Of a stretch of DNA of 33,609 nucleotides, positions 1 through 33,609 are shown one piece after another. Positions within the stretch are counted from its first letter, which is position 1. Each line of letters starts with the position of its first letter. The DNA lies in the NCBI GenBank assembly GCA_019750455.1, contig JAIEOM010000083.1, positions 1-33,609 of the forward strand, given 5' to 3'. The notes under the pieces were generated by a model. It was given only the letters and a program-made list of their open reading frames with translations, made no database searches and had not been told where the DNA came from. Origin of the DNA: Sphingomonadales bacterium. GTDB taxonomy: Bacteria > Pseudomonadota > Alphaproteobacteria > Sphingomonadales > Sphingomonadaceae. The translations under genes and the position numbers were made by a program.

Positions 1-581
1 CGGACCTGTTCCTGCCCTTCCTTCATCGACTGGATCAGGCCCGCCAGCTGACCGAAAGCATCGGTGCGCTTGGCTTCCAAGTCAGCGACCTGCCGCTCGT
101 AATTCGCCAGCTTCTCGCCCACGGGCGAGAGCAGCGCCTTCAGCTTCTCCTCGCTCGCCTTCTCGGAATGGCCGAGGCGTTCCTCGGCGCGCTTGAGGAA
201 AGCTTCCTGCGCGCGGTTCAACACCTGTGCGCCGGTGTTCTCGAATTCCTTGAGCAAGTTCGCACGCGATTCTTCCAGCAACCGTTTCTGTTCCTCGAAG
301 GCGGCGCGCTCGGCGCGGAAGCGGGCGTTTTCCTCGCGCGCGGCGTCGAGTTGCTGCGCCAGACCATCGGCACGGGCAGCGCGCTCACCCAACGCCGCAA
401 CCTCGACCCGCGCTTCGCCGAGTTCGGCGATGGCGCGCTTGAACTCGCCTGCCCGCTCGCTGCCCGCGCGCTCAGCCTCGTCCAGTCGGGCGCGCAGATC
501 GGCCAGCGGGCGCGAGGCGATAAACCAACCGAGCGCGGCGCCGGCAAGCAGGGCAATGATCGAAAGAATCGCAGGGTCCAT
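1..581 (-). CDS. rmuC: DNA recombination protein RmuC, N-terminal part (gene runs off left edge)
   Basis: Minus-strand open frame from ATG at 579-581 reads MDPAILSIIALLAGAALGWFIASRPLADLRARLDEAERAGSERAGEFKRAIAELGEARVEVA..., an N-terminal TM helix followed by coiled coil as in RmuC; no stop before the window edge. Confidence 0.75.
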   Translation of the reverse strand, partial: MDPAILSIIALLAGAALGWFIASRPLADLRARLDEAERAGSERAGEFKRAIAELGEARVEVAALGERAARADGLAQQLDAAREENARFRAERAAFEEQKRLLEESRANLLKEFENTGAQVLNRAQEAFLKRAEERLGHSEKASEEKLKALLSPVGEKLANYERQVADLEAKRTDAFGQLAGLIQSMKEGQEQV

Positions 582-597
582 GAGGCAAGCCTACACG

Positions 598-612
598 GAA
601 CGAATAGAGAAC
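598..612 (-). promoter_or_regulatory. Putative LexA (SOS) box GTTC-N7-GTTC upstream of rmuC
   Basis: Plus strand GAACGAATAGAGAAC = minus GTTCTCTATTCGTTC, exact match to the alphaproteobacterial LexA consensus, 16 bp upstream of the rmuC ATG. Confidence 0.65.
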
Positions 613-655
613 GCTAGTGGCCACCGCGCGCTTTCCAACAAGAAAGAAAGCCTGG

Positions 656-772
656 CCCCGGATCAAGTCCGGGGTGACGAGGGTGGGGTGTTTGGCGCGA
701 GCATCGGCGCGGCACGCGCCGCAAGGCCGAATGGCTGCCCACAGGTGCCCGTACCCCGGGCTTGACCCGGGG
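656..772. repeat. Pair of oppositely oriented dispersed palindromic repeats between rmuC and def
   Basis: CCCCGGATCAAGTCCGGGG (656-674) and CCCCGGGCTTGACCCGGGG (754-772); related sequences recur at 5302-5383, 22147-22230 and 23850-23930. Confidence 0.7.
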
Positions 773-820
773 GAAGGAACAGCACCGAGGACGAAGGCGC
801 GGAGGCGCCTTCACAATCAA

Positions 821-1393
821 TTACGCCGCCCGTCTGATCTTTTCCAGCTTCTTCAGCACCATCGCGCGCTTCAGGCGGCTGAGATGGTCGATGAAGAGGA
901 TGCCCTCCAGGTGGTCCATCTCGTGCTGCAGGCAGGTCGCCATCAGCCCTTCGAGCGCTTCCTCGTGGGTGTTGCCTGCAAGGTCCTGGTAGCGGACGGT
1001 GCAGGTCGCGGGGCGATCGACGTCGGCGTAGATCTCGGGGACCGAGAGGCAGCCTTCCTGATAGGTCGACAGCTCCTTGGCCGGATCGAGGATCACCGGG
1101 TTGATGAACACCCGCGGTTCCTTCTTGGTCGCCGGGTGCGTGTGCTTGTGCCCGTCATGCGAGCATTCGACCGGGGGTGCGTCGGGATCGTCGGGCTGGA
1201 GATCGATCACCAGCACCCGCTTGGGCACGCCGACCTGGATCGCGGCGAGGCCGATGCCGGGGGCATCATACATCGTCTCGAACATGTCTTCGACGAGCGT
1301 GTTGAGCTCGGGGCCGAACTCGTGGGGTTCGACCGGGGTCGAGACGATCTTGAGCCGGGGATCCGGCACTTCGAGGATTTCGCGGATAGCCAT
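821..1393 (-). CDS. def: Peptide deformylase
   Basis: MAIREILEVPDPRLKIVSTPVEP...GIGLAAIQVG...EGCLSVPEIYADV...CLQHEMDHLEGILFIDHLS: all three PDF motifs (GxGxAAxQ, EGCLS, HExDH). Confidence 0.97.
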   Translation of the reverse strand: MAIREILEVPDPRLKIVSTPVEPHEFGPELNTLVEDMFETMYDAPGIGLAAIQVGVPKRVLVIDLQPDDPDAPPVECSHDGHKHTHPATKKEPRVFINPVILDPAKELSTYQEGCLSVPEIYADVDRPATCTVRYQDLAGNTHEEALEGLMATCLQHEMDHLEGILFIDHLSRLKRAMVLKKLEKIRRAA

Positions 1394-1446
1394 AATGCCC
1401 TGCAAGATAGGGACGCACGCCCTTGCGGGCAAGCGCGATGCTCCAA

Positions 1447-1662
1447 TCAGGGTGATCGACGCAGCCAGCGCTTGCCGACATGGCCGCAGGCGGGGCAGCG
1501 GCCACGATAGGAATTCTCGCCAGTCGCCTTGTAGCGGATGCCACCGCTCTCCCAAACGCTCTCGCGATGGCCGCAATGGCCGCATTCGTATTTCCACTCG
1601 CGCGACTCCCGCTCGACCCCGGGGCCGAGGAGCCACCTGAAGAAGCGTTGCGTGCGGTTCAT
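1447..1662 (-). CDS. Small zinc-ribbon protein (CxxC...CxxC), hypothetical
   Basis: 71 aa ORF with CGHCGH and CPACGH; sits between def and recR and overlaps the recR stop by 4 bp. Confidence 0.65.
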
Positions 1663-2255
1663 CCTACTGGCCTCCTAGCCCTCAGCGCCTGCGCCAGCGT
1701 GCCTTCGTCGAGATAGTCGAGCTCGCCGCCGACCGGCAGGCCGTGGGCGAGCTGGGTGACTCGGACGGGGTGCGCCTCCAGCCGCTCGGCGAGGTAATGC
1801 GCGGTGGTCTGCCCCTCGAGCGTGGCGTTCATGGCGAGAACCACCTCGTCCACCCCGCCATCCGCCACGCGGGCGAGCAGGCTGGCGATGTTGAGGTCTT
1901 GCGGGCCGATGCCGTCTAGCGCCGAGAGCCTGCCGCCCAGCACATGGTAGCGCCCGGGGAACAGCCGCGCGCGGTCCAGCGCCCAGACGTCGGAGACTTC
2001 CTCCACGACGCAGAGCGAACGCGCATCGCGGCGCGGATCGGCGCAGATGACGCAGGGGTCGCGGGTATCGACATTGCCGCAGATATGGCACTCGACCAGC
2101 GTCTCGGCGACGCCCGCGAGCGCTTCGAGCAGGGCGGGCAGCGCGCTCTCGCGGTGCTTGACCAGCCACAGCACCGCCCGCCGCGCCGAGCGCGGACCGA
2201 GGCCCGGCAGGCGGGCCAGCGCGGAACTGAGGGCTTCGATTTCCTGTGAGGCCAT
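1659..2255 (-). CDS. recR: Recombination mediator protein RecR
   Basis: [23 protein letters not shown]4 zinc motif [16 protein letters not shown], Toprim-like [13 protein letters not shown]...[21 protein letters not shown]. Confidence 0.97.
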
Positions 2256-2268
2256 GCCCCGACCTTAC

Positions 2269-2360
2269 TCCGTTCGGCCCGAGCTTGTCGAAGGCCTGTC
2301 TTTCTTTTGTCCGCGATAGAAGTAAGGACGGCCCTTCGACAAGCTCAGGGCGAACGGGAC
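2269..2360. repeat. Inverted pair of dispersed repeat (CGTTCG..CCGAGCTTGTCGAAGG / CCTTCGACAAGCTCAGGGCGAACG)
   Basis: Arms cgttcggcccgagcttgtcgaaggc and gcccttcgacaagctcagggcgaacg flank about 40 bp in the recR-fmt divergent intergenic region. Confidence 0.75.
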
Positions 2361-2367
2361 TGGTGAC

Positions 2368-3273
2368 GTGCGGATAGTTTTCATGGGGACGCCGGATTTC
2401 GCGGTTCCGGCCCTGCGCGCTTTGCACGAAGCCGGGCATGCAATCCTATGCGTCTACACTCAGCCGCCGCGTCCGGCAGGTCGGGGAAAAAAGCTGATGC
2501 CCTCTCCGGTGCAGGTCGAGGCCGAGCGGCTGGGCGTGCCGGTGCGCTCGCCGGTATCGCTGCGGAATGCCGAGGCGCAGGCGGAGTTTGCCGCTTTGGA
2601 GGCAGACGTTGCCGTGGTCGCCGCCTATGGCCTGATCCTGCCGCAACCGGTGCTGGATGCCCCGGTGCACGGCTGCCTCAACATCCATGCCTCGTTGCTG
2701 CCGCGCTGGCGCGGGGCGGCGCCGATCCACCGCGCGGTGATGGCGGGCGATGCCGAGACGGGCGTGACGATCATGCAGATGGAAGCGGGGCTCGATACCG
2801 GGCCGATGCTGCACAAGGTCACCGTGCCGGTCGGCCGCAAGACGACGGGCGAACTGTTCGAAGAACTGGGCGCGGTCGGCGCAGCGGCGATGGTCGAGGT
2901 GCTGGCTAACCTCGCAGCCTTCCCGCCGCAGGTGCAGGACGATGCGGCCGCCATCTACGCGCCCAAGATCGACAAGGCCGAGGCGAAGATCGACTGGTCG
3001 CAGGACGCCGCCGTTATCGAGCGGCTGGTGCGAGGGCTTGCCCCCTTCCCCGGCGCGTGGTTCGAGCTGGGGGAAGAGCGCGTGAAGCTGTTGCTGGCCG
3101 AAGTGGCGGATGCCAGCGGCGCGCCCGGAACGGTGCTCGATGATGACTTCACCATCGCGTGTGGCTCTGGCGCGATCCGGCCCCTGCGGCTCCAGCGCGC
3201 GGGCAAGCCGGCGCTAGAGCGCGCGGAGTTCCAGCGCGGGCGGCCTGTGGCAAGCGGGACCAGACTTGCCTGA
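2368..3273 (+). CDS. fmt: Methionyl-tRNA formyltransferase
   Basis: [24 protein letters not shown]...[46 protein letters not shown]. Confidence 0.97.
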
Positions 3274-3280
3274 TCCGTTC

Positions 3281-3343
3281 GCCTCGAGCGCAGTCGAGAG
3301 GCCGGAGACAGGTGTCTCGACTTCGCTCGACACGAACGGCTAG
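3281..3343. repeat. Dispersed inverted repeat between fmt and truA
   Basis: ccgttcgcctcgagcgcagtcgagaggc...gtgtctcgacttcgctcgacacgaacgg: complementary arms. Confidence 0.65.
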
Positions 3344-3352
3344 GGGCTGAGC

Positions 3353-4105
3353 ATGACCCGCTTTGCACTCACCTTGGAATTCGACGGCACGCCGTTTTTC
3401 GGGCTGCAACGCCAGAGCCACGGGCCGAGCGTGCAACAATCGGTCGAGGACGCGCTGCACCGGATCACGGGCGAGACGGTCGTCATGCATTCTGCCGGGC
3501 GCACCGATGCGGGCGTGCACGCGCTGGCGATGCGCAGCCATGTCGATATCGAAAAACCCTTCGATCCGTTCCGGCTGGCGGCTGCGCTCAACGCCCAGCT
3601 GCGCCCCGATCCGGTCGCGGTCACCGCCTGCGAGGTCGTGCCCGAGGATTGGCACGCGCGCTTTTCCTGCACCGGGCGGCGTTACCTCTATCGGATCGTC
3701 AATCGCCGCGCGCCGCTCACCCTTATGCGCGACAAGGCGTGGCACGTGCCCCAGCCGCTCGATGCCGAAGCCATGCACCGCGCCGCCCAAGCCTTGGTGG
3801 GGCGGCATGACTTCACCACCTTCCGCTCGGTCCATTGCCAGGCGGCCGATCCGGTGAAGTCGCTTGACGAGCTGCGGGTTGAGCGTGTCGGCGAAGAGAT
3901 TCACATCCACGCCGCCGCGCGCTCCTTTCTCCACCATCAGGTGCGCTCGATGGTCGGGTGCCTGAAGCTGGTCGGCGCGGGGACATGGCCTGAGAGCCGC
4001 ATGGCTGAGGCGCTGGCGGCGCGCGACCGGGGCGCGCTCGGCCTCAACGCTCCGCCGCACGGGCTCTACTTCGTCGAGGCGATCTATCCGCAGGACCTGA
4101 CGTAA
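3353..4105 (+). CDS. truA: tRNA pseudouridine(38-40) synthase TruA
   Basis: [21 protein letters not shown]...[20 protein letters not shown]...[17 protein letters not shown]. Confidence 0.97.
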
Positions 4106-4123
4106 GGTCACCCTAGCCTTCTC

Positions 4124-4161
4124 GTCATTGCCAGCGTAGCGATAGCGCAACTGGTAATGAC
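4124..4161. repeat. Hairpin/dispersed repeat in the truA-dehydrogenase gap
   Basis: GTCATTGCCAG...CTGGTAATGAC forms an 11-bp stem (one G-U pair). Confidence 0.55.
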
Positions 4162-4179
4162 CAAAGAAGGACAGGCAGG

Positions 4180-5289
4180 ATGACCACCGGAAAGCAGCTC
4201 TTCACCACCCTCACCGCCGACGGCCAGCTGACGCTGGAGGTCGCGGAGAGCACCTTCCCCGAGCCCAAGGGCAATCAGGTGCTGGTCAAGATGGAGGCCG
4301 CGCCGATCAACCCGTCGGATCTCGCGATCCTCACCTCTGCGGCCGATTTCGAGACCGCCGAATACACCCCCGGCAAGGTCGTCGCGACCATGCCCGAGCC
4401 GTTCCTCACCGGCAACAAGGCGCGCCACGGCCAGCGGCTCCCAGCGGGGAATGAGGGCGCGGGCACGGTGATCGCCACCGGTGACAGCGACATGGCCAAG
4501 GCACTGATGGGCCAGCGCGTCGCCTGCGTCCCGGGCAACGCCTTCAGCCAGTATGCCATCGCCGATGCAATGATGTGCCTGCCGCTGGGCGACCATTCCT
4601 CGGAAACGGGCGCCTCCAGCTTCGTCAACCCGATGACCGCGCTGGGCTTTGTCGAGACTGCGAAGATGGAGGGCCACTCGGCCATCATCCACCTCGCCGC
4701 CGCATCGAACCTCGGCCAGATGCTCAACCGCATCTGCATCGAGGACGGGATGAAGCTCGTCAACATCGTCCGCAAGGACGAGCATGTCGAACTGCTGAAG
4801 TCGCAGGGCGCGCAATATGTCGTCAACTCCTCGGCCCCCACCTACATGGCCGATCTGCGCGCCGCGATTGCCGAGACCGGCGCTTACCTCGGCTTCGATC
4901 CGATCGGCGGCGGGCAGGCCTCGGACGGGGTGCTCAAGGCGATGGAGCAGGTCGCGGTCACCCAGATGAGCGAGTTTTCGCGCTATGGCTCCAACCAGCA
5001 GAAGAAGATGTACATCTACGGCCGGCTCGACCTGTCGCCGACGATCCTCACCCCGTCCTACGGCCTGCAATGGAGCATCGCCGGCTGGCTGCTGACCCCG
5101 TTCCTCCAGCGTGCGGGCATGGAAACCGTGGTGCGGATGCGCAAGCGGGTGATCGACAACCTCACCACCACCTTCGCCAGCCATTACAAGGCCAAGGTGA
5201 CGCTGGAAGGGATGCTGGAAAAGGACGCAATCTGCGACTACCGCCAGATGAAGACCGGCGAGAAATATCTGGTCACGCCCTGGAGGTGA
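4180..5289 (+). CDS. Zinc-binding dehydrogenase / MDR-family quinone or enoyl reductase-like protein
   Basis: MDR fold: VLVKMEAAPINPSDLAIL...GNEGAGTVIATG...IHLAAASNLGQMLNRIC...GFDPIGGG. Confidence 0.85.
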   Translation: MTTGKQLFTTLTADGQLTLEVAESTFPEPKGNQVLVKMEAAPINPSDLAILTSAADFETAEYTPGKVVATMPEPFLTGNKARHGQRLPAGNEGAGTVIATGDSDMAKALMGQRVACVPGNAFSQYAIADAMMCLPLGDHSSETGASSFVNPMTALGFVETAKMEGHSAIIHLAAASNLGQMLNRICIEDGMKLVNIVRKDEHVELLKSQGAQYVVNSSAPTYMADLRAAIAETGAYLGFDPIGGGQASDGVLKAMEQVAVTQMSEFSRYGSNQQKKMYIYGRLDLSPTILTPSYGLQWSIAGWLLTPFLQRAGMETVVRMRKRVIDNLTTTFASHYKAKVTLEGMLEKDAICDYRQMKTGEKYLVTPWR

Positions 5290-5301
5290 GGGGTTTTCCC
5301 G

Positions 5302-5537
5302 CCCCGGGCTTGACCCGGGGCCCCGCTTTTTGCGCCAGATCGTTCCGCAGATGAAGAAGCTGGGTCCCGGGTCAAGCCCGGGACGAGGGAGCGCATAACG
5401 AGGAAAAGCCCGGCCCCGTGTCGGGCACGGGGTGACGGGTTTGGCTAACCTTGCCGACTTCGTCATCCCGGCGAAAGCCGGGATCGAGAGCGGCGACCGG
5501 GGTTCATTTTAGAGCTATGCCCCAACTTTCGCTGGGG
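5302..5537. repeat. Cluster of five palindromic repeat units
   Basis: CCCCGGGCTTGACCCGGGG 5302-5320; TCCCGGGTCAAGCCCGGGA 5365-5383; CCCCGTGTCGGGCACGGGG 5414-5432; ATCCCGGCGAAAGCCGGGAT 5465-5484; CCCCAactttcgcTGGGG 5520-5537. Confidence 0.75.
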
Positions 5538-5907
5538 TGACAGGCAATGCTGGCTTGGCCAAATCACCGCCTGCGGCCAAAATGAGACCGTGCCATCGGC
5601 CCCGGCTTAGCCTTGACCGGACTTTGCGCGCATAATCATCCGGGGCGAGCGGGCGCTTGCTATGGTGCCTGTGGGTGTTGCAGAACCAGCAGGCGGCAAC
5701 AATGTTTTCAGGCGTATCCCCGCCCCCTTCGCAGCGCGCCAGAAGATGTTCGGCGGTTACCTTCAGGTAGTGGGCCTTATGACACGGCAGCCCGAATTTT
5801 TCGACAAAACCTGCTTGGTTTCCATGCCACATAGGCTGGCGACAATAGAAACACCGTCCGCCCTGCGCCGCGTATTTCAGAGCCCTGATTTTAGAAAGTT
5901 TCTTCAA
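5515..5907 (-). CDS. Small HNH endonuclease
   Basis: MKKLSKIRALKYAAQGGRCFYCRQPMW...TAEHLLARCEGGGDTPENIVAACWFCNTHRHH: CxxC pairs plus HNH core. Start is TTG at 5907 with GGAGG six nt upstream. Confidence 0.85.
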   Translation of the reverse strand: MKKLSKIRALKYAAQGGRCFYCRQPMWHGNQAGFVEKFGLPCHKAHYLKVTAEHLLARCEGGGDTPENIVAACWFCNTHRHHSKRPLAPDDYARKVRSRLSRGRWHGLILAAGGDLAKPALPVTPAKVGA

Positions 5908-5918
5908 TTCATACCTCC

Positions 5919-6079
5919 AATGACAGGAAAGTCATTGTGGTATGCTCCGGCAGTGTGCCGGCCCGAGGCGGGTGAGGTTATGCTCGCATACTAGGCCGCT
6001 ATCGCGGACCCCACAGTCCTCGGTGAGATCGCGTTATCGCGCACCTCACAGTCTGTGATGAAATTGCATCATCAAAGAC
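5919..6079 (-). promoter_or_regulatory. Hairpin-rich probable 5' leader of the HNH gene
   Basis: Successive inverted repeats at 5919-5936, 5947-5961, 5979-5990, 5996-6007, 6023-6049 and 6051-6079, downstream of a plausible promoter on the minus strand (TTGCAA 6115-6110, 17 bp, AATTAT 6092-6087). Confidence 0.5.
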
Positions 6080-6131
6080 CATAGGCATAATTGCGGATAG
6101 CGAATGAATTTGCAAGAAAAATCAGCAGCCC

Positions 6132-7118
6132 TCACCCATCAAACGCAGCCTGCACACTCGCCGCATCGGTGACTCCGCTCGCCACCAGCACCATCAGCAG
6201 CACCCGTGCCTTGGCCGGGCCCAGCGCCCTTGCCGCCACCAGGCCCAGCGCGTCGTCGTCCACCTCGACATTGCGGTCGACCAGCCCCTCGTCGACCCGC
6301 GAGGCGCGGACCACCGGAACGCCGCTGGCCGCCGCGCGGGCGAGAGCGTCCAGTACCACCCGGGGCGCATTGCCCTGCCCCATGCCGGCGAGCACGATGC
6401 CGCGCGCGCCGATGCCGAGCAGCGCCTCGACGGGCTTTTCGTCCATTCCCGCCCCTGCGGTGAGGATCGCGACCCGCGGCAGCTCTGCCGGGAAGGGATA
6501 GCGCGCGGCCTGCCCCGCCCGGTGCGGCGGGCCGAACCAGTCGAGGCTCGACGGGGTGACACGCGCCAGCGCGCCCCTCGGGAAGGTGCGGAAAGCATCG
6601 ATGCTGCTGGTGGCCGCTTTCCTCGCATCGCGCGCAGCGAGCACGGCATCGCCCATCACCAGCATCACGCCGCGACCGCTTGCCGCAGGGTCGCCCGCCA
6701 CCTTCACCGCGTTGGCGAAGTTGCGCATCCCGTCCGCCCCCACCGCGTCGGCCGGGCGCATCGCGCCCACGAGGATCACGGGCTTGGTGGTCGGCAAGGT
6801 GAGGTCGAGCAGAAAGCCGGTCTCTTCCGCCGTGTCGGTGCCGTGGGTGATGATGACCGCATCGATGGCCGGATCGGCAATCCCCGCCGTGCAGGCCGCA
6901 TGGAGCGCGCGCCACTCGGCAAAGCCGATATCCTGCGATCCGATCCGCGCGATCTCCTGCATGCGCCATTCCGCCGCAAGGCCGAGCGCCGCCAGGTGGC
7001 CGACCAGCACATCGAGCGACAGGCCTCCGGGCCGGTAGGCGGCCCCCGTTCCGCCCGCGCCCGCACCTGCAATCGTGCCGCCGGTGCCAAGGACGAGGAT
7101 GCGCGGAGTGCTTGTCAT
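6132..7118 (-). CDS. Asparaginase
   Basis: ILVLGTGGTIAGAG...VIITHGTDTAEETGFLLDLTL...PVILVGAMRPADAVGADGMRNFANAV: both asparaginase active-site motifs. Confidence 0.95.
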   Translation of the reverse strand: MTSTPRILVLGTGGTIAGAGAGGTGAAYRPGGLSLDVLVGHLAALGLAAEWRMQEIARIGSQDIGFAEWRALHAACTAGIADPAIDAVIITHGTDTAEETGFLLDLTLPTTKPVILVGAMRPADAVGADGMRNFANAVKVAGDPAASGRGVMLVMGDAVLAARDARKAATSSIDAFRTFPRGALARVTPSSLDWFGPPHRAGQAARYPFPAELPRVAILTAGAGMDEKPVEALLGIGARGIVLAGMGQGNAPRVVLDALARAAASGVPVVRASRVDEGLVDRNVEVDDDALGLVAARALGPAKARVLLMVLVASGVTDAASVQAAFDG

Positions 7119-7128
7119 GCGCTCGCCC

Positions 7129-7809
7129 CTAGCTGCCGCAGCCGTCCGCGCCTAGCGGCTCGTTGCCGAACTGTTCGAACACGGCGGCCAGCCCCGGCAC
7201 GTCCGCTTCGGCGCGCAGGGCGCCGAGCGCGTCTTCGATGTCGATCGACATCTCCGTCACCCCGCCCTCGAATCCCACCCCCTTCGCCCCCAGCGAACGC
7301 GCCAAGGCCAGTGCCGGGCGGTTTTCGGGCAGGACATGGACAGTGAAATGTTCATACCCCTCGCGCGCGCAATCGAGCAGCAGCACCGCGGTCAAAAGCC
7401 GCGCAAGGCCGCGCCCGTGATATTCGTCCACCACCGCGACCGAATATTCGGCGCTGTCGGGGTCATCGGGATCGCGGAAGGCATGGACCACGCCGAGCGC
7501 CGGGGTGTCAGGCAGATCGCCGCGCAGCGCGCCCCATGCCAAGTGATCGTGCCCGTCGGGGGTTACCAGCGCATGCAGGACCTGCGGCGGCGCCTCACGC
7601 ATTCCGGAGAAGAACCGGAGATAGCGCGATTGCGGCGAAAGCCGGGCGATTCCCTCGCGCAGCCGCGCCTCGTCCTCGCGCCGCACCCGGCGGATGCAGA
7701 CCGGTGTGCCATCATTCAGCTGCGTCTCGATCACCCGCGCTCCCCTTGTCCGCTCTGCCCTGCCGTTCAGCCCACTTGCCGCCAAGCCGCTTGACGGGCG
7801 CGCCGACAC
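7129..7809 (-). CDS. GNAT family N-acetyltransferase (start uncertain)
   Basis: IRRVRREDEARLREGIARLSPQSRYLRFFS...SVAVVDEYHGRGLARLLTAVLLLDCAREGYEHFTVHVLPENRPALALARSLG. Confidence 0.88.
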   Translation of the reverse strand: MSARPSSGLAASGLNGRAERTRGARVIETQLNDGTPVCIRRVRREDEARLREGIARLSPQSRYLRFFSGMREAPPQVLHALVTPDGHDHLAWGALRGDLPDTPALGVVHAFRDPDDPDSAEYSVAVVDEYHGRGLARLLTAVLLLDCAREGYEHFTVHVLPENRPALALARSLGAKGVGFEGGVTEMSIDIEDALGALRAEADVPGLAAVFEQFGNEPLGADGCGS

Positions 7810-7837
7810 GGCTAAACCGCCAGCGCGCCAGCAGCGT

Positions 7838-7914
7838 GGGGCGGTTAGCTCAGTTGGTAGAGCATCTCGTTTACACCGAGAGGGTCAGCGGTTCGAGCCC
7901 GTTACCGCCCACCA
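7838..7914 (+). tRNA. tRNA-Val (anticodon TAC)
   Basis: GGGCGGTTAGCTCAGTTGGTAGAGCATCTCGTTTACACCGAGAGGGTCAGCGGTTCGAGCCCGTTACCGCCCACCA; acceptor GGGCGGT/ACCGCCC, TACloop, CCA encoded. Confidence 0.95.
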
Positions 7915-7957
7915 TGGCATGACGGGGACTTTGCCCCGATCCGGCGCGCCCGGACGC

Positions 7958-9718
7958 TCATTCCGCCTTTTCCTGCTTTTCCATGACCTTGTCGACCAGT
8001 GCTTCGGCGGTCAGGGCGAAGGGATCGAGCACCAGATCCGCGCCGCCCTCCTGCACACTGTCCCCTTCGGCAGGGTCATAGACCGCCACCGCCACGCGCC
8101 CGTCAAAGCCTTCCGCGTTCAGCACCTTGAGCAGGGTCTGGCGCGGATCGGGCGTGTTGAGATAGGGACCGTGGTGGCGCAAGGTGGTGACCACCCAAGG
8201 CGCGCTCGCGAGCGGCAGGCCGAGGAGATACTCGGGATCGGTCACGTCCCCGTAGACCGCGTCCACCCCGCGCAACTGCCATTCGCGCACCACCGCCGGG
8301 TCGAGATCGACCGCGAGCATCGGCACGTTCTTCTGCGCCAGCCGCTCGGCAATCGCACTGCCGAGCCCCGACAGCCCGAACAGGATGACTTCGGGCGGTT
8401 CTTCTGCGCCCCGTTCCTCGTCCGCCCGCTCCCGCTCGGGATCGGCGCGTTCGAAAGCACCGAGATAGGGGGCAAAGATCGGCAGCAGCTTGTGCGAATA
8501 GGTGATCATGTAGGTTGAAGCGGCGATGGTGATCAGGCCGACCAGTGTCACCAGCCCGAGCTCCGCTTCGGTCACATGGCCGAGCGTCACCCCCATGCCG
8601 ATGAAAATCAGCGAGAATTCGCTGATCTGGGCCACCGTCAGTCCGGCCAGGAACCCGGTCTGGCGGCGATATCCCAGCAGTCCCATGATGATGACCACCA
8701 CCAGCGGATTGCCGACCAGCACAAAGGCCGAAAAGATCAGCGCCGCGGTGACATTCTCGCCGAGAATCGTGAGCTCAAGCTCGGTGCCGAGTACAAGGAA
8801 GAAGAACAGCAGCAGGAAATCGCGCAGCGGGCCGAGCCGCGAGGCGATGGCATCGCGGTAGGGTGTCGAGGCGAGCGCCGTGCCCGCCAGCAGCCCGCCG
8901 ATCTCCAGCCCCAGACCCAGCGCCTCGCCGATTGCCGCGAACAGGGCGGCAAGGCCGATCGAGAACAGGATCAAAAGCTCCGGGCTCTGCGCCAGGCTGC
9001 GCGTCAGCGGGTTGGCGGCATAGCGCACGATCAGCACCACGATCACCACCAGCACCGCAGCCGCCGTCAGGGCACCGGTGACCGACAGCCCCTCCCCCTC
9101 GGCAGCCGCGCCGATGCCGATCGTCGAAAGTACCACCATCGACAGCACCACGACGATATCCTGCACGATCAGGAAGCCGAGCGCGACCCGGCCGTGAAGC
9201 GCGTCGAGTTCGCGCTTGTCGCTCAGCAGTTTTACGATGATGATCGTGCTGGAGAAGGTGAGCGCCACGGCGATGTAGAGGCTGGCGATGACATCGAAGC
9301 CCAGCCCCATCGCGATCAGGAAACCGAAACCGGCGGTGAAGAGCACCTGCCCGAGCCCGGTCAGCAGCGACACCATGCCCAGTTCGTGCACCAGCCGGTA
9401 ATCGAGCTTCAGCCCGACAAGGAACAGCAGCACCGCCATGCCGAGATCGGAAAGCAGCTCCAGCGGCCCCTCGGACCGTGCGAGACCCAGCACCGATGGC
9501 CCGGCGAGAATTCCGACAACGATGTAGCTGACGATCAGCGGCTGTTTGAGCAGGTGGCCGACATAACCGATCGCTCCGGCAAGGATCAGCAGACCCGAAA
9601 CCTCGGTGAACAGGGAAGCGGTGACAATTTCGGGCAAGTGGCGATCTCCAGGGTCTCGCGGACACCTGAGGCGAGGTTGCCTGCGGCGAACATCACCCAG
9701 TTTGCAAACAGCCACCAC
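7958..9718 (-). CDS. CPA2-family (KefB-like) cation:proton antiporter with C-terminal TrkA-N-like domain (start uncertain, probably about 9640)
   Basis: LLILAGAIGYVGHLLKQPLIVSYIVVGILAGPSVLG...LFLVGLKLD...TFSSTIIIVKLLSDKRELDALHGRVALGFLIVQDIVVVLS; C-term VILFGLSGLGSAIAERLAQKNVPMLAVDLDP. Confidence 0.92.
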   Translation of the reverse strand: MVAVCKLGDVRRRQPRLRCPRDPGDRHLPEIVTASLFTEVSGLLILAGAIGYVGHLLKQPLIVSYIVVGILAGPSVLGLARSEGPLELLSDLGMAVLLFLVGLKLDYRLVHELGMVSLLTGLGQVLFTAGFGFLIAMGLGFDVIASLYIAVALTFSSTIIIVKLLSDKRELDALHGRVALGFLIVQDIVVVLSMVVLSTIGIGAAAEGEGLSVTGALTAAAVLVVIVVLIVRYAANPLTRSLAQSPELLILFSIGLAALFAAIGEALGLGLEIGGLLAGTALASTPYRDAIASRLGPLRDFLLLFFFLVLGTELELTILGENVTAALIFSAFVLVGNPLVVVIIMGLLGYRRQTGFLAGLTVAQISEFSLIFIGMGVTLGHVTEAELGLVTLVGLITIAASTYMITYSHKLLPIFAPYLGAFERADPERERADEERGAEEPPEVILFGLSGLGSAIAERLAQKNVPMLAVDLDPAVVREWQLRGVDAVYGDVTDPEYLLGLPLASAPWVVTTLRHHGPYLNTPDPRQTLLKVLNAEGFDGRVAVAVYDPAEGDSVQEGGADLVLDPFALTAEALVDKVMEKQEKAE

Positions 9719-9888
9719 ACGGCAATCGCGACCGCTTCAGCGACGGGAACGGCTGGCCGCGCTCTGCGGCGTCGCTAGACCGCCGCGCGGCAGGCGACCT
9801 GCGCCCCCGCGCCGCGTTTACACCGCGCAGGTCCCCCGGTAGAGCCCATCACCTCGCCAATGCGCGTTTCTACCGGAGGACTTGGGGC

Positions 9889-10641
9889 ATGGATCTGCAA
9901 CTCGAAGGCAAGCGGGCGCTGGTGCTGGGGGCGAGCAAGGGGCTTGGCCGGGCAAGCGCAGCGGCGCTGGCAGCAGAGGGAGCGCAGGTTACGACCGTCG
10001 CCCGTTCCGGCAGCGGCATCGAGGGCTGCCTCCACATCACCGCCGATCTTGATGATCCCGCCGCTCCCCAGGCGATCATTGCTGCGGTGCTGGCCGCGGG
10101 TCCTGCGCCCGATATCCTCGTGCTCAATTCCGGCGGCCCGCCGATGGCAACGGCCGCGAGCGCGACTCCGGCGGATTTCGCCGCGGTCTTCCCGCGGATG
10201 TTCAACGCCCAGATCACACTCGCACAGGCCTTCCTGCCCGCGATGCGCGCCAACGGCTTCGGGCGGATCCTCGCGATTGCCTCGACCAGTTTGGTGGCGC
10301 CGGTGCCCGGGCTGGTGCTCTCCAACGCGGTGCGCGCGATGCTGGCATCATGGTGCAAGACCCTCGCCGCCGAGGTGGCGGCAGACGGCGTGACGGTGAA
10401 TCTGCTGCTCCCCGGCCAGATCGCGACCGACCGGTTGACCAGCCTGCACGCCGGCATGGCGGCGGCACAGGGGCTGGAGAAGGAACAGGTGACGGCGCGC
10501 TCGATCGCAGCGATTCCGGGCGGGCGGCTCGGGCGGCCCGAGGAATTCGGCGATATCGCTGCCTTCCTCGCCAGCCCGCGTGCCGGGTTCATCACCGGCA
10601 GCGCGATCAAGGTGGACGGCGGCCAGACCGTCACGCTGTAA
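9889..10641 (+). CDS. SDR family oxidoreductase
   Basis: MDLQLEGKRALVLGASKGLGRASAAALAAEGAQV...LVLNSGGPP...FITGSAIKVDGGQTVTL. Confidence 0.92.
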   Translation: MDLQLEGKRALVLGASKGLGRASAAALAAEGAQVTTVARSGSGIEGCLHITADLDDPAAPQAIIAAVLAAGPAPDILVLNSGGPPMATAASATPADFAAVFPRMFNAQITLAQAFLPAMRANGFGRILAIASTSLVAPVPGLVLSNAVRAMLASWCKTLAAEVAADGVTVNLLLPGQIATDRLTSLHAGMAAAQGLEKEQVTARSIAAIPGGRLGRPEEFGDIAAFLASPRAGFITGSAIKVDGGQTVTL

Positions 10642-10702
10642 CCGGTAACGCTCTGACGCGCCCGGCTTGCGCGGTGTGGCGCGGGCCTCTAGCGCGTCAG
10701 GC

Positions 10703-11548
10703 ATGTCCGATCTGTTCATCGCGCTCCAGCACCTCGTGCCCCAGCACGCCCTCTCGCGCCTTGCGGGGCGCATCGCCGCGAGCCAGACGCCGTGGCTGCG
10801 TGACCGCCTGATCCGGCGCTTCGCTGCCGCCTATGGCGTCGACCTGTCCGAAGCCGCGCGCGGGATCGGGGAGTATGCCAGCTTCAACGACTTCTTCACG
10901 CGCGAACTGAAACCCGGCGCCCGCCCGCTGGCCGATGCTGCGCAGTTCATCCTCTCTCCTGCCGATGGCGCGGTGAGCCAACTTGGCCCCGTCAGCGGCG
11001 GACGCATCATTCAGGCCAAGGGGCGCGATTACAGCGTGGCCGAAATCCTCGGTTGCGGCGCGGAGGAAGCCGCGCGGTTCGAGGGCGGATCGTTCATGAC
11101 GATCTATCTGTCGCCCAAGGACTACCACCGCGTCCACATGCCCGCGGCCGGAACGCTGGCGAAGACCAGCTACATCCCGGGCCACCTGTTCTCCGTCAAC
11201 ACCGCCACCGCCGCGGGCGTTGACCGGCTGTTTGCGCGCAATGAACGCCTGTCGTGCCGCTTTGACGGGCCGGACGGACATTTCGCCAGCATCATGGTCG
11301 GCGCAATGATCGTCGCCGGGATCGACACTGTTTGGCCCAACACCTTCCGCACCCACGCCAGCGCACCGGTGCATGAGGATTTCGCCGGGCAAGATCGCCG
11401 TTTCGCCGCCGGGGACGAGATGGGCCGCTTCTACCTCGGCTCCACCGTGGTGCTGCTGTTCGAGCCCGGACGGGTGGCGTGGCGCGAGGATCTTGTGCCC
11501 GCCGCTCCTTTGCGCATGGGCGAGGCAATCGCCCGCAGGATCGGCTAG
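10703..11548 (+). CDS. psd: Phosphatidylserine decarboxylase proenzyme
   Basis: FNDFFTRELKPGARPL...ILSPADGAVSQLG...FMTIYLSPKDYHRVHMP...GHLFSVN...FYLGSTVVLLFEPG: LGST autocleavage motif. Confidence 0.96.
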   Translation: MSDLFIALQHLVPQHALSRLAGRIAASQTPWLRDRLIRRFAAAYGVDLSEAARGIGEYASFNDFFTRELKPGARPLADAAQFILSPADGAVSQLGPVSGGRIIQAKGRDYSVAEILGCGAEEAARFEGGSFMTIYLSPKDYHRVHMPAAGTLAKTSYIPGHLFSVNTATAAGVDRLFARNERLSCRFDGPDGHFASIMVGAMIVAGIDTVWPNTFRTHASAPVHEDFAGQDRRFAAGDEMGRFYLGSTVVLLFEPGRVAWREDLVPAAPLRMGEAIARRIG

Positions 11549-11865
11549 GCTTCGATCAGTTCGCCAACCCGTTCGATCCGCTCCTGCTCGGTTTCCGGCG
11601 GCTCGATCTTGCGGAAACGATAGGCCTCAAAGCCCTTCATCGGCGGCTCCAATTGCACCTCTGCCAGCGCGACCGACGGTGTCGTCTTGAAAACCAGCGT
11701 GGTCTCACCCGTCAAAAAGTTGTGCTGGTTGGTACTGTAATGCAGGTCGACGACAGTATAGACTCTGCCTTCCTGCAAGAGGTGATGGATCGGCACGATA
11801 GGTCCGATGCGGCCCTTCTTCGGCCCCGCATCCACATACACCACCTTATCGCCAATATCGAACAT
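11545..11865 (-). CDS. Conserved hypothetical protein, 106 aa
   Basis: MFDIGDKVVYVDAGPKKGRIGPIVPIHHLLQEGRVYTVVDLHYS...; own frame convergent with psd, 4-bp stop overlap. Confidence 0.6.
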   Translation of the reverse strand: MFDIGDKVVYVDAGPKKGRIGPIVPIHHLLQEGRVYTVVDLHYSTNQHNFLTGETTLVFKTTPSVALAEVQLEPPMKGFEAYRFRKIEPPETEQERIERVGELIEA

Positions 11866-11918
11866 GGAACGAGTCTCCCCGGGGAGGGAGAACTATCTGA
11901 TCCGCCCTTAAGAAACCG

Positions 11919-12479
11919 CTACTTGCGTAGATTGATCGCCTCGCGAACCAGCGCCCCCGTTTGCGGCGTGTCCCATGCATATCCGCCCGCCACTCGCAGC
12001 ACTTCCTTGCCGCCGGCATCGAACAGGATCGTCAGCGGCAGCACGCCTTCGGGTGTGAACTGCGCGGAAAGCTGCGTATCGGGATCGAGCCACGGTTCAA
12101 GCCGCGCATAGCCGCCCTTGGCGAAGAACGGCTCCACCACCTCGGCCCCGCGGATATCCTGGCTGACGGTGATGACCCTCACCTCACCCTCGAGATCGGC
12201 GGCAAGGGCGTCCAGCGCGGGCATTTCCTTGACGCAGGGCGCACACCATGTGGCCCACAGGTTGAGCAGCACCGGCCCGTCCTGCGCGGCGAGATCGAGG
12301 CTGCGCCCCGCCGGGTCAGAAAGCTGCATCGCCGGAATGGGCGTGCCCGCGAACTGGCGGGTCACCACGCCCGCTGCGGCTTGCGGCGTCTCAACCGGTT
12401 GCGCCGGGGCCTCGGCGGCCCTATCGCATCCCGCCAGCAGCAGGAGCGGTAGTGCAAGAATGAGCGGCGAGCGGGACAT
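11919..12479 (-). CDS. TlpA-like thioredoxin-fold lipoprotein
   Basis: Lipobox [47 protein letters not shown] (WCxxC). Confidence 0.92.
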
Positions 12480-13890
12480 GACGGGCTCCGATCAGGGTAC
12501 AGCGACCAACGCCATGTGGGGCGGGCGCTTCGCCGATGGCCCTAGCGCGATCATGCGCGAAATCAACGCCTCGATCCCCTTCGACAAGGCGCTGTGGCGG
12601 CAGGATATCGCCGCCAGCAAGGCGCATGTCGCGATGCTCGGCGCACAGGGGATCATCCCGGCAGACGATGTGCTGGTGATTGCCAACGGGCTTGATGCGG
12701 TCGCTGCCGAATATGAAGCAAACGGCGTGCCCGAGGACTGGGACCGCGAAGACATCCACATGACCACTGAAGCCCGGCTTGCCGAGCTGATCGGGCCGGT
12801 CGCAGGGCGCCTCCACACCGCGCGCAGCCGCAATGACCAGGTGGCGACCGATTTCCGCCTGTGGGTGCGCGATGCCTTTGCGCAGATGGACGAAGGGCTG
12901 GCCGCGCTCCAGCGTGCGCTGGTGACCCGCGCGGGCGAGCATGCCGGCAGCATCATGCCGGGCTTCACGCACTTGCAGACAGCCCAGCCCGTGACCCTCG
13001 GCCATCACCTCATGGCCTATTACGAGATGTTCCGGCGTGACCGTGCGCGCATTGCCGACGCGGCCAAGCGGATGAACGAATGCCCGCTCGGCAGCGCCGC
13101 GCTGGCAGGCACGGGCTTTCCCATCGACCGCGAAGCAACCGCGAGCGCATTGGGCTTTGACCGGCCCACGGCCAACTCGCTCGATGCCGTGTCCGACCGC
13201 GACTTCGCGCTCGATTTCCTGTGGAGCTGTTCGGCCACGGCGCTGCATCTCTCGCGCCTTGCGGAAGAGCTGATCCTCTGGGCAAGCCAGCCCTTCGGCT
13301 TCATCCGCCTGCCCGACAGCCTCTCGACCGGCAGCTCGATCATGCCGCAGAAGAAGAACCCCGATGCCGCGGAACTGGTGCGCGGGCATAGCGGCCGGGT
13401 GATCGGCGCGCTCACCAGCCTGATGATCACCATGAAAGGGCTCCCGCTCGCCTATTCCAAGGACATGCAGGACGATAAGCCCCCGGTGTTCGAAGCGGCG
13501 GGCCTCATGGCCCTCTCCATCGCCGCCATGACCGGGATGGTCGAAGGCGCCACCTTCAATACCACCCGGATGCGCGCCGCCGCCGAATTGGGCTATGCGA
13601 CCGCCACCGACCTTGCCGACTGGCTGGTGCGCGCGCGCGGCATCCCGTTCCGCGAGGCGCATCACATCACCGGCAGTGCGGTGAAACTCGCGGAATCGCG
13701 CGGAATCGCGCTCGACCAGCTGCCGCTCGAAGACCTTCAGGCCATCGATGCGCGGATTGACGAGAGCGTCTATGCGGCGCTGTCTGTCGACGCCTCGGTC
13801 GCGGCGCGTGCCTCCTATGGCGGAACCGCGCCCGATCAGGTGCGTAGTCAGGTCGCTGCCGCGCGGGCGGTGCTGGGAATGGAGGAATGA
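12478..13890 (+). CDS. argH: Argininosuccinate lyase
   Basis: [42 protein letters not shown]...[17 protein letters not shown]...[19 protein letters not shown]; start could instead be ATG 12514. Confidence 0.97.
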
Positions 13891-14126
13891 TGCGCAACCT
13901 TGCCGCCCTCGGTCTCGCCGCGCTGCTCGCCAGCTGCGGGACGGCCTCGCCGCTCACGCCCCCTGAAGGCGCAAGCCTGCCTACCGCGCCCTATGGCGCG
14001 GCCGACAGGCCCTCTGCCGAGGAATTGCTGCGCCGCGAAGCACTCGCCGCGCCCGAACGCAGCGTCGAACTGCGCCGCCGCTCCGAGGAACGCCAGGACG
14101 ATCCCTTCGATCTTCCCCCCGAATAG
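13887..14126 (+). CDS. Small lipoprotein between argH and lysA (LptM/YifL-like)
   Basis: [28 protein letters not shown]...: short lipoprotein with lipobox LLASC, overlaps argH stop by 4 bp. Confidence 0.75.
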
Positions 14127-14135
14127 ACTGGAACA

Positions 14136-15395
14136 ATGGACCATTTTGCCCTCCGAGACGGCGTCATGCACGCCGAAGACGTGCCCCTGCCGCTGATCGC
14201 GGATGCTGTCGGCACGCCCGTCTACGTCTATTCGCGCGCGACGCTGGAACGCCACGCCAAGGTATTCCGCGAGGCGCTGGCCGATGTGCCGGACAAGCTG
14301 ATCGCCTTTGCGGTGAAATCGAACCCCAACCTCGCCGTGCTCAAGGTGCTGGGCGCGCAGGGCATGGGCGCCGATGTGGTGTCGGTGGGCGAGATGCGCC
14401 GCGCGCTGGCGGCGGGGATTGCGCCGGACATGATCGTCTTTTCGGGCGTGGGCAAGACCGCGGCAGAGATGGTCGCCGCGCTGGAAGCTGGCATCGGCCA
14501 GTTCAACATCGAGAGCGAGGAAGAAGGCCTTGAAATCGCGGAAATCGCGGCGGCGCGCGGCATGACGGCGCAGTGCACCTTGCGCATCAACCCCGATGTC
14601 GATGCCGGCACCCACGACAAGATTTCCACCGGCAAGGCCGATAACAAATTCGGCGTGCCGATCAGCGAGGCGGGCCAGATTTTCGGCAAGCTCGCGGGGC
14701 TGCCGGGGGTGAACCTGCGCGGCGTGGCGGTGCATATCGGCAGCCAACTGGCTGATCTGGCTCCGCTTGAAGCCGCCTTTACCAAGCTTGGCGCGCTGGT
14801 TGCGGCGCTGCGCGGTGCGGGGCATGAGGTGACGCATGTCGATCTGGGCGGCGGCCTCGGTGTGCCTTATCGGGTGGGCGAAGTGCTTCCGGCGCCTGCG
14901 GAATACGGGGCGATGGTTGCGCGGGTGACGAAGGACTGGGGCGTCAAGCTGATCTTCGAGCCGGGCCGCGTGATCGCGGGCAATGCCGGCGTGCTGCTGA
15001 CCCGCGTGGTGCGGGTGAAGCGCGGGATCAAGGACCCTTTCGTGATCGTCGATGCGGCGATGAACGATCTGGCCCGCCCGGCCCTTTACGGCGCCTATCA
15101 CCACTTCGAGGCGGTCGAGCCCAGAGGCACTCAGATGACTGCCAATATCGTTGGCCCGATCTGCGAAACGGGGGACACCTTCGCCATGGGCCGCGAGTGC
15201 GATGCGTTGGAGGCGGGCGATCTGGCCGTGTTCCGCACCGCGGGCGCTTATGGTGCGACGATGGCCTCGTCCTACAATTCACGCGGGTTTGTGGCCGAAG
15301 TGCTGGTCGATGGTGACAAGTTTGCCGTGGTCGCCGACCGTATCGAGGCGGGGGCGATCATGGATGCCGAACGCGTGCCGGAATGGCTGATCTGA
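14136..15395 (+). CDS. lysA: Diaminopimelate decarboxylase
   Basis: GTPVYVYSRATLERHAKVFREAL...FAVKSNPNLAVLKVLGAQGMGADVVSVGEMRRAL...IVGPICETGDTFA...NSRGFVAEVLVDG. Confidence 0.97.
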   Translation: MDHFALRDGVMHAEDVPLPLIADAVGTPVYVYSRATLERHAKVFREALADVPDKLIAFAVKSNPNLAVLKVLGAQGMGADVVSVGEMRRALAAGIAPDMIVFSGVGKTAAEMVAALEAGIGQFNIESEEEGLEIAEIAAARGMTAQCTLRINPDVDAGTHDKISTGKADNKFGVPISEAGQIFGKLAGLPGVNLRGVAVHIGSQLADLAPLEAAFTKLGALVAALRGAGHEVTHVDLGGGLGVPYRVGEVLPAPAEYGAMVARVTKDWGVKLIFEPGRVIAGNAGVLLTRVVRVKRGIKDPFVIVDAAMNDLARPALYGAYHHFEAVEPRGTQMTANIVGPICETGDTFAMGRECDALEAGDLAVFRTAGAYGATMASSYNSRGFVAEVLVDGDKFAVVADRIEAGAIMDAERVPEWLI

Positions 15396-15414
15396 GAACG
15401 CGAGTGATACGGGC

Positions 15415-16308
15415 ATGAGCCGCATCGCCAGCCTGCCGCTGTTCCACCAGATTGCCGGCCAACAGGTGCTAGTGCTTGGCGATGGCCCGGCGGCGGAGCC
15501 CAAGCGGCGGCTGGTCGAGCGGGCTGGCGGCGTGATCGTCGAGGACTTTGCCCGTGCTGTGGACGAAGGCGTGCGGCTGGCCTTCATCGCCTTCGAAGAC
15601 GCGCAGGCCTGCGAGGTCGCGGCGATCAACGCGCGCTGTGCGGGGATGCTGGTCAATGTCGTCGACCGGCCGGAATTGTGCGATTTTACAACGCCTTCCA
15701 TCCTTGACCGCGATCCCTTGCTGGTGGCGATCGGGACGGGCGGAGCATCGGCGGGGCTGGCCAAGCACGTGCGGCTGCGGCTGGAGCGGGTCTTGCCCGA
15801 AACGCTGGGTGCCTTGGCACGGGCGCTGGAGGCGGCGCGTCCTGCCTTGCGGGCCCGCTTTCCCGAGGGAGCTGAGCGGCGCCGCGCTGTGGACTCCGCC
15901 TTGGGCGAAGGGGGCCCGCTCGATCCGCTCGATCCGCATTCTTTCCAGCGGGTTGCCGCTTGGGCGGAAGGGGCGGAGAGCCCGGCGGCGGGCGCTGTTG
16001 TGGAACTTGTCCTGACCCATGCCGATCCCGAAGAGCTGACCCTGCGACAGGCCCGGCTGCTCGGCGAGGCCGATCTGCTGCTGCTGGACGGTGAAGTCCC
16101 CGCCCCGATCCTTGCCAGAGCGCGTGCGGATGCCGCACGCCGGATGTTTCACGTGAAACGGGCGAGCACGGAGGGGTCTGGAGGGGGTCTGGAGCGGGTT
16201 AAGACCGGGTCAGACGCGGGCAACGCCGGGTCTGGCGAGGGGCAGGATCCGCCTGGGGGGCTGACCCTGATCCTGCGTTGGCGACCAGGGGCCTGCCCTA
16301 GGGCCTGA
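15415..16308 (+). CDS. Precorrin-2 dehydrogenase / sirohydrochlorin ferrochelatase domain protein (CysG N-terminal type), with unusual C-terminal tail
   Basis: MSRIASLPLFHQIAGQQVLVLGDGPAAEPKRRLVERAGG...LVNVVDRPELCDFTTPSILDRDPLLVAIGTGGASAGLAKHVRLRLE; no full SAM-methyltransferase domain present. Confidence 0.9.
   Translation: MSRIASLPLFHQIAGQQVLVLGDGPAAEPKRRLVERAGGVIVEDFARAVDEGVRLAFIAFEDAQACEVAAINARCAGMLVNVVDRPELCDFTTPSILDRDPLLVAIGTGGASAGLAKHVRLRLERVLPETLGALARALEAARPALRARFPEGAERRRAVDSALGEGGPLDPLDPHSFQRVAAWAEGAESPAAGAVVELVLTHADPEELTLRQARLLGEADLLLLDGEVPAPILARARADAARRMFHVKRASTEGSGGGLERVKTGSDAGNAGSGEGQDPPGGLTLILRWRPGACPRA
16145..16160. promoter_or_regulatory. Putative parS site (ParB binding)
   Basis: TGTTTCACGTGAAACG, 15 of 16 positions of the palindrome TGTTTCACGTGAAACA; encodes (R)MFHVKR in the host CDS. 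Confidence 0.85.
16242..16276. terminator. Possible hairpin/terminator at the convergent gene junction
   Basis: Perfect inverted repeat GCAGGATC (16242-16249) / GATCCTGC (16269-16276) just before the cysG-like stop; no U-tract. Confidence 0.35.
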
Positions 16309-16311
16309 TCC

Positions 16312-17332
16312 TCACGCCGCTTGCAGCGCGGGTGTGCGCAGGCTGGCGAAATAGCCCGACATGGCCGCAATCCCCTTGTCACTCAGGGCGATGAAGGCGC
16401 GGCGGCGGTCGGCCGGATCGGGCACCCGCTGGAAGATGCCGTTTTCGACCATCTGCGTCAGCCACCGCAGCGCGGTTGTCGCCGGAACACCCGCCGCGAT
16501 GCACAGCGAGGTGACCGAGACCTGCGCCCCTTCGCCATGGGCGGCGGTGAGATCGAGCAGCATGTCCCACGCCGGATCGCCGAACAGTTCGGGATCGAAG
16601 AACCGCGCGCGCCTGCCGGTTGGCGATGATCTGGCGCACCAGTTGCGGATCGGGGAGCGGGTGATCGCTGGCCGGAGCAGGCGCGCCGAAGCTGCCCAGG
16701 GCCGAAGGTTCTGCCCCAGTATAATCGCGCCGGAACTCGCCGAAGACGCTGCCCCCGCCGGCCGCCGGGGCACGGCCTAGCCGGTCGAGCGAGTGGGCAA
16801 TCGCTTCGACCTGCTGGGAAAGACGCAGCAGCGCCACGCGGTCTTCCTCGCCCATTTCACGCAGGCGTGCGGCCCCCGCCTCACCCATAACCCGGCCCAC
16901 CGCGATCACCCGTTCGGCACGGCTGGGCGAGACGAGGATCTGCGGATTGGACTGGTCGAGCACCGCGAAGACATCATCGAGCCCGTCAAGATTTGTGGCG
17001 ACGATCAGCTTGGCCCCCGAACGCGCCACGCGCATATCGAGCCGCGCGAGGCCCGCCAGCATCATGCCGTCAATCCCGCGCGAGCCGGTGACCATGCAAT
17101 CGACCACTACCACATCGCCCAACAGCGCGATCGGCCCTTCGAGCAGCGCCCGCAGCGAACCGCCGTCAATCGAGCGGAACCCAGCCCCGCCAAGGTCGGC
17201 AGCGATCTGGCGGCGCAGACCTTCATCCGCACCGAAGATCGCAACGCGCGCCGGGAGGCCCGCGCCGTCATCGGCCACATCATAGGCGAAATCGGCCTGG
17301 GGGGATCGCGAGGGTGTAGCGTGGGTCAGCAT
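16312..17332 (-). pseudogene. Receiver-like N-terminal domain plus MarR/winged-helix C-terminal domain, interrupted by an apparent frameshift near 16604-16612
   Basis: N-part frame ends ...PQLVRQIIANRQARA; the C-part continues only in another frame as RFFDPELFGDPAWDMLLDLTAAHGEGAQVSVTSLCIAAGVPATTALRWLTQMVENGIFQRVPDPADRRRAFIALSDKGIAAM. Start taken as ATG 17332. Confidence 0.75.
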
Positions 17333-17354
17333 CGACTCGACTCCAACAATGTTG

Positions 17355-17369
17355 GAACGAGAATAGAAC
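17355..17369 (-). promoter_or_regulatory. Putative LexA (SOS) box overlapping a -10 element
   Basis: Minus strand GTTCTATTCTCGTTC (GTTC-N7-GTTC); TTGACC (17387-17382), 16 bp, TATTCT (17365-17360) lies within the box. Confidence 0.75.
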
Positions 17370-17446
17370 AAAACCGGATCAGGTCAAGTAAATCTGCGTA
17401 ATCGCTGTAGGATTACGTCTGCGTCAGCCCTTCACGCCCGCCGCTT

Positions 17447-18001
17447 TCACGGCCGGATCTCGATCACCGTCCCATCGGGCACGATGCGCCACAGCTCGGC
17501 GATTTCATCGTTGGACAGGGCGATGCAGCCATCGGTCCAGTCCCCCGGCACGCGGCCGAAGGGTAGCGAATTGGGCTGGCCGTGGATGAAGATCTCGCCC
17601 CCGGGCGAGCGCCCTTGCGCAAGGGCAAAGGCGCGGTCGGCGGCATTGGGGTAGGAAACTTTCAGGCTGAGGTGATAGGCGCTGCCGGGATTGCGGCCCT
17701 CGATCACATAGCGCCCCTCTGGCGTGCGTTCGTCCCCTTCGAACTGCTTGTGGCCCTGCGGCGCATCGCCGAATTGTAGCCCGCGCCATGCCTTGACCGG
17801 CTGCCCCCCGGCATAGGCGACCATCAGTCGTTCGGACTTGTCAACGATGAGGTAATCGACCTGCGTGAAGCGCCGTTCGGGGACGATCCGCGCAGCCTCC
17901 CGCGACAGTGGAGGGCGGGAAGACGGGGCCTCGGCCTGCGGCGGCGGGGGCGCAGCGCAGGCGGCGAGCAACAGCAGCAGCAGGAGCGCAAGGCGGGTCA
18001 T
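17447..18001 (-). CDS. L,D-transpeptidase (YkuD) family lipoprotein
   Basis: Lipobox LLLAAC; LIVDKSERLMVAYAGGQPVKAW...TPEGRYVIEGRNP...IFIHGQP...GDWTDGCIALSNDEIAEL. Confidence 0.92.
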   Translation of the reverse strand: MTRLALLLLLLLAACAAPPPPQAEAPSSRPPLSREAARIVPERRFTQVDYLIVDKSERLMVAYAGGQPVKAWRGLQFGDAPQGHKQFEGDERTPEGRYVIEGRNPGSAYHLSLKVSYPNAADRAFALAQGRSPGGEIFIHGQPNSLPFGRVPGDWTDGCIALSNDEIAELWRIVPDGTVIEIRP

Positions 18002-18050
18002 GCGGGCAAGATTAACCCACCCCCGCCTCTTCGATCAATCCACGAAACGC

Positions 18051-19340
18051 CTAGTCTACAAAGGGATCGCGCATCAGGATCGTGTCGTCGCGCTCCGGGC
18101 TGGTCGAGACCAGCGCCACGGGGCATTCGATCAGCTCCTGAATGCGCTGGATATACTTGATCGCGTTGGCCGGAAGGTCGGCATAGGACCGCGCGCCTGC
18201 AGTGCTTTCGTGCCAGCCGGGCATTTCCTCGTAGATCGGCTCGCATTCGGCCTGATCGGCGGCGTGGCTGGGGAGATAATCATAGACCTTCCCGCGCAGG
18301 CGGTAGCCGGTGCAGATCTGCACCTTCTCAAGCCCGTCGAGCACGTCGATCTTGGTCAATGCGATGCCGGTGACGCCGCTGATCGCGCAGGACTGGCGCA
18401 CCAGCACCGCATCGAACCAGCCGACGCGGCGCTTGCGGCCGGTGACGGTGCCGAATTCATGGCCCCGCTCGCCAAGACGCTGGCCGATCTCGTCTTCCAG
18501 CTCGGTCGGGAACGGGCCGGAGCCGACGCGGGTGGTGTAGGCCTTGACGATGCCGAGTACGAAGCCGGTCGAATTGGGGCCAAGGCCGCTACCGCTGGCC
18601 GCCGTGCCGCTGACGGTGTTCGACGAGGTGACGAAGGGATATGTGCCGTGATCGACATCGAGCAGCACGCCCTGTGCGCCTTCGAACAGGATCTTGGCGC
18701 CCGCGCGGCGGACCTTCTTCAACCGCTTCCACACCGGCTGAGCGAACTTCAGCACGAAGGGCGCGATCTCGCGCAGCTCTTCCAGTAGCGCGGCGCGATC
18801 CACCGGCGGCTGGCCGAACCCGGCGCGCAGCGCATCGTGGTGGGCGCAGAGGCGATCAAGCTGCGGCTCCAGCGTATCGAGATGCGCAAGGTCGCACACG
18901 CGGATCGCGCGGCGGCCGACCTTGTCCTCGTAGGCCGGGCCGATCCCGCGCCCGGTGGTGCCGATCTTGCCCTTGCCCGCCGCCGTTTCGCGCAGGCCAT
19001 CAAGGTCGCGGTGAAGCGGCAGGATCAGCGGACAATTGTCGGCGATGGCGAGGTTCTCGTCGGTGATCGTCACCCCCTGCCCTTCGACCTTGGCGACTTC
19101 ATCGCGCAGGGCCCAGGGATCGAGCACCACGCCGTTGCCGATCACTGACAGCGTGCCCGAGACGATGCCCGAGGGCAGGAGCGAGAGCTTGTAGGTCTTG
19201 CCGTCGATCACCAGCGTGTGGCCGGCATTGTGGCCGCCCTGAAAGCGCACCACGGCATCGGCGCGGCTGGCGAGCCAATCGACGATCTTGCCCTTGCCCT
19301 CATCGCCCCACTGGGCGCCGATCACGGTGACGTTGGCCAT
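18051..19340 (-). CDS. purA: Adenylosuccinate synthase
   Basis: [59 protein letters not shown]...[24 protein letters not shown]. Confidence 0.98.
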
Positions 19341-19491
19341 TTCAATCCTTATCAGGTGCCGGGAATTCCGCGCGGGGGCCTAGGCGGTTGGCGGGCCGAG
19401 GGCAAGGGTGCGGGCAGGATGCGCGAAGGGTTTTGCGGGATGCTGCGTTGATGCGAGCAGAACAGTCACATTTCGCGAGGAATGCCCAACC

Positions 19492-20541
19492 ATGAAGACC
19501 ACCGCCAAAGTCCTGATCGCCGCGGGCGCGCTCGCCGCGCTGGCGACCCCGATCCTCGCCCAGCAGCGCGCCCGCGGGGGTGCGGGGGTGCCGCAGGCGT
19601 GCCGTGCCGAGATCGTCCAGCTGTGCGGCACGGACCGGTCGCAGATGCGCGCCTGCCTTGCCGAGAAGGCCAGCCAGCTGTCCGGCGATTGCCGCACCCA
19701 GTTGCGCGCCAGGATGGAACAGCGCCGCGGCGGTGCGGGACAGCGCGCCGGACGGCAGGGCCCCGCCCCGCAGACACTCGCCTATGGCAATGACAGTCTC
19801 CAGGCGCTCGACCTGTGGGTGCCCGAGGGGGCGAAGAACGCCCCGCTGGTGCTGTTCGTCCACGGCGGCGGGTGGAAGCGCGGATCGAAGAACAACGCGA
19901 TGGGCAGGCCGATGCCCGCGCATATGCTCGAACAGGGCTATGCCTTCGCCTCGATCGATTACCGCCTCGTCCCGCGCAACACGGTGGAGGAGCAGGCGAG
20001 CGATGTGGCCGCCGCGCTTGCCCATATCCTTAAGCGCGCCGATGCGCTGGGGATCGACCGCAGTCGGGTGGTGCTGACGGGCCATTCCGCTGGCGCCCAT
20101 CTGGTCGCGCTGGTGGGGACGGACGAGCGATACCTGCGCAGCGCGGGCCTGTCCTTCGCGGATATCGACGGGGTGATGCCCAATGACGGTGCGGCCTATG
20201 ATGTCGCCGCGCAGATCAAGGACGCGGGGCCGATGATGCTGGAGACCTATACTCAGGCCTTCGGCACCGATCCGGCGCGGCAGAAGGCGCTCTCCCCGGT
20301 CGCGCAGGCGGCTGCGCCCAATGCGCCCGCGTTCCTGCTGCTCCACGTCCAGCGCCCCGATGCGGTCGCGCAATCGAAGGCGCTGGCCGAGGCGCTGATC
20401 AAGGGCGGATCGCAGGCGGAGGTCGCGGGCTTCCCCGGGCAGGGTCTCAAGGGCCACATGGAAATCAACCGCCGCCTTGGCCAGAAGGACTACGCCGCGA
20501 CCGTGGTGATGGACAACTGGCTGAAGAAGGTGCTGGGGTAA
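19492..20541 (+). CDS. Secreted alpha/beta hydrolase (esterase-like) with N-terminal Cys-rich segment
   Basis: Signal peptide MKTTAKVLIAAGALAALATPILAQ; CRAEIVQLCGTDRSQMRACLAEKASQLSGDCRTQL; hydrolase VLFVHGGGWKRGSK...VLTGHSAGAHLVALV. Confidence 0.85.
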   Translation: MKTTAKVLIAAGALAALATPILAQQRARGGAGVPQACRAEIVQLCGTDRSQMRACLAEKASQLSGDCRTQLRARMEQRRGGAGQRAGRQGPAPQTLAYGNDSLQALDLWVPEGAKNAPLVLFVHGGGWKRGSKNNAMGRPMPAHMLEQGYAFASIDYRLVPRNTVEEQASDVAAALAHILKRADALGIDRSRVVLTGHSAGAHLVALVGTDERYLRSAGLSFADIDGVMPNDGAAYDVAAQIKDAGPMMLETYTQAFGTDPARQKALSPVAQAAAPNAPAFLLLHVQRPDAVAQSKALAEALIKGGSQAEVAGFPGQGLKGHMEINRRLGQKDYAATVVMDNWLKKVLG

Positions 20542-20610
20542 TCCTCACCCCTCCCTTTGGGGAAGGGCCAGACATGGGGCGCGGTCCGCAAGGGTCGCGC
20601 CTCCTGCCTT

Positions 20611-21000
20611 TCACACGCTGGCGATAACGTCGATCTCGACCATCAGTTCGGGGAGCGCGAGGCCCTTGACCTCCACCGTGGTATCGGCGGGATAGGGCGG
20701 CGTGAACCAGCGCTTGCGGGCTTCGAGGATCTTGGGGAAGTTGCCCATGTCGGTGAGGTAGATCGTCACCTTCACCACCTTGCTCAGGTCGCTCCCGCCC
20801 GCTGCCAGCACGCGTTCGATATTGGCGAAGGTCTGGGCGATCTGCGCGTCGATATCGCCCGCGCCGACGATGCTGCCATCCGCGCCGATGCTCGCCTGAC
20901 CGGAGAGGAACAGCAGCCCCCCGGCCTGCCACGCGGGGGCGATCATGTAGGGCGCGAGCGGATCGTTCTCCAGCGTGACCGGCTTCGGACTATCGGTCAC
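20611..21000 (-). CDS. RidA family protein
   Basis: MIAPAWQAGGLLFLSGQASIGADGSIVGAGDIDAQIAQTFANIERVLAAGGSDLSKVVKVTIYLTDMGNFPKI. Confidence 0.92.
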   Translation of the reverse strand: MTDSPKPVTLENDPLAPYMIAPAWQAGGLLFLSGQASIGADGSIVGAGDIDAQIAQTFANIERVLAAGGSDLSKVVKVTIYLTDMGNFPKILEARKRWFTPPYPADTTVEVKGLALPELMVEIDVIASV

Positions 21001-22124
21001 GGGCGTGCCTCCAGTTCGGCAAGGGCATCGCCCTTGAGGATGTGCGTGCAGCCCAGCGCCTTGGGGTCTTCGCCCTCGGCCAGCTGGGCGATTGTGCGCG
21101 CGCCGGATGCGCGCAGCGCTGCTGCCTTGGCGCGGTCATGGCCGATGGGCAGCCAGACCAGCGGGCTGGTTTCCGGCTGCGGGGCGATATCGGCGAGGCG
21201 ATCGAGATAGAGCGTGAAGCCGGTCGCCGCCTCGTCGCTCCCCGCGATCCGGTAGGTGCCGCCCCGCCCTGCCGCACGGCGCAGGCCCTCGGCATAGATC
21301 GTGAAGCCGAACCACGACTGGTATTCGAACCCGTGCCGCTCGGTCGGGTCGAGGGTGATCGTCGCCGCATCGCCGACATGGGCGGCAATCGCCTCCAGCC
21401 CGTCGAGCCGCGACTTGAGCGCCCCGCCCGCATCCACCGCGCGCAGCGCAGCAACCGCCGCTTCCAGCGGACCCGTGGCATAAAGCAGCGGCAGATAGGC
21501 CGCGCCCCCTGCCGCCTTCAGCCCGCCCGCGTCCTTGGTGTCGAGCTCGCGCCGCACCGCTTCGATCTGGTCGGGGGTGAGCGGGAAGGCCTTTTCGGCC
21601 AGCGTGTCGACCAGATCGGGGAGCGTGAAATCGACCGCGATTCCGGTCAGCCCGGCCGCCTTCAGAGCCTCGACCGCCAGCATCACCACCTCGCCCGCCG
21701 CCGCGACACTGTCGGTGCCGATCAGCTCCGCGCCCAGTTGCAGGCGTTCACGCGCGGGGTCGAGCTGGCTTGCCTTGATCACCACCGTATCGCCGCAATA
21801 GGCGAGCCGCAGCGGACGGGCCGCCGAGGCAAGGCTGGTCGAAGCGATCCGCCCGACCTGCGGGGTCATGTCGCTGCGCAGCGCGAGGGTGCGCAGGGAG
21901 GCGGGGTCGACGAAGCGGAACATGCTGCTGCGCTCGCCCACGGTCACGCCCGCCATGCGGCCGACCAGTGACGCTTCGAACTCCAGCAGAGGCGGGCGCA
22001 CCCGGTCATAACCATGGGCGGCCAGCACATCGAGGCACGCGCGCATCGCCGCCGTGATCCGCGCCGCTTCCAGCGGCAGACGGTCTTCGAGGCCTTCGGG
22101 GAGGAGGTCGTTGGGTTTGGTCAT
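20997..22124 (-). CDS. hisZ: ATP phosphoribosyltransferase regulatory subunit
   Basis: HisRS-like catalytic fold: LPEGLEDRLPLEAARITAAMRACLDVLAAHGYDRVRPPLLEFEASL...FRFVDPASLRTLALRSDMTPQVGRIASTSL. Confidence 0.85.
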   Translation of the reverse strand: MTKPNDLLPEGLEDRLPLEAARITAAMRACLDVLAAHGYDRVRPPLLEFEASLVGRMAGVTVGERSSMFRFVDPASLRTLALRSDMTPQVGRIASTSLASAARPLRLAYCGDTVVIKASQLDPARERLQLGAELIGTDSVAAAGEVVMLAVEALKAAGLTGIAVDFTLPDLVDTLAEKAFPLTPDQIEAVRRELDTKDAGGLKAAGGAAYLPLLYATGPLEAAVAALRAVDAGGALKSRLDGLEAIAAHVGDAATITLDPTERHGFEYQSWFGFTIYAEGLRRAAGRGGTYRIAGSDEAATGFTLYLDRLADIAPQPETSPLVWLPIGHDRAKAAALRASGARTIAQLAEGEDPKALGCTHILKGDALAELEARP

Positions 22125-22146
22125 GTTGTCTTGCCCCTACCCAAAT

Positions 22147-22230
22147 CGTCATCCCGGCGAAAGCCGGGATCGCTGACCGCAAGTACGGAGTCCGAAGGAG
22201 AGCGATCCCTGGTCAAGCCCGGGATGACGA
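22147..22230. repeat. Dispersed inverted repeat in hisZ-serA gap
   Basis: cgtcatcccggcgaaagccgggatcg...ggtcaagcccgggatgacgatg; same family as 5465-5484. Confidence 0.7.
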
Positions 22231-22244
22231 TGAAGGGCGAGAGA

Positions 22245-23831
22245 CTAAAACGCCAGCGCCTTGACCAGCTTCACGCCTTCGACCTTTTCGGCCTCGGCGA
22301 TCACTTCGGGGGTCAGGGCTTCGTCGAGGCTCAGCAGCAGCACCGCTTCCCCGCCCGCTTCGCGGCGGCCGAGGTTGAAGGTGCCGATGTTGATGCCGTG
22401 GCTGCCCAGCAGCGTCCCGATGCGGCCGATGAAGCCCGGCTTGTCGTCGTTGACGATGTAGAGCATGTGGCCCGACAGTTCGGCTTCGATGCCGATGCCG
22501 AAGATTTCCACCAGACGCGGCGCTTCGGTGCCGAACAGCGTGCCCGCGACCGAACGCGGCCCCTGCGCGGTTTCCACCGTGACGCGCACCAGCGTGTTGA
22601 ACGCGCCTTCACGCTCGTGACGCACTTCGCTCACCGCCAGCCCGCGTTCCTTGGCGAGGAACGGCGCATTGACCATGTTCACCGTGTCCGAATAGCGGCG
22701 CATGAAGCCCGCCAGCACGGCGGCGGTGATCGGCTTGCCGTTCAATTCGGCGGCCGCACCCTCGCGCTCGATCCCGATCTGGGTGAGGTTGCCGTGTGCG
22801 AGCTGGCCCACAAGGCTGCCGAGCTTTTCAGCCAGCGCCATGTAGGGCTTGAGCTTGGGGGCTTCCTCTGCCGAAAGGCTGGGGACGTTGAGCGCGTTGG
22901 TCACGCCGCCATTGACCAGATAATCGGCCATCTGCTCGGCCACCTGAAGGGCGACATTGACCTGCGCTTCGGTGGTGCTGGCACCAAGGTGCGGGGTGCA
23001 GATGAAGTTGGGCGCACCGAACAGCGGGTGATCGGCAGCCGGCGGCTCGGTCTCGAACACGTCGAGCGCGGCGCCTGCGACCTGCCCGCTTTCAAGGCAG
23101 TCCTTCAGCGCCGCCTCGTCGATCAGCCCGCCGCGCGCACAGTTGATGATGCGGATGCCCTTCTTGGCGTTCTCCAGCCGTTCGCGGCTGAGGATATTGC
23201 GTGTCTCGTCGGTCAACGGGGTGTGCAGCGTGACGAAATCGGCGCGGGTGAGCAGCGTGTCGAGATCGACCTTCTCGATGCCGAGTTCGATCGCGCGGTC
23301 TTCGGTGAGGAAGGGATCATAGGCGATCACCTTCATTCGCAGGCCGAGCGCGCGGCTGGCGACGATCGAGCCGATGTTCCCCGCGCCGATCAGGCCGAGG
23401 GTCTTGGCGGTCAGCTCCACGCCCATGAACCCGCTCTTTGGCCACTTGCCCGCCTGCGTCTGCGCGTTGGCTTCCGGGATCTGGCGGGCCAGCGCGAACA
23501 TCAGCGCGATGGCGTGTTCGGCGGTGGTGATCGAGTTGCCGAACGGGGTGTTCATCACCACCACGCCCTTGCCGCTGGCGTAGGGGATGTCGACATTGTC
23601 CACCCCGATGCCGGCGCGGCCGATCACCTTCAGATTGGTGGCGGCATCGAGGATCGCCTTGGTCACCTTGGTCGAGGAGCGAATGGCGAGGCCATCATAC
23701 TCGCCGATGCGGGCGATCAGCTGTTCGGGCGTTTCGCCGGTGATCACATCGACATCGCAGCCACGCTCTTCGAAAATGCGCGCGGCGTTGGGGTCCATCT
23801 TGTCGGAAATGAGAACTTTGGGACGGGTCAT
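22245..23831 (-). CDS. serA: D-3-phosphoglycerate dehydrogenase
   Basis: PKVLISDKMDPNAARIFEERG...TKTLGLIGAGNIGSIVASRALGLRMKVIAYDPF...INCARGGLIDEAAL; C-terminal ACT domain. Confidence 0.98.
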   Translation of the reverse strand: MTRPKVLISDKMDPNAARIFEERGCDVDVITGETPEQLIARIGEYDGLAIRSSTKVTKAILDAATNLKVIGRAGIGVDNVDIPYASGKGVVVMNTPFGNSITTAEHAIALMFALARQIPEANAQTQAGKWPKSGFMGVELTAKTLGLIGAGNIGSIVASRALGLRMKVIAYDPFLTEDRAIELGIEKVDLDTLLTRADFVTLHTPLTDETRNILSRERLENAKKGIRIINCARGGLIDEAALKDCLESGQVAGAALDVFETEPPAADHPLFGAPNFICTPHLGASTTEAQVNVALQVAEQMADYLVNGGVTNALNVPSLSAEEAPKLKPYMALAEKLGSLVGQLAHGNLTQIGIEREGAAAELNGKPITAAVLAGFMRRYSDTVNMVNAPFLAKERGLAVSEVRHEREGAFNTLVRVTVETAQGPRSVAGTLFGTEAPRLVEIFGIGIEAELSGHMLYIVNDDKPGFIGRIGTLLGSHGINIGTFNLGRREAGGEAVLLLSLDEALTPEVIAEAEKVEGVKLVKALAF

Positions 23832-23849
23832 GTTGAATACCTTCCATCG

Positions 23850-23931
23850 TCATCCCGGGCCTGACCCGGGATCGCGCGCAACACGCGCTGGTGCATTGGG
23901 GAGAGCGGCCCCGGATCAGGTCCGGGGCGAC
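23850..23931. repeat. Dispersed inverted repeat pair in serA-serC gap
   Basis: cgtcatcccgggcctgacccgggatcg...gccccggatcaggtccggggcgacg. Confidence 0.7.
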
Positions 23932-23947
23932 GCGAATAAGGACGGCC

Positions 23948-25126
23948 TCAGCCGTTCTTGACCTTCTCGTAGGCCCATTCGATCCACGGCAGCAGGCGCT
24001 TCAGGTCCTCCTGCTCGACGGTCGAACCGCACCAGATGCGCAAGGACGGCGGCGCGTCGCGGTAGCCGTTGAAGTCGAAGCCGACATTGCGTTCTTCGAG
24101 CAGCTTGACGATCTTCTTCGGCACGGCGGCCTGATCGTCTGCCGAAAGGCTTTCGTACCAGTCGCCCTGGAAGACCATGCACACGCCGGTGTTGGTCTGC
24201 TGGGCCGGATCGCCCGCCATGTTGTGCAGCCACGGGGTGGCCTCGATCCAGTCCTTGACGATTCTAGCGTTGGCATTGGCGCGTTCGATCAGCGCCTTGC
24301 GCCCGCCGATCGCCTTGCCCCATTCGAGCGCGGCGATGTAATCCTCGGTCGCCAGCATCGAGGGGGTGTTGATCGTCTCGCCTTCGAAGATGCCGCGGTT
24401 GAGCTTGGCGCCCTTCTTCATGCGGAACAGCTTGGGCAACGGCCATGCCGGATCATAGCTTTCGATCCGCTCGATCGCCTTGGGGCTGAGGATCAGCATC
24501 CCGTGCTGGGCTTCGGAACCCATCACCTTCTGCCACGAATAGGTGGTGGCATCGAGCTTGGCCCAATCCATCTCCATCGCGAAGATCGCGCTGGTGGCAT
24601 CGTTGATCGTGACGCCCTCGCGCCCGGCTTCAAGCCAGTCGGTGTTGGGAATCTTCGCGCCCGAGGTGGTGCCGTTCCAGGTGAACACCACGTCATTGCG
24701 CTGGGGAATGGTGGTGAGGTCGGGGATCTGGCCGTAATCGGCGGTCAGCACCTGCAGGTTCGGCAGCTTGAGCTGCTTCACCGCGTCCTGAATCCAGATA
24801 TTGCCGAAGCTTTCCCACGCCGCGACCGTCACCGGGCGCGCGGGATCGAGCATAGACCACATCGCCGCCTCGATCGCCCCGGTGTCCGAGGCGGGCATGA
24901 TGCCGATCAGGTAATCATCAGGGATGCCGAGCAGTTCCCGGCTGAGATCAAGCGCATACTTCAGGCGGTTCTTGCCCAGCGCCGAACGGTGCGAGCGGCC
25001 AAGAACATCGGTCTTGAGCTTGTCCAGCGACCAGCCGGGGAATTTTGCCGTGGGGCCCGAGGAAAAAAAGGGGCGCTCAGGCTTAAGCGTCGGCTCGTGT
25101 GCGAGCCCGCGTGCATACTCAGTCAT
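23948..25126 (-). CDS. serC: Phosphoserine aminotransferase
   Basis: MTEYARGLAHEPTLKPERPFFSSGPTAKFPGWSLDKLKTDVLGRSHRSALGKNRLKYAL...IGIMPASDTGAIEAAMWSML. Confidence 0.95.
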   Translation of the reverse strand: MTEYARGLAHEPTLKPERPFFSSGPTAKFPGWSLDKLKTDVLGRSHRSALGKNRLKYALDLSRELLGIPDDYLIGIMPASDTGAIEAAMWSMLDPARPVTVAAWESFGNIWIQDAVKQLKLPNLQVLTADYGQIPDLTTIPQRNDVVFTWNGTTSGAKIPNTDWLEAGREGVTINDATSAIFAMEMDWAKLDATTYSWQKVMGSEAQHGMLILSPKAIERIESYDPAWPLPKLFRMKKGAKLNRGIFEGETINTPSMLATEDYIAALEWGKAIGGRKALIERANANARIVKDWIEATPWLHNMAGDPAQQTNTGVCMVFQGDWYESLSADDQAAVPKKIVKLLEERNVGFDFNGYRDAPPSLRIWCGSTVEQEDLKRLLPWIEWAYEKVKNG

Positions 25127-25190
25127 GTATTCTCTCCTTGCAGAGAGCTCGCGCGGCGTTGGGACCGCGTGGCCCACGGGCGGCTTTAGA
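25127..25190 (-). ncRNA. Probable serC leader (cis-regulatory RNA, cf. Rfam serC motif)
   Basis: Minus-strand ...CCCGTGGGCCACGCGGTCCCAACGCCGCGCGAGCTCTCTGCAAGGAGAGAATAC-ATG: stem CGCGG/CCGCG, then CTCTC/GAGAG covering the GGAGAG RBS; precedes a serC-serA operon. Confidence 0.7.
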
Positions 25191-25335
25191 GGCGCGGGGG
25201 GCGGAGTCAATGAAGAAAGGGGGCGGCGGGGGATGAATCCTTCCCGCATCGCCCTGCACACAAGGAAAGGCCGGTCGAAACAGACACAACCTCCCTCTCG
25301 CAATCCGCGGCTGTCTCGCCTAATGGGGCCGCTCC

Positions 25336-26514
25336 ATGGACGTATCCGACCTTCGCATTGCCCTGTTCAGCGGCAACTACAACTACACCCGCGACGGGGC
25401 CAACCAGGCGTTGAACCGCCTCGTCGGCTCGCTGCTGGCGCGCGGGGCGAAGGTGCGCGTCTATTCGCCCAAGGTCGACAAACCCGATTTCGCGCCCACC
25501 GGCGATCTTGTCGGCGTGCCCAATGTGCCGATGCCGGTGAAGGGCCGGGGCGAATATCGCATGCCGACTCACCTCGGCGCGGCGGTGAAGCGCGATCTGG
25601 AGGCCTTCGCGCCCGATATCGTCCACCTGTCCTCCCCCGATCCTGCCGCCCACGCCGCGCTGCGCTGGGCGCGTGCGCGGGGCCTGCCGGTGCTCGCCAG
25701 CGTCCACACCCGCTTCGAGACCTATCCGCGCTATTACAATATGGCCTTCCTCGAGCCGCTGATCGTCAAGGGCCTCAAGCGCTTCTACAACCGCTGCGAC
25801 GCGCTGGTCGCGCCCTCGCAATCGATGATCGACGAGCTGCTGGCGATGGGGATGCACACCCGCATCGGGTTGTGGAGCCGGGGGATGGACCGCATGATCT
25901 TCTCCGCCGCGCGGCGCGATCCCGAATGGCGCCGCAGTCTCGGCCTCGCGAACGACGACGTCGCCATCGTCTTCCTCGGACGGCTGGTGATGGAAAAGGG
26001 CCTCGATGTCTTTGCCGAGACCATCGCCCGCCTGCGCGAGGCCGGCGCGCCCCACAAGGTGCTGGTGATCGGCGATGGCCCCGCGCGCGGCTGGTTCGAG
26101 ACCAACCTGCCCGGCGGCATCTTCGCCGGCTTCAAGACCGGCGAGGCGCTGGGACAGGCGCTCGCCAGCGGGGATGTGTTCTTCAACCCCTCGGTCACCG
26201 AGACTTTCGGCAATGTCACGCTCGAAGCGATGGCCAGCGGCCTGCCGGTGGTCGCCGCCGGAGCGACAGGCAGCGCCAGCCTTGTCACCGATGGTGTCAC
26301 CGGACGACTGGTCGCGCCTTCGGGCAGCATGACAACCGATGCCGCCGCCTTCGCCGCGGCCCTTGCGCCCTATTGCAGCGATCCGGCTCTGCGCGCCGCC
26401 CACGGCGCGGCGGGCGAGGCGCGGGCCTGCGAATACAGCTGGGAAGCGATCAATGCGGTGGTCGCGGACACCTATGTCCAGCTGGTCGGGGAACGCCGCA
26501 AGGCGCGCGGGTAG
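25336..26514 (+). CDS. Glycosyltransferase family 4 / MgtA-like glycosyltransferase
   Basis: RIALFSGNYNYTRDGANQALNRLVGSLLARGAKVRVYSP...VFLGRLVMEKGLDVFAETIARLREAG...FFNPSVTETFGNVTLEAMASGLPVVAAGATGSASLV. Confidence 0.92.
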   Translation: MDVSDLRIALFSGNYNYTRDGANQALNRLVGSLLARGAKVRVYSPKVDKPDFAPTGDLVGVPNVPMPVKGRGEYRMPTHLGAAVKRDLEAFAPDIVHLSSPDPAAHAALRWARARGLPVLASVHTRFETYPRYYNMAFLEPLIVKGLKRFYNRCDALVAPSQSMIDELLAMGMHTRIGLWSRGMDRMIFSAARRDPEWRRSLGLANDDVAIVFLGRLVMEKGLDVFAETIARLREAGAPHKVLVIGDGPARGWFETNLPGGIFAGFKTGEALGQALASGDVFFNPSVTETFGNVTLEAMASGLPVVAAGATGSASLVTDGVTGRLVAPSGSMTTDAAAFAAALAPYCSDPALRAAHGAAGEARACEYSWEAINAVVADTYVQLVGERRKARG

Positions 26515-26949
26515 TTACCGCAGCACCCCTACCTTCGCCATGCGGCGGCAATAGAACAGCAGGAACAGCGTCACCGCCCAGATCGTCACATCCAGCGCCG
26601 GGGCCTGCATATCGGCGGGCACCTCGATCAGCACGTAGTGATAGATCGTCGTGACCAGCAGGCCGAGCAATGCCGCCCACATCGCCGACACCGCCAGCCG
26701 CGATCGTAGCAGCAGCAGCACCGATCCGGCGAATGCCCCACACACACCCAGCGCCCAGAACCCGCTCACCCACGCAGGGTAGCTGTCCATGAAGGCGATC
26801 TGGCTGGGGGTCAGGCCCATCTCGGCCAGCATCCCGAGCTTGGTCGTGGTGTAGCTGATGATGCCCATGCTGTTGAACAGCAGCGTCACGGCCCCGACCA
26901 GCCAGAGGTGAATAGGCGCAGGGCTGCGCCCGTCGCTTGTGATTGTCAT
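26515..26949 (-). CDS. Four-TM hypothetical membrane protein
   Basis: MTITSDGRSPAPIHLWLVGAVTLLFNSMGIISYTTTKLGML...; several hydrophobic helices. Confidence 0.7.
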   Translation of the reverse strand: MTITSDGRSPAPIHLWLVGAVTLLFNSMGIISYTTTKLGMLAEMGLTPSQIAFMDSYPAWVSGFWALGVCGAFAGSVLLLLRSRLAVSAMWAALLGLLVTTIYHYVLIEVPADMQAPALDVTIWAVTLFLLFYCRRMAKVGVLR

Positions 26950-27036
26950 GGGTTTCCCCTCCCCCATCCGATACGACCCGGACGGGGGAGAGAATATACC
27001 GCTATTGCACGCGCTGCAACGGCGCGCGCCGTAACG

Positions 27037-27672
27037 TCACAGCCGCTCGATGCGCTTGGCCATTTCGTCGATCATGTCGACGATCTCGTTGATGGTCGCC
27101 TCGTCGAGCTTGCCCGCCTTGGCGCGGTTCTTGAGCACGGAGCCGAGGTTGCCCATGGCGCGGAACACATCGTGCGAACGGACCGTGGTGGTGCGTTCGC
27201 CGTGACGGCCGAGGCGGCGCAGGAGCGCCTTGACCTCGTCCTTGCGGTCCTCAAGCTCCTCGAGGCCCTGCGCGGTGGCGGCGAAGGGCTTCTTCGCGCC
27301 CTCGGCCTCGGCCTCCTCGATCGAGCCTTCGTCCTCGAGCAGCTGGAGCGTCGGATAGACCGCGCCCGGGCTCGGCGCGTAATCGCCGCCGGTCATTTCC
27401 TCGATCGCCTTGATCAGTTCGTACCCGTGCGAGGGATTTTCGGCGATCAGCGCCAGCAGAGCGAGGCGCAATTCGCCTTGCGCGAACATCCGCCCGCGGC
27501 GGCCGCGGCGGCCTTCCTCGGCACCCTCGCCGCGCGGACCGTCCTCGTCCCAACGCGCACGGGCCTTCCAGCCGGGACCGGCGAAGTTCATGTTCCCGTT
27601 CATTGCCATCATCGCCATCGTTTCGGCGAATTTCTCCCAGCCGCCGCCGCGGCCATACCGGTTCCAGGTCAT
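27037..27672 (-). CDS. PadR family transcriptional regulator
   Basis: LRLALLALIAENPSHGYELIKAIEEMTGGDYAPSPGAVYPTLQLLEDEGSIEEAEAEGAKKPFAATAQGLEEL. Confidence 0.93.
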   Translation of the reverse strand: MTWNRYGRGGGWEKFAETMAMMAMNGNMNFAGPGWKARARWDEDGPRGEGAEEGRRGRRGRMFAQGELRLALLALIAENPSHGYELIKAIEEMTGGDYAPSPGAVYPTLQLLEDEGSIEEAEAEGAKKPFAATAQGLEELEDRKDEVKALLRRLGRHGERTTTVRSHDVFRAMGNLGSVLKNRAKAGKLDEATINEIVDMIDEMAKRIERL

Positions 27673-27697
27673 ATCAATATCTCCTCGCCACTATCTG

Positions 27698-27729
27698 CGA
27701 TACATCCAAGATATATCTTAGACCTATCG
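27698..27729. promoter_or_regulatory. 32-bp symmetric palindrome, candidate PadR operator
   Basis: CGATA-catcc-AAGATATATCTT-agacc-TATCG between the PadR gene and rarA. Confidence 0.6.
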
Positions 27730-27791
27730 TTTCAAGCGGACCAAGCAGCGACATTTTCCTTTTCCGCCCGATGGCCTATCACGCCCGACGA

Positions 27792-29108
27792 ATGGCTGAC
27801 CTGTTCGGACAAGACGCCCCCGAGGCCCCGCGCGAGGATATGCCCGCGGCAGACGCGCCGCTGGCCGACCGCCTGCGCCCGCGCCAGCTTTCCGAGGTGG
27901 TCGGGCAGGAGCACCTGACCGGGCCGGACGGCGCGATCGGGCGGATGGTGGCCGCGGGACGCCTGTCCAGCATGATCCTGTGGGGGCCGCCGGGGACGGG
28001 CAAGACCAGCATCGCGCGCCTGCTCGCCGATGCCGTGGGCATGCGCTATGCCGCGATCAGCGCGGTGTTTTCGGGCGTGGGCGATCTGAAGCAGGCCTTC
28101 GCCGAGGCGGAGAAATTCGCCAAGGCAGGCCGCAAGACCCTGCTCTTCGTGGACGAGATCCACCGCTTCAACCGCGCCCAGCAGGACGGCTTCCTGCCCT
28201 TTGTCGAACGCGGCGTGGTGACGCTGGTGGGCGCGACCACCGAGAACCCGAGCTTCGCGCTCAACGCCGCGTTGCTTTCGCGTGCGCAGGTGCTGGTGCT
28301 GAACCGTCTGGACGAGGCGGCACTGGCCGCGCTGCTGGACAAGGCGGAAAGCCTCGAAGGCCCCCTCCCCCTCACCCCCGAAGCGCGCGCGGCGCTGATC
28401 GCGCAGGCCGATGGCGACGGGCGGTTTCTGCTGGGGCAGGCCGAGACGCTATATGCCGCCGGACTGACTGAACCCCTCGATCCGGCAGCGCTTGGCCAGT
28501 TCCTCCAGCGCCGGGTCGCGGTCTACGACAAGGATCGCGACGGGCATTACAACCTGATCTCGGCGCTCCACAAATCGGTGCGCGGTTCTGATCCGCAGGC
28601 GGCGCTCTACTGGCTGGCGCGGATGCTGGTCGCGGGGGAGGAGCCGCTGTTCCTCGCCCGGAGGCTGGTGCGCATGGCGGTTGAGGACATCGGCATGGCT
28701 GACCCGCAGGCGCTCCCGCAATGCATGGCGGCGATGGAGGCCTACCGCTTCCTCGGCTCGCCTGAGGGCGAGCTGGCGCTGGTGCAGGCCTGCCTCTACC
28801 TCGCCACCGCGCCCAAATCGAACGCCGCCTACATGGCGCAGAAGGCGGCGTGGAAGGCTGCGAAGGCAACGGGCAGCCTCGCCCCGCCCGCCAATATCCT
28901 CAACGCGCCCACCAAGCTGATGAAGGATATCGGCTACGGCGCGGGCTACACCTATGATCACGACGCGGCGGACGGCTTCTCCGGCGACAATTACTGGCCC
29001 GATGGCATGGCGGCGGAAGCGTTCTATGTGCCGGTGGAGCGCGGCTTTGAACGCGAGGTGAAAAAGCGCCTCGATTACTGGGACAAGCTCAGAGCGGAGC
29101 GGGGATGA
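27792..29108 (+). CDS. rarA: Replication-associated recombination protein A (AAA+ ATPase, RarA/MgsA)
   Basis: MADLFGQ...PLADRLRPRQLSEVVGQEHLTGPDGAIGRMV...ILWGPPGTGKTSIARLLAD...FVDEIHRFNRAQQDGFLPFVERGVVTLVGATTENPSFALNAALLSR. Confidence 0.96.
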   Translation: MADLFGQDAPEAPREDMPAADAPLADRLRPRQLSEVVGQEHLTGPDGAIGRMVAAGRLSSMILWGPPGTGKTSIARLLADAVGMRYAAISAVFSGVGDLKQAFAEAEKFAKAGRKTLLFVDEIHRFNRAQQDGFLPFVERGVVTLVGATTENPSFALNAALLSRAQVLVLNRLDEAALAALLDKAESLEGPLPLTPEARAALIAQADGDGRFLLGQAETLYAAGLTEPLDPAALGQFLQRRVAVYDKDRDGHYNLISALHKSVRGSDPQAALYWLARMLVAGEEPLFLARRLVRMAVEDIGMADPQALPQCMAAMEAYRFLGSPEGELALVQACLYLATAPKSNAAYMAQKAAWKAAKATGSLAPPANILNAPTKLMKDIGYGAGYTYDHDAADGFSGDNYWPDGMAAEAFYVPVERGFEREVKKRLDYWDKLRAERG

Positions 29109-29989
29109 CCCGCTTCGCGCAGTTTCTCGCGGTCGACTGGTCGGGCGCCAAGGGCCCGCGGCAAAAAGGCATTGCGGTCGCGCTGGCGCAAGCCGGGGGC
29201 GGTGCGCCGGTGTTGCTCGCCCCGCCCGATTCCAAAGGCTGGGCGCGCGCCGAGGTGCTGGCGCTGCTCATGGCGCTGAAAGTGCCGACGCTGGTCGGGC
29301 TCGATCTCGGCATTTCCCTGCCCCACGCCGATGCAGGTGCGTTCTTCCCCGGGTGGGACGCGTCACCCGCCGATGCGCGCGCGCTGTGGGCGCTGGTCGA
29401 TGCCTTGTGCGAAGCCGATCCCAACCTTGAAGCGGGCAGCTTCCTCGCCCACCCCGAGGTGGCGCGCTATTTCCGCCACGGCGCAGGAGCCGAGGGTGAT
29501 CGCTTCCTGCTCCCCGGCGCAGCCACCCGTGAAGGCCGCTTCCGCATAGCCGAGGCCGCGCAGCGTGCGCAGGGCGTGCGGCCGGTGAGCAATTTCAACC
29601 TCGTAGGCGCAGCGCAGGTCGGCAAGTCGAGCCTTACGGGGATGCGGATGCTGCACCGGCTTGGCCCGCGCCTGCCGGTCTGGCCCATCGACCCGCTGCC
29701 CGGCGAAGGATCGGTCGTGACCGAAATATACACCTCGATGGCGGCGCGACTCGGCGGGGTGATCGGAACGGCGACCAAGATTCGTACCTACCAGGCGCTC
29801 GCCGACGCGCTCGATGCGCTCGGCTCGCCGCCGGTGAAGGGCACGGGCGGCATCGACGATCACTCCGCCGATGCATTGCTGACCGCAGCATGGCTGCGCC
29901 GCGTGCACGCCACAGCCGATTTGTGGCACCCTTCCGCGCTCACCCCTGCGATCGCGCGCACGGAAGGATGGACCTTCGGCGCGCTCTAG
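29105..29989 (+). CDS. Conserved hypothetical, possible DUF429/RNase H-like protein
   Basis: FAQFLAVDWSGAKGPRQKGIAVALA...VGLDLGISLP...GGIDDHSADALLTAAWLRR; ATGA overlap with rarA stop. Confidence 0.7.
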   Translation: MTRFAQFLAVDWSGAKGPRQKGIAVALAQAGGGAPVLLAPPDSKGWARAEVLALLMALKVPTLVGLDLGISLPHADAGAFFPGWDASPADARALWALVDALCEADPNLEAGSFLAHPEVARYFRHGAGAEGDRFLLPGAATREGRFRIAEAAQRAQGVRPVSNFNLVGAAQVGKSSLTGMRMLHRLGPRLPVWPIDPLPGEGSVVTEIYTSMAARLGGVIGTATKIRTYQALADALDALGSPPVKGTGGIDDHSADALLTAAWLRRVHATADLWHPSALTPAIARTEGWTFGAL

Positions 29990-30063
29990 CGCATTGAAAT
30001 GGCGACGGGCGGGGGCCGTCCGCGGCCGTGCCTTGTCACGCTGTGCATAAATTCCGGTCATAT

Positions 30064-30081
30064 TTGTCACCGAAGTGACAT
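30064..30081. promoter_or_regulatory. Palindromic element TGTCAC-CGAA-GTGACA upstream of porin; possible Pho-box-like site
   Basis: TTGTCACCGAAGTGACAT: perfect 6-bp arms, also two PHO-like 7-mers 11 bp apart. Confidence 0.4.
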
Positions 30082-30145
30082 TTAACCGCCATAGACGCGC
30101 CGTGCCGGTCGCCCCGGAGGCGATCCTTTTTGCAAAGGCACGATC

Positions 30146-31648
30146 ATGTCCTTCGTTTCGGGGCGATGCTCCACTACCGCCATCGCTCTCGCTCTGGTTG
30201 CCGGGCTCGGCATGACGCCCGCCGCGTGGGCCCAGACCGCTCCCGCCGCGCCTGTTGCCGCGGACGAGTCGCGCACGATTGCCGATCTCCAGCGCCAGAT
30301 TGACGAGCTGAAGGCGATGGTCACGGCGCTTCAGGCCGCGCAGGCCCAGCCCGCCCCCGCGCCGGTGACCACAGCCGCACAGGCTCCTGCTCCGGCTACG
30401 ACCCTTGCCCAGTCCGCACCTCCGCCGGCGGCCATCTCGGCTCCCGCAGCCCCTGCGGGCGATCCGCGCCTTGCCGCCGCCAGCGCGCCCAAGCCCAAGG
30501 GCAAGGCATGGTACGAAAAGCTGCGTCTGCGCGGCTACACCCAGATGCGCTTCAACCAGATCGTCGACGGGCCGGCCGATGCGCCCGCGGGCTTATCGCG
30601 CCTGCGCACCATGCACGACGGCGACGTGCGCGGTGACAACAATTTCAGCTTCCGCCGGATGCGTCTGATCCTTCAGGGCGACCTCAACGATCACGTCTCG
30701 CTGTATTTCCAGCCCGATTTCGCGGCTGCCGTCTCCAACCAGTCGGTCGGCGAGCGGCGCGAGAATTCGGTCTCGCTGCGCGACATGTATGCCGACGTTT
30801 TCCCGTTCGACGACAAGTCGTTCCGCATCCGCCTCGGCCAGTCGAAGGTGCCTTACGGCTGGGAGAACATGCAGTCCTCGTCCAACCGCCTCGCGCTTGA
30901 CCGTACCGATGCGATCAACTCCGCCGCGCCGGGCGAGCGCGATCTCGGCGTGGTCGCCTATTACACGCCGCCCAAGGTGCAGGCGATCTGGGACCGCCTG
31001 ACCGCCGACGGGCAGAAGCTTTTCGGCAATTACGGCGCCTTCGGCTTTGGTGCCTTCAACGGACAGGGCCTCAACCGCACCGAGGGCAATGACGGCGTGA
31101 TGCTGGTCGGCCTTGCCACCTGGCCCTTCGAGCTCGATGGGCTGGGTCTGGACGGACAGGTGTTCGAAATCGGCGGGCAGGTGATGCGCAACCGCGTGCG
31201 CCCCGAAGTGCGCACCGGGGGCCTCAGCCCGGCGTCCTTCAAGGATGACCGCATCGGTATCCACGCAGTGCTCTATCCCAACCCGATCGGCGTGCAGGCG
31301 GAATGGAACTGGGGCACCGGCCCCGAATTCGTGCCGGCGTCGGGCCGGATCGAGGAACGCCCGCTCGATGGCGGCTATGTGCAGGTGATGGGCAAGATCG
31401 ACGAATCGCCGATCGGCCCCTTCTATCCCTTTGCCCGCTGGCAGTATTACCGCGGGGGTCTGAAGACTGCGATCAACGCGGCGCGGCTGGAGACGGAGGA
31501 GCTGGAACTGGGCTTCGAATTCCAGCTCGATCCGGCGCTGGAAATCACCACCACCTACGGCTTTGCCAAGCGCAAGGAAGCCGACGAGCGTCGCTTCGGT
31601 CAGGCAGAGGGCCAGATCCTGCGCATTCAGGCGCAGTGGAACTACTAG
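30146..31648 (+). CDS. OprP/OprO-type porin (phosphate-selective porin family)
   Basis: Signal peptide ...GMTPAAWAQ, coiled-coil SRTIADLQRQIDELKAMVTAL, then beta-barrel KLRLRGYTQMRFNQIVDG...FSFRRMRLILQGDLNDHVSLYFQPDF...LRDMYADVFPFDDKSFRIRLGQSKVPYGWENMQSS. Confidence 0.9.
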   Translation: MSFVSGRCSTTAIALALVAGLGMTPAAWAQTAPAAPVAADESRTIADLQRQIDELKAMVTALQAAQAQPAPAPVTTAAQAPAPATTLAQSAPPPAAISAPAAPAGDPRLAAASAPKPKGKAWYEKLRLRGYTQMRFNQIVDGPADAPAGLSRLRTMHDGDVRGDNNFSFRRMRLILQGDLNDHVSLYFQPDFAAAVSNQSVGERRENSVSLRDMYADVFPFDDKSFRIRLGQSKVPYGWENMQSSSNRLALDRTDAINSAAPGERDLGVVAYYTPPKVQAIWDRLTADGQKLFGNYGAFGFGAFNGQGLNRTEGNDGVMLVGLATWPFELDGLGLDGQVFEIGGQVMRNRVRPEVRTGGLSPASFKDDRIGIHAVLYPNPIGVQAEWNWGTGPEFVPASGRIEERPLDGGYVQVMGKIDESPIGPFYPFARWQYYRGGLKTAINAARLETEELELGFEFQLDPALEITTTYGFAKRKEADERRFGQAEGQILRIQAQWNY

Positions 31649-31669
31649 AGCGGTTTCCTGCACCGACCT

Positions 31670-31683
31670 GCCCTCTTGAGGGC
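31670..31683 (+). terminator. Hairpin downstream of porin
   Basis: GCCCTCTTGAGGGC inverted repeat 22 nt after the porin stop; no U-tract. Confidence 0.4.
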
Positions 31684-31718
31684 GGGCCGGAATGCGGTTA
31701 GGGCCGCAGCCACGGAAG

Positions 31719-31791
31719 GCCGGCTTAGCTCAGATGGTAGAGCACCTGATTTGTAATCAGGGGGTCGCGGGTTCGATCCCTGCAGCCGGCA
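31719..31791 (+). tRNA. tRNA-Thr (anticodon TGT)
   Basis: GCCGGCTTAGCTCAGATGGTAGAGCACCTGATTTGTAATCAGGGGGTCGCGGGTTCGATCCCTGCAGCCGGCA; acceptor GCCGGCT/AGCCGGC; CCA not encoded. Confidence 0.95.
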
Positions 31792-31809
31792 CCGTTCGCA
31801 CTATCGCCT

Positions 31810-32736
31810 TCATCCCAGCTTGAGGAAAAACTCCTCGCGCTCGCTGCGCAGTTCTTCTGGTGTGAGCGCGGCCAGCGCGTCCAGCTCCGCGCGCAGTGCC
31901 AGCGCGAGGCGCTTCACCGTCTCGGCGTGATCGCGGTGTGCGCCGCCGCGCGGTTCGTAGACGATGCGGTGGATCACGCCGAGCTTCAGAAGATCGCCCG
32001 CCGTCACCCGCATGGCTTCAGCCGCCGTCGCCGCCTGCGCGCTGCTGCGCCACAGGATCGAGGCGCAGCCTTCCGGGCTGATCACCGAATAGACGGCATG
32101 TTCGAACATCAGCACGCGGTTGGCGGCTGCGAGAGCCACCGCCCCGCCCGATCCCCCCTCGCCGATGATCACGGCGACCAGCGGCACACCGAGCGCCAGA
32201 CACGCCTCGGTCGAGCGAGCGATCGCCTCGGCCTGACCGCGCGCCTCGGCATCGACACCCGGGAAGGCACCCGGCGTATCGACCAGCGTCACCACTGGCA
32301 GACCGAAGCGGTCGGCCAGCTCCATCAACCGGATCGCCTTGCGGTAGCCTTCGGGCCGCGCCATGCCGAAATTGTGGCGGAGGCGGCCCGGCGTGTCCTC
32401 GCCCTTAACATGGCCGATCACCACCACCTTGCGCCCTTCAAAACGCGCAAAGCCGCCGATGATCGCCTGATCATCGCCGAAGGTGCGGTCGCCCGCGATG
32501 GGCAGGAAGTCGGTGAACAGCCCCGCCACCAGCTTCTCGAAGCGGGGGCGCTGCGGGTGACGGGCAACCAGCGTGCGCTCCCACGGGGAGAGGCGCGCAT
32601 AGGTATCGGCAAGCAGCTTGTCCGCCCGCTCGCGCAGCATCCGCGCCTCGGCCAGCCCTTCGGGCAGAGCGGAAAGCTCCGCCACATGCCTGTCGAGCGC
32701 CTCGATCGGCTTTTCGAAGGGCAGGTACTGGATCAC
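31810..32736 (-). CDS. accA: Acetyl-CoA carboxylase carboxyltransferase subunit alpha
   Basis: YLPFEKPIEALDRHVAEL...PRFEKLVAGLFTDFLPIAGDRTFGDDQAIIGGFARFEG...GHVKGEDTPGRLRHNFGMARPEGYRKAIRLMELADRFGLPVVTLVDTPGAFPG. Confidence 0.98.
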   Translation of the reverse strand: MIQYLPFEKPIEALDRHVAELSALPEGLAEARMLRERADKLLADTYARLSPWERTLVARHPQRPRFEKLVAGLFTDFLPIAGDRTFGDDQAIIGGFARFEGRKVVVIGHVKGEDTPGRLRHNFGMARPEGYRKAIRLMELADRFGLPVVTLVDTPGAFPGVDAEARGQAEAIARSTEACLALGVPLVAVIIGEGGSGGAVALAAANRVLMFEHAVYSVISPEGCASILWRSSAQAATAAEAMRVTAGDLLKLGVIHRIVYEPRGGAHRDHAETVKRLALALRAELDALAALTPEELRSEREEFFLKLG

Positions 32737-32749
32737 CTCCCGCTCCGCG

Positions 32750-33609
32750 TCACACCGTCATCGACATGCCGCGATAGATCCGCGCGCGATACCGCGAATC
32801 CTCGGCATCGGGCAGCGGCGCGCCGACCAGCAGCACCGCGCGGGCGAAGCGGCGCACCTCTTCGAGATGCTCGTCGAGATCGCGCGGTTCTTCCGACTGC
32901 ACCCGGCGGGTGAGGTTGATCTGGTTGACCGGCACATCATGCACCAACCGCTCGTTCTCCACAGCGAGCGTCGCGGTGAAGGCGTGGAGCGTGGTCTTGA
33001 TGAAGTTCGCCAGCGCAAAGGCCGGGGACTTGTCGCCCATCGGCACGTCCGGCGAAGTCAGTACCAGCTGGCAATCGTCATAGAGCGACGCCCGGCGCGA
33101 GACGCGGAAGTGGTGGGTAAGGTTGTCGGCCACCACGGTGCGGAACTCTTCCGGGGTTAGCGGATCGTCTGTGGCGAACAGCTTGCCCGGGAGCGCGGAC
33201 ATCGGCGTCGAGAGGATCGTGGTCGGCTTGCCCCATGCCAGCAGCGCCTCGTCCATTGCGGCTTCGATGTCGGTGGTCTTGACCAGCGAGGTCAGCGCCT
33301 CGGCGGTCTCGGGCTCGAGCTGGGCCTTGATCGCCTCGAAGGCTTCGGCGGTGCGGGTGATCAGCACCACGTTCGCCGCGTGGCAATCCTCGATGAAGGC
33401 GCGTGCGGTCTCGGCGAGATAGTCGGCGAGGTGTTCGCCGATGATCCACACGGTCTTGCCGCGCATCTGGTCCAAGCGTTCCTGCTTGGGCGAGCCGAAC
33501 AGCTCGCGCTCGGTGGTCGAGCGTTCCACCGAGAGGCCGCCCGAGGGCATGAAGGTTTCGCCCGACACCGCACGGTCGGCGAGGAAGAACACCGTCGCCT
33601 GCGCCACGT
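32750..33609 (-). CDS. mcr: Malonyl-CoA reductase-type bifunctional SDR protein, C-terminal portion (gene runs off right edge)
   Basis: ATVFFLADRAVSGETFMPSGGLSVERSTTERELFG...GKTVWIIGEHLADYLAETARAF...FALANFIKTTLHAFTATLAVENERLVHDVPVNQINLTRRVQSEEPRD...YRARIYRGMSMTV, closely matching the recalled C-terminus of Chloroflexus aurantiacus Mcr. Confidence 0.82.
   Translation of the reverse strand, partial: VAQATVFFLADRAVSGETFMPSGGLSVERSTTERELFGSPKQERLDQMRGKTVWIIGEHLADYLAETARAFIEDCHAANVVLITRTAEAFEAIKAQLEPETAEALTSLVKTTDIEAAMDEALLAWGKPTTILSTPMSALPGKLFATDDPLTPEEFRTVVADNLTHHFRVSRRASLYDDCQLVLTSPDVPMGDKSPAFALANFIKTTLHAFTATLAVENERLVHDVPVNQINLTRRVQSEEPRDLDEHLEEVRRFARAVLLVGAPLPDAEDSRYRARIYRGMSMTV

Follow-up and report, generated by a model that had tools for sequence, protein, structure and literature searches.

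The minus strand of one stretch of alphaproteobacterial DNA (33,609 nt, the whole of which is called the window here; contig JAIEOM010000083.1 of assembly GCA_019750455.1, Sphingomonadales bacterium) carries a gene for a receiver-like, winged-helix protein behind a promoter whose -10 hexamer lies inside a LexA-type box. The locus raises the question of whether a transcription factor is placed under SOS control, and how a factor of this build would be switched. Most SOS genes described so far act in DNA repair or in the arrest of division. If LexA controls a conserved transcription factor, the damage response of a large group of bacteria, abundant in the environment, would have a second tier that is still unmapped. 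The reading favoured here, at a probability of about 0.8, is a LexA-repressed (SOS) promoter predicted to drive a second-tier transcription regulator. On sequence grounds the gene is a new candidate member of the LexA regulon, unusual in that its product is a regulator whose receiver has decayed; it is not a new mechanism.

Promoter and operator

The operator-bearing promoter is the single promoter found by a consensus scan of 16250-17500 (shuffles average 0.2). Hexamers TTGACC and TATTCT are spaced by 16 nt on the minus strand, and a leader of 22 nt (17333-17354, minus strand) separates the operator from the ATG at 17332. The first-pass annotation had placed a perfect GTTC-N7-GTTC over the -10, 22 nt before this ATG; its letters and coordinates are confirmed by direct reading (Table 1).

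Table 1. Features of the regulator locus (window coordinates; domain assignments are predictions)
Feature	Position	Strand	Basis or remark
Regulator gene, pseudo-receiver and MarR-type winged helix	16312..17332	-	Frame broken near 16600-16608
Winged-helix DNA-binding domain, residues ~224-334 of intact ortholog	16330..16663	-	HTH_27; spans the frame break
Pseudo-receiver domain, residues ~27-156	16865..17254	-	AlphaFold, Foldseek, active-site columns
Second GANTC, context CGAGTCG matching YGAKTCK	17334..17338	-	Ortholog leader counts
GANTC (CcrM-type), GAGTC in leader	17339..17343	-	Ortholog leader counts
LexA-type operator GTTC-TATTCTC-GTTC, GTTCTATTCTCGTTC	17355..17369	-	Read directly; ortholog conservation
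-10 hexamer TATTCT, entirely within operator	17360..17365	-	Read directly and consensus scan
Conserved spacer block TGATC-N4-TTT	17370..17381	-	C at -8 in 73/75 promoters
-35 hexamer TTGACC	17382..17387	-	Read directly and consensus scan
YkuD L,D-transpeptidase, upstream neighbour	17447..18001	-	PF03734
purA, adenylosuccinate synthetase, upstream neighbour	18051..19340	-	PF00709

Constraint in orthologous promoters extends beyond the box, to CTTGAC-N-TGATC-N4-TTT. Nearly all of the 75 located promoters retain CTTGAC, which was itself part of the locating pattern. Of 76 non-redundant promoters, 39 have GATC or another one-mismatch variant of GTTC at one further 11-nt interval ahead of the box; a degenerate third LexA half-site is suggested at most, and weakly, because the control offset of -22 gave similar counts. 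A 5' UTR hairpin (CCAAC-ATT-GTTGG) is confined to a subgroup near Porphyrobacter. The extended word TTGAC-N-TGATC-N4-TTTGTTCTA does not define a wider regulon, since the genome has this one site even at ≤3 mismatches.

Conservation of the box

GTTC-N7-GTTC occurs three times in the window against 0.76 expected, a count reached in 4 of 100 shuffles, and 74 times in the whole genome against 62 for a reversed-pattern control. One box taken singly is weak evidence, because the genome count barely tops this control. A perfect box is present upstream of 29 of the 30 same-genus copies (window's own included), almost always 20-24 nt from the start; the remaining copy has GTTC-N7-GTTT. Orthologs from named genomes (Erythrobacter/Porphyrobacter, Novosphingobium, Altererythrobacter, Aurantiacibacter and others) hold it in 69 of 80 cases, either up to 300 nt ahead of the matched stretch or slightly within it, and a further draw from the same clade in 35 of 50 with either orientation counted, figures that overstate the number of independent events, as the orthologs share descent. 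Other 330-nt windows of the same loci contain a perfect box in 10 of 1,667 cases (either orientation). The box is thus conserved in orthologous promoters; its absence from them, which the first-pass annotation had named as a refutation, is not observed.

Spacing is specific. In ortholog upstream regions GTTC-Nk-GTTC is found in 68/80 at k=7 and in ≤4 at any other k from 0 to 20. A chance origin of the box is ruled out by this spectrum together with ortholog conservation. The inner N7 is found in 53 different versions among 76 non-redundant promoters (a set partly selected by pattern); the N7 is free and the half-sites are fixed, therefore selection keeps the two GTTC halves. The box could also be read as the mere conserved core promoter of a housekeeping gene, with GTTC kept for RNA polymerase and no damage control. 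Such a reading is very unlikely: the box does overlap the -10, the constraints are partly confounded and the -35 is conserved equally, but the -10 drifts (TATTCT, CATAAT, TACTCC, TCATCC) while the flanking GTTC halves stay, and a sigma-70 promoter requires no GTTC on either side.

About one-seventh of the named-genome orthologs are without a perfect box; mostly the second GTTC is GTTT, or the promoter is rebuilt. Distant homologs of the same GTDB family have a perfect box in 3 of 20 (either orientation), and the proposed control therefore characterises the Erythrobacter/Novosphingobium clade and does not extend to the family at large.

Probable assignment of the box to LexA

The LexA motif published for Alphaproteobacteria and Caulobacter reads GTTC-N7-GTTC (PMC7987155, PMC12700426). 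As in the LexA regulon of Caulobacter crescentus and other Alphaproteobacteria, the motif lies near the promoter and is here common to lexA, recA and uvrA (PMC12700426, PMC7987155); the present target differs in coding for a transcription factor instead of a repair or division function. No record of the regulator as a LexA target, and no paper on the regulator gene or on LexA regulons of Erythrobacter or Novosphingobium, was found among the open-licence PMC literature.

LexA is encoded in the genome (172 bits against a family cut-off of 110.95), with its own box GTTCCTTGTTCGTTC ~125 nt before the lexA start. RecA is present (equivalog match) with box GTTCCCTACTTGTTC. The motif also occurs by uvrA, rSAM_link_UDG (a repair-linked radical-SAM gene) and radA of the same genome. 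Genes resembling imuA and mmcB, for which NCBIfam gave no match, probably bear the box as well. Within the window, rmuC (start 581, minus strand) has the LexA-type box GTTCTCTATTCGTTC at 598-612, ~16 nt before its ATG, and the rmuC promoters of congeners hold a perfect box in 20 of 24; rmuC is a second predicted SOS gene of the window.

The regulator promoter is very likely under LexA control, as judged from ortholog conservation, k=7 specificity, the encoded LexA and the repair genes with the same box. The regulator is very probably made upon DNA damage in marine and freshwater Erythrobacter and Novosphingobium. Binding of the box by another protein, for example by the encoded regulator on its own promoter, has a small chance of being correct. 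Autoregulation is frequent among MarR-type proteins, and constraint past the box, in an extended word found once in the genome at ≤3 mismatches, suits a promoter-specific factor; however, MarR proteins usually bind palindromes, unlike 11-nt direct repeats, the spacing is strictly 7, and the same motif is found by lexA, recA, uvrA and rmuC.

Architecture of the regulator

Intact orthologs are ~320-350 aa in length. The AlphaFold model (56-sequence alignment; mean pLDDT 82.6, pTM 0.47) begins with a Rossmann-like alpha/beta domain (residues 29-156), from which a long helix (162-186) and then a disordered linker lead to a winged helix (224-334); at so low a pTM the arrangement of the domains is tentative. 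In Foldseek, CheY-type receivers rank first and MarR proteins next, and sequence profiles concur. The best match is the receiver RR468 (5uht_B; probability 1.00, TM-score 0.75 by target length). HTH_27 (PF13463) is recognised on the downstream frame of the window (24.7 bits, cut-off 22.2) and matches all 56 orthologs (E up to 0.1), whereas MarR (PF01047) matches 44 of them. PF01047 scores 18.2 bits, under its cut-off of 24.6, so the protein does not qualify as a stand-alone member of the MarR family. Neither Pfam nor NCBIfam has a model that covers the regulator in full length. The earlier label 'receiver-like/winged-helix' can accordingly be made specific: fold search and profile comparison give a CheY-type receiver and a MarR-type winged helix. 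A phage or defence origin was rejected (no PADLOC match, a single weak PHROG match).

Decay of the receiver and intact relatives

The first acidic position of the receiver (DD1) is Ala, Gly or Ser in 56/56 orthologs, and the lysine position is occupied by another residue in at least 50/56. Asp78 is kept in 54/56, Thr113 in 56/56 and the acidic DD2 residue in 49/56. The protein encoded in the window retains neither DD position. The full phospho-active set (DD, D, T, K) is not found in the regulator orthologs, and the Pfam receiver model matches just 4/56 of them even at E 0.1. A pseudo-receiver is a receiver by fold or homology with key catalytic residues missing (PMC12632262). By its active-site columns the domain is a pseudo-receiver, because the receiver fold and homology are present without DD1 and lysine, with Asp78 and Thr113 retained; the likeness to the bacterial pseudo-receivers of PMC12632262 lies in a receiver fold minus the full active-site set.

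Some phosphorylation may still occur, since Asp78 and Thr113 are kept. Retention of Asp78, Thr113 and DD2 would suit a functional receiver, in which a kinase phosphorylates Asp78 and LexA just supplies a conventional response regulator. This is unlikely in view of the uniform loss of DD1, the replaced lysine, the few matches to the Pfam model and the loss of both DD positions in the window's protein. Switching by a histidine kinase is improbable because DD1 and the catalytic lysine are lost; the regulator is probably not switched in this way.

Other alphaproteobacterial genomes encode proteins in which this winged helix is preceded by an intact receiver (Response_reg E 3.5e-20 and 4.9e-22). 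Profile-profile alignment (hhalign) of the regulator with intact REC-wHTH proteins gives a probability of 99.9 and E 2.2e-35 over 278 columns and both domains. On this similarity the regulator derives from a REC-wHTH response regulator with an intact receiver, which has since degenerated. Domain order is equal in the two groups and similarity is strong across both domains; the intact proteins (L259-L264) differ in having the complete set of residues (DDD, D, T, K) and in lacking a LexA box around the start of the frame. L259-L264 are themselves undescribed REC and MarR-type winged-helix regulators of other alphaproteobacterial families. The receiver is decayed in the inspected distant homologs of the family as well. 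Decay seems older than LexA control, or control was lost in distant lineages, because these homologs combine a decayed receiver with a perfect box in just 3/20.

The review of pseudo-receivers calls their activating and inactivating mechanisms a mystery and lists control via the amount made among the possible modes, few cases of it being known (PMC12632262). MarR is absent from the text of that review (PMC12632262), and the control named here is LexA. The regulator is a testable case of how pseudo-receivers are switched, the likely answer being a LexA-controlled amount. The best reading of the sequences is a control shifted from phosphorylation to LexA-gated synthesis.

Frame break

The frame of the window's copy breaks within the region of the winged helix, and the homologous winged-helix frame runs on to the stop at 16312. 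Both parts are ~80-85% identical to an intact ortholog. Other orthologs are unbroken except in a few draft assemblies, which break elsewhere (L161, G300, G375) and appear to represent draft errors or scattered loss. The break is probably a base error in a 289-contig draft or a very recent mutation, and not part of the mechanism. The first-pass annotation had named this gene as the one carrying the frameshift: the break itself is real, but it does not define the gene and is incidental to it, because it is private to one draft assembly. A programmed frameshift was rejected (relatives unbroken, other breaks at different places). It is doubtful, with the weight on the other side, that control is real and the gene nevertheless dead in this strain. 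The winged helix does lie in another frame; against this, both parts remain close to an intact ortholog and the promoter shows no damage; breaks are absent from nearly all relatives and fall at other places in the remaining broken copies, and in such a draft a base error is equally likely.

GANTC sites in the leader

GANTC is present between box and ATG in 64 of 75 orthologous leaders, compared with 14 of 139 controls from the same loci (further starts with a Shine-Dalgarno sequence before them). It ranks first of 256 NN.NN words in the leaders, at three redundancy levels, and is found in 32 of 42 leaders <60% alike. The form YGAKTCK, as given in PMC7987155, occurs on either strand in 50/75 leaders. 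Genes for GcrA and a RAMA-domain (CcrM-type) protein are present in the genome. In Caulobacter, methylated GANTC in promoters recruits GcrA (PMC3667746). LexA and GANTC sites can overlap (PMC7987155). The regulator promoter resembles GcrA/CcrM-controlled promoters (PMC3667746, PMC7987155) in that a conserved GANTC, in many cases of the YGAKTCK form, sits close to the start and genes for GcrA and a CcrM-type enzyme are present. Here GANTC adjoins the LexA box within the leader and does not lie inside the box. Damage and cell-cycle methylation may both act on the regulator promoter; a dual input is possible because GANTC is conserved in the leader just after the box. GANTC beside the operator makes this a defined promoter for crosstalk between damage and CcrM methylation.

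Distribution and gene neighbourhood

The regulator gene is found in most congeneric genomes. A profile search of 301 genomes of the GTDB family gives some match in 297, full-length and strong in the Erythrobacter/Novosphingobium clade. Matches outside that GTDB family are to single domains only; full-length copies were found in this one family. The conserved locus is marked by purA, which precedes the gene in the same orientation in 71 of 80 ortholog loci; the YkuD gene lies upstream on the same strand in 45 of 80. In two distant homologs (L214, L216) purA likewise ends just upstream. Elsewhere in the window a serC leader RNA (RF00517) is recognised at 25127-25179 on the minus strand (43.1 bits, gathering score 35).

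Proposed control

In undamaged cells LexA would occupy GTTC-N7-GTTC, in mutual exclusion with RNA polymerase; repression by occlusion is the natural reading because the operator holds the entire -10 hexamer. Upon damage, RecA would become active, LexA would cleave itself and the promoter would open, as in the known LexA/RecA mechanism, for which both genes are present. The product is predicted by profiles and structure modelling to be a MarR-type winged-helix protein with a helical linker and a pseudo-receiver. Its activity would be set mainly by the amount made, and it would repress or activate targets as a late branch of the SOS response. GcrA and CcrM would also tune expression with the replication cycle via the leader GANTC, as site conservation suggests. 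The joint picture (phospho-pocket lost, LexA-gated synthesis in place of the signal, GANTC and operator reading damage and methylation, a clade-specific delayed SOS branch) is tentative, and as a whole the odds are against it.

Further LexA-type boxes

The third box of the window (23169-23183, plus strand) lies apparently within coding DNA and is probably due to chance. Elsewhere in the same genome (L092, position 701; C278) GTTCCGTAAATGTTC stands immediately before a radical-SAM-like frame, possibly a further SOS gene; it adjoins a GTGAAAC word resembling a ParB site. At L002 (same genome, C69) GTTCCTGAAATGTTC and a second box are located between a gene for a ~225-aa S24-type LexA-like protein, possibly a second LexA-like repressor, and a divergent small gene.

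Follow-up and report, generated by a model that had tools for sequence, protein, structure and literature searches.

A malonyl-CoA reductase gene beside a second accA: a probable pcs-mcr-accA cassette in a phototrophic relative of Erythrobacter and Porphyrobacter

For aerobic anoxygenic phototrophs, neither the amount of CO2 fixed nor the route taken is settled. The window, a stretch of 33,609 bp that makes up the entire contig C271 of the Sphingomonadales genome G000, ends inside a gene that a first-pass annotation likened to the malonyl-CoA reductase (Mcr) of Chloroflexus aurantiacus, and accA follows directly. What role could the pair have, and where did this accA come from? In our reading, the fragment is the C-terminal part of an Mcr that probably belongs to a three-gene cassette, pcs-mcr-accA, of an aerobic anoxygenic phototroph near Erythrobacter/Porphyrobacter, serving a CO2 co-assimilation or anaplerotic route. 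The features of the window are listed in Table 1.

Table 1. Features at the mcr-accA end of the window
Feature	Position	Strand	Description
mcr-linked accA	31810..32736	minus	alpha subunit of the acetyl-CoA carboxylase carboxyltransferase, 308 aa; second of two accA in G000
Gap between mcr stop and accA GTG start	32737..32749		13 bp, purine-rich stretch
3' part of mcr	32750..33609	minus	C-terminal 285 of 1232 residues, plus two bases running off the contig

The open frame of the mcr fragment (32750-33607, minus strand) reaches the contig edge without a stop. In a phmmer search against the PDB, its residues 2-285 aligned to the last 284 residues of chain 6k8s_A, up to the exact C-terminus (E = 3.9e-170), and eleven more chains of malonyl-CoA-reductase type matched at E < 1e-70. 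Judged from sequence similarity, these matches are far beyond chance, and the C-terminal motifs quoted in the first-pass annotation are present as described. The rest of the gene was found on contig C87 (locus L004), which opens with the last 77 bases of the window, all identical. Joining the two contigs gives a single open frame encoding an Mcr of 1232 aa with both halves, the type of about 1200 aa that the annotation had proposed to look for upstream. Its identity is 98% to the Mcr of Erythrobacter oryzae and 94% to that of E. dokdonensis DSW-74 (locus L020), which differs by a few percent and has the same pcs-mcr-accA order. PdMCR of Porphyrobacter/Erythrobacter dokdonensis (chains 6k8s/6k8v) is a full-length orthologue, and at this level of similarity the window's Mcr counts as a typical orthologue of an enzyme already known.

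The full Mcr is colinear end to end with chains 8hi4 and 8hjw, the latter presumably an Mcr of the Roseiflexus castenholzii/C. aurantiacus type, and also matches both half-chains 6k8s and 6k8v. It has a four-SDR architecture, with SDR1-2 in the N-terminal and SDR3-4 in the C-terminal half. The Mcr of R. castenholzii and C. aurantiacus, which belong to a complete bicycle, share this architecture but are more distant from the window's enzyme. Excerpts of PMC10470521 name the working residues of R. castenholzii Mcr as T165, Y178 and K182 in SDR1, together with S731, Y743, R746, Y749, K753, R785, L795, R799 and R1164, a numbering that 8hi4 fits. All twelve are identical in the window's Mcr and 8hi4. 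The SDR1 triad here is T178, Y191 and K195, with YYARAAY as the YXXRXXY motif; the SDR3 residues, which cover the S-Y-K set and a Tyr-Arg pair, are S726, Y738, R741, Y744 and K748, followed by the malonyl-CoA residues R780, L790 and R794 and the equivalent of R1164 (extra-domain Arg, SDR4 Arg). The predicted product is thus a full-length bifunctional Mcr with intact active sites. Loss of the SDR architecture or of catalytic residues had been named beforehand as what would speak against the annotation; both are intact, and therefore this part of the sequence evidence does not contradict it.

The first-pass annotation had also proposed a search for propionyl-CoA synthase (Pcs). Its gene, pcs, is the immediate upstream neighbour of mcr, in the same orientation, at 77 of 80 related loci from named genomes; the three without a visible pcs (L036, L056, L066) start inside or right at mcr. 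In a sample of 100 genomes of the window's genus, all 45 mcr-positive genomes fall among the 46 that carry pcs. In G000 itself, Pcs residues 1-757 are encoded on C146 and residues 1703-1809 at the other end of C87, and the middle was not recovered from the G000 contigs, which fits an assembly break. Because only both ends are seen in G000, an intact pcs there is a prediction from relatives. The Pcs of the relative L011 is whole (1825 aa), comprises a ligase, a hydratase and a reductase domain, and aligns over 1805 of its 1825 residues (2896 bits) with 6eqo, which we take to be the propionyl-CoA synthase of Erythrobacter sp. NAP1. The NAP1 Pcs is the same trifunctional enzyme with an mcr partner; its ligase domain was used in the work excerpted from PMC11599936. 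Regulation of pcs through a PpsR-type site (TGT-N12-ACA) was considered and found no support, as such a site occurred upstream of pcs in one of 34 loci and is not conserved. In the 440-contig assembly G177, pcs is in two pieces and mcr was not found at the threshold used; mcr may have been lost in assembly, or the genome may truly carry pcs alone.

Photosynthesis genes, likewise proposed as a check, are present: G000 has reaction-centre genes (PF00124). In the genus sample they were found in 44 of 45 mcr-positive versus 30 of 55 mcr-negative genomes, and in a family-wide sample in 11 of 12 versus 15 of 137, or 7 of 8 versus 11 of 88 when counted by genera. With relatedness ignored, Fisher's test gave p = 3.7e-7 (genus), 6.1e-9 (family) and 1.9e-5 (by genera). 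The two mcr-positive genomes without a reaction-centre match are fragmented or incomplete (G187, 350 contigs; G022, 67% complete).

The reactions of Mcr and Pcs are established in relatives, and they suggest the following scheme. Malonyl-CoA would come from acetyl-CoA carboxylase, with the second AccA as its putative alpha and the single AccD as its putative beta subunit. Mcr would reduce malonyl-CoA in two steps, to malonate semialdehyde in its C-terminal half (SDR3-4) and on to 3-hydroxypropionate in its N-terminal half (SDR1-2). Pcs would then activate, dehydrate and reduce 3-hydroxypropionate to propionyl-CoA, which could reach succinyl-CoA through a putative carboxylase and methylmalonyl-CoA mutase. 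The mutase gene (PF01642) was found in 93 of 100 genus genomes, the G000 copy being partial at the edge of C229. On balance, two bicarbonates per acetyl-CoA would enter a C4 acid at a cost in NADPH and ATP that light can spare, and the route would be co-assimilatory and anaplerotic, with no closed autotrophic cycle. From these parts we infer catalysis in the window's strain, the direction of flux, its coupling to light and the hybrid carboxylase. The suggestion of a partial 3-hydroxypropionate module thus gained support from pcs, the reaction-centre genes and the mutase of G000, pathway use being predicted from gene content. Replacement of the glyoxylate shunt is an unsupported role, since 98 of 100 genus genomes, G000 among them, have isocitrate lyase, and the cassette is therefore not needed for that purpose.

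Earlier papers reportedly cover the mcr and pcs genes of Erythrobacter sp. NAP1. According to excerpts of PMC10674011, Porphyrobacter sp. ULC335, like NAP1, has key enzymes of the 3-hydroxypropionate bicycle for CO2 co-assimilation, so that these enzymes and their co-assimilation role are, as far as those excerpts go, already in print for this group. In contrast, no title or abstract among the open-licence papers searched fitted a sphingomonad accA linked to mcr or a pcs-mcr-accA cassette. The foreign-looking accA, with its single-clade origin described below, looks to be the novel part and worth a specialist's time.

As had been annotated, accA is on the same strand as mcr and starts 13 bp after its stop; the purine-rich stretch in the gap could be a ribosome-binding site. 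The linked accA is 65% identical to the other accA of G000 (G000:C229:12954-13892). Among the 45 mcr-positive genomes of the genus sample, 38 carry the window's mcr type, six a divergent type (~61%) and one (G181) a decayed gene. In 37 of these 38, accA lies 12-54 bp behind the mcr match. Across the 80 loci, accA is directly downstream of mcr in 58, four end too soon, and 18 have room but no accA; the 18 are the distant ones (mcr 57-66%), L061 (72%) and L066 (92%). L066 is the one clear exception of close type, its mcr being followed by 1058 bp without an accA match; its genome, taken as G161 from matching coordinates, had no accA at all. In G176 (C1:1533873-1534707) the linked accA is in two overlapping frames behind a whole mcr, possibly through a frameshift or a sequencing error.

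Two accA genes were present in 35 of the 38 genomes with the window's mcr type, the unlinked copy at 63-68% identity. Only the linked accA was seen in G163 and G214 (89% and 71% complete), and neither copy in G161. By comparison, 54 of 55 mcr-negative genus genomes had one accA and in the remaining one none was found, and all seven genomes with divergent or decayed mcr had a single, unlinked accA. The gene for the partner subunit, accD, was single in all 89 genus genomes with a match, with no second accD to pair with the second accA; the other 11 had no accD match, including G000 (none at 1e-30). With two accA and one accD, only the alpha subunit of the carboxyltransferase pair is therefore seen doubled. 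By sequence comparison, the accA adjacent to mcr is a second copy and the housekeeping gene is the one on C229. The possibility of a housekeeping accA that merely adjoins mcr was rejected for the window's genus but holds for five other genomes: in an accA search of 51 genomes/loci, five distinct genomes (G022, G030, G113, G266, G272) showed no accA other than the linked copy, and two of them, G030 and G113, are 99-100% complete. G263 and G269 appear identical to G030 and G113, with genes in the same places. The sole accA of G072 is 2 kb downstream of mcr, beyond other frames.

The linked AccA was examined for signs of function. It scored 364.9 bits against TIGR00513, the curated AccA equivalog (cut-off 319.3), keeps the GEGGSGGA and SPEGCAS active-site stretches and all 69 columns invariant across 91 aligned rows, and is separated from other AccA by one near-fixed column only. 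Median dN/dS was 0.121 for linked accA (16 sequences), 0.104 for housekeeping accA (8) and 0.086 for mcr (14); by these medians, purifying selection acts on the linked and the housekeeping copy with similar strength.

Phylogenetic analysis of AccA was performed on 91 rows, comprising 80 fetched regions, the window and 10 linked copies from loci, and including 20 of the unlinked copies of the genus and 60 of the 69 accA matches from the 51-genome/locus search. A more careful tree of 89 rows left out the long rows G273s and G283s and was built with a model simpler than that of the quick tree. In both trees, the 34 mcr-linked AccA tested formed one clade (support 97 in the quick and 99/98 in the careful tree), and unlinked AccA of Erythrobacter, Novosphingobium-type and Sphingomonas-type genomes grouped apart from it. 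An accA duplication within the genus was rejected, as grouping its linked and unlinked copies failed the AU test (p = 1.2e-6). The nearest unlinked relatives were the single AccA of the family members G134, G020, G106, G072 and G140, with moderate support for their union with the linked clade (90 quick; 94/64 careful). The simplest reading is a single capture of a native accA behind mcr, followed by spread of the cassette to lineages with an accA of their own; this suggests that pcs-mcr-accA is a cassette moved between Sphingomonadales, presumably by horizontal transfer.

The Mcr tree, built from 50 rows (the window plus 49 selected loci), contained a well-supported group of 15 rows without linked accA. 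Six genus genomes have a divergent pcs (~70%) and mcr (~61%) with no linked accA, unlike the window, which carries the accA-linked type. Since the divergent Mcr falls into a separate accA-less group, mcr appears to have entered the genus on two occasions. On this tree, linkage to accA requires at least three changes, so the cassette has also been lost or broken up in places.

Different accounts of the linked accA were weighed. One is a mobile cassette with its own AccA, exported as the only accA of an ancestral lineage and now forming in its recipients a hybrid carboxylase devoted to light-driven 3-hydroxypropionate; we hold this account at a little under even weight. The linked accA may instead be a redundant passenger, pcs-mcr having landed in front of the sole accA that a Sphingosinicellaceae-like ancestor had, so that accA moved by linkage. 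As the sole accA of five distinct genomes, two nearly or fully complete, the linked gene can act as a general AccA; the 15-row Mcr group has related cassettes without an adjoining accA, the linked protein differs at just one near-fixed column, and its gene is split in G176. The tight spacing kept in 37 of 38 genus genomes, most with a second accA, and selection close to that on the housekeeping copy argue the other way, and we regard the passenger account as tentative and rather doubtful.

Similar weighing applies to the route. Light-boosted CO2 co-assimilation via propionyl-CoA, not autotrophy, is most likely, judging from the genes present. It is unlikely that the route is mainly an electron valve in which Mcr and Pcs spend three NADPH per acetyl-CoA in the light, with carbon gain secondary. 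The close link with reaction-centre genes seen in both samples would suit a valve, as would the glyoxylate shunt enzyme already present and the higher daytime expression of the 3-hydroxypropionate bicycle enzyme genes in ULC335 given in excerpts of PMC10674011. However, with methylmalonyl-CoA mutase present the product has an evident use in assimilation, and sequence cannot separate a valve from a carbon role. A complete 3-hydroxypropionate bicycle with autotrophy is most improbable: mcr and pcs are its two hallmark enzymes, but the same excerpts report that ULC335 lacks a full carbon fixation pathway. Under the preferred co-assimilation reading, a cassette found with reaction-centre genes in nearly every sampled carrier, and bringing its own subunit for malonyl-CoA supply, offers a route that can be tested directly and a target for genetics. 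The additional AccA also serves as an experiment of nature on malonyl-CoA supply for 3-hydroxypropionate, the low yield of which in engineered strains is ascribed in excerpts of PMC10470521 partly to carboxylase/Mcr imbalance.

Individual loci showed further features. The cassette of G181 (C4; L176, 3503-10592) is decayed: pcs has lost its C-terminal part and is fused to an mcr remnant that is without the first SDR domain and has frame changes and stops further on. At L185 (12965-18092, G195:C17), on a contig that is probably the same as that of L018, a second reaction-centre cluster lies ~1.6-7 kb behind pcs-mcr-accA, with pufL, pufM and the cytochrome gene pufC on the minus strand and puhA on the plus strand; another pufLM is found elsewhere in that genome. 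A second pufLM also occurs in G166, and four matches were counted in each of G006 and G100.
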